Source of the DNA: Thermococcus henrietii
Lineage (GTDB): Archaea > Methanobacteriota_B > Thermococci > Thermococcales > Thermococcaceae
DNA: 64,000 nt
Assembly: GCF_900198835.1 (NCBI RefSeq)
Contig: NZ_LT900021.1
Coordinates: 1,302,001-1,366,000 of the forward strand
Reading direction: 5' to 3'
Of the stretch, positions 1-64,000 are shown one piece after another (the first letter of the stretch is position 1; each line of letters opens with the position of its first letter). The notes beneath the pieces were generated by a model. That model saw only the letters and a list, made by a program, of their open reading frames with translations, had not been told where the DNA came from and did not search any database. A program made the translations under genes and the position numbers.

Positions 1-181
1 CTACGCCGTTGGCGGAAAGGACCGCGTTCCGTTCCCGGTCGAGAAGGGGACCTACGACGACCTAATATCTTTCCTTGAGAAGCTCGTCGAGAGAAACCGC
101 GAGGAGAGGGCACTCGTTAGAAACGTCGTGAAGATTACCAGAAACTGGAAGTTTCCGGAGGACGAGAAGCGGCCAACGTAA
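1..181 (+). CDS. C-terminal end of a DUF763-family protein (partial)
   Basis: Only the last 59 codons are in the window, read from base 2 and ending at TAA 179-181. The fragment begins YAVGGKDRVPFPVEKGTYDD, which resembles the conserved GGKDGxPxPV stretch near the C-terminus of DUF763 proteins, an archaeal and bacterial family of unknown function with some links to DNA repair loci. The tail is charged and probably helical. The family assignment rests on that one motif. Confidence 0.6.
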   Translation, partial: YAVGGKDRVPFPVEKGTYDDLISFLEKLVERNREERALVRNVVKITRNWKFPEDEKRPT

Positions 182-253
182 CGCGACTGTGGTGGGTTTA
201 TAAGGACCCGACCGCATCCGTCCGTTGACAATCTTAGCAGGGGGAGCTGGGTC

Positions 254-1381
254 ATGGCTTCGAAGTACGTTAAGGCCCTCTGGGTGTTTGTGGTCGTTTA
301 CATCGCGTTCTTCTCTGCTTACTCCGTATTCAGGCTCTACGCCTTTGAGCACTTCTACGCACCTGGATACGTTCTCTGCGATACGCACACGTTTTACAGT
401 GACTTGATAAACACACTCCATGGGAACGGCTTCTTCTACAGTCCCTACGAAGGAACTTCCCACTTCGCGGTTCACAACTCGCCCATTCTCTTCCTCCTCC
501 TTCCAATCGTCGCGCTGTTTCCTCACATCGAGACGATACTAGTGGTGCAGTCTATTTTCATAGGGCTCGGTGCGGTTGGCCTCTTCTATTTTGCTAGAGC
601 GGTGCTAAAAAACGAAAAATCGGCGCTACTCCTTGCCTCGATGTACCTTATAAACCCCTTCATTCACGGGATAAACAAGGCAGATTTTCACGCCTGTGCT
701 CTGGCGATTCCCTTTGCCTTTCTGACCGCGTACTTCTACGAAACCGGGAGAACCAAGCCCATGCTCGTGTCGGCGGCCCTCGTGCTCTCCGCAAGGGAGG
801 ACGCCGGCCTCTTCCTCATCGCCCTCATGTGGATGGGGGTTATGCGGAAGGATTCCCCAATGGGTTCACTGAAACCGCGTACCTGGTTGAGGAACCGGCT
901 TGAACTGACGATGGTTCTCCTTGCCGTTCTTTGGATGACCGTCAGCTTAGTTCTGATATTCTGGTTCAACGGGTGGGTCCCTCCGAGATGGATGGCCCGC
1001 TATCACGGAACCCCCAACTTCCTGAGGGAGAGGGGATGGTCCTTTGTGGCGTTGGTTCTTCTCTCCATGGGGTTCCTGCCCCTCCTCCAGCCCCGTTTCC
1101 TCCTCCCATCCGCGCCCCTGTGGGCAGAGCTCCTCCTTGGGGCTTCCTGGGCCATGGTTAGCTACGACTTCTACTATACCTACATGCTCGTGCCGTTTCT
1201 CTTCATCGTCTCAGTCTACGCTGTCTCCGAGAACCCACGGATGCTGAGAAAGGGATTCTTAATAGCGCTCGTTTCATCCATTCTGTTCTCGCCCGTCTAC
1301 GGGGTCACCAGGATTGGGCCCTACGACAGCGTTTACTTTTGGGCGAGATTTCTCGGCAGGATGCTGCATGGGACGGGCTAA
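254..1381 (+). CDS. DUF2079-family polytopic membrane protein
   Basis: A 375-residue integral membrane protein with roughly eight to ten hydrophobic segments and a basic N-terminus. The stretch around residues 60-90 (GTSHFAVHNSPILFLLLP) and the later NPFIHGINKADFHACAL and SAREDAGLFLIAL motifs match the DUF2079 family, which resembles GT-C glycosyltransferases. It may therefore handle a lipid-linked sugar, but this is not established. The ATG at 254 follows AGGGGGAGCTGGGTC, a good ribosome site, and TTTATAAGG near 197-205 is a likely TATA box. It stands alone, downstream of the DUF763 gene. Confidence 0.7.
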   Translation: MASKYVKALWVFVVVYIAFFSAYSVFRLYAFEHFYAPGYVLCDTHTFYSDLINTLHGNGFFYSPYEGTSHFAVHNSPILFLLLPIVALFPHIETILVVQSIFIGLGAVGLFYFARAVLKNEKSALLLASMYLINPFIHGINKADFHACALAIPFAFLTAYFYETGRTKPMLVSAALVLSAREDAGLFLIALMWMGVMRKDSPMGSLKPRTWLRNRLELTMVLLAVLWMTVSLVLIFWFNGWVPPRWMARYHGTPNFLRERGWSFVALVLLSMGFLPLLQPRFLLPSAPLWAELLLGASWAMVSYDFYYTYMLVPFLFIVSVYAVSENPRMLRKGFLIALVSSILFSPVYGVTRIGPYDSVYFWARFLGRMLHGTG

Positions 1382-1407
1382 AAACGCAAACATCCCATGC
1401 CCTCCGC

Positions 1408-1456
1408 GGGACAGCCATACTTTGCGAGGATTGCATACCTTGAGAATGGCGTGAAT
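1408..1456 (+). pseudogene. Relic of a second copy of the 1743-2263 gene
   Basis: The sequence ACTTTGCGAG-x-ATTGCATACCT followed by GAGAATG and TGAATTCTTAGA matches, with a few mismatches, the extreme 3' end of the broken gene at about 2194-2242. Only some 45 bases of the earlier copy remain and there is no open frame upstream. The simplest reading is that a tandem copy was mostly deleted, leaving its 3' tip next to the DUF2079 gene. Confidence 0.65.
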
Positions 1457-1489
1457 TCTTAGAGCCGCTATGTTGCTATCATACTAATA

Positions 1490-1513
1490 CTTCTACGGTA
1501 GAAGATTTTATAA
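1490..1513 (+). promoter_or_regulatory. Palindrome abutting a TATA box
   Basis: CTTCTAC-G-GTAGAAG (1490-1504) is a perfect inverted repeat with 7-base arms and a single central base. It is immediately followed by TTTTATAAA (about 1506-1513), a good archaeal TATA box for the gene starting at 1546. CTCTACCGTA recurs as an inverted half-site at 1522-1531, around the expected transcription start. A repressor bound here would block TBP/TFB, so this looks like an autoregulatory operator. Confidence 0.5.
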
Positions 1514-1545
1514 AGGCTGACCTCTACCGTATACTGGTGGGGCCG

Positions 1546-1746
1546 ATGCTCAAGGTTCAGGTTCGCAAGCAAATCAAGAGGCAGAAGAAGAAGGGCAAAA
1601 TCTACAACGTCGAGCAGAGGCTTATTTACATCCCCTCAAAAGCAGAGCTTCCAGAGGAAGTTTACATCCTCACTCCAGAGGAACTCAAAGAGCTCGCCGA
1701 GCTCATTCCAAAGGAGAAGAGGCCGAGCTGGCTGGTGATGGTATGA
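1546..1746 (+). CDS. Small basic protein, first gene of a decayed two-gene operon
   Basis: A 66-residue protein (MLKVQVRKQIKRQKKKGKIY...) with a very basic N-terminal third and a C-terminal helix containing LTPEELKELAELIPKEKRP. The ATG at 1546 is preferred over the upstream GTG at 1537 because GGTGGGG lies just upstream of it. Its stop overlaps the next start (ATGA, 1743-1746), so the two genes are translationally coupled. I do not recognise the family. Small size, basic N-terminus and coupling would suit an antitoxin or accessory protein, but that is inference only. Confidence 0.6.
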   Translation: MLKVQVRKQIKRQKKKGKIYNVEQRLIYIPSKAELPEEVYILTPEELKELAELIPKEKRPSWLVMV

Positions 1747-2263
1747 AGCGCTTTAAGAACCTGATTGTTATAATCGACAGAAGCACCGAGCACGAAAGCA
1801 GAAGAGGCTTTACAGTGCTCGCATTGGTTGGAGTTTGGGACTCTGAAGTGGGCCCTCTCAAACGGATAGTATTCAGAGACCTTAACCTCAAGCACGCCAA
1901 GAAATACGGAAGCGTGAAGAAAGCCAAGATGGACATGCTGAAAGCTGCCCTTAAGGGCGAGCGCTCTGACCTTACCGACCATATATATTTCATTCCGCGA
2001 GAGAGACCTCCCACAGCGCTTCTATGACGACTTCGAACAGCTTTATCCAGACTGCAAATTCATAATCGGAGATAAAGACGTTATCTCAATCCTCAAACGA
2101 CGCTACCCTGACCTGAGGACCATCGAAGAGAAAGAGAGCAGGACTACAGCAAAACAGTACAAACACCTTCATGCTTCTCGTGGATAACATTGCCTACTTT
2201 GCGAGAATTGCATACCTGGAGAATGACCTTGAATTCTTAGAACTCCTGAGAAGAGGACCATGA
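1743..2263 (+). pseudogene. Frameshifted gene, possibly DUF3800/RNase H-like
   Basis: The reading frame opens MKRFKNLIVIIDRSTEHESR and continues to about base 2004. It shifts by +1 in the GAGAGAGA run (1999-2006), continues as RDLPQRFYDDFEQLYPD, and shifts by +1 again near 2168-2171 before ending LLVDNIAYFARIAYLENDLE and TGA 2261-2263. Rejoined, it would be about 172 residues. An N-terminal acidic beta strand (VIIDRS) and a C-terminal LVDNIAYFARIA helix recall DUF3800 proteins, which have an RNase H-like fold, but this is a weak call. Two independent shifts make true decay likelier than a sequencing error. Confidence 0.6.
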
Positions 2264-2460
2264 AGGCGTCCCTTTTCATCTTCATCGGGCACGGTCGCTC
2301 ATCGCCCGCACCCTCTCGGGACGCCAAAGCCCCTCTCACGGTGCATCCCCGGCTTCATAAGGGTCTGCCAGGACCACCACTCGAAGGGCCCGCCAACTCC
2401 GTCCCCAACGGGACTTCATGCTCATGCGGCTCATCGCCCAATCATTCTCACGGGCTCAAT
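2262..2460 (-). ncRNA. Candidate structured RNA of unknown family
   Basis: A GC-rich, non-coding stretch of about 200 bases. On the minus strand a TATA box (CCTTTAAAAG, rc of 2481-2490) lies about 25 bases before the point where structure begins. The 3' part folds into a long hairpin: GGCGTCCC/GGGACGCC arms at 2318-2325 and 2265-2272 enclose a second stem, CGGGC/GCCCG (2304-2308 with 2286-2290), with GATGAGC and GATGAAG flanking sequences like kink-turns. The 5' part has GCCC-GTGAGAATGAT-TGGGC. There is no ACA after the hairpins and no D box, so it is neither a standard H/ACA nor a C/D RNA. Confidence 0.45.
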
Positions 2461-2666
2461 ATCGTATACGCAACGTGCACTTTTAAAGGTTACTGAAATG
2501 ATACGTCATTTCTCCCAAAGTTATAAAAAAGAAAACCTCACTGTCTCCGGCTCAAACTCAAAAAGGGTATCTACCGCGACTTATAACCGGTCTCGTTTCA
2601 TAGAAGATGCCGTTTTGGCGAGGCTCTCGCTTGGAGAAGGTGCAGATAAGGCAGGCAAGAGAATTC

Positions 2667-2744
2667 TGGTGCCCGGGCCGGGATTTGAACCCGGGGCGCG
2701 GGCTCGAAAGGCCCGCATGTTTGACCGGGCTACACCACCCGGGC
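2667..2744 (-). tRNA. tRNA-Glu (anticodon TTC), CCA encoded
   Basis: Read on the minus strand, the acceptor arms are GCCCGGG/CCCGGGC, the discriminator is A and the 3' CCA is encoded (TGG at 2667-2669 on the plus strand). The T arm carries GGTTCAAATCC. The anticodon stem-loop is CGGGC-CTTTCGA-GCCCG, giving anticodon TTC for glutamate. There is no intron. It lies between the candidate RNA and trm10, on the opposite strand to trm10. Confidence 0.93.
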
Positions 2745-2825
2745 GCGTCCGTTCTTAGGGGGCCGAGCGGACTTAAAAACCTTTCGGCCGGTAGATTTTT
2801 AAACATCCCCCCGAGCCCCCCATCG

Positions 2826-3941
2826 ATGGCCATGAAGACTCTCGCGGACGTTCTCAGGGAGGCACTGAGGGAGAAGGGGATAGAGAGCATAGGAACGCTC
2901 TCGAAGCGCTTCCGAAAGTCGAAGAACAAACTCCAGGACATAGCGATTGAGATGGTCCACGGTAAGGGCGCAATCTTCCGCGTCCCCGAGAAGACTGCAG
3001 TTGCGTGGGACCTGAGCGGAAACCGCGTTGAAGGTTCTTACTACGCCTACGCTCCCCTCTGCATGGCGGATAAGTTCGAGATGGTCCTCTCCCCGGAGGA
3101 GCTACGCTCAAAACTTCCGGAGTGGCCTTATTTCATAATCGACCTCCAGCTCTGGGACAAACACACCCAAAAGGAAAAGGGCAAGGTCTGCCTCCAGATT
3201 AACCAGAGCTACGGCCTTCTGCGCGACTACTTCACTGGGAGAGAGCTAGCGGTGACGTGGGCCAACGAGGAGTTCCGGAAGATGTTCCACGGTCCCCTCG
3301 ATAGGATTACCGCTTACGAAGGTTCGACCTCCGAGTTTTTGAGGGGGGAGGGAATAGACGAGGTCGTTCTCCTCGACCCCTGGGCCGACGAGGTTTTAAG
3401 CGAGGAGGACTTCGGCGTTAAGGCCTTCGTAATAGGCGGAATCGTCGACACCGGTGGAGATAAAAAGCTGACTCCCAAAATCGGCGAGGAGCTTGAGGGA
3501 GCTGGAATAAGGGTCAGGCGGAGAAAGATAGTTCTCAGGGGCGACGTGATAGGGGTTCCCGACAGGATAAACAGAATTCTCGGCATACTCCTCGAGATGC
3601 TCGTTGAAGGCAAACCGATGGACGAGGCCGTCTACGAGTTCCAGGAGCCGCTCCACGCGCGCTGGAGGCTCAGGAAGGAGCTGCCAAGGAGGGCAATTCG
3701 GTACAGAATCGACGGGAAGGACTTCCGCGTCGTCGAGAAGGAGCTCTTCGACGAGTACTCGAAGTGGCTTAAAATCCGCCCGGAGGACTTCGTTAAGGTC
3801 CTCAGAGAGCTGGATTTGATTGCTCTCGACAGGAGAAGGATACACCGCCTTAACAAGCTCTCGGTTCCAAGGGTAATCCGCGGTAGGCTCTACCGGGTCA
3901 TACTCCTCAAGAAGGCTGCGATGCTGTGCTACAACTGTTAA
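2826..3941 (+). CDS. trm10: tRNA (purine-9 N1)-methyltransferase, archaeal Trm10
   Basis: A 371-residue protein that I recognise as the archaeal Trm10 family, which methylates N1 of G9 and/or A9 of tRNA using SAM; the Thermococcus enzyme is dual-specific. The N-terminal part (LADVLREALREKGIESIGTL) is a helical tRNA-binding region. The central part (LRSKLPEWPYFIIDLQLW, then KAFVIGGIVDTGGDKKLTP) carries the SPOUT-type cofactor pocket. The start at 2826 follows a TATA-like TTTTTAAAC by about 25 bases, so the mRNA has almost no leader; ATG 2832 is an alternative. It sits next to a tRNA gene but is not co-transcribed with it. Confidence 0.85.
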   Translation: MAMKTLADVLREALREKGIESIGTLSKRFRKSKNKLQDIAIEMVHGKGAIFRVPEKTAVAWDLSGNRVEGSYYAYAPLCMADKFEMVLSPEELRSKLPEWPYFIIDLQLWDKHTQKEKGKVCLQINQSYGLLRDYFTGRELAVTWANEEFRKMFHGPLDRITAYEGSTSEFLRGEGIDEVVLLDPWADEVLSEEDFGVKAFVIGGIVDTGGDKKLTPKIGEELEGAGIRVRRRKIVLRGDVIGVPDRINRILGILLEMLVEGKPMDEAVYEFQEPLHARWRLRKELPRRAIRYRIDGKDFRVVEKELFDEYSKWLKIRPEDFVKVLRELDLIALDRRRIHRLNKLSVPRVIRGRLYRVILLKKAAMLCYNC

Positions 3942-3974
3942 AAGGTGATTTAAACGTGATACCTGATTGGATGC

Positions 3975-4562
3975 TTAGAGTCTCCGTTTCTTGTCCCTCT
4001 TAATTTCCTCAATGAGCTCTTTTAGTGCCTTCTGGCGCTCGACTTTTGAGTAGAACTCATATTCATCCTTTAGAAACTCGTAGTGCTCTCTCTCATCCTC
4101 AGCGAGGCGCTCCATGAGCTTTTTGTGCTCTGGATTTTCCAGGAGCTCTGCGAGGAGCAGGTAGAGCATCTCGGAGAGCTTTTCGGCGTCCATCCCTATC
4201 TCAAGAACCCGCAGGTAATCTCCGACAGTTCTAAGTCGGTAGTCTTTTTCTGAGAAGACCCTTGCCCAGCTCTTCAGATGAACCTTCGGAACATCCTCGC
4301 CGGGAAACAGGCTCTCGAACAGCCGGGAAACCTCCGAGTCGTGGTCCTTCTCCATCTCCAAGAACTCCCTGAACTTGTCCCGTGGGTAGCCGTCCGGCAG
4401 GTTCTCGTAGAGGAAGCGGTACAGGTTCGTTGAGTCCACTTCCCCCTTGAGGATGTATGCCATTATCTCCTTCAATGATTTTTGAGACAGCTCCCTAACG
4501 GCCTTTCGGATTTCCTCCCTCACGCTGGCTTTTTCCATGAAGAGCTCTAAGGCTCTGCCCAT
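3975..4562 (-). CDS. Ferritin-like (rubrerythrin-type) protein
   Basis: A 195-residue, almost entirely helical protein. Spaced acidic and histidine residues fit a four-helix diiron bundle: KGEVDSTNLY near residue 40, EMEKDHDSE near 70, DAEKLSEMLYLL near 125 and DEREHYEF near 160. It is a divergent paralogue of the gene at 63315, with which it shares helices and an LFPGE-V-KV linker. A role in iron handling or peroxide defence is typical of the family, but complete metal binding is not certain here. GAGGGTGAT precedes the ATG, and a TATA box (TTTTATAC) lies near 4592-4599 on this strand. Confidence 0.6.
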   Translation of the reverse strand: MGRALELFMEKASVREEIRKAVRELSQKSLKEIMAYILKGEVDSTNLYRFLYENLPDGYPRDKFREFLEMEKDHDSEVSRLFESLFPGEDVPKVHLKSWARVFSEKDYRLRTVGDYLRVLEIGMDAEKLSEMLYLLLAELLENPEHKKLMERLAEDEREHYEFLKDEYEFYSKVERQKALKELIEEIKRDKKRRL

Positions 4563-4672
4563 GGCATCACCCTCCTCAGATTAGGCGGAATCGTATAAAA
4601 CCCTTGTCATATATCGAAGGTTGAGCCAACAGGTTCTTAAGCTCGGACTCCAAACCAAGCCAGGGGATTGCC

Positions 4673-5053
4673 ATGGGAGTCAGTGCCCTTATAATGTTCC
4701 GGAACTACAACATAGGAACCCAGCAGGTTATGGGAGGCTCGCCCTCGGATGTCATCCCGAGGATTTACTCGAAGTTCAGGAAGGCCCACTGCCCGGAGCA
4801 GGCTATACTCAACCTGATACGGGAGAACGGCAACGTTGTCTTCGGCGAGGGCGACAACAAGATGTTCACAGGCTACGACTTCGTCTACAAGGTATGGTAC
4901 ACAGGAAAGACGCTGTTCATAGAGGACGAGGACGTCCTAGAAGACGACATGATTCAAGAGGTCCTGGACGAGCTTAAAAAGGAGTTTGGTGACGTTAAAG
5001 TTGAAGTCATACAAGAGCATGACGCGACCTTGTTTGAAATCCACTTGAAGTGA
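4673..5053 (+). CDS. Conserved hypothetical protein, 126 residues
   Basis: A small soluble protein beginning MGVSALIMFRNYNIGTQQVM. It has an alternating beta/alpha pattern (GNVVFGEGDNKMFTGYDFVYKVWY) and an acidic stretch (EDEDVLEDDM) before a helix and C-terminal strands. I do not recognise the family. ATG 4694 (MFRNYN) is a possible shorter start. It stands alone between the divergent ferritin-like gene and the 3' end of the Ehr operon, with which it converges. Confidence 0.6.
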   Translation: MGVSALIMFRNYNIGTQQVMGGSPSDVIPRIYSKFRKAHCPEQAILNLIRENGNVVFGEGDNKMFTGYDFVYKVWYTGKTLFIEDEDVLEDDMIQEVLDELKKEFGDVKVEVIQEHDATLFEIHLK

Positions 5054-5101
5054 CTCTCACCTTTCTCCTTTTCTCCTTTAACCTACGCAAAAGAGAAAGG
5101 G

Positions 5102-6922
5102 TCAAAGGACCCTGAGCAGATATACGAGACCAACTATCAACGCCAGCAGGATGTACGCGACGTAAACGCTGTCCGAGCCCCTCATCAGCCCGTGCCTGAA
5201 CCACTCCGAGAAGTTCAGATAAGCTCTCGAGAGCTTTTCGTAGGCGATGTTCACCCTTTCGCGCCAGTAGAGCCTTCCGTTCTCCTCCCTCGTACCGTAG
5301 AGCCAGCCCTCGGTTATGAGGAGTATTGCGGAGTGGGCTATCGGCGGGTACTCCGGGTTGCTCAGCCCGCCGCTCCAGGCCCTGACGCGCCTGACCCTCT
5401 TGAACACGGTCAGCCTTGCTATAACGTAGACGCTGACGCCGAAGACCGTCACGAGGCCGGCTAGGTAGGTCGGCGAGATTCCGCCAAAGTCCTTGGCCAC
5501 AACAAGAAAGCCGTCCTTTATGCCGAGCGCCCCGCCTATGAAGGACGTCGCCTTTATTCCGGCGAGCGAGCCGACGACGCTATCAACGAGCTCGAAGACC
5601 GCCAGCGGGAGAACTCCCACCATCACCAGCACGGCACCCATGAAGGCGTAGGCGATGTCCTCCGCGGAGAGCTCCCTTCTCCCTCCGGCGCGCTGGATTC
5701 CGTGGGTTATTATCTTGCTCATCGCGACGCCCGCGACGCCCGCCGTTAGCGCAACGAGCGACCCCACGAGGACCATGAGGACCTTGAGCCTGGCGTCCGG
5801 TATCTTGAAACTCTGGAGGAGCGTCTCTATGCCCATCCATTCGCCGAGGAAGCCCGGGAACGGGGCTACGCCGGCCAGGCTGAGGGCGGAGACATAGCCC
5901 GCGACGACGCCGACGGCGGTGAGCCTGCCGGCCCTGACCTCGGGGAAGCGCCCGGTTCCGTTCTCAAGCCTCCCCGCGAGCAGGAAGAGCAGGCCCTTTG
6001 CAACGCTGTGGGCGAAGGCGTAGAAGAGAAGCGCCAGCAGTGCAAAGGAAGCCAGCGTCCTGTTGCCAGCGTTCAGGGCGACGACGGTTCCGCCTAAGAG
6101 CGCCAGCAGAACGCCGTCGTTCTCGACGGTGCTGTAACCTGGCAACTTCTTGACGTGCTCGGTGCCGGCCGCGTAGGCCGCTCCAAGTATGGCAGTCAGC
6201 CCACCGAGCAGGAGGAAGAACGAGCCCACCCACGTGGCAGGACTCTCAATGAGGAGCAGTCTGACGAACCCGTAGACCCCCATGAGCGTCAGAACCGCGC
6301 TCAGGAGCGAGGAAAGGTTCGCCGGGGCCTTGCCGTGTGCATCCGGAAGCCAGACGTGGAACGGAAACATGGCCATCTTAACCGCGAAGCCGAGGCCTGC
6401 CAGGAAGAACGCAAGGCTCCAGAGTTCAGAGCCCTTCCATGCTGAAAACACCGTGGAGCCGGTCTCAACGGAGAGCAGGCCGAAGCCGGCCAGGATTAGG
6501 AGCGCGCTCAGCTCGCCGAAGGCGAGGAACTTGTAGGCTTCCCTCCTCGAGTTCTCCCTCGCGGTTATCCCGAAGTAGCTCGCTATCGTCATGACCTCCC
6601 AGCCGACGAGGAAGCCGACGGCCCCCTTTGCGAGGAGTATCATAAGCATTCCGGCGATGCTCATAGCGAACGAACCGGCTAACAGCCTCGGATAGTGGTC
6701 GTCGTAGCTCAGGCTGAACAGCGAGGCCCCGAGCCACACTATTCCAGAGACCACGAGGAAGTAGCGGGAAACGTCGTCTATTCCCTCCGGCCGGACGAGG
6801 GCGAGAACCAGCAGGCCGGCCGAGAGAATGGCCGAGAGCGCGTAGCTTGCTTTCCTTGAGAGCACCGCGAGCAGGGAAGCGACGATGAAGCCTATGGTTA
6901 TCGCGTAGAACGGGTTAATCAT
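5102..6922 (-). CDS. Ehr complex antiporter-like subunit (HyfB/NuoL type)
   Basis: A 606-residue membrane protein of the Mrp-antiporter/complex I family with about 14-16 membrane segments. It keeps the ion-path residues typical of these subunits: a glutamate in GWEVMTIASYFGI near residue 110 and a lysine followed by FPFHVWLPDAHGKAPANLSS near 180-200. The C-terminal extension (residues about 510-606) contains RERVNIAYEKLSRAYLNF and a final membrane helix, as in HyfB. It is the last gene of the six-gene minus-strand operon; its start overlaps the previous stop (ATGA). It should form part of the proton or sodium channel of the complex. Confidence 0.88.
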   Translation of the reverse strand: MINPFYAITIGFIVASLLAVLSRKASYALSAILSAGLLVLALVRPEGIDDVSRYFLVVSGIVWLGASLFSLSYDDHYPRLLAGSFAMSIAGMLMILLAKGAVGFLVGWEVMTIASYFGITARENSRREAYKFLAFGELSALLILAGFGLLSVETGSTVFSAWKGSELWSLAFFLAGLGFAVKMAMFPFHVWLPDAHGKAPANLSSLLSAVLTLMGVYGFVRLLLIESPATWVGSFFLLLGGLTAILGAAYAAGTEHVKKLPGYSTVENDGVLLALLGGTVVALNAGNRTLASFALLALLFYAFAHSVAKGLLFLLAGRLENGTGRFPEVRAGRLTAVGVVAGYVSALSLAGVAPFPGFLGEWMGIETLLQSFKIPDARLKVLMVLVGSLVALTAGVAGVAMSKIITHGIQRAGGRRELSAEDIAYAFMGAVLVMVGVLPLAVFELVDSVVGSLAGIKATSFIGGALGIKDGFLVVAKDFGGISPTYLAGLVTVFGVSVYVIARLTVFKRVRRVRAWSGGLSNPEYPPIAHSAILLITEGWLYGTREENGRLYWRERVNIAYEKLSRAYLNFSEWFRHGLMRGSDSVYVAYILLALIVGLVYLLRVL

Positions 6923-7524
6923 TCGACATCCCTCCCGGCGACCTTGAGGAGGCCCTCTATAATCTGAACAGGACTGGGCGGACAGCCCGGAACGTAGCCG
7001 TCAACCGGAACGAAGTCCTCCACCTTCCTACCGCACAGCGCGCCGTTGGCGCAGGCGCCCAGAACCAAGACCCGCTTGGGTTCGGGCATCAGCTCGTAGG
7101 CCTCCTTCAGGACCGGAATCATTCCGTCGGTCGGACAGCCCGCAACCAAAAGAACGTCCGCGTGCTTCGGCGTCGGCGTGAAGAATATCTTGAGCCTGTG
7201 GATGTCGTAGTTCGGACTGTGGAGGAGCGCAACCTCCCTGTTGCAGGCGTGGCAGGTTCCGACGTCAAGGAAGAAGACGTGGAGTGACTTCCTGAATGGA
7301 AGGGGGTTCTCAACCTCGCTCAGCCCGGTTTTCTGGCCGAAGGGGACGTTGCAGAGACGGCAGTTGATGCACTTCCTGTAGTCAAGTCTCCCGTCTTCAA
7401 CGGCCCCGAACGGGCACTCCGCCGGAGCCTCGAGCGGGAAGCTGAAGGGAAGCTCCTCCTCGCTCACCCTCTTGGGATACTCGCTCGTCAGAACGCCCTT
7501 TCTGAGCCCCCTGATAATCCACAT
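6919..7524 (-). CDS. Ehr complex small subunit (NuoB-like) with N-terminal ferredoxin-like part
   Basis: About 201 residues. The N-terminal 70 residues hold CPFGAVEDG and CINCRLC, remnants of a ferredoxin-like domain. The rest is a NuoB/hydrogenase small subunit with cysteines placed for a proximal [4Fe-4S] cluster: GTCHAC near 105, VAGCPTDG near 145, GACANGALC near 170 and PGCPPSP near 185. Electron transfer into the complex therefore looks intact although the partner large subunit has no NiFe site. ATG 7524 follows GAGGAGTG, is preferred over GTG 7527, and touches the upstream stop. Confidence 0.85.
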   Translation of the reverse strand: MWIIRGLRKGVLTSEYPKRVSEEELPFSFPLEAPAECPFGAVEDGRLDYRKCINCRLCNVPFGQKTGLSEVENPLPFRKSLHVFFLDVGTCHACNREVALLHSPNYDIHRLKIFFTPTPKHADVLLVAGCPTDGMIPVLKEAYELMPEPKRVLVLGACANGALCGRKVEDFVPVDGYVPGCPPSPVQIIEGLLKVAGRDVE

Positions 7525-8729
7525 CACTCCTCACCCCCCTGCCAGAGGTCTGCATCCGCGAAGTTCAGGCCAAAGCTGTGCAGTCCGAAGGGGAAGTCCG
7601 TGAAGATGTTCCCTGTTATGCCCCTGCAGAAGGCCACGTAGTTTATCCTCGACGCTCCCCTGAGGCCAATCCACGAAACTCTGCCGTCCCTCAGCTCCAC
7701 GAGCGTAAGAACGTCACCGTGCGGGGCCTCCGCCAGTCCGAGGTTGAGGCCCCCCTTAACCGCAGGGTCAGAACTCAACGCCCTGAAGTCGATTCCCTCG
7801 ATAATCTCGAAGGAGCGCTCTATTTCCTCCATGCGGACCATGAGCCTCGCAAGGGCGTCTCCGTCCTCGCACGTCACCGGTTTGTAGGAGTAGAACCTGT
7901 CGAAGGCCCGAACATCCCTCGGGACCCCTGAACCCCTCGACGCTATCCCAACGGCGTCGAGCTCGATTACGTCCTCCCTGCTCAGCCGGCAGGTGTTGTG
8001 GAGACGGTCGATGAATATCTTGCTCTCAAGCAACTCCTCCCTCAGCTCGCGGAACTCCTCCTTGAGCTTCCCCAGCCTTTCAACGGCCCTTCCGTCGAGG
8101 ATTCTAACCCCTCCAGGAACGTTCGCGCCGAAGCCGTAGCGGTGGCCGGTCAGCCTGTTGAGAACCCTGAGCGTTTCTTCCTCGAGCCAGTGGAAGTGCA
8201 TCGTCGCGACCTTCTGAGATGCATCCCCAGCGAGCTTGTGGATGACGTTGAAGTGGTTGTAGAGCCTCTCAATCTCGAGGAGGCCCTTCCTGACCTCCCA
8301 GACGTCTTCGTCGGGGTTGGCCTCAACGGCCCTCAGAAAGGCGTAGGTGTAAGCTAAGGCGAAGTTCCCGACGGCCCTCTCAAGGACTGCTATGGTCTCC
8401 TCCAGCGGGCGGTTTATCAGCCTCCCCTCGATTCCCCGTCTCTTGTAGCCGTAGACGGGCCTTATCGAGACTATCCTCTCGCCGTAGGTGAGTATCTCGA
8501 AGGCCCCGGCCTGCCCCAGGCCACCGGCGGCGGGACCGAAGGTGAGGGGAACCGCGTTGCTTCCCGGCGGGATTCTGATGTAAGGCGTGGTCTCACCAAC
8601 AAGAGCGGGCGCAATCTTCCTGTCCGGCAGTCTCTCCTCTTCCCTGATGAGCGCCTCGCCCGTGTCGTAGTCGAGCCAGACCGTTAGATAGTTCCCGTTC
8701 CTCCTGAAAACGGCCGAGAGAGCCATCAT
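7524..8729 (-). CDS. Ehr large subunit: NiFe-hydrogenase-like protein without NiFe ligands
   Basis: A 401-residue protein of the group 4 hydrogenase large subunit/NuoD family. Landmarks are GPAAGGLGQAGAFEILTYGERI (about 65-86), a helical core, and EAPHGDVLTLVELRDGRVSWIG (about 334-355). The two CxxC motifs that bind NiFe are gone: the N-terminal site reads ERAVGNFALAYTYAF (117-131) and the C-terminal site FCRGITGNIFTDFPFG (367-382). The only cysteines are C247, C287 and C368. It therefore cannot bind a normal NiFe centre. Loss of ligands in an otherwise complete cluster defines energy-converting hydrogenase-related (Ehr) complexes. It overlaps the upstream gene by ATGA. Confidence 0.85.
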   Translation of the reverse strand: MMALSAVFRRNGNYLTVWLDYDTGEALIREEERLPDRKIAPALVGETTPYIRIPPGSNAVPLTFGPAAGGLGQAGAFEILTYGERIVSIRPVYGYKRRGIEGRLINRPLEETIAVLERAVGNFALAYTYAFLRAVEANPDEDVWEVRKGLLEIERLYNHFNVIHKLAGDASQKVATMHFHWLEEETLRVLNRLTGHRYGFGANVPGGVRILDGRAVERLGKLKEEFRELREELLESKIFIDRLHNTCRLSREDVIELDAVGIASRGSGVPRDVRAFDRFYSYKPVTCEDGDALARLMVRMEEIERSFEIIEGIDFRALSSDPAVKGGLNLGLAEAPHGDVLTLVELRDGRVSWIGLRGASRINYVAFCRGITGNIFTDFPFGLHSFGLNFADADLWQGGEE

Positions 8730-10084
8730 ATTACCAGACCCCCGGTGAGTGCAAGGTAGACCGCGTAGAGGCTTACCCCGAGCGCTACGAGCGTCATTAT
8801 CAGGGGTATCAGCTCCTCACCGCGCTGGAACTCCGCTCCCTTCCCCCCGCCGAAGAGCATCTTGGCCGAGTGCCAGTTGAGGGCCAAGAACGAGAGGAGC
8901 AGTCCCGTTCCGATGAGGAGGGCCCACCAGCGGTTTATCGAGAGGGCCACCCCGAGTATCGACAGCTCCGCGAGGAAGGTTCCGAAAGGCGGTGCACCGG
9001 TCACCGCCAGGGCCGATAATCCGAAGGAGTAGCCGAGTGCCGGACTGTCCTTCATAAGGCCGTTGATTTCCCCAATCTCGTGGCCGTATCTACTCACCGC
9101 GCTTCCGGCTGAGATGAAGAGGGCACCCTTGGCGAAGGCGTGAACCGCGACGAGGACGAATACGAGCTTGAGCAGGCTCGGCCTGTAGTAGCTCAGCGCG
9201 ATGCCTATGGTAGCTACACCCATCATGTCCATGCTCGAATAAGCCAGGAGCCTTTTGACGAACCTCTGCGAGGCCATCAGGATTGACGCCACCAGGACCG
9301 TCAGGATTCCGACGGTTAGGGCTATGTAGACGGCCTCCTTTCCGAGGCCCGTCGATGCCTTGAAGAGGCGGTAGTAGACGAGGAGCGCCGTTGGGAGGAG
9401 CGTTCCCGAGAGCATAGCGCTGACCGGCGAAGGGGCGCTTCCGTGGGCATCTGGAAGCCAGCCGTGCATCGGGAAGAGGCCGACCTTTGTTCCGAAGCCG
9501 ACTATGGCAAGCAGTCCGATCACGGCACCGGCCTTCTCGGAGAGAACGAGGTGCCTGACGTCGAGGGTTCCCGCGAAGCTGTAGGTTATGACAACAGAGA
9601 GGAAGGCAATTCCAAGGCCCGCGGAGGCGATAATCATGTAGCGCCAAGCCCCCTCGACGTTCCGCTTCTTGCCGTCTGTGATTATGAGTATCGCGCTGAC
9701 GACGGTCGTCGCCTCAAGCCCAATCCACATCCAGCCGAGGTTCGAGACGACGGCGGTGAAAATCATCGAGAGCGCGAAGAGCGAGAGGAAGCTCCAGTAG
9801 AGCCTGAGCGGGTAGAATGGCCTCTCGACCCTCTCGACGTAGTAGAGCGAGGCCAGGGAGGCAAAGAAGTAAATCCAGGCTATCGTCGTCGCCAGAATCA
9901 TCGAGTACCAGTCGGCGTAGAAGTAGTGGCTCGAGACGGTGTAGCCCCTGATGAGCATGTCGGTTGCCATTGATGCCGTTATGAAGGCCAGCCCGGGGAC
10001 GATTGCCCTGCCGAGCCTCTCCGAGATGAGCGGAAGGAGCGTTGCTATGAGTGGTATCGCGAGCAGGTAAACCACGGCCTCCAT
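8726..10084 (-). CDS. Ehr complex antiporter-like subunit (HyfF/NuoN type)
   Basis: A 452-residue polytopic protein, the second antiporter-like subunit of the cluster. Key ion-path residues are present: glutamate in WIGLEATTVVSAIL near residue 120 and lysine in FGTKVGLFPMHGWLPDAH near 205, followed by GSAPSPVSAMLSG. The ATG at 10084 (MEAVVYLLAIP) is chosen because GGGGTGAT lies just upstream and it begins 4 bases after the HyfE-like stop; a longer open frame to 10138 would overlap that gene heavily. Confidence 0.87.
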   Translation of the reverse strand: MEAVVYLLAIPLIATLLPLISERLGRAIVPGLAFITASMATDMLIRGYTVSSHYFYADWYSMILATTIAWIYFFASLASLYYVERVERPFYPLRLYWSFLSLFALSMIFTAVVSNLGWMWIGLEATTVVSAILIITDGKKRNVEGAWRYMIIASAGLGIAFLSVVITYSFAGTLDVRHLVLSEKAGAVIGLLAIVGFGTKVGLFPMHGWLPDAHGSAPSPVSAMLSGTLLPTALLVYYRLFKASTGLGKEAVYIALTVGILTVLVASILMASQRFVKRLLAYSSMDMMGVATIGIALSYYRPSLLKLVFVLVAVHAFAKGALFISAGSAVSRYGHEIGEINGLMKDSPALGYSFGLSALAVTGAPPFGTFLAELSILGVALSINRWWALLIGTGLLLSFLALNWHSAKMLFGGGKGAEFQRGEELIPLIMTLVALGVSLYAVYLALTGGLVI

Positions 10085-10088
10085 GCTA

Positions 10089-10706
10089 TCACCCCACCAG
10101 CTCCTCGACTTCCAGCGGTCCGTAGCGCTTCTCGGCACCTAAGACGACCGCGAGCAGGACGAAGGCTATCATATCGAGCAGTATCCCGAACTCAAGGACC
10201 ATGGGCATCGGCGAGAGCATCACCGCGAGGTAGAGGAGCGCGTTCTCCTCGCTGAGGTAGCCGACTATCTGGGCCAGGGCGTTCCTCCTCGAGGCTATGA
10301 TGAGCATGCCCAGGAAAAGCAGGACGAAGGCTATGACCCCGCTCCAGTTGTCCGTTGCCCTGTAGATCGGGATGTAGAGGAAATACGCGAGAACCGCCAC
10401 GACGAGGCCGAGGACTATCGCGTGGTGCGTCGTCTTAATCTCCCTTCCGCGCCAGATTCTCTCCTTCCTGACGTCCCTCTGGAGGAGCCAGGGTATCAGA
10501 AGTGCCCTGAACGCTATCGTGATTCCGCCGAGGATTATGAGCTCAGGAATCCGCTTTTCCCAGCCGACTATTCCGATAATCAGACCGATTAGGACGGACT
10601 GGAACGCAACCGCCTCAATCAGCGAGTGCATGTAGGACTCGGTGAGCATGAAGAAGGCCGTGAGGAGGACCACCGAGCCTAGCAGGTTTAGGATTTCGTT
10701 GATCAC
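10089..10706 (-). CDS. Ehr complex membrane subunit (HyfE-like)
   Basis: A 205-residue membrane protein with about six hydrophobic segments. Its order in the cluster, between the NuoH-like and NuoN-like genes, and its NuoK-like content match HyfE of hydrogenase 4-type complexes. A charged loop (RDVRKERIWRGREIKTTHH, about residues 77-95) lies between membrane pairs. Its ATG overlaps the upstream stop (ATGA). The function is to help build the ion-translocating arm; it has no cofactor. Confidence 0.8.
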   Translation of the reverse strand: MINEILNLLGSVVLLTAFFMLTESYMHSLIEAVAFQSVLIGLIIGIVGWEKRIPELIILGGITIAFRALLIPWLLQRDVRKERIWRGREIKTTHHAIVLGLVVAVLAYFLYIPIYRATDNWSGVIAFVLLFLGMLIIASRRNALAQIVGYLSEENALLYLAVMLSPMPMVLEFGILLDMIAFVLLAVVLGAEKRYGPLEVEELVG

Positions 10707-11671
10707 GGCGCACCACCCCCGAGGAGGAAGCTGATAACGCCCATTATCGCCAGGAGGAAGCTGGCGGAAAGGTAGTCGATGATGCGGAAGAGCCTTATCT
10801 TCGCCAGGGTCTCCTCAACGACGACGAAAGCCAGGATGAGCCCGAGCATCTTGACGAAGAGCGTCGCGATTCCCTTGGCAATCTCGACTAAACTTGCGCT
10901 CGTCGCGAGGCCCCATGGGACCGCGAAGACGTTGAGGAAGACCGCCATCAGGATGAAGGACTTCATGTAGCCCGCCCAGGAGTTGAGGGCGTAGAGCGGG
11001 CCTGTGTACTCGAGACCCTTTGCCTGGTCGAGCATTCCGAGCTCGTTGCTTCCGTGGGACTCGATTGGGAGCTTTCCCGTATCGAAGAGCAGGAGCATGA
11101 AGAACGCGGCCGTGATGAGGATGTGCGTCGGGCTGAGGTACCAGCCTTCCGCCGTTACCCTGTGGTTCATCAGGAACGGGTTGTTGGTTCCGGTGATTAT
11201 CGCCACTCCGAAGAAGACCATTATGAGGACCGGCTCCGCGAAGGCCCCAAAGTTCACGGAACGGGTTGCCCCTATCCCGGTGTAGTAACTTCCCGTCCTC
11301 TCGGTGGCCAGAACCGAGGCCATCGCGGCGAGGCCGAATATGAAGGTCCCGCCGAAGAAGTCCACCGTCGGGGCCAGCCAGCTCGGGAAGTTGCCGACTA
11401 TCGGGAGCACCCAGGGCAACGTCAGCATTGCACCGAAGGCTACGAACGGCGCGATGACGAAGAACGGGCCGACTCCCTCTGGAATCAGCGTCTCCTTCCT
11501 GAAGAACTTCGCGAGGTCGTAGTAGGGCTGGAAGATGCTTATTCCCTTCCTCGACTCGATGCGCGCCTCTATCTTCTTAAGGATTCCTACCATTAGGGGT
11601 GAGAGCAGGAGCACCACTATAACCTGAACTAAACCGATAACCACCCTGTCTTCCGGGTTCAAAGGCGTCAC
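10703..11671 (-). CDS. Ehr complex membrane anchor (HyfC/EchB/NuoH-like)
   Basis: A 322-residue membrane protein of the NuoH family. EARIESRKGISIFQPYYDLAKFF (about 34-56) corresponds to the conserved loop that contacts the hydrophilic arm, and LPIESHGSNELGMLDQ (about 200-215) to the acidic funnel. It would link the redox module to the antiporter-like subunits. It is the first gene of the operon. The start is GTG at 11671, preceded by GGGGAGGTGACG; no ATG is available nearby. Confidence 0.87.
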   Translation of the reverse strand: MTPLNPEDRVVIGLVQVIVVLLLSPLMVGILKKIEARIESRKGISIFQPYYDLAKFFRKETLIPEGVGPFFVIAPFVAFGAMLTLPWVLPIVGNFPSWLAPTVDFFGGTFIFGLAAMASVLATERTGSYYTGIGATRSVNFGAFAEPVLIMVFFGVAIITGTNNPFLMNHRVTAEGWYLSPTHILITAAFFMLLLFDTGKLPIESHGSNELGMLDQAKGLEYTGPLYALNSWAGYMKSFILMAVFLNVFAVPWGLATSASLVEIAKGIATLFVKMLGLILAFVVVEETLAKIRLFRIIDYLSASFLLAIMGVISFLLGGGAP

Positions 11672-11800
11672 CTCCCCGATATGGAGAGAACAGGCGTCAT
11701 TAGCCCCTGTTCGGGGCAGTTAGGGCGGACGCCATCGCCCGGAAATTTGCCCGGCGGTTTTATGAGGCTGGGTTTTTAAAGGTTTTGAGAACTCGGGAGT
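11672..11800 (-). promoter_or_regulatory. Leader and promoter region of the Ehr operon
   Basis: A 129-base gap. On the minus strand CTTTAAAAACC (rc of about 11771-11781) is the best TATA box, implying a leader of about 80 bases. Two GC stems fall in that leader: GCCCC/GGGGC at 11703-11717 and GGGCG/CGCCC at 11723-11740. They could affect initiation or processing. I found no SurR-type GTTnnnAAC site. A weaker TATA (CATAAAAC) is near 11756-11763. Confidence 0.35.
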
Positions 11801-12043
11801 TCACTGATGGACGTCTTTGGGGGGATGCTCCTCTTTTCTCCCTGCCTTGAGGTACTTGTCCATGACATTAATCGCTTCCTCGTCGCTCCAGTTTCCTCCG
11901 AGCATTCTGTTCTCGGCTATGTAGCCGGCCAGCTTGATTGCAAGGGTTCTGTTCTCGTTGAAGAGCTCGTACATCTTGTAGTTGAGCACCGCCTCCTTCT
12001 TCGAGAGCTCGAGCAGTCTGTCACGGAGTTTCTCCTCTTCCAT
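11801..12043 (-). CDS. Small helical protein, 80 residues
   Basis: A charged, helical protein (MEEEKLRDRLLELSKKEAVL...) ending in a basic and proline-containing tail (GRKEEHPPKDVHQ). The ATG at 12043 is favoured over the GTG at 12052 because GGTGAG sits four bases before it. It overlaps the 3' end of the 59-residue coiled-coil gene upstream, so the pair is coupled. No family is recognised. A scaffold or regulatory role is possible, but nothing in the sequence proves it. Confidence 0.6.
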   Translation of the reverse strand: MEEEKLRDRLLELSKKEAVLNYKMYELFNENRTLAIKLAGYIAENRMLGGNWSDEEAINVMDKYLKAGRKEEHPPKDVHQ

Positions 12044-12200
12044 CTCCCTCACCCTTTAAATTCTCGTTTTCCCTTTGGAGCTCTCTGAGGGCTTTCCTCA
12101 GAAGCTCGTTGTCCCGCTTCATCTCAGCGTATTTGAGTTCCATAAGCTCAAGGAGCTTCTCCATTTCCTCGATTCGCTTCTTCAGCTCCTCTTCCCTCAA
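12021..12200 (-). CDS. Short coiled-coil protein, 59 residues, TTG start
   Basis: The frame reads (L/M)REEELKKRIEEMEKLLELM and continues as an uninterrupted leucine/charged heptad pattern to about residue 45, then a glycine-rich end. The TTG at 12200 follows GGTGGAGAACC, a strong ribosome site, and TTTTTACG near 12232-12239 (minus strand) is a TATA box about 25 bases before the leader. Stop TGA 12021-12023 lies inside the next gene. It is almost certainly a dimeric coiled coil; its partner is unknown, the overlapping 80-residue protein being the obvious candidate. Confidence 0.6.
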   Translation of the reverse strand: MREEELKKRIEEMEKLLELMELKYAEMKRDNELLRKALRELQRENENLKGEGDGRGETP

Positions 12201-12246
12201 GGTTCTCCACCGGGTAAGAATAGAAGGGGAGGCGTAAAAACCTAAC

Positions 12247-14913
12247 TCAGAAGAACACTATAACCGCGTCCCCAACTACTGCCGTCTCGACCTCTTCGCC
12301 CTCACTGAACACCGCCTTCCTGATGATGACGTCGTCTTTGCTCAACTCGACCTTCTGACCGTCGACCTCGAACTCGACCTTTCCGGCCTCCTTGAGCGCC
12401 TTGGCAACCTCTTCCGCGTGCTCCTTGAGGTAGGTGGTAATCTTCGGCACGAGCTTGCCGTATCTCGGCCCAACGGTTCTGAAGTTGGGCTTTATCTCGG
12501 TTATGCGCTCCTCTAAAGCCGGCTCACCCCTGATGACCTCAAGCCTCTCGATGTTCATCGTTCCGGCTATGTCCCTCTCGATGGTCTTGAGCTTCTCGTA
12601 GGAGTCCGTTGCATAGATGGCTACGTGCTTGAGCTTGGCGTTGAGGGCGAGGCCGTGAGAGTTCTTGTAGCGCCTTATCGCACCGACTATTTCCCTCGCC
12701 AGCTCACCGAGCTTCTCGGCCTCTTCGTCGATTCTGTCCTCTCTGAACTTCGGCCATTCAAGGAGGTGAACGCTTTTAACGCCAACCCGCTCGCGGAAGA
12801 GGTTCTGGTAGAGCTCCTCGGTGATGTGCGGGACGAAGGGCGCCATCAGGAGCATCAGGTTGTAGAGGAGCTCGTAGAGCGCCGTCTTAGCCTTCAGCTT
12901 GCTCTCCTCGTCGTCGCCGTAGAGACGGTACTTAATCATCTCAATGTAATCGTCGGCGACCTCGTGCCAGACGAAGGTTATCAGCTCTCTCGTCAGAAGG
13001 TTGAAGCGGTAGCGCTCCATCTCCTCGGTGGCGAACTTGATGAGCCTGTGGAGTCTGCTGAGAATCCAGCGGTCGAGCGGTTCGAGCTCCTCTGGCGCTT
13101 TGTCCGGGTCGAAATCAGCGAGATGTCTCTCGGCGAAGCGGTAGATGTTCCAGACCTTCTGCAGGAAGCGGAAGTTGTAGTCTACGGTCTCCCACTTGAA
13201 CGGGTGGTCCTCTCCGGGTGGGGCGAGGGCCGTCCAGAGCCTCAGAGCGTCGGCGCCGTACTTCGGAATGACCTCATCCGGGGCAACGACGTTGCCGTAG
13301 CTCTTGCTCATCTTCCTTCCATCGGGCCCGGCGACCATTCCGTTGATGAGGACGTCGCGCCAGGGCTTCTCGCCGGTAAGTATGTAGGTCCTGAATATCG
13401 TGTAGAATGCCCACGTCCTTATGATGTCGGTTCCCTGGGGCCTGAGCGCGGTCGGGAAGTTGTGCTCGAACCAGCGCTTGGCTTTTTCGTCGCCCTTGAT
13501 GGCCTCGTGCCACTTGGTTATTATCAGCGGGGTTATGCTCGAGTCAACCCAGCAGTCGAGGACGTCGGTGACGGGCTTCGGCTCGCTTCCGTCGGAGCAC
13601 TTCCTCGGAGGCTTGTCAAAGCGCGGGTCAACCGGAAGCTTATCCTCGTCGGGCAGTATTATCTCGCCGTTATCGCAGACCCAGAATGGGATTGGAGTTC
13701 CGAAGACCCTCTGCCTGCTTATGACCCAGTCCCAATCCATGCTCTCGGCCCAGTCCTTGAGGCGGAGGAACATGTCCTCGGGATACCAGTCGATTTCCTT
13801 CGCGACCTTCACTATCTCGTCCGTGAAGTCCTTGACCTTTATGAACCACTGCTTCTTGGGGAGTAGCTCAATCGGGGCCATACAGGAGCTCCTCTCGGTG
13901 TGTCTGAGAACGCGGTGCCTTATCTTCTCCTTCTTGTAGAGGAGACCCATTTTCTCAAGGTCTTCCGCAATCTTCTTCCTCGCTTCCTCGGTCTTGAGGC
14001 CGGCGTAAGGCCCGGCGTTCTCGTTCATGGTTCCGTCCTCGTTGATGGCTATGATGACCGGCAGGTTGTAGCGCTTCTGCCAGACGACGTCCTGCTCGTC
14101 ACCGTAGGTACAGTTGTAAACCGCTCCGGTTCCAAAGCTCGGGTCAACGTCCTCGTCAGCCAGAACCGGCACTTCCCTCTCGAATATCGGGAGCTTGACC
14201 TTCTTGCCGACGACGTCTTTGTAGCGCTCGTCCTCTGGGTGGACGAAGACGGCAACACAGGCGGGCATGAGCTCGGGCCTCGTCGTCGCTATCGGGACGT
14301 GACCACTTCCGTCAGCTAAGGGAAGCTTGATGTAGTAGAGGAAGCCGTCCTCCTCGACGTAGCCGACCTCGGCCTTGGCAAGGCTCGTCCTACAGCGCGG
14401 GCACCAGTAAACGGGGTGCTCGGCCTGGTAGAGGAGGCCCTTCTTGTAGAACTCGAGGAGAGACTTCTGGACTGCTGCCTTGTACCAGTCGTCCATCGTG
14501 TGGTATTCCAGGTCCCAGTCGGCCGAGTAGCCTATCCTGATGAACTGGTTGCGCATGGCCTCGATGGCCTGCCAGGTCCACTCAACGCACTTCTGGAGGA
14601 ACTTCTCGGGCTGGTCCTTGCTGATTCCGAACTCCTTCTCGACCTTCAGCTCCGTTGGAAGCCCGTGGTTGTCGAAGCCCTGGGGAAAGAGAACGTTGTA
14701 GCCGGTCATTCTCTTATAGCGCGCGATGATGTCAATCCAGGTGTGGCTGAGCACGTGACCGAGGTGAAGCGTTCCGCTCGTGAACGGGGGCGGGGTGTCA
14801 ATCGCGTAGCTCGGCCTCTTCTCGTCGAGCTCGTACTTGTAGATTTTCTCATCGAGCCAGAACTTCTGCCACTTGGGCTCAATCTCATTCGGGTCGTAGT
14901 TCTTCGGGAGCAT
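12247..14913 (-). CDS. valS: Valyl-tRNA synthetase
   Basis: An 888-residue class I aminoacyl-tRNA synthetase that charges tRNA-Val with ATP. The HIGH motif is PPFTSGTLHLGHVLSH near residue 45, the KMSKS loop is GRKMSKSYGNVVAPDEV near 520, and the editing (CP1) domain lies between. The anticodon-binding domain follows, with a C-terminal part from about 790. ATG 14913 (MLPKNYDP) is chosen over the GTG at 14928 because GGTGAT precedes it and it then begins 4 bases after the MFS gene's stop. Length is normal for archaeal ValS. Confidence 0.97.
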   Translation of the reverse strand: MLPKNYDPNEIEPKWQKFWLDEKIYKYELDEKRPSYAIDTPPPFTSGTLHLGHVLSHTWIDIIARYKRMTGYNVLFPQGFDNHGLPTELKVEKEFGISKDQPEKFLQKCVEWTWQAIEAMRNQFIRIGYSADWDLEYHTMDDWYKAAVQKSLLEFYKKGLLYQAEHPVYWCPRCRTSLAKAEVGYVEEDGFLYYIKLPLADGSGHVPIATTRPELMPACVAVFVHPEDERYKDVVGKKVKLPIFEREVPVLADEDVDPSFGTGAVYNCTYGDEQDVVWQKRYNLPVIIAINEDGTMNENAGPYAGLKTEEARKKIAEDLEKMGLLYKKEKIRHRVLRHTERSSCMAPIELLPKKQWFIKVKDFTDEIVKVAKEIDWYPEDMFLRLKDWAESMDWDWVISRQRVFGTPIPFWVCDNGEIILPDEDKLPVDPRFDKPPRKCSDGSEPKPVTDVLDCWVDSSITPLIITKWHEAIKGDEKAKRWFEHNFPTALRPQGTDIIRTWAFYTIFRTYILTGEKPWRDVLINGMVAGPDGRKMSKSYGNVVAPDEVIPKYGADALRLWTALAPPGEDHPFKWETVDYNFRFLQKVWNIYRFAERHLADFDPDKAPEELEPLDRWILSRLHRLIKFATEEMERYRFNLLTRELITFVWHEVADDYIEMIKYRLYGDDEESKLKAKTALYELLYNLMLLMAPFVPHITEELYQNLFRERVGVKSVHLLEWPKFREDRIDEEAEKLGELAREIVGAIRRYKNSHGLALNAKLKHVAIYATDSYEKLKTIERDIAGTMNIERLEVIRGEPALEERITEIKPNFRTVGPRYGKLVPKITTYLKEHAEEVAKALKEAGKVEFEVDGQKVELSKDDVIIRKAVFSEGEEVETAVVGDAVIVFF

Positions 14914-14917
14914 CCTA

Positions 14918-16063
14918 TCACCTTCCACCGGGTTTTTCCGGGATGTTACCCCCTTCGCCGGGGGCGCTTAAAAAGGTTAATCCCCAGATTGGCAGGGCCG
15001 AAAGGGCCCCGGTCAGGCCGGCCACGAGGTAGGCCGTGCCGAGCCCGAACTTTCCGGCGAGCAGGCCTATCGCAACGTTTGCAATCGCCGTGAACCCGCT
15101 TCCCATTGTGCCCAGCGTCGAGCTGACCGTCGAGCGGACTTCCGAGGGAATGAGGTCGTTCCTAAGGACTGCCATCAGCGGTCCCCTCGCCCCGAGGGTA
15201 ACCTCTACCGCGAAGAGGAGAGCCACGCTCCCCCAGAGGTCGGGTACGAGGCCAAGGAGAGCAACCTCAACGCCGAGCAGGGTAGACGTCAGGGTGACTG
15301 TTTTCGGGGACGGTTCAAGTTTCCTCGCCAGCAACGCGCCGAGGGAAGTCGAGAGCAACATCGTCGCGAAGAGAGGCCCAAGGGCTTCGTCCGGTAGTCC
15401 CCGGCCCTTCAGCAGGAGCATCCAGAACGTGAAGAACGCCCTGCCCGTGAAGCTCAGCAGGAACGAAGAGAGGAGGAGCAGGTGCAATCTTCTGTCTCCA
15501 AGGACCACATGCAGGCCCCTGCGCAGTATTCCAGAGTAGCCGAGTTCCGCCTTGCCCCTGTTGTCTGGCAAGAGGAGGGAGGCCATAAGGCCAGAAGCCA
15601 TCGCGAGAATTCCTGCGGTAACCACCGGGGCGTTCGGGGCGAACCCGGCGAGTGCACCGCCGAGGAAGCCACCAGCAAACCTGACCGGCCCGGAGAGGGC
15701 CTTCAGCCTGCTCAGAACGTCCTTTACCTGCTTTCTGTCTCCAAGGGCGTCGTAGAGCCAGGGAACCATTGTCCCGCTGACGAGGGCGCTTCCGAGGCCG
15801 GAAAGGGACGCACCAGCGAGGACACCCCAGAGCCCTCTTAAAAGGCCTACCACGATCAGTCCGAGGCCGAAGAGGGAGCTTCCGATTGAGTAAACCCGGA
15901 CCCTGCCGTGCCTGTCCGCGAGACCGCCGGTTGGGAAGTCCGTGAGAAGCTGGGCAAGCTCCGAAACGCTCTGAACCAGTCCAATCTCAGAAAAGCTCAG
16001 GCCAACCGACTTAAGCCAGAGGCTCAGGTAAGGCCCAAGAACCGCGGAGCTCAGCGAGCCCAC
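14918..16063 (-). CDS. Major facilitator superfamily transporter
   Basis: About 381 residues with 12 predicted membrane helices. LADRHGRVRVYSIGSSLFGLG near residues 50-70 is the MFS loop 2-3 motif, and a second-half repeat is visible near residue 210. The substrate is unknown; drug or metabolite efflux is plausible. The start is uncertain: the frame stays open upstream to a TGA at 16127-16129 and encodes LKWRYTATALV just before the GTG at 16063, as expected for the first helix, but contains no ATG or TTG. A TATA box near 16151-16160 suggests transcription from about 16130. The GTG is a minimal choice. Confidence 0.75.
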   Translation of the reverse strand: MGSLSSAVLGPYLSLWLKSVGLSFSEIGLVQSVSELAQLLTDFPTGGLADRHGRVRVYSIGSSLFGLGLIVVGLLRGLWGVLAGASLSGLGSALVSGTMVPWLYDALGDRKQVKDVLSRLKALSGPVRFAGGFLGGALAGFAPNAPVVTAGILAMASGLMASLLLPDNRGKAELGYSGILRRGLHVVLGDRRLHLLLLSSFLLSFTGRAFFTFWMLLLKGRGLPDEALGPLFATMLLSTSLGALLARKLEPSPKTVTLTSTLLGVEVALLGLVPDLWGSVALLFAVEVTLGARGPLMAVLRNDLIPSEVRSTVSSTLGTMGSGFTAIANVAIGLLAGKFGLGTAYLVAGLTGALSALPIWGLTFLSAPGEGGNIPEKPGGR

Positions 16064-16175
16064 TAAAGCCGTCGCCGTGTAGCGCCATTTCAGACCACGC
16101 TCCCGTCTTCCGGTGGACGATAGGCATCACCCGTGCACTGAAATGGGGAGGAGTTTAAAAGGTTTGGGGTGCCCA

Positions 16176-16379
16176 TCAGCGAGCCATGGTCATCGGGCAC
16201 TTTCTCCTCATCCCGCACTTTTCGCAGGCACTCCGGTGGAGAGCGAAGTTAATCGGTGTCAGCAGGAGGAACAGGAGGAGAAGTGCGAGTATATGCCGCG
16301 AAGGGGTGAGGAAGTACGCGGCCGAGATTCCGAGGACCGGCACGGCGGTTGCGAGCGCCCAGGTTATTTTGGCGAGCTT
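16176..16379 (-). pseudogene. C-terminal fragment of a membrane protein at an insertion junction
   Basis: Minus-strand frame KLAKITWALATAVPVLGISA, followed by two hydrophobic helices and a cysteine-rich tail (HRSACEKCGMRRKCPM) ending at TGA 16176-16178. It is preceded by a stop at 16380-16382 and has no start codon, so the N-terminal part is missing. Composition is GC-rich as in the core genome, whereas sequence just upstream is A+T-rich. The break near 16380 therefore marks the edge of an acquired segment that truncated this gene. Confidence 0.6.
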
Positions 16380-16737
16380 TTAAACTCTTCCCCCAATATG
16401 TCTTTCAAGGTTCTAACTTCTCTGTCAAGCCAGTTTGGGAGTTCGTCTATATTGTTAAAACTCCATCCGTATGACTTCACATTGTCAGGAATTTCATCAA
16501 CTGTGGCATAAAACGCAAATCGGAGAAGCTCATAAAGAAATTCATTAAAGTGGACAGTCGCATTAAACACTTTCTCTCCCCAGCAACGGGTGATGACATC
16601 GTATTCGCTAAGTGCTATCTCTACTATTGATTCGTTTGAATAACATATTCCTCCCCCACAATTATTGCCTCTTCTGCTCTCTTTTCCAAAGGTCCAAAGG
16701 ACTCATCAAGGGTAAATATGACTTCGAGCTCTCGCAT
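16364..16737 (-). pseudogene. Frameshifted hypothetical gene, possible second immunity or orphan partner
   Basis: The gene opens MRELEVIFTLDESFGPLEKR at ATG 16737 after GGGTGGT. At a run of five G (about 16652-16656, minus strand) the frame must slip by one base to continue GGGICYSNESIVEIALSEYD and onward to LKDILGEEFKSSPK and TAA 16364-16366. With six G it would encode about 125 residues. The last residues lie in the GC-rich junction sequence, so the natural C-terminus may also be lost. The family is not recognised. Its position after the toxin and likely immunity gene suggests a role in the same island. Confidence 0.55.
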
Positions 16738-16817
16738 TTTGTACCACCCTTATGGAGTGTAAAAATTAAATACTAGCACCAGCAATTCCCAGATGAGCAC
16801 TGTGGGAGTCATATGTC

Positions 16818-17477
16818 TCACTGTTTCTCGAGCACGTATTTTGTTATCAATTTCACCCACTGGATTTTGGGATATAGAGCCTGCAGGGGTGTGAACATCT
16901 TTAGGGCTTCTTCAACCTCACGCATTCCTCTCATAAGGTCTTCCCAAATTCCCTCCACGTATTCATCAACTCCCACTCTGATGGTTACCCCGTTGTTTGG
17001 GGACTCAATCTCAAGAATTTTGGCATGTCTACGGTACCGGATGAACTTTATTGGGTCAAAAGTACCAAAGAAGAGTTTAAGAGATCCTCCAGGAAAAAGA
17101 ATATCCTCTATGGACATGTTCTTGGTGACAGGGTTGTTCCTGAGTGGGTTTACTTCTACTGGAAGACTCATGAGTTTGGCAATTGCATCCTTTCCTCCCA
17201 CAGCATAAACAATCGAGAGTGCTACATCCTCAAAAAATTCAATTAAGTTCCCACAGGCGGGCGCTATCAGTTCTTTGCCATCAACCTCTAGCCCATACTT
17301 AACGTCGTATTCAAATGCCCTAGAGAGGATGCTTTTGAGAAGTTCGTTAAAATCTTCCTCGTCCCCCTCCCTAACGGATTCAATGTAAGTTTCAACAGCA
17401 TCTGAGAGCGATGATAGAACGGCCTCTTTCAGCTGCTCCTTGGTTGGAAGGATGTACCAAAGATGAACCCCAACCAT
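16818..17477 (-). CDS. Candidate immunity protein for the upstream toxin
   Basis: A 219-residue soluble, acidic protein (MVGVHLWYILPTKEQLKEAV...), helical in its first 120 residues and mixed alpha/beta later. No signal peptide or membrane segment is seen, so it acts in the cytoplasm. It begins about 50 bases after the stop of the secreted toxin-like gene on the same strand, the usual place for an immunity gene. ATG 17477 follows AGGTGATG. I do not recognise the family, so immunity is inferred only from context and composition. Confidence 0.5.
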   Translation of the reverse strand: MVGVHLWYILPTKEQLKEAVLSSLSDAVETYIESVREGDEEDFNELLKSILSRAFEYDVKYGLEVDGKELIAPACGNLIEFFEDVALSIVYAVGGKDAIAKLMSLPVEVNPLRNNPVTKNMSIEDILFPGGSLKLFFGTFDPIKFIRYRRHAKILEIESPNNGVTIRVGVDEYVEGIWEDLMRGMREVEEALKMFTPLQALYPKIQWVKLITKYVLEKQ

Positions 17478-17526
17478 GCTCATCACCTAACGACATTTAA
17501 ATAAAAATTAAAAAATGGGAATCAAC

Positions 17527-18510
17527 TTAGTGAGACTTTAACAGGTATACTGTGAGAACTTTATAACTTTTGTATCCTATCCTTTGAAGTATTACTCGCA
17601 CTCTACCAATTTCTGTGTTTACTTCCAATGCTATCTTGCCCCCATTGGGGTTCGTCTTGCCACAGTTCACTTCACCGCTTGTTATTGCTTTCTTAATAAC
17701 ATCGGCCAGCCATTTCCCAGTTATACTCTTTGGAAAGACAGTGGCATCGGGTTCTCCGTAGTAAACTTTCCCTTCATAATGTCTCCTAATAATGTGTCTC
17801 AAATCACTCTCAAAAAGTTTCACTTTCCCTGGAGGCCAGTATCCACATGACGTATACCTTCCGTTGAACTTTGGTAGGGTTCTAGTCTCTTTATATAACT
17901 CTTCTGTGAATTCCTTCGCCTTGTTAGCGTCCCATCCGTTTAGATATGCTTGACCTAAGAGCTGTCCGAACTCTTTTGGAGTGAAGAGGTCGTTAACTTG
18001 GTCAAGCTCGCTTTTCTTTACTTCCACTATTGTCTCAGAGCCGTCCTTGATAACGACCTTCTCGGCTATCGGCAGTGGAATGAACCAGAGCTTCTTGAGG
18101 TGAACCTCGACATTGGGATGACTCATAGAGTATCCGGCAGCATTAAGGAACCCATCACTGAACTCTGAGAGTTGCTTGAAACCCGTCGCACGCAGAATGA
18201 TGTCTGCCACCTTGCCACCATACTTCTCAATTACCTTGTACAGGCCCATCGTCATGAGTGTCGCGAGACTGACAGTTATCGCCAGTAATTCTGTACTGCC
18301 AACCACTATGCTTATACCAGCCAAAACAGCAGGTATAAACTGTGGCCGAACTTCATTTCCAGGTTTCTTCTCCGGACTAAACTCCTGAGGAACCGTTACT
18401 GTACTGTTCGTCGTCGCGTTAACGAAGCTTGCCGCAGCGCTGGCACCACTGACCGTCATTCCAAGGAAGAGCACCACCAAAGCCAAGGCAAGAACCCGTC
18501 TCCAGCCCAT
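17527..18510 (-). CDS. Secreted protein with a C-terminal EndoU-like toxin domain
   Basis: A 327-residue protein. Residues 1-25 form a signal peptide (basic start, ALALVVLFLGM core, ending SGASA). A hydrophobic stretch at about 59-90 could cross a membrane or help entry. The C-terminal 100 residues contain DLRHIIRRHYEG (236-247), VFPKSITGKWLADVI (258-272) and a final beta pair ending GYKSYKVLTVYLL. That order of two histidines, FP and a late T-x-Y resembles bacterial EndoU/BECR-fold RNase toxins. An A+T-rich context and a following small gene fit a polymorphic toxin-immunity pair. TATA CTTTTAAAG is near 18556-18564. The fold assignment is by eye. Confidence 0.55.
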   Translation of the reverse strand: MGWRRVLALALVVLFLGMTVSGASAAASFVNATTNSTVTVPQEFSPEKKPGNEVRPQFIPAVLAGISIVVGSTELLAITVSLATLMTMGLYKVIEKYGGKVADIILRATGFKQLSEFSDGFLNAAGYSMSHPNVEVHLKKLWFIPLPIAEKVVIKDGSETIVEVKKSELDQVNDLFTPKEFGQLLGQAYLNGWDANKAKEFTEELYKETRTLPKFNGRYTSCGYWPPGKVKLFESDLRHIIRRHYEGKVYYGEPDATVFPKSITGKWLADVIKKAITSGEVNCGKTNPNGGKIALEVNTEIGRVRVILQRIGYKSYKVLTVYLLKSH

Positions 18511-18628
18511 GCGGTTACTTTCTTAGAGTTGTTCATATGAATAACAAACTTAAACTTTAAAAGTTTTTCTATTAATAGTATTGACATAAAAGAAGCAATT
18601 AAAAGAAAATTACTCATTGAAATTGCAT

Positions 18629-19375
18629 TCACTTCACCGCCACCAGCCAGTACCTCCTGTCGTTGGGCCTCAGCTCGTGAAGGTTTCCGTGGATTTTAAC
18701 CTTCCTGAAGTGCCTCCCGGCCAAAAGCCTCATCTCCCTCGGCGTGTATATGTTGAGTTCGTCGTCCACCATGACGGCCCTAACGCTCCCGTCCGGCTTA
18801 ACTATCTGTACGAGCCTCTTGAAGCGGAGCTTCTGAAAAGCCGGCTCCACCTCGCGCCAGTCGGTTATGACCAGCCTCTCATCGCCCTTTCGCTCGTCCC
18901 ATACTATCGGGCCGTCCCTTCCGCCGTAGTACCAGCACGGGAAGTCCGCTATGAAGACCCCGCCCGGTTTCAGCGCCCGTTTTACAGAATTAAATAATTG
19001 TTGAATTGCGGAATCATCGAAATACATGATTGATGAGAAGAACATAGTTACTGCATCAAACTCTTCCTCGAAGTCGAGCTCAAGCGCGTCTCCCCGGATA
19101 AACTCGATGCTGAGCCCTTCCCCTTCGGCCTTTCTTCTCGCAACTGCCAGCATCTCCTCGTGGAGGTCGAGGCCGGTAACCTCGTAACCGCGCCTCGCGA
19201 GTTCAAGCGTCGGAATCCCTGTTCCGCAGGCAAGGTCGAGGATTTTCTTTACTCCCCTTTCGGCCTCTTTCCGGAACAACTCCTCAACGAAATCAATCTC
19301 CTTAACAACCCGCTCAGCCCTTCGCCTGTAAATCGCGTCGTAGTACTCGGCCAGAACGGTGTAGAGCTCGTGCAT
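18629..19375 (-). CDS. Class I SAM-dependent methyltransferase
   Basis: A 248-residue Rossmann-fold methyltransferase. Motif I is ILDLACGTGIPTLELARRG near residue 45, motif II is GLDLHEEMLAVAR near 70, and FDAVTMFFSSIMYFD near 108 is the motif IV region. ALKPGGVFIADFPCW follows. The substrate is unknown; the fold is that of small-molecule and ubiquinone-type methyltransferases. It stands between the toxin island and the cobinamide genes and is not obviously part of either operon. Confidence 0.85.
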   Translation of the reverse strand: MHELYTVLAEYYDAIYRRRAERVVKEIDFVEELFRKEAERGVKKILDLACGTGIPTLELARRGYEVTGLDLHEEMLAVARRKAEGEGLSIEFIRGDALELDFEEEFDAVTMFFSSIMYFDDSAIQQLFNSVKRALKPGGVFIADFPCWYYGGRDGPIVWDERKGDERLVITDWREVEPAFQKLRFKRLVQIVKPDGSVRAVMVDDELNIYTPREMRLLAGRHFRKVKIHGNLHELRPNDRRYWLVAVK

Positions 19376-19405
19376 GATACCACCTAAGTGAAATTGTGTT
19401 CAAGC

Positions 19406-20380
19406 TTAAAATATTTCTCCCCCTCCCAGCTCCCTGAACGCTCCAATAAGCCTGTCGTTCTCTTCTGGCTTCCTCACCGAAAAGCGCACGTATTCCGGCA
19501 GTCCGAAGCTCGCACAGCTCCTCACGAGGATTCCGCGCTTCTTCATGGCTTCAACGAACTCCTCAGCGTTCCCGACGCGCTTGATGAAAAAGTTTGCGTC
19601 GCTTTTAACGCCCAGCGCTTTTTCAAGCCTCCCCTTTTCGCGCCAGATGAGGGGTATCGTCTTCCTGAGGTGCTCGAAGCCGTCTTCAATGAGGAATTCG
19701 AGAAAGGCAACTCCCGTTGAGCCTATGCTCCAGGGCATTCTGACGCTTCTGAAAGCCTCTTCAAAACCGAGGACGTAGCCGACTCTTATTCCCGGCAAAC
19801 CGTAGCTCTTGGTGAAGGTCCTGAGCTTTACGATGTTCTCCCCCTCCGGACTCTCCGGCTTTTTCACGAAGTCTATGAACGCTTCATCCAGAACGAGGAG
19901 CGCCCCTCTGTCTTCCACCGCATCGAGGAGTGGCTTGAGCTCCCTAACGCGGTAGAACTTTCCGTCCGGGTTGTTGGGGTTGCAGAAGAAGACGACCGAG
20001 CCTCTCTCGACGAGTTCTGCCAGCTTTTCCGGTTCGTTCGGGCCTTTGACGACCCTCGCTCCAAAAATTCGCGAAACTCTCTCGTACTCGCCGTAGGTGT
20101 GCTCCGGTATTATCGCCTTCTTCCCGCGGAGCGCGAGGATTCTAACCAAATAGAGCGCCTCGGTGATGCCGGCCGTTAGAGTCAGAGGCTCGCCGACAAG
20201 TTCGGCGAGTTTCCCCTCAAGCCTCTCGTAGTAGGGGTAGCGGTCGCTTATCTCCCTCGCGCGTTTGAACATCTCGTCGAGCCACTCAGGGGGGTAAGGA
20301 TTGAGCGACGCCGAGAAGTCAAGCAAACCTTCCTCCCTTGCGCCTCCGTGATAGGTCGAGAACTTCACGGGCTCAAGCAT
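19406..20380 (-). CDS. cobD: PLP-dependent aminotransferase-like protein, probable threonine-phosphate decarboxylase (CobD-type)
   Basis: A 324-residue fold-type I PLP enzyme. The Schiff-base lysine is in TFTKSYGLPGIRVGY near residue 192, the PLP-ring aspartate in LVLDEAFIDF near 165, and the substrate arginine in VRFSVRKPEEN near the end. N-terminal FSASLNPYPP is typical of the CobC/CobD/HisC group. Nearby cbiB, cobZ and cobS make the cobalamin role (aminopropanol phosphate from threonine phosphate) likelier than histidine synthesis. The ATG at 20380 lies about 25 bases after a TATA-like ATTAAAAAT. Confidence 0.75.
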   Translation of the reverse strand: MLEPVKFSTYHGGAREEGLLDFSASLNPYPPEWLDEMFKRAREISDRYPYYERLEGKLAELVGEPLTLTAGITEALYLVRILALRGKKAIIPEHTYGEYERVSRIFGARVVKGPNEPEKLAELVERGSVVFFCNPNNPDGKFYRVRELKPLLDAVEDRGALLVLDEAFIDFVKKPESPEGENIVKLRTFTKSYGLPGIRVGYVLGFEEAFRSVRMPWSIGSTGVAFLEFLIEDGFEHLRKTIPLIWREKGRLEKALGVKSDANFFIKRVGNAEEFVEAMKKRGILVRSCASFGLPEYVRFSVRKPEENDRLIGAFRELGGGEIF

Positions 20381-20496
20381 TGCAGGGGTACATACCCGCT
20401 AAGCATTTTTAATGCTATCCCCCGAATAATTCCACGGCAGGGGTGCCGCCTTCCACTTCCGTAGCAGTGATCAAAATTGAAACCAAAGGCTGTGAG

Positions 20497-21075
20497 TCAC
20501 TGCTCCAGCACCAGCCACAGGTTTCCGGCGTCACTGTGCATAAACACGAAGATCAGCGCGTTGTTGTCTTTGAGGGTCACCGTCTTGGATGTTATCGCGA
20601 GGCAGTAGGAGTCCATCTGAACCGGGACGTACCAGTACGTAAGCGAACCAACGAGGCTGCCGTCTTTATAAATCCTGAAATCGATCCTCTGCCCGCCGGT
20701 CGTTGTGCTGTTCCTCGGCTGCCCCCAGGCGATTGTATACTCCCCTATCCGGGCCTTTCCAGAGAAGCTGACGTTTCCAATCCCTAAAACAGCGTATCGG
20801 TATTTCTTTCCTCCCACCTCAGCCGTCGTGCTGTTCAACACGCTCATATTCAAATACTTAAGGCCCTCTCCCTGCACTAAAATCCCTTTTGAGCCCGTAC
20901 CGCATTTCTCAAGACGTTCCTTGACACTGGTGAGGAATGCCGTGATGTCCTTGGGGGAAGAAGACTGCGTGTGGCTGAACCCCGGAGTTGAGCTTTTTGA
21001 TGGAGAACCGCTTATGCACAGCGAGGAAAAGAGCAGCAGGGAAATCAAAAGGATCAGCAGGGGGACTCGCTTCAT
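20497..21075 (-). CDS. Predicted secreted lipoprotein
   Basis: About 192 residues. A basic start (MKRV) is followed by a leucine-rich core (PLLILLISLLLFSSLCISG) with a cysteine suited to lipid attachment, then a serine/threonine-rich linker and a beta-rich domain to the end (SLTYWYVPVQMDSYCLAI). It would be anchored outside the membrane. ATG 21075 is favoured because GGTGA lies five bases before it; ATG 21087 is the alternative. TATA-like TTTTTAAG is near 21119-21126. Function unknown. Confidence 0.6.
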   Translation of the reverse strand: MKRVPLLILLISLLLFSSLCISGSPSKSSTPGFSHTQSSSPKDITAFLTSVKERLEKCGTGSKGILVQGEGLKYLNMSVLNSTTAEVGGKKYRYAVLGIGNVSFSGKARIGEYTIAWGQPRNSTTTGGQRIDFRIYKDGSLVGSLTYWYVPVQMDSYCLAITSKTVTLKDNNALIFVFMHSDAGNLWLVLEQ

Positions 21076-21290
21076 TTTTGTCACCATATCACACTTCTAA
21101 CAAAGTATGCGGCCATCTACTTAAAAATTTTTCTATTTTTATAACTTGACATTAGAAGTTAATATGTTATTGGAACATAGCGTTATAGCCACTGGCTTAA
21201 TAATGGCTTTCACAATTCCCCTAAGTTCCAATTGGAGAGTTTAGCAACGGCGGATTTTCAGAGCACTGCGGGTCCCAGCATGGACACACC

Positions 21291-22043
21291 TCACAGGGCC
21301 ATCATCCTCTCAAACAGGGCCCGAAGGTCGTGGTAAAGGTGGGGTTCGGTCTTGCAGAGCCACTCAATGAGTCTCGCACCGCCCTCGTAGAACGTAACCC
21401 TTGAGAACGGCCTTTCCCCTCCGGCGTGGTTCTCGGGGAGTCCGAAGAGCGCCCGCAGACGGTTCTCAATGAGCCTCGCAAAACCCTCCTTCCACTCCTC
21501 CCAGACCATGTACTCGAAGTCCTTCTCCGAAAGAACCTCCCGGAAGCCCGCCCTTATCTCAGGGATTCTTTCCAGTTCTCCGCCGAGCAGGGCGGAGTAG
21601 AGCTCCACAAACCGCCCGTCTTCGTAGGGGAAGGGGTGCTCAAGCTCCCACGAGTAGTCACCCCGCTCCCAGTACTCCCTCGCAATTCTGAGCCCCCTCT
21701 TGAGCTCTGTCTCGCAACACTCCGCCTGATAGCAGTGCACGAACTCGTGGAGGATGAAGACGAGCCCCTCCTCCGATGAGAGGGCGCGGCGTGACACGAC
21801 CGCGGCGGTTTTCCACCCTGTCTCCTTCAGGGGGAACGCGGCGAATATCTCCTCTGGGAGCTCCGCCGGAAAACTGCCGGAGTAGCGGTAGGAACTCCCC
21901 TCCGGCTCAAAGACAAGGAGCTCTCCTCCGCTGAACACCGCCAGCGGGTAAATCCTTCTGAACAGGGGGTGCACCTCCACGGCTTTCTTTTTCATTTCAA
22001 GGAGCTTTGAGAGCCCGTTTTCAACGTCTTCCGGGAGTGACAT
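21291..22043 (-). CDS. Putative zinc metallopeptidase (HExxH)
   Basis: About 250 residues with no signal peptide. LVFILHEFVHCYQAECCE near residue 95 contains HEFVH, the zincin HExxH motif, inside a helix. A downstream acidic helix (YMVWEEWKEGFARLIEN, about 180-196) could give the third zinc ligand. Peptidase activity is inferred from these motifs; the family is not otherwise recognised. ATG 22043 follows GAGGTGG and is preferred to GTG 22052. It follows cbiB by a short gap and may be co-transcribed with it. Confidence 0.6.
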   Translation of the reverse strand: MSLPEDVENGLSKLLEMKKKAVEVHPLFRRIYPLAVFSGGELLVFEPEGSSYRYSGSFPAELPEEIFAAFPLKETGWKTAAVVSRRALSSEEGLVFILHEFVHCYQAECCETELKRGLRIAREYWERGDYSWELEHPFPYEDGRFVELYSALLGGELERIPEIRAGFREVLSEKDFEYMVWEEWKEGFARLIENRLRALFGLPENHAGGERPFSRVTFYEGGARLIEWLCKTEPHLYHDLRALFERMMAL

Positions 22044-22058
22044 GGTAACCACCTCACA

Positions 22059-22934
22059 TTATAGTGGCGGGCGAAACTTAAAGGCTGCGGCGATGGTTAT
22101 GGCCACCCATTCTGCCACGACGAACCAGTAGATTTTCAACGCCCGCCTTATGTCCTCGTTCTTCGGCTCCCTCCCCGGAAAGCGGTAAACGCCGGGCTTC
22201 TCAAGCCAGACTCCGAGGACGGCGCTCATAGCTGAAATCGGCTTGTCGGAGTTTATCTTGAACTTTGCAAGGCGGTAGTGCCTGAGAACCTTCAAACCGC
22301 CGAGCGGGAGGTAGAGGAGGACCGTTAATCGAGCCGGAATGAAGTTAAGGACGTCGTCCAGCCTCGCTGAGAACTTGCCGAAGAACTCGTAGCGCTCGCT
22401 CCGGTAGCCGAGCATGGCATCGAGCGTGTTCACCGCGCGGTAGAGCAGGGCTCCGGGGAGGCCGAAGAGGAGGAAGTAGAACAGCGGAGCGACTACGGAG
22501 TCGTTGAGGTTCTCGGCGAGGCTCTCTATCGAGGCGGAGTTGAGATGGGCCTCGTCGAGGTTTTTAACGTCCCTGCTCACTATCATCGAGACGGCCTTCC
22601 GTTTCTCCTTGATGTCCTCAGTTACAGTCCTCTCTATGTGCTCGTGGAGGCTCCTTACCGCGAAGGAGCTTTTCAGGAGGTAAACCGCGAGGGCGTAGTT
22701 CAGCGGGAAGGGGAGGTAACGGGGAAGGAGCGAGAGGGCTAAAGCGAAGGCAATGACGGCGAGGGCCGTTAGAGTTCCCGCGAGGAAGTCCGGGAGGGGA
22801 CCTTTTCGTTTCCATCTCCTGTCGAGAAAACCGGCTATCCTCCCGAACCAGACCACGGGGTGGAGCTTCACCGGTGGTTCTCCGAGAAGGAGGTCCCAGA
22901 GGAGCGCGAGGAGAAAAACGATTAGGGCGTCCAT
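22059..22934 (-). CDS. cbiB: Adenosylcobinamide-phosphate synthase CbiB
   Basis: A 291-residue membrane protein that joins aminopropanol (phosphate) to adenosylcobyric acid or acts in cobinamide salvage. The N-terminal [21 protein letters not shown] is diagnostic of the CbiB family. Other landmarks are [33 protein letters not shown] near 120-150 and four to five membrane helices. Its ATG overlaps the end of the glycosylase-like gene upstream by 13 bases. Confidence 0.92.
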
Positions 22935-23668
22935 CCCCCGAAGGCCCCCCTGATTTTAGCGTACTCGGCGAGCATCTCATCATTCGGCTCGCGGACTCCG
23001 CGACGCACGTACCAGGCCGGATGTCTCAAGTACTCCATCTCAAAGCCGAGCTCCCTCAGGGCCCTTTCGGCGGTTCTGCCGAGGGCGAAGACTGCCTTTG
23101 GCCTGAGGATTTCGAGTTCCCTCGCGAGTAGTTCGTAAGCGCCTTCCGGAACGCGGGACAGCCTGTTGTTCGGAGGGTTGCACTTCACGACGTTGGTTAT
23201 GTACACGAAGTCCGGGTTGATGCCGAGGTGAAAGAGAACCTTCCTGAGTAAGCTCCCAGAGGCGTCACGGTAGAAGCACACGCCGGTTTTTCCGCAACCT
23301 CTCCTCCCCGGCGCTTCGCCCACGAGGACGACCCTGGAGCCCGTCCAGCCGTTGGCAAAGGGCAGCCCCTCGAACTCCCCTATTTCGAGCTGGTAGCGCA
23401 GGTTCTCTCTACCACAGAAGTACTCGGGGTCCGTTAGAAGGGAGCAGTAGAGGGCAGAAAGCTCTATTGCCCGGGCCTCTGAGAGCTCATCGGTTACCAA
23501 AAACCTCTCCTTCGGGTTGTAAATCGTCCGTGCGTAGGTTCCGTAGGTTTTTTCGTCTAGACTCATAAAATCGCGCCAGGTTTTCAGCGAGATTTGCCCG
23601 GTCAGCAGGTTTTGCGGATTAACGTAGACGTCGCCGACCCTCTGGAGTTCATCAATCCGAATCAGCAT
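22922..23668 (-). CDS. Uracil-DNA glycosylase superfamily protein
   Basis: About 248 residues. [20 protein letters not shown] near residue 105 is the GEAPG loop of type 4/5 UDGs, [13 protein letters not shown] near 158 is the matching second motif, and [11 protein letters not shown] near 220 contains the HP motif. Cysteines near 85, 95, 115 and 120 could bind an Fe-S cluster. It probably removes uracil or another damaged base from DNA. The ATG at 23668 (MLIRIDEL) faces the divergent gene at 23711; a longer frame would run through that gene and its promoter. Confidence 0.75.
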
Positions 23669-23710
23669 AATGGATAAAAGCTCCAAACCATTTATAGGCT
23701 TGGTGGTTGA

Positions 23711-24358
23711 ATGAAGGGAGTCGCCTTTTTCTCGGGTGGCAAGGACGGCCTCTATGCGGTTCACCTTGCTGAAAGAAACGGAATCGAGGTCCCCTACCTT
23801 CTCGCGCTCAAAACGACTATAGGACTCTCGCCCCACTGGGAGAACTTCTCAGCTCTCAAAACGCTCGCCGATGCGATGGGGAAGGAACTGCTAACCTTCG
23901 ACATGAGCCGGGGAAGCGAGGCACTGGCGGAATTCATAGCCTCTCTGGAAGTGGACTACCTGATAGCGGGCGACGTTCTCTTAGAGGACCACCTGAGGTG
24001 GATTGAGCGCCTCGCGGAAGAAGCCGGAGTCAAACCCCTTGAACCGCTCTGGGGGCGAAACACTAAGGAGCTCGCCGAGGAAATCCTGAATGCGGGCTTT
24101 GAGTACGCGATAATAGCCGTGAACCGCGAAAAGCTCGGTAAAGAGTGGCTCGGCTACACCTTCCGCTCGGTCGCCGACCTGGAGCTCTTCCTCGAAAGGA
24201 ACCCCGGCGTTGACCCGGTCGGCGAGTTCGCGGAGTTTCACACCGTTGTTTTAGCGTCTCCCCTCTTTGAAGGACGTTTTGCCCTCGAAATCCTCTCGAC
24301 AGAGGAGAGCGAGAGGTATCACTGGGTTAGGTTCGAGCTAAGAAATGAGAAAAGGTAA
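23711..24358 (+). CDS. ATP-pyrophosphatase of the Dph6/MJ0570 family
   Basis: A 215-residue protein with the PP-loop SGGKDGLYAVHLAE at residues 9-22. LLALKTTIGLSPHWENF and YLIAGDVLLEDHLRWIERL match the diphthine-ammonia ligase/MJ0570 group, which adenylates and amidates substrates such as EF2 diphthine. It is shorter and more divergent than canonical Dph6, so the exact substrate is open. TTTATAGG about 20 bases upstream is the TATA box and GGTGG the ribosome site. It begins the rightward cobinamide/vapBC group. Confidence 0.7.
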   Translation: MKGVAFFSGGKDGLYAVHLAERNGIEVPYLLALKTTIGLSPHWENFSALKTLADAMGKELLTFDMSRGSEALAEFIASLEVDYLIAGDVLLEDHLRWIERLAEEAGVKPLEPLWGRNTKELAEEILNAGFEYAIIAVNREKLGKEWLGYTFRSVADLELFLERNPGVDPVGEFAEFHTVVLASPLFEGRFALEILSTEESERYHWVRFELRNEKR

Positions 24359-24393
24359 ATAGGGACAGGGCGAAAATAATGGGGGGTGAGAGA

Positions 24394-24627
24394 ATGGGTG
24401 AGATAGTGCTCAGGATAACCGTCCCTGAGGGCTGGAGTGAAGAGATGAGAAAAGCCCTGGAGCGAAGGCTTGTCGTGGACGTTGCGCGGGAGCTCCAGAA
24501 GAGGGTTGAAGAGGCGAAGCGGTTCGAGGAAATCGTGAGGAACATCAAGATAGAGGACGAAGAAGAGGCCAAGGCGCTTGAAGACGAGATTGCGGGGGAG
24601 ATAGCCAGGCGCTACGGAGTGGTCTGA
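24394..24627 (+). CDS. vapB: VapB-like antitoxin
   Basis: A 77-residue acidic, helical protein (MGEIVLRITVPEGWSEEMRK...). The N-terminal strand (IVLRITVPEG) would form a DNA-binding ribbon as in MetJ/Arc-like antitoxins, and the helical, charged C-terminal part would wrap the toxin. The ATG at 24394 follows GGGGGTGAGAG. Its stop is directly followed by the vapC start. It likely represses its own promoter. Confidence 0.75.
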   Translation: MGEIVLRITVPEGWSEEMRKALERRLVVDVARELQKRVEEAKRFEEIVRNIKIEDEEEAKALEDEIAGEIARRYGVV

Positions 24628-25059
24628 ATGGAGGTCGTACTGGACTATAACGTCGTTTTTTCGGCCCTTTACAACAGAGGCGTTGCCTACAAACTTTTCA
24701 TGCTGAACCACGTGACGAGGGACGTTGAATTTTTAGTTCCGGGCTACTTCTGGGAAGAAGTCGAGCGAAAAAAAGACCGTCTCGCCAGATTAACTCGCCT
24801 AACAGAGGGGGATTTCGAATTCATTCTCAGAATTATCAAGTCCCAGACGATAACGATGCCGGAGCACATCGTCAAGGCTGGCATAGAGGAAGCCCTCTCC
24901 TTGTCTCCCGACCCAAAAGACGCCCCTTACGTTGCCCTTGCTCTCGCCCTGAGTCTCCCTCTTGTTACGGGTGATTTAAAGCTGAAAAACGCCATCAAAG
25001 ATAGAATTGCCGTCTATTCTCCGTCAGAACTACTAAAACTCATGGGTGGCCCGGTATGA
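24628..25059 (+). CDS. vapC: PIN-domain ribonuclease toxin VapC
   Basis: A 143-residue PIN-domain protein. The acidic catalytic residues are visible: VVLDYNVVFSALYN near residue 5, an internal glutamate in FWEEVERKK near 41, DPKDAPYVALAL near 92 and VTGDLKLKNA near 112. Such toxins cut tRNA or rRNA. It starts immediately after vapB and its stop overlaps the cobZ start (ATGA at 25056-25059), so the toxin pair is embedded in the cobalamin operon. Confidence 0.88.
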   Translation: MEVVLDYNVVFSALYNRGVAYKLFMLNHVTRDVEFLVPGYFWEEVERKKDRLARLTRLTEGDFEFILRIIKSQTITMPEHIVKAGIEEALSLSPDPKDAPYVALALALSLPLVTGDLKLKNAIKDRIAVYSPSELLKLMGGPV

Positions 25060-25466
25060 CCCCCGAAGAACTCCTCTCTAAGCTTGAATCCAAAGGGGTA
25101 ACCCTCGAAAAGATGCTCGACACCGCGCTGGAGCTCTACATCGGCGACGAGCGCGAGAAGGTTCGAGAAAGGCTGAGAGAGCTAGTGTTGGGGTATCTGG
25201 GCGACATCAACGTTCAAGCTCTGCTCCTATCGGCTCTCCTGCTCGAAGAGAACTTCAAGGTTGAGGGCGACCCCGTGAACCTTGTGGCCGACGAGCTCAT
25301 CGGCATAAACATCGCCGAGCTTATAGGCGGGAAGATGGCGCTCTTCAACTTCTTCTACTACGACACCAGGAAGCCCGGAATCCTTGCGGAGCTCCCACCG
25401 TTTCTCGACGATGCGATAGGTGGCTTTATAGCGGGCTGTATGACGAGGCTGTTCGAGGAGGTGTAG
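25056..25466 (+). CDS. cobZ: Alpha-ribazole-phosphate phosphatase CobZ (PgpA-like)
   Basis: A 136-residue protein of the PgpA-related family. [20 protein letters not shown] (residues about 71-90) and the [14 protein letters not shown] segment are characteristic. In archaea a PgpA-like protein, CobZ, dephosphorylates alpha-ribazole phosphate in cobalamin synthesis; the cobS gene three bases downstream supports this over a lipid role. The ATG overlaps vapC. Confidence 0.78.
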
Positions 25467-25468
25467 CG

Positions 25469-26161
25469 GTGCGTAATCTTTTACCCTTCTTCACGCGGAT
25501 TCCGGTCAAAGGCGACTTCGAGAGGGTTAGAAATGAGCTCTGGGCACTTCCCATTCTCGCACCGGTAACTTCGGCCCTGGCGACGCTCGTTCTTTACCTG
25601 GGACTTCCTCTGGGTAACGTCTTAGCCCTCCTTGCCCTCTACCTCACGATAGGCCTCCTGCACCTCGACGGCCTGGCAGACTGGGCCGACGGGATTATGG
25701 TCAAGGGCGACCGCAAGAGGAAGGTTAAGGTGATGAAGGACTTAAACACGGGCATAGCCGGGGTCTTTGCCGTCGTTATGGTTCTCTTCCTACAGGTTTA
25801 CTCCATTCCCTTCCTCCCGTTCTACGCCCTCTACCTGGCTGAGCTGAACTCCAAGTTCGCCATGCTCCTCGCCCTCGCAACGAAGAAACCCCTCGGCCAG
25901 GGCCTTGGGGCGTACTTCATGGAGGGCATGAACGGAAGGCAACTGGCCATCGGAACGGCCCTCTACCTCCTCCTGCTCCTGCCAATAGCCTATATCGAAC
26001 CCTGCTCGCTCGCGTCTCTCTTCGGCCTCCTGGCTGGAGCATATGTTATCAGGCTCTCGCTAAAAAACTTCGGCGGGCTCAACGGTGACTGCATAGGCGC
26101 GGTAGCCGAGATAACGAGAGCAGGGGCGCTCCTGGGAATGGCACTGGCTTTGGGATGCTAG
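25469..26161 (+). CDS. cobS: Adenosylcobinamide-GDP ribazoletransferase (cobalamin synthase)
   Basis: A 230-residue membrane protein with about six helices. [21 protein letters not shown] near residues 63-83 is the conserved acidic metal-binding motif of CobS, which joins alpha-ribazole to adenosylcobinamide-GDP. [20 protein letters not shown] near the C-terminus is also typical. The start is GTG at 25469 with GGAGGTG six bases upstream. It ends the group and converges with the gene at 26163. Confidence 0.92.
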
Positions 26162-26162
26162 C

Positions 26163-26951
26163 TCAAAGCCCGCCCTGAAGCCATCCGGCGAGCTTCATGC
26201 TCGTGCCCTTCTCAATTTCTCCCTTCAGGTTCTCCTTCAGCACGAAGGCCCTGACCTTTCCGATGGGCTCGTTGCTGAGGAGCATCATGTAGCCGGCCCC
26301 GCAGGGCGTTTCGACTTCCTCAAGCTCAAGGACATGAGCGGTCATGACGTAGTCGTCTATAAAAGCCCCCTGAACGCTCACCGCCGCTGGAAGAAGTATC
26401 TCGGCCTCGTTGAGGTCAATGACGACCTCTTTGCCGTCGGGCAGTTTCGTGGTTTCCCTCTTGAGTTCCTCCGCCGTCCCCGTGTACACAAAGAAAGCCA
26501 GCTTAACGTTGAGCTTCTCAGAGTTTAGATAGGCTTTCTTCCTTTCGATGTAGTCGGTTGCGTAGAATGTAACCGCGGGGGAATATTCGTTTAAAACCGC
26601 CCCCGAGACGTTAGCTTCGGGCCACTTCTTCCACTCAAGGACTTCTTCAACCTCGAACTCAACCGTTACCCCCTCAAGAACAGGAAAAGCCGTGAACGGT
26701 TCCATGTCGCGCTTTACGACTCTGAGAACCAGGCCGCGGGCTAGGGGGACGTCCACAACTTCATAGGAGATCTTTTCCTTTCCGAGGAGCTTCTTCTTCT
26801 CGAACTCAACGCGCCTGGCCGGGTACTTCCCGAGAACGGCATCCTCGATAAGATTCAACCCCTCCCTCTGGGAGATGCAGACGGTGTCGAGGTGACTCCC
26901 GTGATGGATTCCGTTTATGAATTTTAACTTTTTCCTCCCACCCAAAACCAT
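26163..26951 (-). CDS. Conserved hypothetical protein, 262 residues
   Basis: A soluble, beta-rich protein (MVLGGRKKLKFINGIHHGSH...). It has alternating strands with charged turns and no signal peptide, membrane segment or recognisable catalytic motif. The internal segment VVIDLNEAEILLPAAVSVQGAF looks like a buried sheet. The ATG follows CGGTGGG. I do not recognise the family. It is alone between cobS and the methyltransferase. Confidence 0.6.
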   Translation of the reverse strand: MVLGGRKKLKFINGIHHGSHLDTVCISQREGLNLIEDAVLGKYPARRVEFEKKKLLGKEKISYEVVDVPLARGLVLRVVKRDMEPFTAFPVLEGVTVEFEVEEVLEWKKWPEANVSGAVLNEYSPAVTFYATDYIERKKAYLNSEKLNVKLAFFVYTGTAEELKRETTKLPDGKEVVIDLNEAEILLPAAVSVQGAFIDDYVMTAHVLELEEVETPCGAGYMMLLSNEPIGKVRAFVLKENLKGEIEKGTSMKLAGWLQGGL

Positions 26952-26991
26952 AGAATCCCACCGTTGTTAGTACAAAAGGGGATTTAAAAAC

Positions 26992-28254
26992 CTAACGTCT
27001 CCGGGTGAGTTCAACAATCGCCTCGACGTGGGGCGTGTGCGGGAACATGTCCACGAGAACCGCTTCCTCCACGCGGTAAGCTTTTTTCAGGTGGTTCTCG
27101 TAGTCGAGCCTGAACGCCTTTGGGTTGCAGGAGACGTAAACGACCCTCCCAACTCCGCTCCGTACGAGAAGTTCTCCAGCTTCCCTCAGACCCTTCCGCG
27201 GTGGGTCCACTATCACGGTGTCGTAGTCGCCTATCGGGGCCTCCTCAGCCCTCCCAACGCGGAATTGGGCGTTTACTCCGTTCAGCTTGGCGTTTCTGTT
27301 GGCCATCTCGACCGCGAAGGGATTAACTTCGACCCCTTCAACGGCAAAGCCCCTCTTAGCCAGCCAGACACCGAAGGTGCCGACGCCGGAGTAAAGGTCG
27401 AGAACCCTTTCGCCGTCGGCGAAGTCCTCAACTGCCCTGAGGAGAAGCTCAAGGGCGTAGCTGTTGGTCTGGAAGAAGCTGTTGGGGTGGATGAGATACG
27501 TTACGTCGCCGATTCTCTCCTGTATGAATGGGTTCCCATCGACGAGCTCCGGCTCCCCGCGTGCGTCGTCTCTGTCGTCAGCCTTTAGGCTCTAGTAGAG
27601 CGAGTCCGCGAAGGAGAAGTAGTCTTGGAATGCCTCGACGATTTCTTCGGAGGGCCTGCGATGGGCTATGAGGTTCGCCATGACCTCTCCAGTGAACTTG
27701 CCCTCTCTGACCTGGAGATAGTGAACGTCGCCGGTTTTCCTCTTCAGACTCCACGGCCTAAGTCTCGTTTCCGCCAGAAAGTCGCGGAGAACGCGCAGGT
27801 ATTCGGGCGTTCTCTTCGAGAAGACAGGGCACTCCGAAAGGTCCACAACGCCAAGGGGGTTTCCGTATTCCTTGAGGCCAACGCCGTTAGTCGTCACGAT
27901 GAAGTTGCTGACGTTGCGGAAGCCCCAAATTTTGGGCGAGCCCTTAATTTCGGCCTTTATTCCGGTGATTCGCTCGAAGAGCTCAGCCTTGAGTTCGAGC
28001 TGGGCCTTGTAGTTCAGCCCCTGCCAGAGACAGCCACCGCACTTCCCGAAGTGCCGGCACCTCGGGAGAACCCTCCGGGAGGAAGGCTCCAGAAGCTCGA
28101 AGTCCCTCGCGATTAGCCTGCCGAAGCGCCTTCTCTTTGATTTGACCCTAACCCTATCGCCAGGATAAGCGAAGGGGACGTAAACGGTTTTGTTCCCGGC
28201 TTGAAGAACCCCGAGGCCGTCGTCACTGAGTTCGCGGATTCTTCTGGAGGGCAT
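26992..28254 (-). pseudogene. TrmA/RumA-type RNA m5U methyltransferase interrupted by in-frame TAG
   Basis: One continuous minus-strand frame from ATG 28254 (MPSRRIRELSDDGLGVL, start of a TRAM domain) to 26992, broken only by TAG at 27592-27594. Before the stop, PRCRHFGKCGGCLWQGLNY carries the [4Fe-4S] cysteines. After it, VLDLYSGVGTFGVWLAKRG is the SAM motif, DTVIVDPPRKGLR the catalytic-domain motif, and VVYVSCNPKA holds the nucleophilic cysteine. The break reads SLY-TAG-SLKADDRDD, so TAC-to-TAG is the simplest cause. Pyrococcus relatives modify tRNA U54 or 23S rRNA. Without read-through, no active enzyme is made. Confidence 0.8.
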
Positions 28255-28377
28255 GTCCTTCACTTGCGGGCTTCGCTTAAGAATCCTTCGAAGCCGATAA
28301 TGCACAACTCTGCACGTGTGAACAGGTGTGGTAAGGTTTATATCCCCGTCGTTCGAAGCACAACCGAGGTGTCCACG

Positions 28378-29661
28378 ATGAGCTACCGCGAATACCGCGA
28401 TAAGGTTTTGGAGTTTATTGAGGACCATGAGAACTGGAGGGCCCACACGATAAACCTCATAGCAAGCGAAAACGTGACTTCTCCGACGGTTACCAGGGCA
28501 GTCGCGAGCGGTTTCATGCACAAGTACGCCGAGGGCTGGCCGAAGCAGAGGTACTATCAGGGTTGTAAGTACGTTGACGAGGTCGAGCTCATCGGCGTCG
28601 AGCTATTCACCAAGCTCTTCGGAAGCGACTTCGCCGACCTCAGGCCGATTTCCGGAACCAACGCCAACCAGGCGGTCTTCTTCGGCCTCACCCAGCCGGG
28701 CGACAAGGCGATAGTTCTCCACACCAGCCACGGCGGGCACATAAGCCACATGCCCTTCGGAGCGGCTGGAATGAGAGGTCTCGAGGTTCACACCTGGCCC
28801 TTCGACAACGAGGAGTTCAACATCGACGTTGACAAGGCCGAGAAGCTCATTCGCGAGCTCGAGCCCAAGATAGTCGTCTTCGGCGGTTCGCTCTTCCCGT
28901 TCCCGCACCCGGTCAAGGAGCTCGCGCCCGTAGCTAAAGAGGTCGGCGCCTACGTCATGTACGACGGTGCCCACGTCCTTGGACTCATCGCCGGAAAGCA
29001 GTTCCAGGACCCGCTCCGCGAGGGTGCCGACATAATCACCGCCTCGACCCACAAGACCTTCCCCGGACCGCAGGGCGGTGTCATCATCTACAAGCGCTTC
29101 GGCGAGACAGAGGAGATAGCCAAGCTCCAGTGGGCCATCTTCCCTGGAGTTCTTAGCAACCACCACCTCCACCACATGGCCGGAAAGACCCTCACCGCGG
29201 CCGAGATGCTCGAGTACGGTGAGAAGTACGCGAAGCAGATAGTCAAGAACGCGAAAGCTCTGGCCGAGGCCTTAGCAGAGGAGGGCTTCAAGGTCATCGG
29301 TGAGGACAGGGGCTACACCGAGAGCCACCAGGTCATCGTTGACGTCAGCGACCTCCACCCCGCTGCCGGAGGCTGGGCGGCACCGCTCCTTGAAGAGGCC
29401 GGCATAATCCTCAACAAGAACCTCCTGCCCTGGGACCCGCTTGAGAAGGTCAACGAGCCGAGCGGTCTGCGCATAGGCGTCCAGGAGATGACCCGCGTTG
29501 GAATGTTCGAGGACGACATGAAGGAGATTGCCAGGTTCATCCGCCGCGTCCTCATCGACAAGGAGGACCCGGCCAAGGTCAGGCGCGACGTCTACGGCTT
29601 CCGCGCCGAGTTCCAGAAGGTCTACTACTCCTTCGACCACGGGCTTCCGCTCAGGGAGTGA
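28378..29661 (+). CDS. glyA: Serine hydroxymethyltransferase
   Basis: A 427-residue PLP enzyme interconverting serine and glycine, using a pterin C1 carrier in archaea. ITASTHKTFPGPQGGVII near residue 225 holds the PLP lysine; IASENVTSPTVTRAVASG near 25 and YVMYDGAHVLGLIAG near 195 are further family motifs. The ATG at 28378 is preceded by GAGGTGTCC, and GGTTTATATC near 28334-28342 is the TATA box. An upstream in-frame extension would overlap the opposite-strand methyltransferase and is rejected. Confidence 0.96.
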   Translation: MSYREYRDKVLEFIEDHENWRAHTINLIASENVTSPTVTRAVASGFMHKYAEGWPKQRYYQGCKYVDEVELIGVELFTKLFGSDFADLRPISGTNANQAVFFGLTQPGDKAIVLHTSHGGHISHMPFGAAGMRGLEVHTWPFDNEEFNIDVDKAEKLIRELEPKIVVFGGSLFPFPHPVKELAPVAKEVGAYVMYDGAHVLGLIAGKQFQDPLREGADIITASTHKTFPGPQGGVIIYKRFGETEEIAKLQWAIFPGVLSNHHLHHMAGKTLTAAEMLEYGEKYAKQIVKNAKALAEALAEEGFKVIGEDRGYTESHQVIVDVSDLHPAAGGWAAPLLEEAGIILNKNLLPWDPLEKVNEPSGLRIGVQEMTRVGMFEDDMKEIARFIRRVLIDKEDPAKVRRDVYGFRAEFQKVYYSFDHGLPLRE

Positions 29662-29744
29662 TTGGGCTCCCTCCAGTTTTTCCATTCTTACTTTGGTTTC
29701 TCCCCAAAGTTTCTCCAGCGACTTCGGATTTTCTTGAAGAAAAA

Positions 29745-29900
29745 GTTATAAGCTTCCTTCTCAAGGCGTTTCCAGCGGTGCCTGGCCTTCATTCACCGCG
29801 CACCCCCGCCGGGCACCGTGGCGTGCGCCTCAAATCAGGGGGTCAAATAAGGGGGCTAAAATCCCCGCCGCGGCCTCAAATCAAACCGCTTCAAATCATT
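29745..29900 (+). ncRNA. Candidate small RNA with TATA box, GC hairpin and TCAAAT repeats
   Basis: GTTATAAG (29745-29752) is a TATA box. Exactly 24-27 bases downstream a stem begins: CGGTGCC (29776-29782) pairs with GGCACCG (29812-29818), and the arms extend as TGGC/GCCG. An alternative stem, GCGCAC/GTGCGC, overlaps it. After the stem come four copies of TCAAAT(C/A)A at 29830, 29843, 29876 and 29891. The region has no good ORF and lies between glyA and a secreted-protein gene. I cannot name the RNA. The TATA-to-hairpin spacing is the main evidence. Confidence 0.45.
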
Positions 29901-29956
29901 TTGAAACGAACGAAAGCGTTAATTACTCTTGTGGTGAGTTCATCTTGGTGGTGTCC

Positions 29957-30382
29957 GTGAAGAGGGCGGTCCTTGCGGTTCTAATAATCGCTGGGCTGGT
30001 GGCGGGTTATTTCCTCGTTGGTTCCAGCGGCTCGGCCGAAGCGTCACAGGGAAAGAAGGCCCCGATTAATCTTTCCCTCGAGGGGGAGCGCTACTCACCG
30101 ACGGACACGATGGTCCTGACAGTTACCAACAACGGCAACGAGACCGTTACCGTTGGCTATCCCTTCGAGCTCTATCGCGAGGAGAACGGAAAATGGGTCA
30201 AGGTAAACGTTGACCTAATGTTCATTCAGTCGGTTGTTCAGCTTGAACCCGGGAAGAGCTGGACCCAGAAGGTCAGCCTCTCCCAGCTGAAGCTCTCATC
30301 TGGCCATTATAAGATAGTGAAGAAAGTTTCAACTCAACAAATGACCCTCACCGTGAGCGCCGAGTTCTACATCGAGGGCTGA
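29957..30382 (+). CDS. Secreted beta-sandwich protein (Ig-like)
   Basis: About 141 residues. A basic start and hydrophobic core (AVLAVLIIAGLVAGYFLVG) form a signal or anchor helix. The mature part has the pattern of an Ig-like/BsuPI-type beta sandwich: SLEGERYSPTDTMVLTVTNN, then YPFELYREENGKWVKV and a final strand. It probably acts outside the cell, but no function can be assigned. GTG 29957 is chosen because GGTGGTG precedes it; TTG 29945 is possible. Confidence 0.6.
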   Translation: MKRAVLAVLIIAGLVAGYFLVGSSGSAEASQGKKAPINLSLEGERYSPTDTMVLTVTNNGNETVTVGYPFELYREENGKWVKVNVDLMFIQSVVQLEPGKSWTQKVSLSQLKLSSGHYKIVKKVSTQQMTLTVSAEFYIEG

Positions 30383-30466
30383 GGTTTCATTTATCTCCTA
30401 CCGCCTCTTCTGGCAAAACTTTTTATTCTCCACCCACATACCCAACCCCCGGCTGGAGGGATGGCT

Positions 30467-30799
30467 ATGAAGTTCTGTCCGAAGTGCGGTAACCTCATGC
30501 TCCCTGACCGGAAGAAGAAGGTCTGGGTCTGTCGCGTCTGTGGCTACGAGGAGCCCTTTGACGAGGAGAAGGACAGGGCTAAAACCAGAATAACGCAGAA
30601 GGTCGAGCACAAGCCGGACGAGGAGATAGTCGTCATTGAGCAGGATGTCAAGACCCTGCCGACCACCAAGGTCACCTGCCCCAAGTGCGGTAACGACACG
30701 GCCTACTGGTGGGAGATGCAGACGAGGGCCGGCGACGAGCCGAGCACGATATTCTACAAGTGCACCAAGTGCGGCTACGTATGGAGGGCCTACGAGTGA
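30467..30799 (+). CDS. tfs: Transcription factor S (TFIIS/RPB9-like)
   Basis: A 110-residue protein with two zinc ribbons: CPKCGNLM...CRVCGYEE at residues 4-28 and CPKCGNDTAYWW...CTKCGYVWRAYE at 73-110. The C-terminal ribbon has the acidic RAGDEPST tip that enters the polymerase funnel and stimulates RNA cleavage by backtracked RNA polymerase. GGAGGG lies six bases upstream of ATG 30467. It heads an operon with pcn and gins51. Confidence 0.93.
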   Translation: MKFCPKCGNLMLPDRKKKVWVCRVCGYEEPFDEEKDRAKTRITQKVEHKPDEEIVVIEQDVKTLPTTKVTCPKCGNDTAYWWEMQTRAGDEPSTIFYKCTKCGYVWRAYE

Positions 30800-30957
30800 A
30801 CGAGCTCGAGCGCGAAACCCTCGTCAGGCTCGCGAGGAAGGCCCTGAAGGAGCTTGAGGAAGCCTACCGCAGGGTTCCTGATACCGACAACGGAAAAGCT
30901 TATTTATTCCGCGGAAAAGAAAGGGTTAGGCTCATGCTTAAAATACTGGAGGGATGA
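30796..30957 (+). CDS. Small helical protein, 53 residues, between tfs and pcn
   Basis: The frame starts with GTG at 30796, overlapping the tfs stop (GTGA), and reads VNELERETLVRLARKALKEL, ending MLKILEG. The stop at 30955-30957 overlaps the upstream-most ATG of pcn. It would be a two-helix protein. The tight overlaps on both sides show it is translated. Its function is unknown; the operon suggests a link to transcription or the replication clamp. Confidence 0.7.
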   Translation: MNELERETLVRLARKALKELEEAYRRVPDTDNGKAYLFRGKERVRLMLKILEG

Positions 30958-30959
30958 AG

Positions 30960-31709
30960 ATGCCGTTCGAGGTCGTTTTTGACGGTGCCAAGGAATTTGC
31001 CGACCTTATCGCGACAGCGAGCAACCTGATAGACGAGGCCGCCTTCAAGTTCACCGAGGAAGGCATAAGCATGCGCGCGATGGACCCGAGCAGGGTCGTT
31101 CTCATAGACCTCAACCTCCCGGAGAGCATATTCTCCAAGTACGAGGTCGAGGAGCCCGAAACCGTTGGAATCAACATGGACCAGTTCAAGAAGATACTCA
31201 AGCGCGGAAAGGCCAAGGACACGCTCATACTCAGGAAGGGCGACGAGAACTTCCTTGAGATAACCTTCGAGGGAACGGCAAAGAGAACGTTCCGCCTTCC
31301 GCTCATAGACGTTGAGGAGCTTGAGCTCGACCTTCCGGAGCTCCCGTTCACCGCTAAAGTCGTCGTCCTCGGCGAGGTTCTCAAGGAGGCCGTTAAAGAT
31401 GCCTCACTCGTCAGCGACGCCATAAAGTTCATCGCCACCGAGAGCGAGTTCGTCATGAAGGCCGAGGGCGAGACCAACGAGGTCGAGATTAAGCTCACCC
31501 TTGAGGACGAAGGCTTGCTTGACCTCGAGGTCGAGGAGGAAACCAAGAGCGCCTACGGAATCAGCTACCTCAGCGACATGATAAAGGGCATCGGCAAGGC
31601 CGATGAGGTAATCCTCCGCTTCGGCAACGAGATGCCCCTCCAGATGGAGTACATGATTAGGGACGAAGGAAGGCTCGTGTTCCTCCTCGCCCCACGCGTC
31701 GAGGAGTGA
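30960..31709 (+). CDS. pcn: DNA polymerase sliding clamp PCNA
   Basis: A 249-residue ring-forming clamp that tethers replicative polymerases, Fen1 and ligase to DNA. MPFEVVFDGAKEFADLI, MRAMDPSRVVLIDLNLP (about 40-56) and the interdomain connector are closely like Thermococcus PCNA1. Its C-terminal LVFLLAPRVEE is typical. ATG 30960 is used because characterised homologues begin MPFE; ATG 30954 lies two codons upstream. Confidence 0.97.
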   Translation: MPFEVVFDGAKEFADLIATASNLIDEAAFKFTEEGISMRAMDPSRVVLIDLNLPESIFSKYEVEEPETVGINMDQFKKILKRGKAKDTLILRKGDENFLEITFEGTAKRTFRLPLIDVEELELDLPELPFTAKVVVLGEVLKEAVKDASLVSDAIKFIATESEFVMKAEGETNEVEIKLTLEDEGLLDLEVEEETKSAYGISYLSDMIKGIGKADEVILRFGNEMPLQMEYMIRDEGRLVFLLAPRVEE

Positions 31710-31739
31710 TTCCCCTTTCCTTTTCTCTGAGGTGGTGGC

Positions 31740-32306
31740 ATGGACATCGTCAAGCTCAGGGAACTGCTTGAGGGGGAGCTTTCCAGTGTCGAACTGACGG
31801 AGTTAGACGACGACTTTTACAGGGAGTTCGACAGCCTAATCAAGGCCCTCAAGCTGAGCGCCGAGAGCTCCCGCGAGAGGGGCGAAAGCGTCGAAGAGAG
31901 ACTCTACCTTGCCCAGCTCAAAATAGCGGAGGAGCTGATGAAGGAGATAATCAAGCTCCGCCTCCATAAGATTGTTGACCTCGCCGTCGAGGGAAGGATA
32001 GCTGAGATGACCGATGAAGAGAGGAGGATTTTCAGGATTCTCAGGGCCTTCGTTGAGCGCGAGGAGCTTCCAGATGTCGGGGAAGAGCTTCCGGAGGTCG
32101 AACCCGAGCCGGGCGAAGCTGAAACACCAACTAAAAGGCCACTGCGGGAAGCCTACATCGTCACCGCCGAGCTTCCAACGATTCTCGGGCCCGACCTGAG
32201 GGAGTACGGACCCTTCAGGGCCTGGGACATGGCGGTTCTGCCCGAGGAGATAGGAAAGGTTCTTGTCGAGAGGGACGTTGCCTTCAAGGTTAAGATTTCC
32301 CCGTGA
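31740..32306 (+). CDS. gins51: GINS complex subunit Gins51 (Sld5/Psf1-like)
   Basis: A 188-residue replication factor. The helical A domain (MDIVKLRELLEGELSSVEL to about 110), an acidic proline-rich linker (VEPEPGEAETPTKRP) and a small C-terminal B domain (AYIVTAELPTILGPDLREYG) give the order expected for archaeal Gins51. With Gins23 and Mcm it activates the replicative helicase. Position directly after pcn is conserved in Thermococcales. GAGGTGGTGGC precedes the ATG. Confidence 0.9.
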   Translation: MDIVKLRELLEGELSSVELTELDDDFYREFDSLIKALKLSAESSRERGESVEERLYLAQLKIAEELMKEIIKLRLHKIVDLAVEGRIAEMTDEERRIFRILRAFVEREELPDVGEELPEVEPEPGEAETPTKRPLREAYIVTAELPTILGPDLREYGPFRAWDMAVLPEEIGKVLVERDVAFKVKISP

Positions 32307-32311
32307 TTGCC

Positions 32312-34231
32312 ATGCCCTTCTCCGTCTGCATGCGGGACTGCTACGATACCTGCTCGATGGTGAGCGAGCTCAGAGACGGAAGGCTCGGTGTTAGGGGCAA
32401 TCGGGAACACCCGATAACGGCCGGCTTTCTCTGTCCCAAGGGCGCTCTGCTCCCGAAGTGGTTCCACTCGGAGGACAGGCTAAAGAAACCGCTAATCCGA
32501 ACCGGCGAGAGGGGGAGCGGTTCCTTCAGGGAGGCGAGCTGGGACGAGGCGATAGGCCTCGTAGCGAAGAAGCTTAAAGAGACCATCGAAAAGCACGGGA
32601 GCGAGAGCGTTCTCGTTTACCAGTACGCCGGCGACAGGGGAGTTGTGAACTACGCGTTCCCGCTGAGACTCTTCCACTACCTCAACACCGCCGTGCTCGA
32701 CTACGGAATCTGCGACAGGGCCGGGCAGGAGGCGTTAAAGGACGTCTACGGAACCGCCGTCGGTCTCGACCCCGAGGAGCTTAAAAACCAGCGGTTAATC
32801 GTCTACTGGGGGATAAACGCATTCTGGACGAACCTTCACGGCTTCGCCCTTGCCAAAAGGCATGGCCTTGAAATCTGGACGGTTGACGTCGTCAGAACCG
32901 AAACGGCCAAGCGCTCTCACCGGTTCTTCCAGATAAAGCCCGATACGGACGTTCTTTTGGCTTTGGGAGTTGCGAAGGTCATCATCGAGGAGGGACTTTA
33001 CGATAGGGCCTTCGTCCGCGAGAACGTTTACGGCTTTGAAGAATTCAAGAATTATGTAAAAACGCTATCGCTTGATTATGTAAGCAGGGAAACCGGGTTG
33101 AGAGTTGAGGAGATAGAGACCTTCGCGCGGGAGTTCGCGGAGAAGAGGGGGGTAATCCACATCGGCTACGGATTCCAGCGCTCCATTGCCGGTGGGGAGG
33201 CGGTTAGGACGATAGCAATCCTTCCCGCCCTCGTCGGCCACCGTTTCGGCTTCATTTACGACATGAAAACGATAGACAAGTCCTACGCTGAAGGTGCGTT
33301 CCTGAGAACGAAGCCGGCAAAGAGAATCCCCCAGATGAAGCTGGCAGAATACATCGAGCGGGGTGAGATTAAGTTCCTCTACGTCTACAACTCCAACCCC
33401 CTCGCGAGCCTTCCGAACCAGAAACGGCTGAGAAAAGCCCTAAGCGAGAGCGACGTCTTCGTCGTTACGCACGACATCTTTCTCACCGACACGGCCCTCT
33501 ACTCGGACGTCGTTTTGCCCGCCAATACCTTCTTCGAGAGGCTTGACATAGCGGATTCCTACTACCATCGCTACGTTGCTCTGAACGAGCCGGTCGCGAG
33601 GCTGTACGGCAAGAGCAACAGCGAGGTAACGAAACTGCTCGCAAGAGCGCTGGGTATTAAAAATCCCCACCTCTACGAGAGCGACGAGGAGGTAATTCGA
33701 AAGGTCCTTGAGCTCAACGGGCTGAGCTGGGAGGAGCTGAAGGCAAAGGGCTTCGTTAAAATCCCCGAAAAGCCGAGAAAGTGGGAAACTCCGAGCGGAA
33801 AAATCGAGTTCTTTTCGCAGAGGGCCGTTGAGAGGGGCCTGAGTCCGTTTCCCCAATACAGGAAGTTTAAAGGAAAGTATCAGCTCCGCCTGCTCACGCC
33901 AACCTACAGAATGACGATAACGAGCCAGTACCACAACACCCACGGAATGGTCGACCCCAGTCTATACATAAACCCTGCGGACGCCGATGAGCGGGGAATC
34001 CGGGACGGCGAGACGGTCGAGGTCTTCAATGACTACGGCCGGATAAAAACCCTTGCAAAGCTCAGCGACGACGTTCCGAGAGGAGTTGTCCTGCTCTACA
34101 AGGCCTTCTGGGTTAAGCTCCTCGGCTGGAACGCCAACTTCCTGACGACTGATGAGACGGTCGGGGATTACGGGAACGGCTCAGCGTACCATTCAACGTG
34201 GGTCGAGGTTAGGAAGCTTAAAGGCGAATAA
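32312..34231 (+). CDS. Molybdopterin (Mo/W-bisMGD) oxidoreductase, formate dehydrogenase-like
   Basis: About 639 residues of the DMSO-reductase superfamily. CMRDCYDTC near the N-terminus plus FLCPKG near residue 40 bind a [4Fe-4S] cluster. NSNPLASLPNQK, DIFLTDTALYSDVVLPA and ETPSGKIEFFS are the usual cofactor-domain motifs, and the C-terminal MopB domain ends YGNGSAYHSTWVEV. The substrate is unknown, and no partner Fe-S or membrane subunit adjoins it. ATG 32312 is used; GTG 32303 would overlap the gins51 stop. moeA and moaB at 43.7-45.7 kb could supply the cofactor. Confidence 0.85.
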   Translation: MPFSVCMRDCYDTCSMVSELRDGRLGVRGNREHPITAGFLCPKGALLPKWFHSEDRLKKPLIRTGERGSGSFREASWDEAIGLVAKKLKETIEKHGSESVLVYQYAGDRGVVNYAFPLRLFHYLNTAVLDYGICDRAGQEALKDVYGTAVGLDPEELKNQRLIVYWGINAFWTNLHGFALAKRHGLEIWTVDVVRTETAKRSHRFFQIKPDTDVLLALGVAKVIIEEGLYDRAFVRENVYGFEEFKNYVKTLSLDYVSRETGLRVEEIETFAREFAEKRGVIHIGYGFQRSIAGGEAVRTIAILPALVGHRFGFIYDMKTIDKSYAEGAFLRTKPAKRIPQMKLAEYIERGEIKFLYVYNSNPLASLPNQKRLRKALSESDVFVVTHDIFLTDTALYSDVVLPANTFFERLDIADSYYHRYVALNEPVARLYGKSNSEVTKLLARALGIKNPHLYESDEEVIRKVLELNGLSWEELKAKGFVKIPEKPRKWETPSGKIEFFSQRAVERGLSPFPQYRKFKGKYQLRLLTPTYRMTITSQYHNTHGMVDPSLYINPADADERGIRDGETVEVFNDYGRIKTLAKLSDDVPRGVVLLYKAFWVKLLGWNANFLTTDETVGDYGNGSAYHSTWVEVRKLKGE

Positions 34232-34252
34232 ACATTCCTGTTCACTGAGTTT

Positions 34253-34299
34253 TGACAACGGAAATTTGTGTCAGTTTACACAATGACAACCATTTTTAA
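34253..34299 (+). promoter_or_regulatory. Palindrome and paired direct repeats upstream of peroxiredoxin
   Basis: TTGTGT-N6-ACACAA (34266-34283) is a perfect inverted repeat. It is flanked symmetrically by TGACAAC at 34253-34259 and 34284-34290, then TTTTTAAG (about 34292-34299), a TATA-like box. A second, better TATA box (CTTATATATTC) lies at about 34379-34389, 55 bases before the peroxiredoxin start. The layout suggests a regulated distal promoter plus a strong proximal one. Confidence 0.4.
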
Positions 34300-34444
34300 G
34301 CGGGTCTGGACTTCTCCTCACTGGCTTTAAAAGGCCTTTGTTTATCCGCCAAGTTTTTGCCCAAAAACGAACCGAAAGACTTATATATTCGAACCTATGA
34401 GGTTTATAGTGAAGACGACACAGGAAAAGAAGAGGTGATGAAAG

Positions 34445-35095
34445 ATGGTCGTCATAGGAGAAAAGTTCCCAGAGGTTGAGGTCAAGACCACCCACGGAGT
34501 GATAAAGCTCCCGGACTACTTCGCCGAGAAGGGCAAGTGGTTCATACTCTTCAGCCACCCGGCTGACTTCACCCCGGTCTGTACGACCGAGTTCTACGCC
34601 ATGCAGAAGAGGCTCGACAAGTTCAGGGAGCTCGGCGTCGAGCCGATTGGACTGAGCGTTGACCAGGTCTTCAGCCACATCAAGTGGATGGAGTGGATAA
34701 AGGAGAACCTTGGCGTCGAGATTGAGTTCCCGGTCATAGCCGACGACCGCGGTGAGCTCGCCGAGAAGCTCGGCATGATTCCGAGCGGAGCAACGATAAC
34801 CGCCAGGGCCGTCTTCATCGTCGACGACAAGGGCGTCATAAGGGCCATCGTCTACTACCCGGCCGAGGTCGGCAGGGACTGGGACGAGATACTCAGGCTC
34901 GTCAAAGCCCTCAAGGTCAGCGACGAGAAGGGAGTTGCCCTTCCGCACAAGTGGCCCGAGAACGAGCTCATCGGCGACAAGGTCATCATCCCGCCGGCCA
35001 GCACCATCGAGGAGAAGAAGCAGAGAGAAGAGGCCAAGGCCAAGGGCGAAATCGAGTGCTACGACTGGTGGTTCTGCTACAAGAAGCTCGAGTGA
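34445..35095 (+). CDS. Peroxiredoxin (Prx6-type, archaeal)
   Basis: A 216-residue thiol peroxidase that reduces hydrogen peroxide and organic peroxides. The peroxidatic cysteine is in [16 protein letters not shown] at about residue 46, and two further cysteines near the end ([14 protein letters not shown]) match the resolving pair of the archaeal decameric enzymes. GAGGTGATGAAAG precedes the ATG, and the strong TATA box at about 34380 fits high expression. It is monocistronic. Confidence 0.95.
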
Positions 35096-35105
35096 GCTTC
35101 TTTCC

Positions 35106-35711
35106 CTATTCTTCAATCTCTTCCAGGTATTTTAGTGTATCGACAAGTGGTTTAAACGCGGTTTCTAAGTTCTCCAATTTACACGATAGGATAAATTTTG
35201 TGAGCGTTTTGTATCCATACGTGCGGATGACGGTCATTATCTGACTTTTCAAACTTTTAACATCTGAGTATTCGAGCTTAACTTCCTCCCTTCCAAGCTC
35301 AAGGTTGATAAGTTTTCCAACCCATTCTTCAATAGCAAACTTCTCTCCCTGCACAACAATATGAACTTCAAGAGTGTTCGTACGAACAACATAAGGATTT
35401 GACCCAGTAACGACATAGTCTTTAAAGAGGTCCTTGCATATCTCGTCAAGTTTCTTCAAGTCAAAATGCTCCTTATCAATTAGAATAACGTATCTTGTGT
35501 GTCCTGTAAGCTCGTAGACTTCAGGAACCGATTTAATAACGTTCAGGCCTGTTTTCTTGGATAACGGCCTTTTTGGAAAAAGAAGGATTTTGTCTCTGCC
35601 GTTGTATCTCTTCGCAATTGCTGGAAGTACCTTCTCCTCAGTACGACCGTCTCCTGTCAAAACGAGGGCGATAATATCAGCGCCTGTGGGAGACTGTATG
35701 AGAACCCTCAC
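35106..35711 (-). CDS. TOPRIM-like protein partnered with an OLD-type ATPase
   Basis: About 201 residues. Near the start, LVLTGDGRTEEKVLPAIAKR resembles the E-G-x-T-E motif of TOPRIM/DUF4276-like nucleases, although GDG replaces EG. YVILIDKEHFDLKKLDEI near 85 sits where the DxD motif is expected. The C-terminal half is helical. It follows the ATPase gene with a 10-base gap, so the two are one operon. GTG 35711 is chosen because GAGGTG is six bases upstream. A nuclease role is inferred from these motifs and the partner. Confidence 0.55.
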   Translation of the reverse strand: MRVLIQSPTGADIIALVLTGDGRTEEKVLPAIAKRYNGRDKILLFPKRPLSKKTGLNVIKSVPEVYELTGHTRYVILIDKEHFDLKKLDEICKDLFKDYVVTGSNPYVVRTNTLEVHIVVQGEKFAIEEWVGKLINLELGREEVKLEYSDVKSLKSQIMTVIRTYGYKTLTKFILSCKLENLETAFKPLVDTLKYLEEIEE

Positions 35712-35721
35712 GGAAGACACC

Positions 35722-36651
35722 TCAAATTTTAAGCTCTGTCGCGATGAGTCTTGGGTCTATATTTGACTCTAAGAGAGTTTCTATTTCGTCTGGACTGAGC
35801 TCACGGTGATAGAGAGTGTCTTGTGAGTCCTTTCTGAGAAGGATGACCTGCCCATTAAATTCCTCAATTTCTTCACTTAGGTCATTGAAGTAATACAGGA
35901 CGTCTATGCTGTGAGTTGAGAGAACCACCTGCCATGGACCAAGAGCAAGCCATCTCATGAGCTCATACAACATTCCGGGGTGGAGAGCGGTGTCAAAATC
36001 ATCCCATAAGACCAGTTTTGGTCGTAGGAGCTCAAGGAGCATCATGACCTTTACGCTCTTTTTAACACCGTCTCCGGCGTCCTCTATGTGAATATAGCTG
36101 GCATCACTCCTCCTGAGGTACCAGCCGTCCCTTTTGAGGACTATCTCAGTGAACTCTTCGTCAAGAACCTCGCTTATTCTCCTCGCAGTTTTAGTGTGTA
36201 TTTCCTTCTTCACAATTTCGGGTTCCTTATCCTCAAGAAACTTGTTGATATGTTTCATGAAATTCGTGTCGTATGGAAGGAAAATTACTGGAGATGTCTT
36301 ATGGAGGTCAATCTGAACATGTTTGTTCCCACGTAAAAACTCCCCATTATCTGCCAGCGCGTGAGTGATTGTTCCTTTTTCGGTTTCGCATGTTGTCTTG
36401 GCTCGTCCTGCGTACTTATAGATGAGCCTGTGTGCTCCATTGTGCCGGTCTCTAATGAATTCAAGAACACTCCTTCCGGTAATTGGCTCCTTATACTCTG
36501 GAACCGTTCCAAGAAGTATTGCCTCCATTAGTGTTGATTTCCCTGCGTTGTTCTTTCCGATTAGTATGTTGAACTTTTTGAATGGAATCGGGCTTGAAAG
36601 CTTTTTTATTCCCCGAAACTCTGAAATTTCTTTTATCTCACGGATGAACAT
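35722..36651 (-). CDS. OLD-family-like AAA/ABC-type ATPase
   Basis: About 309 residues. FNILIGKNNAGKSTLMEAILLG near residue 30 is the Walker A motif of OLD/RecF-like ATPases. LRPKLVLWDDFDTALHPGM near 215 is Walker B, and VVLSTHSIDVLYYF near 245 holds the switch histidine. It is too short to include its own nuclease domain; the next gene appears to supply it. Such split ATPase-TOPRIM pairs are often phage-defence modules. The A+T-richness of both genes against their neighbours suggests acquisition. ATG 36651 overlaps the end of the GNAT gene. Confidence 0.75.
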   Translation of the reverse strand: MFIREIKEISEFRGIKKLSSPIPFKKFNILIGKNNAGKSTLMEAILLGTVPEYKEPITGRSVLEFIRDRHNGAHRLIYKYAGRAKTTCETEKGTITHALADNGEFLRGNKHVQIDLHKTSPVIFLPYDTNFMKHINKFLEDKEPEIVKKEIHTKTARRISEVLDEEFTEIVLKRDGWYLRRSDASYIHIEDAGDGVKKSVKVMMLLELLRPKLVLWDDFDTALHPGMLYELMRWLALGPWQVVLSTHSIDVLYYFNDLSEEIEEFNGQVILLRKDSQDTLYHRELSPDEIETLLESNIDPRLIATELKI

Positions 36652-37225
36652 GATTGTTCCCTCTATTCTCACGTATCAGGTCAGAACTTAAAAAATCATC
36701 CCTAAACCTTTCAAAAATCAGCTCGTCCACGAAGCCGTAGCCCGGAACGTGGTGGTGTTTTCTCAGCCTCCCAACGAGTTCGAAGCCGTTCTTCTCGAGG
36801 ACCTTTATCGAGGCAACGTTCGGCTCGTAAACCCTCGCGTAGACCTTCCGGAGGTTGAGCCAGTTGAATGCGTAATCGAGGGCCAACTTCACCGCCTCGC
36901 TTCCATAGCCCCTCCCCCAGTGCTCCCTTCCGAGGAAGTAACCGAGCTCTGCCCTTCCGTCGCGGTGGTCTATCCTGTGGAGCCCTATGAAACCGACGAG
37001 GGAAGAGGTTGAGTTCTCCACTATCGAAAAGACCTTCTCGCGCTCCTTTGCCTTTCTAATCCTCTCGTACCACTCCATCTCGTCCTCAAAGAAGAAGACT
37101 TCCTCCGGGGCCGTTAAGAAGAGTCTCACGCTCCTGTCGTTGAACCAGAGCCACGCTTTCCTTACGTCGTCTCTCAGCGGAACGGCGAGCGAAACGAGGT
37201 TGCCTTTGAGAACGACCGGCCTCAT
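36638..37225 (-). CDS. GNAT N-acetyltransferase (RimJ/RimL-like)
   Basis: A 195-residue acetyl-CoA-dependent acetyltransferase. Motif A is YFLGREHWGRGYGSEAVKLALDYAF near residues 105-125, and motif B (NVASIKVLEKNGFELVGRLRKHHHVPG) follows. RimJ/L-type enzymes acetylate ribosomal or other protein N-termini, or small amines. ATG 37225 follows AAGGTGCGCCCG. Its last dozen codons overlap the ATPase gene, so its C-terminus may have been altered when that module arrived. Confidence 0.85.
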   Translation of the reverse strand: MRPVVLKGNLVSLAVPLRDDVRKAWLWFNDRSVRLFLTAPEEVFFFEDEMEWYERIRKAKEREKVFSIVENSTSSLVGFIGLHRIDHRDGRAELGYFLGREHWGRGYGSEAVKLALDYAFNWLNLRKVYARVYEPNVASIKVLEKNGFELVGRLRKHHHVPGYGFVDELIFERFRDDFLSSDLIRENRGNNHVHP

Positions 37226-37271
37226 CGGGCGCACCTTAACTTTATTAAGCCCTTACGAGTATTTAAACCCG

Positions 37272-38228
37272 ATGGAAAGGGAGAAGCTCATCAAAACCGT
37301 TGAGGCGATACTCAGGAGCGCGGGCTACAAAACAGCCCGCCTTGAGTTTAGAGGTTCCTGCTTTGACATAGTCGCGAGCCGGTTAGTGGTTCTTCTCTTC
37401 CTCAAGGTCGTCGCGAACATAGACACCGTTACCGAGGAGCAGGCCGAGGATTTGAAGAGGCTCGCGAAGTTCTTCAACGCTTCCCCCCTCATAGTGGGCC
37501 TCCGCTCGAAGAACGCGGAGCTTGAGGAGGGAGTTGTTTACGAGCGCTTCGGAATCTACGCTTTGAGACCCGAAACGCTCTACGACGTCCTCACAAACAA
37601 CGAGCTACCGGCCATCTTCGCGGAGCGCGGTGGGCTTTACGTCCGGATAAACGGCGAACTTCTCAGGGAGCTTCGCGAGAGGCACGGTTATTCGGTCAAC
37701 GAGCTGGCACAGCTCCTCGGGGTTTCGAGGAAGACCCTCCTCAACTACGAGCGCGGTGAGCAGGCCGTTTCACTTGAGGTGGCGATTAGGCTCGAAGAGC
37801 TCTTCGACGAGGCCCTGGCCGAGCCGATTGACGTTCTGAACGCGAGGGTGGAAGCGAAGCTCGACGTTAAGCCAGAGAGCCCCCTTGAAAAGGAGGTCTT
37901 CGAGAGGTTGAAGCGCCTCGGTCTCGGCCTCGTGAAGGTTAAGAAGGCCCCGTTCAACGCGGTTTCAAAGGGCGACGAGTTCAGAATCCTGACGGGGATA
38001 GACGAAAGGAAGACCCGCTCGACGGTGAAGAGGGCCGAGATGGTGGCCGAGGTTGGCAGGATAATCAACTCCGACGGCGTGTTCATCCTTGAGAAGACCA
38101 AGACCGAAGTCGTCAAGGAGGTCCCCATAATCCCGAAGGAGAGCCTCAGGGAAGTCAGGGACGCCGACGAGCTCATTGAGATGATTGAGGAGCTCAAAAA
38201 GGAGATAAAGGCGAAGCTCTTCAGCTGA
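37272..38228 (+). CDS. HTH-type transcriptional regulator (archaeal, COG1395-like)
   Basis: A 318-residue protein. An N-terminal nuclease-like domain (IVASRLVVLLFLKVVANIDT) is followed by an XRE-type helix-turn-helix at about residues 130-180 (LRERHGYSVNELAQLLGVSRKTLLNYERG) and a long C-terminal domain. The ATG at 37272 lies about 25 bases after a TATA box (CTTTATTAAGC), so the message is nearly leaderless. The gene ends inside the convergent HD gene (8-base overlap). Its target is unknown. Confidence 0.85.
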   Translation: MEREKLIKTVEAILRSAGYKTARLEFRGSCFDIVASRLVVLLFLKVVANIDTVTEEQAEDLKRLAKFFNASPLIVGLRSKNAELEEGVVYERFGIYALRPETLYDVLTNNELPAIFAERGGLYVRINGELLRELRERHGYSVNELAQLLGVSRKTLLNYERGEQAVSLEVAIRLEELFDEALAEPIDVLNARVEAKLDVKPESPLEKEVFERLKRLGLGLVKVKKAPFNAVSKGDEFRILTGIDERKTRSTVKRAEMVAEVGRIINSDGVFILEKTKTEVVKEVPIIPKESLREVRDADELIEMIEELKKEIKAKLFS

Positions 38229-39468
38229 AGAGCACCTTTCTCCAGCTCTCGCGGAGCTTTCCGACGTACTTCTCCGGCGAGGCTATGAGAACGGCCCACC
38301 TGGGAGTCTGTCTCCTCTTGAGGGCGTTCGCAAGGGGCGTTACCTTCGAGAGGGGCTGAACCTCGCCGTTTTCAAGGAGCACCTTTATGCCGGTCTCCTT
38401 CAGCCTCGGCTCGCTGAGCATCAGGTCTGCTATGCTAAACTCGAGGATTACCTCTCCCTCGCTTGCACCAACGGCTTCCGCCAGGGCCCTCTCAAGCTCC
38501 TGCCTCCTCTTGACGTTCCTGTAAGCCGACAGCAACTCCCTCCTCTCCTCCTGGCTGAGCTCCTCCGCGCTCGCGAGAACCGCGGCCTTGTAGAGCTTCC
38601 TGTAAAGGACGCGCCTCGTGAGCTCCGCAGGCAGGCCCTCTAAATCCTCGAGTTCAACTAAAACCCGGCAGTCGGTCATCTTCCAGAAGTCCCATAGGTG
38701 GTCCTCTTCAAGGGCGAACTCCAGAGCTCTGGTCAGCATGCCCTCGGCAATCTTCACCGTGTGGTGGAAGTAAACGCGCGAGTACATCAGCGAGCGCGCC
38801 ACCATCATTCCCTCGACGGCTTCAACACCCTTCTCGTCGACGACGAGCTCGTCATCGTGGATTTCGAGCACCTTGAGGAGCCTCTCAAGGTCTATTATTC
38901 CGTGCGCGACGCCGGTGTAGTGGGCGTCTCTGATGAGGTAGTCGAGCTGGTCAACGTCAACCCCCCCGTGAAGCATCTGGCCAAGGTAGGGCTTCTTCGC
39001 CCTGCCGAGGATTAGGTCCGCCACTTCCCTCGGCTCAATTCCGTGGTTTTCCAGTATCTCCGGAATCTTCCCTCCGTCCTCGTCGCCGGTTATGTTTATC
39101 CGCCCCGTTATGATGTCCTGGCCGAGGCGCATGTGGTCGCGCTCCTTCACGTAGTGCCGGTAGATTCCCTCAAAGGTGTGGCTTAGGGGCCCGTGCCCGA
39201 TATCGTGAAGTAAAGCGCCGACCTGAAGGAGCAGGCTTTCGTCTTCATCGAGCCCGACCTCGTCGGAGAGGCGCTTTGCTATGTGCCAAGTTCCGAGGGA
39301 GTGCTCGAAGCGCGAGTGATTGGCGCCGGGATAGACGAGGTACGCCAGACCGAGCTGTCTTATGTGCCTGAGCCTCTGGAACTCGGGCGTTTTGACGAGT
39401 TCAAGGATTACCCCCGTGACCTTCATGCTACCGTGGATTCCGTCGTGGATAATCTTCGCTTTCGCCAT
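38221..39468 (-). CDS. HD-domain phosphohydrolase (SAMHD1/dGTPase-like)
   Basis: About 415 residues. The metal site is visible: HSRFEHSLGTWHIAKRL near residue 50, GALLHDIGHGPLSHTFE near 85 and a downstream aspartate in GGVDVDQLDYLIRDA near 190. These are the H...HD...D motifs of SAMHD1/dGTPase-like enzymes, which hydrolyse dNTPs. A nucleotide-pool role is likely. ATG 39468 (MAKAKIIHDG) follows GGTGGTGGG; a longer frame upstream to 39519 lacks support. Confidence 0.82.
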   Translation of the reverse strand: MAKAKIIHDGIHGSMKVTGVILELVKTPEFQRLRHIRQLGLAYLVYPGANHSRFEHSLGTWHIAKRLSDEVGLDEDESLLLQVGALLHDIGHGPLSHTFEGIYRHYVKERDHMRLGQDIITGRINITGDEDGGKIPEILENHGIEPREVADLILGRAKKPYLGQMLHGGVDVDQLDYLIRDAHYTGVAHGIIDLERLLKVLEIHDDELVVDEKGVEAVEGMMVARSLMYSRVYFHHTVKIAEGMLTRALEFALEEDHLWDFWKMTDCRVLVELEDLEGLPAELTRRVLYRKLYKAAVLASAEELSQEERRELLSAYRNVKRRQELERALAEAVGASEGEVILEFSIADLMLSEPRLKETGIKVLLENGEVQPLSKVTPLANALKRRQTPRWAVLIASPEKYVGKLRESWRKVLFS

Positions 39469-39547
39469 TCCCACCACCGGCTGGAAATCTGAGAAGGGCC
39501 TTAAATAACTTTTCGGCATTATGACAAGGAGGTTAAAGGAAAGAAAA

Positions 39548-40828
39548 TCAGAAGTCCTTTCCGGCGACGTATATTCTCTTGGTCTTCCCAGGCCTGACTG
39601 GAAGGCCCTCGCGGAGCTTTTCCAGCGGGACTGCCTCGATTATGAGCTCCGAGCTCTTCGCTTCCTCGACCTCGTAGCGAACCGGATTGTTGGCCTCGTA
39701 GATGAGCTCCCTCACCTCATCCTCGATTCCAGCTGGTTTTTCACCCTCGTAGGCAACCCTTACGACCACCCTGGGCCTCGGGTTGTCCGGCGAGAGCGGG
39801 TGGTAGAGTATCACGAAGTCCTTGAGCTCGGGATGACCGTAGACTATCTCCATTACCTGGTCTATGTGGAGCTTTGCCCCGGAGAGAACGACGACGTCCT
39901 TAACGCGGATTATGCTGACGACTTCGCCGTTTTCGAGCCTCGCCAAATCACCGATGTCGTAGTTGAAGAGCGGTAATCCAGTTAGCTCGCCCTCGCGCAT
40001 GACCTTGGTAATGTAGAGCCTCTTGTATTCCGGATAATCCTCGTCGCCGGTGTCCTCAAGGACTATTACGGACTCCCCGAAGTGGAAGGGCGTTGCTCCC
40101 TTTCTCGTAACTATCCTGAAGCCGGTAACGTCGTCCTCCGTCGAGCCGAAGTTGTCTATGACGACGGCGTTAGGGAACAGCTCAAGGGTGGCCTTGGCCA
40201 GCTCTGGAGTGAGTGTCTCACCGCCGACGACTATCGTTTTAACGTCCTCCCTGAGCTTCTCCGGCAGAATGAGGCCAAGGTTGTAGGCGGTGGCAGTTAG
40301 GGCCCATATCGAGGTTGGCTTTATGTCCTCAAGCTCATTGAGAAGGAGTTCCCTGTTCTGGAGGTAGGTAATCGGCACCTGGAAGTACGCAACCCCTGCG
40401 TTGTTGCCCTCAAGCCCGCTCAGTGCGAAGTTGCCCGATGAGGACGGCAGTGGCGGGAAGAACGAAGCGACTCGTTCGCCCTTCTCGAAGTACTCGTTGA
40501 CCCAGGGCGCCATCTGGCGTGCGGTTCGTCTCTTGTCGTCCGGGGTGAAGGGCACCCTCTTCGGCCGGCCGGTCGTCCCGCTGGTTCGCATAACCGCGTG
40601 GAAGAGACGGCCCTCCCGTATGTAGTCCGGCCAGACGCGGGACCTCTCGTAAAGGTCGTGGGGCTTGATTGTTACCCTGGCCGTTAGTTCACAGAGGGTT
40701 TCCGGAGAAATCCCTTCCAGGTCAAGACCCTCGAATTTCTCTTTCCAGAACGGAGTCGTTTCCACGGCCTTGCTCAGGGTGTATTTAAACCCATCCAGTA
40801 GGGTTTTACGATATATAACGGTGGGCAT
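39548..40828 (-). CDS. PaaK-like adenylate-forming enzyme (ANL superfamily)
   Basis: A 426-residue enzyme related to phenylacetate-CoA ligase. MRTSGTTGRPKRVPFTPDD near residue 88 is the AMP/phosphate-binding loop, and NYDIGDLARLENG near 300 holds the ribose-binding aspartate; a C-terminal lid (RPGKTKRIYVAGKDF) contains the lysine region. It activates an unknown carboxylic acid with ATP. ATG 40828 follows GGGTGACGCC. It is divergent from a second PaaK-like gene at 40946 across a shared 117-base promoter. Confidence 0.82.
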   Translation of the reverse strand: MPTVIYRKTLLDGFKYTLSKAVETTPFWKEKFEGLDLEGISPETLCELTARVTIKPHDLYERSRVWPDYIREGRLFHAVMRTSGTTGRPKRVPFTPDDKRRTARQMAPWVNEYFEKGERVASFFPPLPSSSGNFALSGLEGNNAGVAYFQVPITYLQNRELLLNELEDIKPTSIWALTATAYNLGLILPEKLREDVKTIVVGGETLTPELAKATLELFPNAVVIDNFGSTEDDVTGFRIVTRKGATPFHFGESVIVLEDTGDEDYPEYKRLYITKVMREGELTGLPLFNYDIGDLARLENGEVVSIIRVKDVVVLSGAKLHIDQVMEIVYGHPELKDFVILYHPLSPDNPRPRVVVRVAYEGEKPAGIEDEVRELIYEANNPVRYEVEEAKSSELIIEAVPLEKLREGLPVRPGKTKRIYVAGKDF

Positions 40829-40945
40829 GGCGTCACCCATCAACATTGGGCGTTGGTTTATTTAACCTTATGGGTTCAAAATGCAACTCTCGTTTAGAAA
40901 GACGTTTAAGAAAGGCTTATATTCTCCTGTGAACAATTACATGCT
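40829..40945. promoter_or_regulatory. Shared divergent promoter of two PaaK-like genes
   Basis: For the rightward gene, GGCTTATATTC (about 40915-40925) is a TATA box some 25 bases before ATG 40946, so that message is leaderless or nearly so. For the leftward gene, GGTTAAATAAACC (rc of about 40853-40865) is a TATA box with a short leader. GTTTAGAAAGACGTTTAAG (40891-40909) repeats the sequence GTTTA-GAA-like motif in tandem and could bind a common regulator. Confidence 0.45.
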
Positions 40946-41998
40946 ATGACGTACGAAGATGTCCCGGAAAGTCTAATTGAGGAACCCCTTAAAGTCGAAG
41001 AAGACGAAGTTCTAAGCCACCTCAAAAGAACCATCCGTTATCACCTCAAACACACACCCTATTGGAAGAGCTTCCATGTTGCCGATGAGGAAATTGTGGG
41101 GAACACCATCATTGAGACAGTCGAAAACATGCTCAACAGGGACTTTCTCGTAGAGGAAGATTACCTACGTGCCAACTGGCCCGATTTTCTACCAGAGGGC
41201 TACCCTGGTAGAGTTCGCTTTTATCAGTCCTCAGGAACTACGCGCGAGAGGGCCATCGGACACTGGGACAGGGAATACGTGAGATACCTCGTCTCGTACC
41301 TTAAATCCTCCCTCGACGAACTTTACGGCCTGAACGAAACGTTTCCCCCGGGCAGGATGCGTGCCCTTGCACACGGCCCCTACGGCTGGTATCAGGACGA
41401 GATAAGCGAGCTCGTGTGGAGCTACGGTGGTTACCTGTACTTCATAGGCATGGAAACCGACGGGTTGAAGAAGGTTTTGGAGGAGAAAGGAGTTGAGGAA
41501 GTCCTAAGAATTCTCAACCCGCTCGTCCGCTACACCGAGCGCGTACTTAAGAGGGACAGGATAAACCTCGCGAGGACCGCACCACCTTTAATCGGGCTCT
41601 TTGAAAGCGTATCGGAGGATATAGAAGCAGTTATTCTAAGCGGTGTTGGAACAGACGTCGCTTTTCTCAAGGAAGTTGAGGAAAAGTTCCCAAACGCCCG
41701 GGCAATTCCGCTCTACGGCTACTACCTCTTCGGCGACCTCATAGGGATTCCCGGGAAAAGGAAGATATCCTACTACCCCAACTGGCCATTCACACTGGTT
41801 CTTCCGGTCGAAAAAACAGCGGATGGATACCGCGTGGTGGACTACGGTGAACGGGGTTTGCTGGCCGTGGTTATAGCCAGACCGGAGGTGCTCGTCGTGA
41901 AGGTTGAAGACGAGACTGCCATTCGGGCTCCGCCGGCCGGACCGTTTAGATGGGACGGCTTCGCCGACCCGAGGAGGGTTGTTCATGACCTCCGCTGA
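40946..41998 (+). CDS. Divergent PaaK/ANL-like protein, 350 residues
   Basis: VRFYQSSGTTRERAIGHWD near residue 91 resembles the ANL phosphate loop (SSGTT), and the N-terminal LKHTPYWKSF matches the TPYW motif of PaaK-like proteins. The family's C-terminal lid domain and the canonical lysine region are not visible, and the protein is about 80 residues shorter than its divergent neighbour. It may adenylate without CoA transfer, or have another role. It overlaps the next gene by 14 bases. Confidence 0.6.
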   Translation: MTYEDVPESLIEEPLKVEEDEVLSHLKRTIRYHLKHTPYWKSFHVADEEIVGNTIIETVENMLNRDFLVEEDYLRANWPDFLPEGYPGRVRFYQSSGTTRERAIGHWDREYVRYLVSYLKSSLDELYGLNETFPPGRMRALAHGPYGWYQDEISELVWSYGGYLYFIGMETDGLKKVLEEKGVEEVLRILNPLVRYTERVLKRDRINLARTAPPLIGLFESVSEDIEAVILSGVGTDVAFLKEVEEKFPNARAIPLYGYYLFGDLIGIPGKRKISYYPNWPFTLVLPVEKTADGYRVVDYGERGLLAVVIARPEVLVVKVEDETAIRAPPAGPFRWDGFADPRRVVHDLR

Positions 41999-43079
41999 TT
42001 TTATCCCCTACATCAGCGGATTTCTCGTGATACTTGCTGACCTGACGGCCGCTTTCTTAATCCTCCGCGTATACTTGAGGAGGCGTAGAAGGTCTGCCCT
42101 ATTCTTTTCCGCCGCATGGTTTGCCGATATGCTGATGGTTGTTCTTTCAATGTCGATGAATCCCCTGATACGGATGATTGCTGAATTTTCACTGACTATC
42201 TTTGCCATGCTGGTTTTTATGGGGTCCGTGAGACTACTCGATGAAGAGTTGATTCCGGTCCCCCACTATATTCTCCAAAGGATGGCACTTATGGCACCGA
42301 TTTTTTATATCTTCGTTGCCTCGGTGTATCACTTCACAGGAAATGCCGACTGGGCCCTCACCGCGGGGGTCTCCCTGGGAATAAGTGGGGCTTTTGTGTT
42401 TGCCAGCGGTGTCCTTCTGAGGCCCCTTGAGACGGTTTACAAAAAGCCTGCGAAGGTTCTATACCTCAGCGTTCTACTGTTTGGTCTTCACTTAGTTCCA
42501 GCGGCACTTTTCGGTCTCTACGAGTGGTACCTTCCCATTGGCTTTACCCTCTCAACGGCGCTCACGATAATGATGGCATATTCAATGCTCAGGTTAACCT
42601 CTACAAGGGAATTCCTTGAGGGGAGAGGCGAGGTTAGGGTTCCTGAAATTCATAGCGGGACAATTATACTCCAGCCGGAAGATTTCGAGGAGGTTCTTCC
42701 GAAGCTTCGAGAAGCGCCAGTGCTTGCATTTCTTCGCGACTTAAAGTACTCCCAGAAAAGCTGGAAAACCTACTTTATAACTGCAGTCCCTTTTCGGAAG
42801 GAGGGAATCTCGGGAACGATAAACCCCACAGAACTCGCTAAGATGACGGAAATCGTCTACCAGTACCTAGAGGAAACCAAACGGATGGGCTTACCTGGGG
42901 TTGTTGTTATGGATTGTCTGGAGTACCTCAGCATGTACAACCATTGGGATTCGCTTATGAAGTTTCTGTCCAAGCTTAGAGACTTAGTGCTGGTTAGGGG
43001 TGGAACGCTCATCATCGTCGTAGACAGAAACAGCGTGGAAGAACGGCTCTTCAACCAGCTAAGAAAACTCCTCGAGTGA
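41985..43079 (+). CDS. Membrane protein with C-terminal DUF835 domain
   Basis: A 364-residue protein. The first 210 residues hold about seven membrane helices (PYISGFLVILADLTAAFLIL to AYSMLRL). The cytoplasmic C-terminal domain (about 235-364) contains GTINPTELAKMTEIVYQYLEE and LPGVVVMDCLEYLSMYNHWD, typical of DUF835, a domain of archaeal sensory proteins related to RecA/KaiC-like modules. The architecture suggests a membrane sensor. The ATG at 41985 follows GAGGAGGG and overlaps the PaaK-like gene, so the two are coupled. Confidence 0.8.
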   Translation: MTSADFIPYISGFLVILADLTAAFLILRVYLRRRRRSALFFSAAWFADMLMVVLSMSMNPLIRMIAEFSLTIFAMLVFMGSVRLLDEELIPVPHYILQRMALMAPIFYIFVASVYHFTGNADWALTAGVSLGISGAFVFASGVLLRPLETVYKKPAKVLYLSVLLFGLHLVPAALFGLYEWYLPIGFTLSTALTIMMAYSMLRLTSTREFLEGRGEVRVPEIHSGTIILQPEDFEEVLPKLREAPVLAFLRDLKYSQKSWKTYFITAVPFRKEGISGTINPTELAKMTEIVYQYLEETKRMGLPGVVVMDCLEYLSMYNHWDSLMKFLSKLRDLVLVRGGTLIIVVDRNSVEERLFNQLRKLLE

Positions 43080-43082
43080 GGG

Positions 43083-43323
43083 TTTATAAACCACGTCTCA
43101 TACTTAGAAACGCCCCCGCGCGAGGACCCCGGGGAGAATGAACCGGGGGGCGATGCGGGGGCTACAGCCCGGCCTCAGCGAGGTCCCCGCGGGAGGGCCT
43201 TCCGCGTCCCGGAGCGCGATGACCACGGGAAACCCAGGCCGGGCACAGTTCTCGCCCGCCTGGGTTAACCCGCCTGAGTGTGGCGTTGCCTTCGATGAGG
43301 GCGGGCGTTACGGGCGGGCGACA
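43083..43323 (+). ncRNA. Triple-hairpin H/ACA guide RNA
   Basis: TATA box TTTATAAA (43083-43090) precedes three adjoining hairpins, each closed by a GC stem and followed by ACA. Hairpin 1: GCCCCCGC 43112-43119 with GCGGGGGC 43155-43162, ACA 43164-43166. Hairpin 2: GCCCGGCCT 43167-43175 with AGGCCGGGC 43236-43244, ACA 43245-43247. Hairpin 3: CGCCCGCCT 43253-43261 with GGGCGGGCG 43312-43320 (one G-U), ACA 43321-43323. Inner stems carry kink-turn/loop sequences (GAGAATGAA, GCGATGACC, TTCGATGAGG). Each would guide pseudouridylation with Cbf5, L7Ae, Nop10 and Gar1. Hairpin 1 pocket arms are GCGAGGA and GGCGAT. Confidence 0.85.
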
Positions 43324-43451
43324 TCTACCAGCTGTTCTCTGAGTTGATAATGTTCCTTTTAGTTATATATTGTCACACTGTTGGACGGACGATAGAAAGG
43401 GTTATTAACCCGAAACGCATAATGAATAATGCCATGACTGAGAGTGATCTT

Positions 43452-43661
43452 ATGAAACCTCCGGAGCAGAATGTTAAAGAACTTATACCCTGGCTTAGGG
43501 ATAATCCAGTCTACGAAGTATTAGAACAGAGAAAACGCGAAGCCATGGAGATAATTCAGGATATTACCCAAAAAGAGTTGGAAATTATTGAAGAACTTCC
43601 AGATGACGTTAGAGAAATTATAAAGGTCCCAGACAGTGGAACCCTGATTAGGGACTTTTAG
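43452..43661 (+). CDS. Small acidic protein, 69 residues
   Basis: MKPPEQNVKELIPWLRDNPV and onward, a helical acidic protein ending GTLIRDF. ATG 43452 is chosen because GAGTGATCTT precedes it; ATG 43434 and 43422 are in frame and possible. A TATA-like TTATATATTG is near 43360-43369. The composition is more A+T-rich than the neighbours. The family is not recognised; an antitoxin-like or accessory role would be a guess. Confidence 0.5.
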   Translation: MKPPEQNVKELIPWLRDNPVYEVLEQRKREAMEIIQDITQKELEIIEELPDDVREIIKVPDSGTLIRDF

Positions 43662-44848
43662 TATAATGTCACCCAGACTTCTTCTCCCTCAAGGTACCCC
43701 TCACTGTCTTCAGGGATTTCCACATAACCGTTGCTCTCCACGAGCGAGCTTATAAGTCCACTGCCCCTCTTCTTGATGGGCTTTGCCTTTCCACTCTCGT
43801 ACCAGACCTTGACGAACTCGTATCTACCGAGCTGGCTCGGAACCCTATCGATTAGCGCCGCCTTAACCCGCGCCTCGTAGTTTCTGGCTCCAACCAGCTT
43901 GGCCAAGGCGTGCTTGACGTAAAGGTGGAACTGGGCAAACACTGCCACGGGATAACCGCTCATTATGAATACCCTCTCGCCGTAGCCTATCGGCCTTCCG
44001 GGTTTTATCGTCGTCCCGTGGAAGAGCAAGTTAACGAACCGGTGGGCGAAGTCCTTGTCCCCAAAGGCCGAACCGCCGGTGACGAGCACGAGGTCGTTCT
44101 CGGCCTTCGCCCGCTCGATTGCATTCCCTATCGCGTCTTCATTGTCAGGAACGACGCCGTAGAAGATGGGCTCGCCGAAGTACTGCCTCACGAGGCCCTT
44201 CAGCATGACGGAGTTGCTCTCAAGGATTTTGCCGGATTTCAAGGCATCTCCGTCGAACTCCTCAATAAGCTCGTCGCCTGTAACGATTATTCCAACCCTG
44301 GGCTTCCTCTTGACCTCAACGGTCTTGAAACCCACGCTCTTGAGAAGCGCGAGGTCCTGGGGCCTGAGTACCTGCCCCTTCCGCAGGATTACCTCCCCCT
44401 TCTTTACGTCCTCGCCTGCGAAGGCGACGTTCTGGCCGGGAGCAACGGGACGGAGAACCCTTATCACGTCCCCCTCGCGCTCTGCCATCTCCTGCATCAG
44501 AACCGCGTTCGCTCCCTCGGGCATCTTCGAGCCGGTCATGAGTTTCACGGCCGTTCCCGGCTCCACCTTCGCCCCGCTTTCCTCGCCAGCGACAATCTCG
44601 TCAACGACCCTCAGCTCGACGGGGCTGTATTCCCTCGCGGGGAAGGTGTCCTCAGCGCGTAAAGCGTAGCCGTCAACCGCCGAACGGTCAAAGGGCGGGT
44701 TGTCTATCGGTGAAACGATGTCCTCAGCCAGGACCCTGCCGAGGGCATCCTCGAGGGGAACTTCTTCGGTTTCTCTAATTTCGTTCAGGTCATCGAGGAG
44801 TAACTTTAGTGCCTCCCTGTAAGGAGTGAGGCGCTTGAACTCTCTCAT
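43658..44848 (-). CDS. moeA: Molybdopterin molybdenumtransferase MoeA
   Basis: A 396-residue enzyme that inserts molybdate (or tungstate) into adenylated molybdopterin. Motifs: PPFDRSAVDGYALRAEDTF near 52-70, TGSKMPEGANAVLMQE near 105, RVGIIVTGDELIEEFDGD near 180 and TGGSAFGDKDFAHRF near 255. A C-terminal domain IV is present. ATG 44848 follows GGGGGTGTGAAA and lies next to the vapC relic. moaB is 330 bases upstream on the same strand, so the two may once have been one operon. Confidence 0.95.
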   Translation of the reverse strand: MREFKRLTPYREALKLLLDDLNEIRETEEVPLEDALGRVLAEDIVSPIDNPPFDRSAVDGYALRAEDTFPAREYSPVELRVVDEIVAGEESGAKVEPGTAVKLMTGSKMPEGANAVLMQEMAEREGDVIRVLRPVAPGQNVAFAGEDVKKGEVILRKGQVLRPQDLALLKSVGFKTVEVKRKPRVGIIVTGDELIEEFDGDALKSGKILESNSVMLKGLVRQYFGEPIFYGVVPDNEDAIGNAIERAKAENDLVLVTGGSAFGDKDFAHRFVNLLFHGTTIKPGRPIGYGERVFIMSGYPVAVFAQFHLYVKHALAKLVGARNYEARVKAALIDRVPSQLGRYEFVKVWYESGKAKPIKKRGSGLISSLVESNGYVEIPEDSEGYLEGEEVWVTLY

Positions 44849-44850
44849 TT

Positions 44851-45150
44851 TCACACCCCCAAAACTTTGAGGAAGTCAACCCTCGTGAAGTCGGAATCGA
44901 AGGTTGCAATCTTATCAACCCCGTAGCTCTTGCAGGTGAGAACTATCTGAGCATCGGAGGGCATTAGGTGGTATTTCTCCATGAAGACAACGTTCTTCAA
45001 ATCTCCTCAGCCTCCCGAATAGCCCACTGAATCGTCTCCTCGTCGAACGTTCCAAGTGCCCCCCTGCAACTTTCGAAGGGGCCTTTGCCCTCTCGTCCTT
45101 CTGGGGGACATGTTTCTTAGCATCATCAACGCTCTCCATCGGCTTCACCC
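44851..45150 (-). pseudogene. vapC: Relic of a VapC-like PIN-domain gene
   Basis: On the minus strand, GKGPFESCRGALGTFDEETI runs on to AIREAEEI then a stop; one frame over, DLKNVVFMEKYHLMPSDAQI continues to ATFDSDFTRVDFLKVLGV and TGA 44851-44853. Joined at the GAGATTTGAAG sequence (about 44998-45008) they give the C-terminal half of a PIN domain, with MPSDAQI and ATFDSDF as acidic motifs. The N-terminal catalytic part is missing. It fills the gap between moeA and moaB. Confidence 0.65.
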
Positions 45151-45180
45151 TTCGGGGATACGGGGTAACAGGCTATAAGG

Positions 45181-45696
45181 TTACTCCCTCCCGTGCTTGA
45201 GGACGTGGCCGGCCTCCCTGAGGATAATCTTTATTCCGGTCTTAGCCGCCCCGAGGCTTCCCGGGAGGCAGAAGACCGCCATCGCCCTTCCCGAGCTCCT
45301 GATGACGCCGGCGGTCGCCCTCGTCATTATCGCCGCCGTGCCTATCTCCTCGTAGCTCATCAGCCTGAAGATTTCGCCGAAGCCCGTGAGCTCCTTGTCG
45401 AAAAGCGGCCTCAGGCTCTCTATCGTCACGTCCCTGCTCGCTATTCCGGTCCCGCCGGAGGTAACGACAACATCAGCCCCCTTCTCGAAGGCCTCAACTA
45501 CGGCACCTATTATCGCCATCTTCTCGTCCGGCACGACCCTGTAGAGAACCCGCTCGTGTCCCGCCTTCTCCAGCTCCTCGATGAGGAACTTCCCGCTGGC
45601 ATCTTCCTTCTCGCCCCTGCTCGCGGTGTCGCTGACCGTTATGACAGCAAATCGAAACTTCCTGGGTGCCTTCCTCTTGTGCTCCTCAACGCCCAT
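45181..45696 (-). CDS. moaB: Molybdenum cofactor biosynthesis protein MoaB/MogA-like
   Basis: A 171-residue protein that adenylates molybdopterin before metal insertion by MoeA. FAVITVSDTASRGEKEDASG near residue 17, VVVTSGGTGIASRDVTIESL near 76 and the AVFCLPGSLGAAKTGIKIIL segment near 140 are diagnostic. The ATG at 45696 is preceded by GGTGGTAAC. It acts in the same pathway as the nearby moeA. Confidence 0.94.
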   Translation of the reverse strand: MGVEEHKRKAPRKFRFAVITVSDTASRGEKEDASGKFLIEELEKAGHERVLYRVVPDEKMAIIGAVVEAFEKGADVVVTSGGTGIASRDVTIESLRPLFDKELTGFGEIFRLMSYEEIGTAAIMTRATAGVIRSSGRAMAVFCLPGSLGAAKTGIKIILREAGHVLKHGRE

Positions 45697-45782
45697 GTTA
45701 CCACCGGGGTAAAATGTTCGGCGGCCTTAATAACCTTTCAGCAAACGGAAGCGTTTAACAGGGATACATTTTCTCTTGAAAG

Positions 45783-45815
45783 CCTCGCCCGTTAGGGCGG
45801 GGAGGAAGTCAGCGC
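45783..45815 (+). mobile_element. IS200/IS605-like end remnant
   Basis: GCCTCGCCC-GTTA-GGGCGGGGAGG followed by AAGTCAGC is a hairpin with 7-base GC arms (CCTCGCCC/GGGCGGGG region) at 45783-45806. Its sequence is very like the right end of archaeal IS200/IS605 elements, where such a hairpin directs transposase and ends the guide RNA. No tnpA or tnpB remains. It supplies the stop codon that truncates the membrane gene at 45792-45881. The call rests on resemblance only. Confidence 0.4.
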
Positions 45816-45881
45816 AATGTTTCCGAGGAATCCCACGTAGGTAAGGGCGAAAAGGAGCTTGAAGCGCCTAAGCCAGCCCAT
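45792..45881 (-). pseudogene. Membrane-protein gene cut off after 29 codons
   Basis: MGWLRRFKLLFALTYVGFLG continues NIALTSSPP and hits TAA inside the IS-like hairpin. GGGTGATGAT before ATG 45881 is a proper ribosome site, and the gene begins 4 bases after the stop of the upstream export-protein gene, so it was a normal member of that operon. The first 20 residues look like a membrane helix of a longer protein. It was probably truncated by transposon insertion or excision. Confidence 0.55.
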
Positions 45882-45885
45882 ATCA

Positions 45886-46347
45886 TCACCCTAACAGCCC
45901 CAGTGCAGGCAGAACCGTTATTGCCATGCTCAAAAGCCCGCCGAGAATTAAAGCCGGAACCGTCTGCTTTTTCTCAATTCCGAGGAGGTAAGCCGCCAAA
46001 GCCCCGGTCCATATCCCCGTTCCGGGAAGAGGAATGGCAACGAAAATCGTGAGGCCGATGAAGCCCCACCTCTCCACGTAGGGGTGCGCCTTTTTTCGAA
46101 CCCGCTCCACGTAGTGGAGGTAGAGGTGTGCCACCTTTCTGAGGGGCGTTTTTTCGAGCCAGAGCATTATCCGGTCTATGTAGGGGAGCAGTGCAGGCAG
46201 GAGAAGCGAGAGGGTGAGCACGCCGAGGGAAGCACTTAAGAGGGTTTCCCAGAGGGGGTAGCCCCTCCCTATGCCGTAAACTATCGCGTAGCGCCCCTCA
46301 AAGGTCGGCACGAGGGAGAGCAGGAAGACCTCGAGGAAGCTATTCAA
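45886..46347 (-). CDS. Small multi-drug export family protein (COG2426-like)
   Basis: A 153-residue membrane protein with four to five helices. LVPTFEGRYAIVYGIGRGYP near residue 12 and IPLPGTGIWTGALAAYLLGI near 105 are the repeated motifs of the PF06695 family, named for export but poorly characterised and possibly related to DedA-type proteins. The start is TTG 46347 (no nearby ATG), with GGGGTG six bases upstream, overlapping the PAP2 gene. Confidence 0.75.
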   Translation of the reverse strand: MNSFLEVFLLSLVPTFEGRYAIVYGIGRGYPLWETLLSASLGVLTLSLLLPALLPYIDRIMLWLEKTPLRKVAHLYLHYVERVRKKAHPYVERWGFIGLTIFVAIPLPGTGIWTGALAAYLLGIEKKQTVPALILGGLLSMAITVLPALGLLG

Positions 46348-46957
46348 CGTCGAGCACCCCCAGTCCGAGCCTTGAGATTACCCGCCTGTAGAGCGGAAGC
46401 CACGAGTCCTGGGTGGCCTTGACGATGCTGTAGACCCACGGAGCTAGCAACAGGCTGAAGAGGACGTCGCCGAACCAGTGGACATGGAGGAGCAGCCGCG
46501 TTATCGCAACTCCGACCGCGAAGATAACTGCCAGGGGAGTTGCCCGCTTCCAGCGGTTCGAGGCGTAGACCGCGATTATTGCCCCTCTGTAGGTGTGGCC
46601 CGAGGGGAAGGAGTAGCCCCCGTGGTTGCGGGGTCTCGGCTCGTTGATTGCAACCTTGAGAACCCCGACTATGACGAGACCGACGAAGGCCGAGACGAGG
46701 AAAACGAGCGTCTCCCGCGAGAGCCTTCCCGAGTTCCTGATGTCGAGGTAGATGACAGCGATTGCGAAGGGAACGAGGAACAGGTCGCTTCCGAAAGCCG
46801 TCAGGACGTTCATCAGGCCCGGGTTCGGCGATGGAAGGAGCGCGTCCACCCGGGAGTTCATGCCGGCCATTAAACCCGTGAGCTGAAGGACAAGAACGAG
46901 AACCAGCAACGCCGTGTTCAGCAGGAACTTCCAGTTCTTGAGGGATTCGCTGGACAT
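46340..46957 (-). CDS. PAP2-family membrane phosphatase
   Basis: A 205-residue membrane protein with about six helices. The three acid-phosphatase motifs are KVAINEPRPRN near residue 105, YSFPSGHTYRGA near 119 and RLLLHVHWFGDVLFS near 165, with the nucleophilic histidine in the last. It likely dephosphorylates a lipid phosphate such as polyprenyl pyrophosphate. It is co-transcribed with the export-family gene by overlap. Confidence 0.9.
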   Translation of the reverse strand: MSSESLKNWKFLLNTALLVLVLVLQLTGLMAGMNSRVDALLPSPNPGLMNVLTAFGSDLFLVPFAIAVIYLDIRNSGRLSRETLVFLVSAFVGLVIVGVLKVAINEPRPRNHGGYSFPSGHTYRGAIIAVYASNRWKRATPLAVIFAVGVAITRLLLHVHWFGDVLFSLLLAPWVYSIVKATQDSWLPLYRRVISRLGLGVLDVE

Positions 46958-46991
46958 GGATTGGAGAAAGAGTTTGAGCTAAAAAGCTTTT

Positions 46992-47573
46992 CTAAATCAG
47001 CCCCTCGTTGTAGAGTCCGTGGTAAACCTTGAGAAGGGCCCCCCGAACCCTCTTCGGTCCGAAGGTTCTGACGGCCTTTCCGAGGCCCTCGTTGTAGATA
47101 CGGCGCATTATGAAGTCCGTTTCGCGGTTGAAGTTAAGCCTGTCCTGGTTTTCGAGGTAGAGGCGCGCTATCTCCTCCGGCTCGCGGTAGTTGAGGCCCT
47201 TGAGCCACTTGAGGGGGATTCCGTCCCTGAAGGCCTTGACGACCTCGAAGCCTATTACGGTGACCTCGTCGTCCCCGTAAAGCTCGCCGTAGATTTTGTT
47301 CAGCTCGCGGAGGAGCTCCTTAACGTCGGAGAAGCCGTCGAGCTTGGCGTCTTCGTTGGTGAGCTCTCTAACCTTCTTCCGCTCAACCTTCGTGATTCTG
47401 ACCTTCGCTATGGCAGTGTCGCTCGGCGTTACCACGAGATAAACCTCGCTTCCAGGTTTCGCCTCGTAGCTACCGTAGCGTATCGTCGTGACTTTGTCTC
47501 CCCTCAGGATTCTTGACTTGTATGAGCTGTCAATCAGCATGAACTTCCGAATCTGAACGCTCTTCTTCCTCAT
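46992..47573 (-). CDS. ASCH-domain protein
   Basis: A 193-residue protein. Residues 1-110 form an ASCH/PUA-like beta barrel ([33 protein letters not shown] and [27 protein letters not shown], each seen as short motifs), expected to bind RNA. The remaining 80 residues are helical. It overlaps the end of the HAD gene by 44 bases. ATG 47573 follows GAGGGG. Function in RNA metabolism is inferred. Confidence 0.8.
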
Positions 47574-48258
47574 CGTTGAGTCCCCTCACAATCTTCGGAA
47601 CCTCTTCAAGGCTCTCAATCGTGAAGTCGGCGTAGTCGAGGTAGTCGAGCTCCCTGTCGCGGTATTTTCCATAGCGGAACCAGACGGTCCTCATACCCAC
47701 CTGCTTAGCCCCGTAGATGTCCGAGTAAAGCCTGTCGCCGACCATCAGGGCCTCTTCGGGCCTGACACCGAGCTTCCTGAGGGCCCGCTTAAAAATCTTT
47801 GGATGAGGCTTCTTGACGCCGAGGTAGTCCGAGATAAACACCTCGTCAAAGAACTCGTCGAGTTCGAGGCGGAGTATCTTCTCCCACTGCTTTATCGGGT
47901 CGCCGTCGGTGATTATTGCGAGAAGGTAACCCTCTTTCTTGAGCTCGAGGAGGACCTTCCGCGCGCCCCGGACGCTCTTTAGGTAGGCGAACTTCGTGTT
48001 GTGGTAGGCTATAACACCGGAGGCAATCCACTTGGGGTTGTTGGGGAGCTCAAGACGCCTGAGGAGGTAATCGAAGTGCCTGTTGAAGTTGCTACCGTAC
48101 TCGGCTATCAGCTCAAGAAGCTCGCTGTAGGCGGTTTCGAAGTCAACGGGGAGGCCGTGGCGTATCATGTTCTCTATCGCGTTTCGACGTGCCATCTCAG
48201 CTAAGCGGGTGGTGTCAACAATCGTGTCGTCAAGGTCGAACAGGACTGCCTTAATCAT
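47530..48258 (-). CDS. HAD-family phosphatase
   Basis: A 242-residue HAD hydrolase. Motif I is [15 protein letters not shown] near residue 5, with the nucleophile aspartate; motif II is [14 protein letters not shown] near 110; and [14 protein letters not shown] and [18 protein letters not shown] near 150-185 are motifs III and IV. The helical cap lies at 15-95. It resembles the archaeal TIGR02253-type group; the substrate is unknown. ATG 48258 follows GGGGTCGGGGT. Confidence 0.9.
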
Positions 48259-48289
48259 ACCCCGACCCCTTGGTTCCTTCTCCTCACGA

Positions 48290-48691
48290 CTATTTAACGT
48301 TGCCGATGTCAAGGAAGAGTCCTCTTTTCCCTCTGGTCTGTTTTTTCGCCTCCCTCACAGCCCTGAAGTACTCGTCTTCTCTTCTCAACTCTTCGAGGAG
48401 CTCCTCCAGCGTCCAGCTAAGGTTCGTCTCAGTCGTCGTCGCGAAGATTACCCTTCCTTCAGCCAGCTTCCTGACATCACCTATGACCCTCTTGATACCC
48501 TCGTTGTCGAGATCGTGCATGATGACGAACCTTTCACCGGTCCAGTCAAGGTTCCCGTCCTCAGTGGTTCTTTCGAGTATCTCCGTCAGGGTGAGCTTCC
48601 TGAAGTGCTCGGGAACCGGCAGAATCGGATAGCCGAGCTTTGCAATCCTCTCGATTTCCTCCTCGGTAAAACCTATCAGGAGCAGCTTCAT
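48290..48691 (-). CDS. DUF3783-family protein
   Basis: A 133-residue soluble protein. [20 protein letters not shown], then [20 protein letters not shown] and [19 protein letters not shown] fit DUF3783, a family of unknown function that may sense or bind a small ligand. Its ATG overlaps the Sir2 stop by 4 bases, so both are in one operon. Confidence 0.75.
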
Positions 48692-49440
48692 CTTAACTCC
48701 CTCACGAGCTCAACGAGCTTTGGAAGGACTTCAGCCGCCTTCCCGCGCAGGAAAACGTCCGCAATAGGCGTTATTCCGCTCCTCTCGACGTTCACCTCGA
48801 TAACCCTACCGCCGTGCTCCTTAACTATGTAAGGTATGTACGCGGCGGGATACACTACGCCGCTCGTTCCGACGACGATGACCGCGTCGGCCTTCTCCGC
48901 CAGCCGAAAGGCTTCTTCCAAAGTCCCCCGCGGCAGGGCCTCCCCGAACCAGACCACGTCGGGCCTGAGGAGGGAGCCGCAACGGGGGCACCTCGGAAGG
49001 TCCTTTGAGTCCACGAACTCATGAACCCGGCCGCTCTCCTTCAAGTTCTCCCTGTAGGGGCAAGAGGTACAGCGAACCCGAAAGATGTTTCCGTGGAGCT
49101 CTATGGGGTTCCTTGTTCCTGCCTCGCGGTGCAGGTCGTCAACGTTCTGCGTGATTACGGCTTTGAGAACTCCCATTCTCTCAAGTTCTGCCAGGGCGTA
49201 GTGGGCGGGGTTCGGCTTCGCATCCAGAATCCTGCGCATCCTCCACCTGTAAAACTCCCAGACGAGGCGAGGGTCCCTATCGAAGGCTTCGGGCGTTGCG
49301 AGCTCTTCTGGACGATAGCGCTTCCACAGGCCGTTGGAGCCTCTGAACGTTGGAACACCGCTTTCGGCACTGATTCCCGCACCGGTAAAGGCTATGGCAA
49401 AGCGGGACCTTGCCAGGATTTTAGCGGCGTGTCCCTTCAT
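48688..49440 (-). CDS. cobB: NAD-dependent protein deacylase, Sir2 family
   Basis: A 250-residue sirtuin. [20 protein letters not shown] near residue 16 binds [18 protein letters not shown] near 95 and ELHGNIF near 112 give the catalytic QNVD and histidine. Two CxxC pairs (RCTSCPYR and RCPRCGSLL) bind zinc. [15 protein letters not shown] near 195 is typical. It removes acetyl or longer acyl groups from lysines, for example on chromatin proteins. Confidence 0.94.
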
Positions 49441-49589
49441 GCCATCCCCTAATCAAGTGGAATTTAAAAACCCTACTAAAGGTTAAGCTCTATAAACAAA
49501 AACATCGAAGGATATTAGAAGCAACCTTCAGCCTTCCGAGCGAGGGTTTAAATTGTGTTCATCGGTGCATTGGACGGAGGTGATGCGAG

Positions 49590-50777
49590 ATGCCGATTAC
49601 CGATGGAACCCCGAGGAGCAAGGTCACTACCTCACACGGCCGTTACTACTCGGAGAGACTGGCGGCCCAGAGGCGGAAAAAGCTCATCCTGATTCAGAAC
49701 CTCAGGAAGAGGAAAGCGGTGAGGGGGCTTAGGGTAAGCACGATTCGCGTTGAGAAGAAGCGCATAACAAAGGGAGAAGCTCTGGCAATCCTAGTCGGGA
49801 CCCAGATAGGCGCTGGAGTGCTCGGCCTGCCCTACGCCGCCAGCAAAGTCGGTCTGATTCCGGCCATGCTCGTCCTCTTTGGCGTCATGGTGCTCATGCT
49901 GGCGACTGGCTTCATAGTCCTCAAGTTCTCGGCAGGAATGGGGGGGGCGCAGATGAGCACCATAGCCCAGCGCGTCCTCGGAAAGGCCGGCGGCTGGCTG
50001 ATGTACGTCAGCATATTCATTATGAGCTTCGGAGCCATCTTAGCTTACATAGCGGGGATGGGAAGCGTTTTCGCAAGCCTCTTCGGGATAAGTGAAACTG
50101 CAGGAGCGTTCATCTTTTGGGTTCTCGCCTCGATAGTCGTTTACCGCGGTCTTGAGGCGAGCGGAAAGACCGAACTGGCCATGAGCTACATAATGCTTGC
50201 CCTCTTCATAGCGGTCACCGTGATGCTCGTTCCCCATGCGAAGCTGAGCAACGGCCTCTACACCGACCTCTCGGGAATCCTAAGCATAACGGGTGTTGCC
50301 ATCTTCGCCCTCGGCTGTCACACGGTGATTCCCGACGTCTACAAGGGCCTCGGAAGCTACGAGGAGACCAAGAAGGTCCTCGTCTGGGCCTTCATCATAC
50401 CGACTGCAATTTACGCCATATTTATGGCGGCGTTCCTGCTGGCCTTCGGAAAGAACACGCCACAGATTGCCACCCAGGGGCTCCAGTGGCTCTATGGAAG
50501 GCTTGGAAAGATAATCGGCAACCTCATTCCCCTACTTGCCATAACGACGAGCTACATAGGGATAGCCCTGGCACAGCAGAGCAACAACGAGGAGTTTGTG
50601 AAGCTCAAAAGGCCCGTTGCGTGGGCCCTAACCGTTATCCCGCCAGCGGCAGTGTACTTCGCAGGAATCAAGAACTTCGCGGACGTCCTGGCCTTCGCCG
50701 GCGACACTGGAGACATGATGGCCTTTATAATCCTGCCGATACTCATCTGGCTCGTTGACAAGCTGAGAAAACGCTAA
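49590..50777 (+). CDS. Amino acid permease (HAAAP/aromatic type)
   Basis: A 395-residue transporter with 11 membrane helices after an unusually long, basic N-terminal tail of about 60 residues. [20 protein letters not shown] near residue 72 is the GxGxxGLP motif of the hydroxy/aromatic amino acid permeases, which use a proton or sodium gradient. ATG 49590 is preceded by GGAGGTGATGCGAG. TATA-like GGTTTAAATTG is near 49545-49554. Substrate is inferred. Confidence 0.85.
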
Positions 50778-50811
50778 AAGCGTCCCCTCTTTTCTTTATC
50801 CGGTGGTGGTC

Positions 50812-51813
50812 ATGCCGAGGGTCTTCATCACGCGCGCGATTCCCGAGAACGGCATCGAGCTTTTGAGGGAGCACTTCGAGGTCGAGGTCTGGCCAGAGGA
50901 ACGGGAAATCCCGAGGGAGGTTTTGCTCGAAAAGGTCCGCGATGCTGACGCGCTCGTCACGATGCTCAGCGAGAGGATTGACAGGGAGGTCTTCGACAAC
51001 GCCCCGAAGCTCAGAATCGTCGCGAACTACGCTGTGGGCTACGACAACATAGACGTCGAGGAGGCAACGCGGAGGGGAATCTACGTAACGAACACTCCAG
51101 ACGTCCTCACCGACGCGACGGCGGACTTCGCGTGGACGCTTCTCCTAGCGACGGCGAGAAGGTTAATCGAGGCCGATAACTTCACGCGCTCCGGCGAGTG
51201 GAAGCGGAAGGGCATCGCCTGGCATCCGCGCTGGTTCTTGGGCTACGACGTTTACGGCAAAACCATCGGAATCATTGGCTTCGGTAGAATCGGGCAGGCA
51301 GTGGCGAAACGTGCCAGGGGCTTCGGCATGAGAATCCTCTACTACTCCCGCACGAGGAAGCCAGAGGCGGAGAAGGAACTCAACGCAGAGTTCAAGCCCC
51401 TCAACGAGCTCCTGAGCGAGAGCGACTTCGTGGTTCTGGCCGTCCCACTGACGAGGGAAACATACCACATGATAGGCGAGAATGAATTTAGACTCATGAA
51501 GGAAACGGCAATTCTCGTGAACATAGCGCGCGGAAAGGTCGTTGACACGGAAGCGCTCATCAAGGCCCTTAGGGAGGGCTGGATTGCCGGAGCTGGTTTA
51601 GACGTCTATGAGGAGGAGCCCTACTACAACGAAGAGCTCTTCAGCCTGAAGAACGTGGTCTTGGCGCCCCACATCGGTAGCGCGACCTTCGGGGCCAGAG
51701 AAGGCATGGCCGAGCTCGTGGCGAGGAACCTCATCGCATTCAAGAACGGCCAGATTCCGCCGACATTGGTTAACAGGGACGTTGTGAAGGTCAGGAAGCC
51801 GGGGTTCGACTGA
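50812..51813 (+). CDS. gyaR: Glyoxylate reductase / D-2-hydroxyacid dehydrogenase
   Basis: A 333-residue enzyme reducing glyoxylate to glycolate with NAD(P)H. The NAD motif is [22 protein letters not shown] near 148-168. [17 protein letters not shown] near 240 has the substrate arginine, and DVYEEEPYY and [16 protein letters not shown] supply the catalytic glutamate and histidine. It is nearly identical in layout to the characterised Thermococcus litoralis enzyme. ATG 50812 ([11 protein letters not shown]) follows GGTGGTGGTC. Confidence 0.95.
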
Positions 51814-51827
51814 ACCCCGTCCTTTTT
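51801..51827 (+). terminator. Hairpin plus T5 terminator of gyaR
   Basis: GGGGTTC (51801-51807) pairs with GAACCCC (51812-51818) around loop GACT, and TTTTT follows at 51823-51827. The stop codon TGA sits across loop and stem. The C/D box RNA begins at the next base, so this hairpin also separates the two transcripts or forms the processing boundary. Confidence 0.6.
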
Positions 51828-51885
51828 GGGCGATGATGACGACACCCTCGGCTGACGGTGATGAGCTGGACCCGTGCCTGAGCCC
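51828..51885 (+). ncRNA. C/D box small RNA (2'-O-methylation guide)
   Basis: All elements are present and well spaced: terminal stem GGGC/GCCC (51828-51831 and 51882-51885), C box ATGATGA (51833-51839), D' box CTGA (51852-51855), C' box GTGATGA (51858-51864) and D box CTGA (51878-51881). Guide regions are CGACACCCTCGG before D' and GCTGGACCCGTGC before D. With L7Ae, Nop5 and fibrillarin it would methylate RNA at the nucleotide paired five bases from each D/D' box. It abuts the stop of the opposite-strand DUF72 gene. Confidence 0.88.
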
Positions 51886-52598
51886 TAAATGAGTGCTTTG
51901 AACCTCTTCGCGTCCCTGCACATGTCGTTGTTGTTGAAGAAGACGAAGCTCTCTCCGCGATTCCAGCCGAGGACGCGCTCTCGAACTTTTTGCAGTTCCC
52001 CGTCGCTGTAGGAGTGCCGGTAAATTATCCGCCCGTTCTCGTAGCGCCCATGAAGGCGGTAGTAGTTCGTCTCCCCGCTGTGGAGCGGAATCCTCACGAG
52101 CGGGTCGGTCACGTCTATGACGTCGAAGGCCCTAACGAAGCGCTTAACGCCCTTCTCGCTCCAGCCCCTCAGCTCAACGGCTATCTCGAAGCTTCCCCTG
52201 TCAATCATCTCGAAGAACCTTTCCGCGCTGGCGAAACTCTCCTCGCTCTCCTTGAAGCTCTTCGGTAACTGAATTAGAATGAAGCGCGCGCCAAGGGTTT
52301 CGGCCTCCTTCAGCGTCAGGCGCCAGAAGTGAAGCACTTCGCTCGTTGGCCTGAGAAGGCCGACGTTTTTGCTCGGCTTCACGTTGCTCCTCCGCCACGT
52401 CGGGCTGTTCGGTGGGTGCGTTACGCCCTGAAAGGCTTTCATCGCGAAGGTAAAACCTTCCGGAGCTTCCTTCCTCCAGCGCTCGAGGGTTTTCTCCTGG
52501 AGGATTCGGTAAAACGTCTGCTGAACCTCGACGGCATCGAAGTCCCGGAAGTATTTTGCCCTTCCTTCGCAGAAGCCACACGTTCCGACCTTAATCAT
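51885..52598 (-). CDS. DUF72-family protein
   Basis: A 237-residue TIM-barrel-like protein of unknown activity. MIKVGTCGFCEGRAKYFRDF, AVEVQQTFYRI (about 25-35), FILIQLPKSFKE (about 115-126) and the final SFVFFNNNDMCRDA are DUF72 signatures. A role near DNA repair is suggested only by its place next to nurA in the end-resection operon. ATG 52598 follows GGAGTGAT; its leader overlaps the nurA stop. Confidence 0.85.
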   Translation of the reverse strand: MIKVGTCGFCEGRAKYFRDFDAVEVQQTFYRILQEKTLERWRKEAPEGFTFAMKAFQGVTHPPNSPTWRRSNVKPSKNVGLLRPTSEVLHFWRLTLKEAETLGARFILIQLPKSFKESEESFASAERFFEMIDRGSFEIAVELRGWSEKGVKRFVRAFDVIDVTDPLVRIPLHSGETNYYRLHGRYENGRIIYRHSYSDGELQKVRERVLGWNRGESFVFFNNNDMCRDAKRFKALI

Positions 52599-52603
52599 TT
52601 CCA

Positions 52604-53842
52604 TCACTCCAGCGGTTCCCTTCCGTAGCGCAGGAAGTTCAGGTAAGCCTCGTCCTCGCCAACTATCGCGCTCAGGATTGCGTCAACGTATGCATCAAAC
52701 TCCCTCTTCTTGATTACGACCGAGTGGTGCGCGTACTCGAGCGGAATCACGTATTCGTCTTCGGCCACCGAGAGGATTTTTGCCAGCGTCTCCTCGAAGT
52801 CCTGCCCCTCCGGAACCTCGAGGAGGTAAATCAATCCTCCATCGGCGAAGCGAACGTAGGCCGGCCTTATCCTCGCGCCCTCTATCTTCCTTCCGTCGAG
52901 GACGAGAATCTCTCGAAGGTTCTCGAAAAAGCCGTGCTCCATGAGGTCGAGGATTAACTGAGCAAGGGCCTCCTTCTTGCCGACCTTCGACGAGAAGCGC
53001 AGGTAACCGCTCTTATCGGTCAGTGAAGCAACGACCGGCGTGTCCACCATTATTGGGACCTTCTTCAGTTTCTCCCTCTCGGCTACCGTCCCTATGACGT
53101 CGGAGCGGTAGAAGGTCTTGGCTATCGAGGCTATCTCGTTTCCCAAAAGCCTGTCGAGGGCGTGGAGGTATTCAAGGTATTCGAAGAGGACTATCAGGTT
53201 TTCGGCATCCACAACCCACCAGATTTTTCCACGAATGCTCCTTGAGCCCTTCTCCTCCAGTATCTTGAAGATTGACTTTCCTTCCCTCCCGCGGGCGAGC
53301 AGAGATGGACCCGAGATGACGCCCTTTTTGAGCTCCCGCTTCCACTCCCTCCACTTGAGGTTCAGGGCATCAAGGAAGTCCAGTGAGGCCTCCAAGAGCG
53401 TCCTCCCGTGCCTCTCGTAGAGCTGGTTCGTGGTTGAGTTCGCGTAGCTCGGCGGTCTTATGAGGGCCCCGCTTATCGTGCCGTCCATGAGCACGAGGTC
53501 CGACATTTCCCCGACGAGGGCACCCATTCTCTTCTCCAGAGTGTCCATGTGAACCCTTATCCTGTCGTCCGCGTTGCTGTAGGGGAAGAGCGCCCCGATG
53601 TCGTTCCAGTAGTAGAGGTCGTCGCCGACAGCCGATGCGGAGACGGCGTAGATTATCGCCCCACTGAGCCTCTTGGCCATTCTACTGCCGTCAACGGCGT
53701 AAACCTTAGCTTTCTTCGGCTCGGGCAGGCTCTCCCAGCGGTAGTGCTTTCTCACAAGGGGAACGAGCTTTCCGAGCTCTTTCCTGCTCTCCCTGAGGAA
53801 GTGCCTGATTTCCTCGAGGTGCCTGTCGTCAATACGCTCCAA
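52604..53842 (-). CDS. nurA: NurA 5'-3' nuclease
   Basis: A 412-residue nuclease with an RNase H-like fold that resects DNA ends with HerA. KVYAVDGSRMAKRLSGAIIY near residue 45 carries the first catalytic aspartate, and LVLMDGTISGALI near 115 the second acidic site. A C-terminal HHSVVIKKREFDAYVDAIL segment contains the conserved histidine region. The start is taken as TTG 53842, with GGTGGAG five bases upstream, overlapping the rad50 end by 14 bases. GTG 53869 would be longer but lacks a ribosome site. Confidence 0.88.
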   Translation of the reverse strand: MERIDDRHLEEIRHFLRESRKELGKLVPLVRKHYRWESLPEPKKAKVYAVDGSRMAKRLSGAIIYAVSASAVGDDLYYWNDIGALFPYSNADDRIRVHMDTLEKRMGALVGEMSDLVLMDGTISGALIRPPSYANSTTNQLYERHGRTLLEASLDFLDALNLKWREWKRELKKGVISGPSLLARGREGKSIFKILEEKGSRSIRGKIWWVVDAENLIVLFEYLEYLHALDRLLGNEIASIAKTFYRSDVIGTVAEREKLKKVPIMVDTPVVASLTDKSGYLRFSSKVGKKEALAQLILDLMEHGFFENLREILVLDGRKIEGARIRPAYVRFADGGLIYLLEVPEGQDFEETLAKILSVAEDEYVIPLEYAHHSVVIKKREFDAYVDAILSAIVGEDEAYLNFLRYGREPLE

Positions 53843-56486
53843 GGCTCTCCACCTCCACCCTCGCTTCACCGGCGTTGGTAACCCTTATCACGTAGTCAGC
53901 CGCGTCCTTCAGCTCCTCGTCGTGCGAAACGATGATTACCTGAGGTATCTTCCTCAGCTGGCTCGATATAATCTCCACGAGCTTCTTCCTCCTCTCCTCG
54001 TCGAGAAACGGTGTCGGCTCGTCCAGTATGAGGAGCTCAAGGTTGCCCACCTTGTAGAGCGAGAGGGCAAGGCGGAAGGCCAGACCGAGCGCTATCCGCT
54101 CCCCACCGCTGAGGAAGTCTATTCCCACCTCGTTGCCCGCGTAGAGGACTTTGAGCTCAATCCTCTCCTTTCCGTACTTCTTCTCGCGCCTCAGCCTTAT
54201 CCCCTGATACTTGCCCTCGGTCATCTCCGAGAACAGCTCTCCGGCCAGCTTTTGCACCTCTTCAAGGCCCCTCAGCTCTTCCTCCGCCTTCAGCCGGGCT
54301 ACCTTCTCCCTGAAGGCCGTCAGGTCTGCCAGCGCCTTCTCGACGAGTTCGAGCTCTTTCTCGGCCTTTTCAATCTCCGCGAGGTTCGCCTTCAGCTCGT
54401 CTATTAAGCGAGCTATCTCATCCCTCAGGTTTTCTGCCCCCTCACGCTCGGCCCTCGCCCTCTCAAGCGCCCGCGACTTCTCAAGGTATTCCCTCTCGGC
54501 CCTCTCAAAGTCCTCCTCCGAGAAGTCCTTTTTAGCTTCCTCGAGCTCACTCCTTACCTTTCCGAGCTCGGCCTTCAGGCGCTCCATGTTCGCCCTTGAT
54601 TCATCGGCCTTCCTCCGCTCGACGTCGAGCTTCTTCTCGAGGGCTTCAATCCTCCTCGGAACGTCCTTCAGCGAGAGGAACTCGCGGTAGGGCTTCTCAA
54701 GCTCCTTAATTTTGTCTTCCACTTCCTCGAAGGACTTAAATCCCCTCTCGGAGAGCCTCTTTAGAATGTCGGCCTTTCTCTCCTCGAGGGCCTGGAGTTG
54801 CTTCTTTACTTCTTCCGTTTCCTTCTCAAGGCCCTCGAGCTCCTCAAGCCTCTCCCTCACGCCCCGGATTTCCTTCTTGAGGCCGATGAGCTTCTCCTTC
54901 GTTTCCTCGAAGAGCTCGGCGTCCTTTTCCAGTTCTTCAACGCCAAGTTCCTCAAGCCTCTCCTCGGCTTCTCTGAGCAGGTCAGCCGTCTTCTTGAGGC
55001 GGATTAGCTTTGGCTCCCTCGCGAGGAGCTTCCTGAGCTCGAGCTCGCGCTTTCTCAACCCTTCGAGTTCCCCCTCGAGGGTTTTAACTTCTCCCTCAAT
55101 CCTCGATATCTCCGCCCTGTATTCTGTCAGGATTTCGCCTTCCTCGTGCTCGTCTATGGGCCTTCTGCAGAGGGGGCAGATTTTGGCCCCTTCCAGTCTC
55201 TCCATGTTGGCCATAAGCTCCGCCTTTTTCCCCTTCAGCGAGGCTATTTTCTCCCTGACCTTCGAAATCTCCTCCTGGAGTTTTTCAAGCTCCTCCTTGG
55301 CTTTCTCGATTTCGCCAAGCTCGTTCTCAAGCTTCTCGACGGTGTAGCCGGCCCTCTCAAGCTCCTTTCTGTGCTTCTCGACCTCGCCAAGGATTGACAG
55401 GGCGCGCTGGTAGAGCTTGTGCCTCTCCTTGAGCCTCTCGTATTCCTTCCTCGTCTCGACCTCTTTCTTCTTCAGCTCCTCAAGCCTCTTCTCCAGCTCA
55501 GCGCGCTTCGCGGTTTCCCTCTCGAGGGAGCGGAGCTTTTCCCTCAGCGAGGAAAGCCCAACCTCGACCTTCGAGAGCTCGTCCTTCAGTTTGAGAAGTC
55601 TGCCGAGCTCGGTGTACTCCTCGGCGAGGGGCTTCAGCTCCTCGAGTCTCGCCTTCTTCTCCTTCAGCTCCTCCAGCTCGAGCTTCAGCTCCTCAATTCT
55701 CTTATCCCTCTCCCTCAAAAGTTTCTCCTCGCTCGCCAGCGATTTTTCGAGGAGCGCTATCCTCTTTTCGAGGCCGGCTATCAGCTCCTTTCTTTCCTTC
55801 ATCTCTTGATAGAGCTTGGAAAGCCTCTCGACCTCGGCCGAAAGCTCCCTTTCCCTCTTCCTCAGCTCGCTAATCTTCCTCAGCGTCTCGGCGAACCTCT
55901 TCTCGGCCTCGCGGAGGTTCTCCTCGATTTCGGCTTTCCTCTCGATGAGCCTCTTGAGGTTCTCCTTCCTCCTCTTCAGCTCGCGGATTACCTCCCCCGA
56001 GTTCCTCTCGGCGTTCTCGTAGTCCTCTATGCCGAGAACCTTGCGCAGAACCTTCTCCATGACCTCGCGGTTGGTGATTATGCCCTCAATCTCGCCCTGT
56101 CGAATGTAGAGCGCGTTCGTGTAGACCTGCAGGGGATAAACGTTCCGCTCGACCCAGCGCGCTATATCTGAGCTCTTCTCCGCGATGAGCCTTCCGTTCT
56201 CGAGGAGCTCGCTCTTCTTCGTTGTTCTGGTTATGCGGTAGGTTTTGCCGTTGTGCTCAAATTCCAGGCTCAGGGAAAGCTCCCCGGTTCCGACGCGGGC
56301 GTTGGCCTTCAGGTAACCCTTCGGGAAGCTCGGGTGTCCGAGGTAAAGCGAGGCGAAGATGGCCTCAAGGATTGAGCTCTTTCCCGCTCCATTCTGGCCT
56401 ATTATCAGGTTTATGCCGTCGCTGAACTCGACAACGCTTTTCCTGTGGGCCCTGAAGTTCCGAATCTCGATTTTCCTGACCCTCAT
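53829..56486 (-). CDS. rad50: DNA double-strand break repair ATPase Rad50
   Basis: An 885-residue SMC-like protein. Walker A is NLIIGQNGAGKSSILEAIF at residues 27-45. Two long coiled coils flank the zinc hook CPLCRRPI near residue 437. The signature and Walker B (SGGERIALGLAFRL and LLILDEPTPFLDEERR) are near 790-835, with the H-loop in IIVSHDEELK. It tethers and processes DNA ends with Mre11. It overlaps mre11 by 4 bases. Confidence 0.97.
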   Translation of the reverse strand: MRVRKIEIRNFRAHRKSVVEFSDGINLIIGQNGAGKSSILEAIFASLYLGHPSFPKGYLKANARVGTGELSLSLEFEHNGKTYRITRTTKKSELLENGRLIAEKSSDIARWVERNVYPLQVYTNALYIRQGEIEGIITNREVMEKVLRKVLGIEDYENAERNSGEVIRELKRRKENLKRLIERKAEIEENLREAEKRFAETLRKISELRKRERELSAEVERLSKLYQEMKERKELIAGLEKRIALLEKSLASEEKLLRERDKRIEELKLELEELKEKKARLEELKPLAEEYTELGRLLKLKDELSKVEVGLSSLREKLRSLERETAKRAELEKRLEELKKKEVETRKEYERLKERHKLYQRALSILGEVEKHRKELERAGYTVEKLENELGEIEKAKEELEKLQEEISKVREKIASLKGKKAELMANMERLEGAKICPLCRRPIDEHEEGEILTEYRAEISRIEGEVKTLEGELEGLRKRELELRKLLAREPKLIRLKKTADLLREAEERLEELGVEELEKDAELFEETKEKLIGLKKEIRGVRERLEELEGLEKETEEVKKQLQALEERKADILKRLSERGFKSFEEVEDKIKELEKPYREFLSLKDVPRRIEALEKKLDVERRKADESRANMERLKAELGKVRSELEEAKKDFSEEDFERAEREYLEKSRALERARAEREGAENLRDEIARLIDELKANLAEIEKAEKELELVEKALADLTAFREKVARLKAEEELRGLEEVQKLAGELFSEMTEGKYQGIRLRREKKYGKERIELKVLYAGNEVGIDFLSGGERIALGLAFRLALSLYKVGNLELLILDEPTPFLDEERRKKLVEIISSQLRKIPQVIIVSHDEELKDAADYVIRVTNAGEARVEVESLGAY

Positions 56487-57880
56487 CGCCTACCACCCCT
56501 CAGCCACGCGTCGAGGCTCGACGGCTTTGCCGGCTTCGGTTTCTTCTCGGTCTTCTTTTCGGGTTTTGGCTTTTCCTGTTTCTCTCCCTTCGGAGTTGCT
56601 TTCACGTGCTTTTCCTCTTTCGGCCGTTTCTTTTCGACAACCTCTTTCTTCGGCTCTTCCACTGGTTTGCGGGCCCTTGCGCTCATCTCCGCCGGAACGC
56701 CGAGGCGGTACTTCTCAAGGAGCCAGTCCATGAACTCGTCGAGCGGGAACTCCTTCGGTTCGCTCCTCATGTGGAGGAAGAGCTCCCTCTCCCACTCGGT
56801 CAGTATCTCCTCGCCCACGCGCTCCTTCGAGATTATCGCCTCGCCCGTGACCCTGCTCCTGAAGGCGTAGTAGGCTATGCCCGAATCCTTCAGCAGGTCG
56901 TTGAACTCCGCCAAACTAACGCCACCCTTCACCGTTCCCTCGAGGTAGATGATTGCAACGGCATCTTTCGGAATCAGTCCCGCTACCTCCTCAACCTTTC
57001 GCCTGAGCTCGGCCTTTGAGTTTCCCGACACCGTAACGCGGTAGAAGGGTCTCGTTTCGACCTCGACGAACTCCGGCCGGAAGTCCTCAACGATGTAGAA
57101 GCCCTTCGGCTGGTTGTTTTCCCTGACCTTCGGCTTCTTGTCCTTCTCGCCGTAGACTATTACGTGGCTCGCCTCCCTCACGTCGGTTCTCTCGAGTGAA
57201 CCGGGATAAACGACTGGCCCGTTCAAGCCGGTCTGCTCCGGTTCGGCTATTTTCCTCACGTGTATGTGCCCGAGGGCGTAGTAGGAGAAGCCCTCTGGGA
57301 GTTCGCTCAGCCTCAGGTCGAAGGCGTCCTGATAAGGGGTGTCCTTCGCGAGGTAGTCAACGGCCTGATGGAGCATCAAGATATCGCCTTTCTTGAAGAG
57401 GGCCTTCAGGACGTTGGTGTTGCCCCTTATGAGTTGCCAGCGCGTGTGATGCCTCAGGCCGTAGATTTTGAGGTCTCCAACCTCGGCCCAGACGAGGTAG
57501 CGGTCCGCTATTTTTTTGCTCCGCAGGAACTCGTCCCTCTTTTCCTCCCTCCTGAGGCCGAGGGTCCTTAGAAGGCCGAGGTGCTCGAGCAGGTCGAAGA
57601 CGGAAGCTTCCCGAATCGTCTTGTCGTGGTTGCCCTCGATGGCAAAGACCGGGATTTCCCTTCTCCTCGGGATTTCGAGTATCTCAACCGCATCGCGCAG
57701 GGCCTTCGGCGACGGCCTGCTCACGTGGAACAAATCGCCGGCGATGAGTATGAAGTCCACGTTAGCTTTAACGGCCTTCTCAACCGCCTCGCGGAAGGCC
57801 CTAACGTAGTCCTCGTAGCGGAAGGGCTGGTTGAACTGCTCTCGGCCGAGATGGGCATCGGCTATGTGCGCGAACCTCAT
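56483..57880 (-). CDS. mre11: DNA repair nuclease Mre11
   Basis: A 465-residue metallophosphoesterase. Motifs: FAHIADAHLGREQF at residues 3-16, ILIAGDLFHVSRPSPKAL near 45, FAIEGNHDKTI near 80 and ALGHIHVRKI near 205. The last 70 residues are rich in K, E and P and likely flexible, acting in partner or DNA binding. It combines 3'-5' exonuclease and endonuclease activity in the Mre11-Rad50 complex. Confidence 0.97.
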   Translation of the reverse strand: MRFAHIADAHLGREQFNQPFRYEDYVRAFREAVEKAVKANVDFILIAGDLFHVSRPSPKALRDAVEILEIPRRREIPVFAIEGNHDKTIREASVFDLLEHLGLLRTLGLRREEKRDEFLRSKKIADRYLVWAEVGDLKIYGLRHHTRWQLIRGNTNVLKALFKKGDILMLHQAVDYLAKDTPYQDAFDLRLSELPEGFSYYALGHIHVRKIAEPEQTGLNGPVVYPGSLERTDVREASHVIVYGEKDKKPKVRENNQPKGFYIVEDFRPEFVEVETRPFYRVTVSGNSKAELRRKVEEVAGLIPKDAVAIIYLEGTVKGGVSLAEFNDLLKDSGIAYYAFRSRVTGEAIISKERVGEEILTEWERELFLHMRSEPKEFPLDEFMDWLLEKYRLGVPAEMSARARKPVEEPKKEVVEKKRPKEEKHVKATPKGEKQEKPKPEKKTEKKPKPAKPSSLDAWLRGGRR

Positions 57881-57889
57881 CTTAACACC

Positions 57890-59557
57890 TCACAGCGGGA
57901 GGGCGCTTATGGCCTCTTCCTCGCTAACCTCTTCCTCCTTTCCTTCAAGCCACTCCTCAACGATGTCTATGTCCCTGCCACCGTAGTGGCCGTTGAAATC
58001 CTTCTCGAAGTTATAAATCTTTACCATCGCCGGAATTGTGATGGCGTAGCCGACTATAACCGCTTCACCGACGCCCAGGGAGGCTATATCGCTCAGCAGG
58101 TCCTCGCTTATCTGCTCGCTCGCCTGCTGGACGTAGCGCTGGTCGTTGGGCTCAACCAGCTTGAGTATTATCTTGGTGTTGGTCTGGCTGAGTATGTCGT
58201 CGTCCAGCTTCTTCGGTCTCTGGGACACTATTCCAAGGCCGACGCCGAACTTCCTGCCCTCTCGCGCTATCTTGCCGAGCCACAGGGTTGCGGGGTTCTT
58301 CTCGCCCCTCGGCGCGAATATGTGTGCTTCCTCAACTATGACGAGGATTGGCTTTTTCACGGCCGGGTAAGCTTCCAGTATCTCCCTCGCGGTGAGCCTG
58401 TCGTTGGTTCTGACGGCTTTGAGGTACTCGATGCGGTTTTTGAGTATGCCCCTCAGAACGAAGCTCGCGAGCGTTATCATCTGCTCCTCTTCCATTCCGC
58501 TGAGGTCTATGACGTTCACCATGCCGGGCCTTATCTCGCCGAGAACATCTACCGGGCTTATGAACTCGCCGAAGTTGGCCTTCAGCTCGCCTATGTAGTC
58601 CTTCAGCCTTATCAGGGAGTCCAAATCCCTCGCCTGAATCTTTCTCGGCGTCTCTATGCCCTTCTCGTTGTAGTAGTAGATTACCTTGTCGTCGGTGTTC
58701 TCGTAAACCCTAATCCACTCCTCTATCTTGTCCTCCATCGCCTCAAGAAAGGGCAGACCGCCGACGACCTTTCCGTCCCTTCTCATCTCCTCCTTAACGG
58801 TTCTGTAAACGAGCCCGAGGAAGCGCCTCTGAAGGCTCGCGTTTTCGGCTATTCCCAAAAGCGTTGCCAGCTCGCTCAGCCTTATCCTTCCGGGGTCTAT
58901 CGTGGCCTTTATCGGGTTGACGCGCGCCCCGGGCCAGCTCAACCTCTGATACTCGCCGTGGGGGTCGAGGATTACGACGGTCGCGTTCACGTTGTCCACG
59001 AGCTCCTTGGTGAGAACCGCTATCGTGTTGGACTTGCCCGCTCCGGTAACGGCCAGAACCGCGAAGTGCCTCGAAACGAGCCTGTTGGCGTCGAGGCGGA
59101 CCTCTATGTTGCCCCTCGCGATGAGCTTTCCAATCCTGAGGTGGCCGTTGGCGAAGATTCTCTCCAAATCCTCGTCTCTGGCCAGATAAACTCTCTCGCC
59201 GGGTTTTATGGGAACGCGGTTTGGCGCCGGTTTCACCAGAAACTCGCCGTCCCTCGTTCTAAGCACGCCGAGAACCTTGGCGGTAGCCAGTATCTCCTCG
59301 CTCTTGTCGAGGATTCCGCGCGAGAAAACGTTGACGGTTTTTTCAACGTAGTCGTAGCTTCCCCTTCCGGCTTCCATAAGCCAGTTGAGGTTTCTGATGG
59401 ACTTAAGGAGAGCCAAAACCTCGTCTCCCTCGCGGTTTTTGACGACGAGGAACTCGCCGAAGCGCGGGAGCTCGTTCTTGGGGTTGACTATGAAAGTGAA
59501 GTGGTCGGTGCTCGATTCACCGAACACTATTCCAACCGAAGCGTCGCGACCCTCCAT
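57890..59557 (-). CDS. herA: HerA bipolar DNA helicase/translocase
   Basis: A 555-residue hexameric ATPase. The N-terminal HAS barrel (about 1-110) is followed by Walker A in AVLAVTGAGKSNTIAVLTKEL near residue 153, and Walker B in PILVIVEEAHIFAPRGEKN near 390. The arginine-finger region (GLGIVSQRPKKLDDDILSQ) follows. It drives DNA through the NurA ring during 5' resection. ATG 59557 follows CAAGGTGG. It is the first gene of the herA-mre11-rad50-nurA operon. Confidence 0.95.
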   Translation of the reverse strand: MEGRDASVGIVFGESSTDHFTFIVNPKNELPRFGEFLVVKNREGDEVLALLKSIRNLNWLMEAGRGSYDYVEKTVNVFSRGILDKSEEILATAKVLGVLRTRDGEFLVKPAPNRVPIKPGERVYLARDEDLERIFANGHLRIGKLIARGNIEVRLDANRLVSRHFAVLAVTGAGKSNTIAVLTKELVDNVNATVVILDPHGEYQRLSWPGARVNPIKATIDPGRIRLSELATLLGIAENASLQRRFLGLVYRTVKEEMRRDGKVVGGLPFLEAMEDKIEEWIRVYENTDDKVIYYYNEKGIETPRKIQARDLDSLIRLKDYIGELKANFGEFISPVDVLGEIRPGMVNVIDLSGMEEEQMITLASFVLRGILKNRIEYLKAVRTNDRLTAREILEAYPAVKKPILVIVEEAHIFAPRGEKNPATLWLGKIAREGRKFGVGLGIVSQRPKKLDDDILSQTNTKIILKLVEPNDQRYVQQASEQISEDLLSDIASLGVGEAVIVGYAITIPAMVKIYNFEKDFNGHYGGRDIDIVEEWLEGKEEEVSEEEAISALPL

Positions 59558-59615
59558 ATTACCACCTTGAGTTGATTCGCCCGGCCGAAAACAAAAACCT
59601 TTCGATGCCGAAAGG

Positions 59616-59700
59616 GTTTTTATTGGCTTCCCCAATCCACCACGCCCGATGACGAGCTACTCCCGGCTGAGCGGTGATGAGCCACCTACCGGCCGAGGGC
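59616..59700 (+). ncRNA. C/D box small RNA with its TATA box
   Basis: TTTTTATTGG (about 59616-59625) is a TATA box 25 bases before the RNA. Terminal stem GCCC/GGGC (59644-59647 and 59697-59700), C box core GATGA (59648-59652), D' box CTGA (59667-59670), perfect C' box GTGATGA (59674-59680) and a D box read as CCGA (59693-59696), one base off consensus. Guides are CGAGCTACTCCCGG and GCCACCTACCGG. Spacings of 14 and 12 bases are normal. The RNA itself is 59644-59700. Confidence 0.75.
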
Positions 59701-59728
59701 TTTTAAGGTCAAAGCGGAAGTTCCAACC

Positions 59729-61264
59729 ATGAGAATCCTCCTCGTCACGGGAAAACTTGCCGAACCACTCGTGAGGAAGTACGGGAAAGGCTGCGACGTC
59801 CTCGTTACGCCGGTCAGCGTCGCGGCTTTCTTAACTCCCGAGCTGATAGTCCGCTACCTGAAGAAGGCCGGCGTTAGGAGTGAGGACTACGACTTAATTC
59901 TGATTCCCGGTCTCGTCAGGGGTTCAGCTCAACCCATCGAGGACGAAATTGGGATTCCAACGTTCAAGGGGCCGAGAAATGCGATGGATTTACCTGCCGT
60001 GCTGAGGGCATTGGAGAAGGGTTTCAGGCTGAGCAAGGAGAAGCCGGCGGACGAGCTCTTCTCCCTCGATGGCCTAAAGAAGGTCGAGGACATCAGGAAC
60101 AAGACTAAGGACAGGCGCTACATCGAGAGGGCCCTTAAAAGGCCCTGGAACGTCCTCATCGGCAACCTGCCGGTTGGAAGGGACTTCCCGACGAGGATTC
60201 TCGGCGAGGTCGTTGACGCCCCGAAACTCGGCGTAGATGGTACCGTTGAGAAGGCCCTCTACTACCTCCGTGAGGGGGCGGATATAATCGACATTGGAAT
60301 GGTTGCTGGAGAAACGAACCTCGATTTCATTGAGCTGATTCCCGAAATCCGCGGGAGGCTCAAAGAGAGGGGCTTTGAGGTTCCAATCAGCTTCGATTCT
60401 CTCAACACCGCTGAAATCGAGAAAGCCTTAAGCTATGCGGACCTCTTCCTCAGCGTTGATGAGAGCAACATTGGGGAACTCGTCACCGATAAGCCGGTCG
60501 TTCTAATCCCGACGAACCAGAGGAAGGGCTTCTTCCCCATCAGGCCCTCGGAGAGAGTTGAGTTCCTTGAGAGGCTCAGGGAGAAAGCTCTGGATTTGGG
60601 CTACAGGACTCTAATCCCGGATTTAATCCTCGAGCAGGTTCCCCACTTAGCGCGCTCAATTACGGCATTCCAGCTCTACCGCGGGAGGAACCCGGACGAC
60701 GTTCTCTTAGCTGGAGTCGGCAACGTGGTGGAGCTCTACGACGCGGACAGCGTGGGGATGAACGCCCTACTGGCAGGAATCGCGAAGGAGCTCTCAATAA
60801 ACCTGCTCCTCACCACTGAGACGAGCGCAAAGGCTAAGGGCTCCGTCAGGGAGCTGAGAAGAGCAGTAGATATGAACCTCTTCGAGACCCCGAAGGATTT
60901 GGGCTTCGACCTGCTCATCCTGAAGGAGAAGAGAACCAAGGAGTGGCGCTTTGAGCCGGCTCGGGAGGTCGTTGAGGCGAGGGAAAGACCCGTCCAGCTT
61001 GAGCCCATCTACTTCCGCATCTGGGTTGAAGGCGGGAGAATCTGGGTGAACGCCCATAGAGGAACGGAAGCGGTTCTCACCATCGTCGGCGACGAGCCGA
61101 ACGCGATAATAGACACGATTCTTGAGCGCTTCGAGATAAGCCCGAGGCACTCCTTCTACCTCGGCCGGGAGCTGGAGAGGGCATACACTGCGTTAAAATT
61201 GAGGAGGAGCTACGTTCAGGAGGTTGAGCTGTTCCCGGAGTTTTATCTGGACAAACTTGAGTAA
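59729..61264 (+). CDS. Dihydropteroate synthase-related protein (MJ0107/TIGR00284-like)
   Basis: A 511-residue protein. An N-terminal domain (MRILLVTGKLAEPLVRKYGK to about 140) precedes a DHPS-like TIM barrel: GADIIDIGMVAGETNLDFIE near 190, VPISFDSLNTAEIEKALSYA near 222 and LIPDLILEQVPH near 300. A unique C-terminal region follows. Family members are thought to act in archaeal pterin (methanopterin-type) metabolism, but the reaction is unproven. A TATA box at 59700-59707 puts transcription at the ATG, so it is leaderless. Confidence 0.8.
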   Translation: MRILLVTGKLAEPLVRKYGKGCDVLVTPVSVAAFLTPELIVRYLKKAGVRSEDYDLILIPGLVRGSAQPIEDEIGIPTFKGPRNAMDLPAVLRALEKGFRLSKEKPADELFSLDGLKKVEDIRNKTKDRRYIERALKRPWNVLIGNLPVGRDFPTRILGEVVDAPKLGVDGTVEKALYYLREGADIIDIGMVAGETNLDFIELIPEIRGRLKERGFEVPISFDSLNTAEIEKALSYADLFLSVDESNIGELVTDKPVVLIPTNQRKGFFPIRPSERVEFLERLREKALDLGYRTLIPDLILEQVPHLARSITAFQLYRGRNPDDVLLAGVGNVVELYDADSVGMNALLAGIAKELSINLLLTTETSAKAKGSVRELRRAVDMNLFETPKDLGFDLLILKEKRTKEWRFEPAREVVEARERPVQLEPIYFRIWVEGGRIWVNAHRGTEAVLTIVGDEPNAIIDTILERFEISPRHSFYLGRELERAYTALKLRRSYVQEVELFPEFYLDKLE

Positions 61265-61513
61265 TGATATACATGTAATTTTTGGTCGATTCCTTCTTTC
61301 TGGCGTTGCGTTGATGAGCCAAGTGCTTTTAATGAATTGGGGTTTTGCGTTAAGATTTCAGCCAAGAATTCACCATAAATTTTTGTTTTTCCAAATGTAT
61401 TCATTGTTAATTATTACCTTACAAGACTTTTTAGCCAGAATGGAGACGCAATAACACTTGCTGTTCAATAGTTTCTTATCTGAGCGTTTTAAACTGCAGA
61501 AGGTGGTCTGAAA
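61265..61513. other. A+T-rich gap with no supported gene
   Basis: About 250 bases of A+T-rich sequence after the DHPS-like gene. It has short open frames with no ribosome site, and a single GTTGATGAG at 61309-61317 without the partner boxes of a C/D RNA. I see no gene here. The shift in composition from the GC-rich neighbours marks the start of an accessory segment that runs to the CRISPR. Confidence 0.5.
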
Positions 61514-61867
61514 ATGCCCGTTCATATTTTACGTTATGTAAGAGTATTAACATGTACAATTTTGACAAAACAGGCTTTGTCTTCCGTTTTATCCCAATAT
61601 GGGGCAGTTCCAGAGAATTTTAAACGAAAAAACCGAGATGCGCTGGTTTTCAAACTTCAAACAAACAAAGCAGGATGACACCTTTTCTCGGATTCTTGCG
61701 CTGTTTCCGAGGAGTGCGGTGGGACGAAAACAGCTGACCTATGGACGTTCCGTGAAACACGCTTTGATAAAGCCAAAATTACAAATTCTACGGGTGCTGT
61801 TCCTTACTCACCCTATTCCCTTCGGCAGATTTCCCAGATTGCATTTTTACAATACGTAATAGTCTAA
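61514..61867 (+). pseudogene. Hypothetical gene with one in-frame TGA
   Basis: From ATG 61514 the frame reads MPVHILRYVRVLTCTILTKQ and on to LVFKLQTNKAG, meets TGA at 61676-61678, then continues HLFSDSCAVSEECGGTKTAD to YSLRQISQIAFLQYVIV and TAA 61865-61867. Both parts have protein-like composition, so a TGG-to-TGA change in a roughly 117-residue gene is possible. AAGGTGG before the ATG is a ribosome site, though a TATA-like TTTTAAAC at 61486-61493 would start the RNA near the ATG. The family is not recognised and the call is tentative. Confidence 0.35.
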
Positions 61868-61971
61868 AAAGCGACCCCTAATCTCTCTGAATCCAAAGCA
61901 TTCAAAGGCGCAAAACTTATATACCAGTTTCGCTCTCTCCTTTAATGTCCAGAGGACGAAAAAATCGGACC
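61868..61971 (+). promoter_or_regulatory. Putative CRISPR leader
   Basis: An A+T-rich stretch directly before the first repeat, with CTTATATACC (about 61915-61924) as a TATA box some 50 bases upstream of the array. This orientation would transcribe the repeats left to right. No coding frame crosses it. Confidence 0.5.
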
Positions 61972-62141
61972 GTTTCAGAACTAGCGTAGCTTTGGAAACC
62001 AGGTCTTTCTTTATCTCTTCGAGGTTTTCCTTTAGGTTTCAGAACTAGCGTAGCTTTGGAAACCTTTATTACCGTTTCTATCATACAGCAACACCTCCAA
62101 ATAGTTTTTCACAGTTTCAGAACTAGCGTAGCTTTGGAAAC
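61972..62141 (+). CRISPR. CRISPR mini-array: three identical 28-base repeats, two spacers
   Basis: Repeats at 61972-61999, 62036-62063 and 62114-62141 are identical: they begin GTTTCAGAAC, continue TAGCGTAGCT and end TTGGAAAC, with the GTTTC...GAAAC ends typical of Thermococcales arrays. Spacer 1 is 36 bases (62000-62035). Spacer 2 is 50 bases (62064-62113), longer than usual. The last 8 bases (TTGGAAAC) would be the crRNA 5' handle, and TTGGAAAC is repeated just after the third repeat. No cas gene lies in the window, so the array would depend on Cas proteins encoded elsewhere. Confidence 0.9.
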
Positions 62142-62194
62142 TTGGAAACACGGTGGGATGGCAGGGATTTAAGAAAAAGCCGGGACTTAGGTCG

Positions 62195-62485
62195 TTACCG
62201 AAGGTTCTGCATCGCCGGCTTCCTGAAGAGCTCGTCGAGCTCCGCCCGCTTGGCCCTGATTTCCTCGTATAAGTCCACAACCTCACCTTTCCCTGGGTAC
62301 TTCATCTTCAACGTCATCAGGAGTCCCTCCAGGAAGCTCAGAATCGAGAGCTTTATGTAGTCCTCGCCCTTCTTGGTCTCAAGCCCCTCGTTTAAAGCTA
62401 TGAACGAGTCCAGCCTCGCTATTAAAGCCTCTTCACCGAGTTCCTTCAAAAGCGCCCGAACCTTTTCGGCCTCTTCGACCTTCAT
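62195..62485 (-). CDS. Small helical protein, 96 residues, coupled to tatD
   Basis: MKVEEAEKVRALLKELGEEA and onward, a charged helical protein with LSFLEGLLMTLKMKYPGKG in the middle. The ATG overlaps the tatD stop (ATGA), so it is translated with it. The family is not recognised. It is immediately downstream of the CRISPR on the opposite strand and converges with it. Confidence 0.65.
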   Translation of the reverse strand: MKVEEAEKVRALLKELGEEALIARLDSFIALNEGLETKKGEDYIKLSILSFLEGLLMTLKMKYPGKGEVVDLYEEIRAKRAELDELFRKPAMQNLR

Positions 62486-63246
62486 ACTTTCACCCCCAGA
62501 GCAAAGAACTCGATGGCCTTTTTCTCGGTTTCCCTCTCGACATCTTCAAACTCCAGCCCCTGAAGCTTGGCTATCCACTCAACCGCAACGCGAACGTTGC
62601 ACGGGACGTTGCGCTGTCCCTTGAAGGGGCTCATGTATGGACTGTCTGTCTCGGCTAAAAGGTAATCCACGTCTATAGCCTCGGCAACGGCCCTCACCTC
62701 GGGGATGAAGACTATCCCTGTGTTTATCCCTATGACGTGGCCGTTCTCGACTATCTCTTTAGCAAGCTCGACGCTCCCGGCGTAGGAGTGGAAGTAAGCC
62801 CTAACGCCCGCCCTTTGAACCAGTTCGTACGCCTCTCCCTCGGCCTCCCTCGCGTGTATCACGACCGGAAGGTCGAGCTCAACGGCCAGCTCGAGGAAGT
62901 GCCTGAAGATTTCGCGCTGGTTTTCCCTCTGCCTTTCGTTCTCGGCGTAGTGGTAGTCGAGGCCTATCTCCCCGATGGCGACTATCTCTTTCGAGTGCTC
63001 CCTGATGAAGTCCTCGACCTTCCTCACCTTCTCCCAGTTGCCCCTCCTGGCCTCGTTGGGGTGGTAGCCGAGGGTCGGGAAGATGAAGCCGAAGTATGGC
63101 CTGAGCAGTTCCCAGCTCTTCCAGACGTGGGCCTTCCGGTACTCGGTTATTGAGTCTACCACTGCCCTGAGCTCTTTCCGGCACTCTTCGATAACCTTCG
63201 GAGCGTCCTTTTTGTAGAACTCGAAGTGGGCGTGTGCGTCAATCAT
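62482..63246 (-). CDS. TatD-family metal-dependent hydrolase
   Basis: A 254-residue TIM-barrel hydrolase. MIDAHAHFEFYKK at the start gives the HxH metal site; VAIGEIGLDYHYAENERQRENQ near 92 has the bridging glutamate; VVIHAREAEGEAYELVQ near 130 and YFHSYAGSVELAKE near 155 give the histidines; and LLAETDSPYMSPFKGQRN near 205 the aspartate. Family members are DNases or phosphatases. The ATG at 63246 faces the ferritin-like gene. Confidence 0.9.
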   Translation of the reverse strand: MIDAHAHFEFYKKDAPKVIEECRKELRAVVDSITEYRKAHVWKSWELLRPYFGFIFPTLGYHPNEARRGNWEKVRKVEDFIREHSKEIVAIGEIGLDYHYAENERQRENQREIFRHFLELAVELDLPVVIHAREAEGEAYELVQRAGVRAYFHSYAGSVELAKEIVENGHVIGINTGIVFIPEVRAVAEAIDVDYLLAETDSPYMSPFKGQRNVPCNVRVAVEWIAKLQGLEFEDVERETEKKAIEFFALGVKV

Positions 63247-63314
63247 GCTCCCTCGTTAAGTCGGGAACAGAAAAGCTTTTCCCTGGTGTGTCCAAGTAAC
63301 TTTGGGCGTTGGTC

Positions 63315-64000
63315 ATGGAGCGGGACCCGAGTGAGGTAATGAAGGAAATCGTGAATCGTCTGAAAAATCTTTCAGCTAAAGAGTTGCTGAGCTACGCGAT
63401 TTTCAATGAGAGGGATGAGGTTGAGTACTACGCCGAACTCGCAAAGAGGGCCAAGCGCAGGAGTGTGAAGGTCCTCTTCAGGAAAATGAGCGAGGAGAGC
63501 AAGGTTCATGAGAACATGCTTCGCGAGCTCTTCAAAAAGCTCTTCCCCGGTGAGGAGCCTGTGAAGGTTGACGCCCCTCCGGTGGAGGTCTACCCGTTCT
63601 ACCCCGAGTTCGAGAGCGCCGAGGATTACGTCTCCGCCCTGCGCTACTGTATGGAGAGCGAGCTCTTCGCAAAGCAGACCTACGAGCTCCTTGCGAGCGT
63701 TGCCCGGGACGAGGAGGTCAGGAAGCTTGCACTCGACCTCGCGGCTATGGAGCAGGGGCATTACGAGGAGATAAAGCGGGTCTACGACCTTATGGAGGCC
63801 TTTGAGCGGAGGCACAGTTCTCCCTGGGAGCTCGACTCCGGAGCTTACCTGCTCACGGACGACGTCAAGGCGAGGTACTTCCTCCTCGACTTTCTCGACG
63901 AGCCGAAGGAGCTCCTTGCCCTCGTCCGCGAGAATCCCCACAGGTTCAGGGAGTTCATAGAGGGCTCCGGAAGGGTGTTCTGGATTACAAAGACGGACGT
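63315..64000 (+). CDS. Ferritin-like protein with a C-terminal DUF835-like segment (truncated by window end)
   Basis: The first 228 residues are visible. Residues 1-160 are a rubrerythrin-type four-helix bundle with metal-ligand motifs FNERDEVEYYAELAKR near 30, EESKVHENMLREL near 60, CMESELFAKQTYELLA near 115 and AMEQGHYEEIKRVY near 143. After a linker, SGAYLLTDDVKARYFLLDFL and GSGRVFWITKTD match the opening of a DUF835 domain. This would be an iron- or peroxide-sensing fusion. It is a paralogue of the 3975-4562 gene, which lacks the extra domain. Confidence 0.65.
   Translation, partial: MERDPSEVMKEIVNRLKNLSAKELLSYAIFNERDEVEYYAELAKRAKRRSVKVLFRKMSEESKVHENMLRELFKKLFPGEEPVKVDAPPVEVYPFYPEFESAEDYVSALRYCMESELFAKQTYELLASVARDEEVRKLALDLAAMEQGHYEEIKRVYDLMEAFERRHSSPWELDSGAYLLTDDVKARYFLLDFLDEPKELLALVRENPHRFREFIEGSGRVFWITKTD

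Follow-up and report, generated by a model that had tools for sequence, protein, structure and literature searches.

An operon for a complex I-like assembly without NiFe ligands lies behind a fluoride riboswitch in Thermococcus henrietii and bacterial relatives

What does a complex built like a membrane hydrogenase do when its metal site is empty? The question is raised by an operon of six consecutive open reading frames, of Hyf/Ech type, on the minus strand (11671–5102) of the window, a 64,000-nucleotide stretch of the Thermococcus henrietii genome. In order, these frames matched NADHdh/NuoH, HyfE, Proton_antipo_M, Complex1_49kDa, Oxidored_q6 and Proton_antipo_M, in agreement with the structural set (NuoH-like anchor, HyfE, antiporters) named in the initial annotation. 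The first gene encodes a NuoH/HyfC-like membrane anchor subunit (10703–11662; 319 amino acids from TTG; PF00146, E=1.7e-30) and is followed by a HyfE-like membrane subunit of 205 amino acids (10089–10706), whose match to hydrogenase 4 membrane subunit E (NF008556, 4.5e-14) lay under the curated cut-off. The third encodes a HyfF-like antiporter-like subunit (8726–10138; 470 amino acids; PF00361, E=2.3e-45), the fourth the NuoCD/HyfG-like large subunit, without NiFe ligands (7524–8729; 401 amino acids; PF00346, E=3.9e-20), and the fifth a NuoB-like small subunit with a fused one-cluster ferredoxin-like domain (6919–7527; 202 amino acids; PF01058, E=1.9e-18). The last gene, for a HyfB-like antiporter-like subunit of 606 amino acids (5102–6922), scored 475 bits against hydrogenase 4 subunit B (NF005046; cut-off 460). 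Comparison of Thermococcus leaders places the start of the NuoH-like gene probably at TTG 11662 rather than GTG 11671; two Thermococcus orthologs start with GTG. For the HyfF-like gene, ATG 10084 is the more likely start, because the 8726–10138 frame overlaps the preceding gene. The T. henrietii operon has no MrpA/B/C/E-G-type subunits and, as had been claimed, no adjoining dehydrogenase gene, and no formate dehydrogenase gene was present in the operons or annotated flanks.

We found that the NiFe site of the large subunit is lost. When this subunit was aligned with HycE, HyfG, Thermococcus Mbh and other hydrogenases, V120/F123 (RAVGNF) and the L388/F390 region (SFGLNF) fell at the four ligand positions, which upholds the view that both CxxC motifs are gone and that this is not a normal hydrogenase. 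The same alignment revealed no C-terminal maturation extension. The only cysteines of the protein are C247, C287 and C368, none of which is conserved across the wider clade. Orthologs with 59–98% identity occur in 12 other Thermococcus genomes, and the 11 that were aligned have open frames, the same residues and equally absent ligands, ruling out a frame error or displaced cysteines; a single TAG interrupts the frame in one further Thermococcus genome only. Across the clade described below, the NiFe ligands were missing in 23 of 23 members, and the histidine of GPxH is replaced by Arg in every bacterial member and by Ala in Thermococcus. The quinone residues of complex I are also lost in all members; in T. 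henrietii, GPAAGGLGQ and RAVGNF stand in place of the quinone-site His (HPxxH loop) and the helix 1 Tyr of NuoD. Structure prediction for the large subunit (pLDDT 88.5) gave E. coli HycE as the nearest PDB structure (7z0s_E, TM 0.84). A NiFe-less group 4-like large subunit, encoded in the same operon as NuoH-like and antiporter-like membrane genes, agrees with the proposed Ehr class.

The small subunit contains the expected cysteines of the proximal [4Fe-4S] cluster (C92, C95, C159 and C182), together with an N-terminal ferredoxin-like CxxCxxC cluster (C38, C53, C56 and C59) that had been overlooked; both sets are invariant in 13 orthologs. Along the membrane arm, E146, E210 and E221 of the NuoH-like subunit are conserved. 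Both antiporter-like subunits had been credited with their ion-path Lys/Glu residues. This held for the HyfB-like subunit (E109, K182, K309 and E361), but the HyfF-like subunit has P249 at the position of the central Lys and retains only the remainder (E142, K218 and E391).

The functional unit starts upstream of the genes, at 11748, with a fluoride riboswitch. The Rfam aptamer RF01734 was identified in the 5′ leader of the operon (11684–11748, minus strand; 52.1 bits against a gathering score of 34, E=1.4e-13), directly upstream of the NuoH-like gene and on the same strand. Helix and pseudoknot covary: among 24 distinct leaders, 7 of 10 pairs have both partners changed (0 of 500 shuffles), and 96.3% of cells were paired compared with 44–58% when the pairing was slid. 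The score, the covariation and the conserved position rule out a chance match. The initial annotation had overlooked this element, although it is decisive for the operon. One other fluoride riboswitch exists in the T. henrietii genome, upstream of an operon ending in crcB and a DUF190 gene, the same arrangement as at TK0513–TK0514 of T. kodakarensis (PMC4247193).

Leader comparison and folding pointed to a putative expression platform at 11660–11677 (minus strand), comprising a Shine-Dalgarno sequence, GGGGAGGTGA, a second GACGCC copy (11669–11664) and the TTG start (11662). The sequence GGAGGTGACGCC is kept in 15 of 15 Thermococcus leaders, and the bases preceding it vary. In these 15 leaders GGCGUC, the pseudoknot strand, could pair either with the GACGCC inside the aptamer or with a second GACGCC that separates the Shine-Dalgarno sequence from the start codon; both copies are invariant in Thermococcus. 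The minimum-energy fold paired the 5′ half of the aptamer with the start region in four of five folded leaders. Such an arrangement could act as a translational ON switch: fluoride would hold the aptamer in its fold and thereby release the ribosome site. With no variation in the paired bases, this reading stays a model.

The association of riboswitch and operon was then followed across genomes. Most of 94 Thermococcales genomes contain one fluoride riboswitch; where the operon is present there is a second copy, some 3 kb to the 5′ side of the large-subunit gene. Among the Thermococcus contigs that hold the upstream region, 14 of 14 have this copy in front of the NuoH-like gene, including the contig of the 59%-identity ortholog. 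A scan of genome contigs with a Thermococcus profile returned only Thermococcus and one plain NuoD, the viral contigs scanned gave no match, and a phylum search around the T. henrietii genome added no member from any other genus. Plasmid relatives were reached by tblastn of the large subunit against plasmids, and a fluoride riboswitch lies just upstream of the operon in all four distinct plasmid loci. Mycobacterium branderi and Burkholderia multivorans have the same gene order, with enolase, DUF190, MutS and pyrophosphatase genes in the region; in M. branderi a NUDIX gene sits between riboswitch and operon. Near the operon on a B. cenocepacia conjugative plasmid lie crcB and a CLC gene, and in Caballeronia a CLC gene behind its own riboswitch is found near the operon. 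The bacterial neighbours comprise crcB, CLC, pyrophosphatase, HAD, DUF190, enolase and MutS. As a check independent of the large subunit, the NuoH-like protein was compared with 72,556 plasmid records; the top six were exactly the fluoride-linked ones (208–210 bits), and the next scored 149–151 bits. Nine other NiFe-less Hyf-like plasmid loci, in which the HyfB-like gene comes first, had no riboswitch.

In Chloroflexota, a profile of the clade gave dozens of strong matches in 400 genomes, and 40 loci were fetched. Fifteen showed what we call the F architecture, NuoH–HyfE–HyfF–large–small–HyfB, which is shared by the T. henrietii operon, and 25 showed the E architecture, in which HyfB comes first (a few are atypical). 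A genome-wide search located a riboswitch directly upstream of six Chloroflexota F loci. With a seventh at 27.4 bits, detected by a laxer scan that was applied to F but not E loci, the riboswitch is present at 7 of 12 testable Chloroflexota F loci. Marginal matches (21–23 bits) in the right place were seen at the F loci G250 and G496, and none was found at the F locus G469. Counting Thermococcus once, 12 of 17 testable F loci carry the riboswitch compared with 0 of 34 E loci, the Chloroflexota E loci having none on the contig; the Fisher test (P∼4e-8, or 3e-7 with 11 of 17 when the seventh Chloroflexota locus is left out) is indicative only, as the loci are related. Known fluoride-island genes flank 5 of the 15 Chloroflexota F loci and 0 of the 25 E loci.

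A maximum-likelihood tree of 61 large subunits united the F types in one clade (bootstrap/SH-aLRT 100/100) spanning archaea, actinobacteria, proteobacteria and Chloroflexota. Its sister group is formed by NiFe-less E types (97/93), and other Chloroflexota E types retain all four NiFe cysteines; the fluoride link thus came after the loss of the NiFe site. The archaeal copy sits within a largely bacterial clade, which suggests lateral transfer in one direction or the other. The T. henrietii large subunit is nested in the Hyf-like group and the Mbx of the same genome falls well outside, so that an Mbx-like identity is rejected on the tree; gene architecture and phylogeny thus both agree with the earlier description of the subunit set as Hyf-like, not Mbx-like.

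Fluoride control of the operon is well supported by these data, and we infer that the control is induction. We consider it reasonably probable that the encoded assembly is an Ehr-class, complex I-like machine that is induced by fluoride and moves ions, protecting pH and membrane potential while exporters clear the fluoride. As a weak acid, HF acidifies the cell on entry, fluoride export depends on the proton-motive force and spends membrane potential, and Na+/H+ antiporters are the next commonest fluoride-riboswitch gene class after exporters (PMC11139923); a proton-translocating complex would fit for these reasons. Rising fluoride would cause the riboswitch to free the ribosome-binding site, and the complex would be made. 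By exporting protons (or cations) it would offset the acid load from HF and restore the membrane potential spent by the CrcB channel in expelling fluoride. The power source is not well supported. In T. henrietii, where the cluster cysteines are invariant, the drive would most likely come from a ferredoxin-type donor, whose electrons would cross the ferredoxin domain of the small subunit and then the proximal cluster before reaching an acceptor in the rebuilt site that no longer holds nickel. The initial annotation had left the acceptor open, and none is evident because the complex I quinone-site His and Tyr are missing, but it had missed the fluoride-stress setting given by the riboswitch.

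The proximal cluster is retained in most F-type members. All four of its cysteines are lost in M. branderi and in copy a of the Chloroflexota genome G116, which has two F-type copies, and both of these cluster-less members are riboswitch-linked. Redox drive is therefore disfavoured in them, the fluoride role may, in these two at least, do without electrons reaching the former active site, and the existence of any electron acceptor is uncertain. A broader idea, tentative and rather unlikely, is that the complex I superfamily includes a machine dedicated to the fluoride response, laterally spread across archaea and bacteria, of which some members function without any redox site at the junction of large and small subunits. 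If such redox-less members work, a relative of complex I would have become a transporter of ions (or one coupled to fluoride) that runs without redox chemistry.

As to ion pumping in general, support comes from the riboswitch in front of the operon at archaeal and bacterial loci alike and from the retained proton-path residues; set against this are the F loci without a riboswitch or with marginal matches only, the two members without the proximal cluster, the missing central Lys of one antiporter and the missing complex I quinone-site His and Tyr. The main rival to ferredoxin-driven pumping is a redox-free, Mrp-like antiporter whose hydrophilic arm is structural and which exchanges H+ for Na+ or K+ to keep pH steady under fluoride, by analogy doing the job of the NhaA antiporters behind other fluoride riboswitches. 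The loss of NiFe ligands and complex I quinone residues in all members, the loss of the proximal-cluster cysteines in two riboswitch-linked members and the frequency of antiporters as a riboswitch class (PMC11139923) speak for it. However, most members strictly keep the FeS cysteines and the extra ferredoxin-type cluster, implying electron transfer, and the operon encodes none of the MrpA/B/C/E-G-type subunits, so we rate such an antiporter as unlikely, though worth serious attention. Fluoride regulation could also serve another purpose, for example redox balance when enolase is inhibited.

The remaining explanations have far less in their favour. An Mbx/Mbs-type sulfane-sulfur or NADP reductase, with an incidental riboswitch link, would belong to the same superfamily, and in MBS the proximal cluster alone has been proposed to do the chemistry; it is nevertheless improbable, given the position in the tree far from the same-genome Mbx and a riboswitch link that recurs in two domains of life. 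Still a shade less credible is direct extrusion of fluoride or HF, in which anions would pass through either the rebuilt site or the membrane arm. Fluoride control and the bacterial change of the GPxH His to Arg, a possible anion-binding change, would suit it, but in Thermococcus this residue is Ala, the complex already has CrcB or CLC exporters alongside it and, to our knowledge, no relative of complex I moves anions. That the complex is a formate hydrogenlyase, oxidizing formate and producing H2 when fluoride is present, has next to no probability. By name and fold the subunits are nearest to Hyf/Hyc, and published riboswitch gene lists carry the label (PMC2864571, PMC11139923), but NiFe ligands occur in 0 of 23 clade members, the C-terminal maturation extension is absent and no formate dehydrogenase gene lies in the operons or annotated flanks. 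With neither NiFe ligands nor a formate dehydrogenase, this identity is ruled out.

Hydrogenase relatives without a known reaction hereby gain a concrete, testable condition, fluoride, in a genus, Thermococcus, that is genetically tractable. If the proposed pumping role is true, fluoride defence adds a large multi-subunit ion translocator to the known exporters and antiporters. The data further suggest that 'formate hydrogen lyase', a recurrent riboswitch-target label, is a misnomer, in which case conclusions drawn from it, for example that cells turn to formate fermentation when exposed to fluoride, would be unfounded. In the open-licence literature searched, we found no paper identifying the riboswitch-linked genes as NiFe-less Ehr complexes.

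Among known systems, E. coli Hyc/Hyf (formate hydrogenlyase-1/hydrogenase-4) offers the closest solved large-subunit fold, and all six subunits have Hyf counterparts; here, by contrast, the CxxC ligand pairs, the C-terminal extension, the HyfD, HyfH and HyfJ genes and FdhF are absent, and a ferredoxin is fused to the small subunit. Mbx/MBS of Thermococcales likewise resembles a hydrogenase, has a changed metal site and takes its electrons from ferredoxin. The T. henrietii complex is a separate deep branch with another subunit set, and the Mbx of the same genome retains cysteines (RICVPES, NCPPDID). The nearest sister is the Hyf-like NiFe-less Ehr group, which shares the group 4 hydrogenase/complex I architecture, the antiporter-like subunits and the missing ligands, and from which the present operon differs in having the HyfB-like gene last instead of first, Arg or Ala for the GPxH His and a fluoride riboswitch, seen at no sister locus examined. 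The crcB RNA motif was reported upstream of 'formate hydrogen lyase' genes in 2010 by Weinberg (PMC2864571), and a 2024 review repeats the listing and takes it to mean that formate is oxidized to gain ATP (PMC11139923). The members described here have neither a NiFe site nor a formate dehydrogenase, making the formate-to-H2 reaction inapplicable to them, and like the published loci they carry the crcB RNA in the 5′ untranslated region of genes annotated as formate hydrogenlyase subunits; matched by description, the two are probably the same gene family.

Among Chloroflexota genomes, Hyf-like complexes whose operon begins with a HyfB-like gene (E-type) were found at loci L172, L174 and L178 (genomes G144, G204 and G236, respectively). 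Their large subunit had all four cysteines (CGAC ... CYSC), and in the small subunit most cysteines of the proximal [4Fe-4S] cluster were replaced by Asp (GSDN / GDEAC / GDPP). This pattern, in which the large-subunit cysteines are kept and the proximal cluster is altered, is the opposite of the usual loss. Further E-type complexes without NiFe ligands were present in small Chloroflexota genomes (L195 in G163, L197 in G122, and relatives). In these, the large subunit had lost its NiFe ligands and the small subunit its proximal-cluster cysteines (GSDNSAEIEL / GDDAC / GNPPEP), yet the entire operon was retained despite this double loss. The Thermococcus small subunit (window 6922-7527, minus strand) had two additional cysteines, C131 and C165, which were invariant in Thermococcus and lie outside the ligand sets of known clusters.

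We found a rubrerythrin-family gene (window 3975-4562, minus strand) just past the 3′ side of the operon, and homologues immediately upstream of the operon at L069 and L077; a functional link is possible. In G116, a Chloroflexota genome, a DUF190 gene lay directly 3′ of the second F-type (NuoH-first) operon (L166, 7246 onward); in Burkholderia, Mycobacterium and Thermococcus, DUF190 likewise occurred alongside either crcB or an F-type operon.

Two small RNAs already known from Thermococcales were also located on the plus strand of the window, HgcG RNA (43056-43328, 218.6 bits) and C/D-box sR10 (59645-59698).

A second fluoride riboswitch locus was identified in the genome of the window (L129 3045-6489, corresponding to C1:1433045-1436489). 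The riboswitch was followed on its 3′ side by a prenyltransferase-like gene, two more open reading frames, and then crcB and DUF190. This layout agrees with the puzzling TK0513-TK0514 arrangement of T. kodakarensis (PMC4247193).
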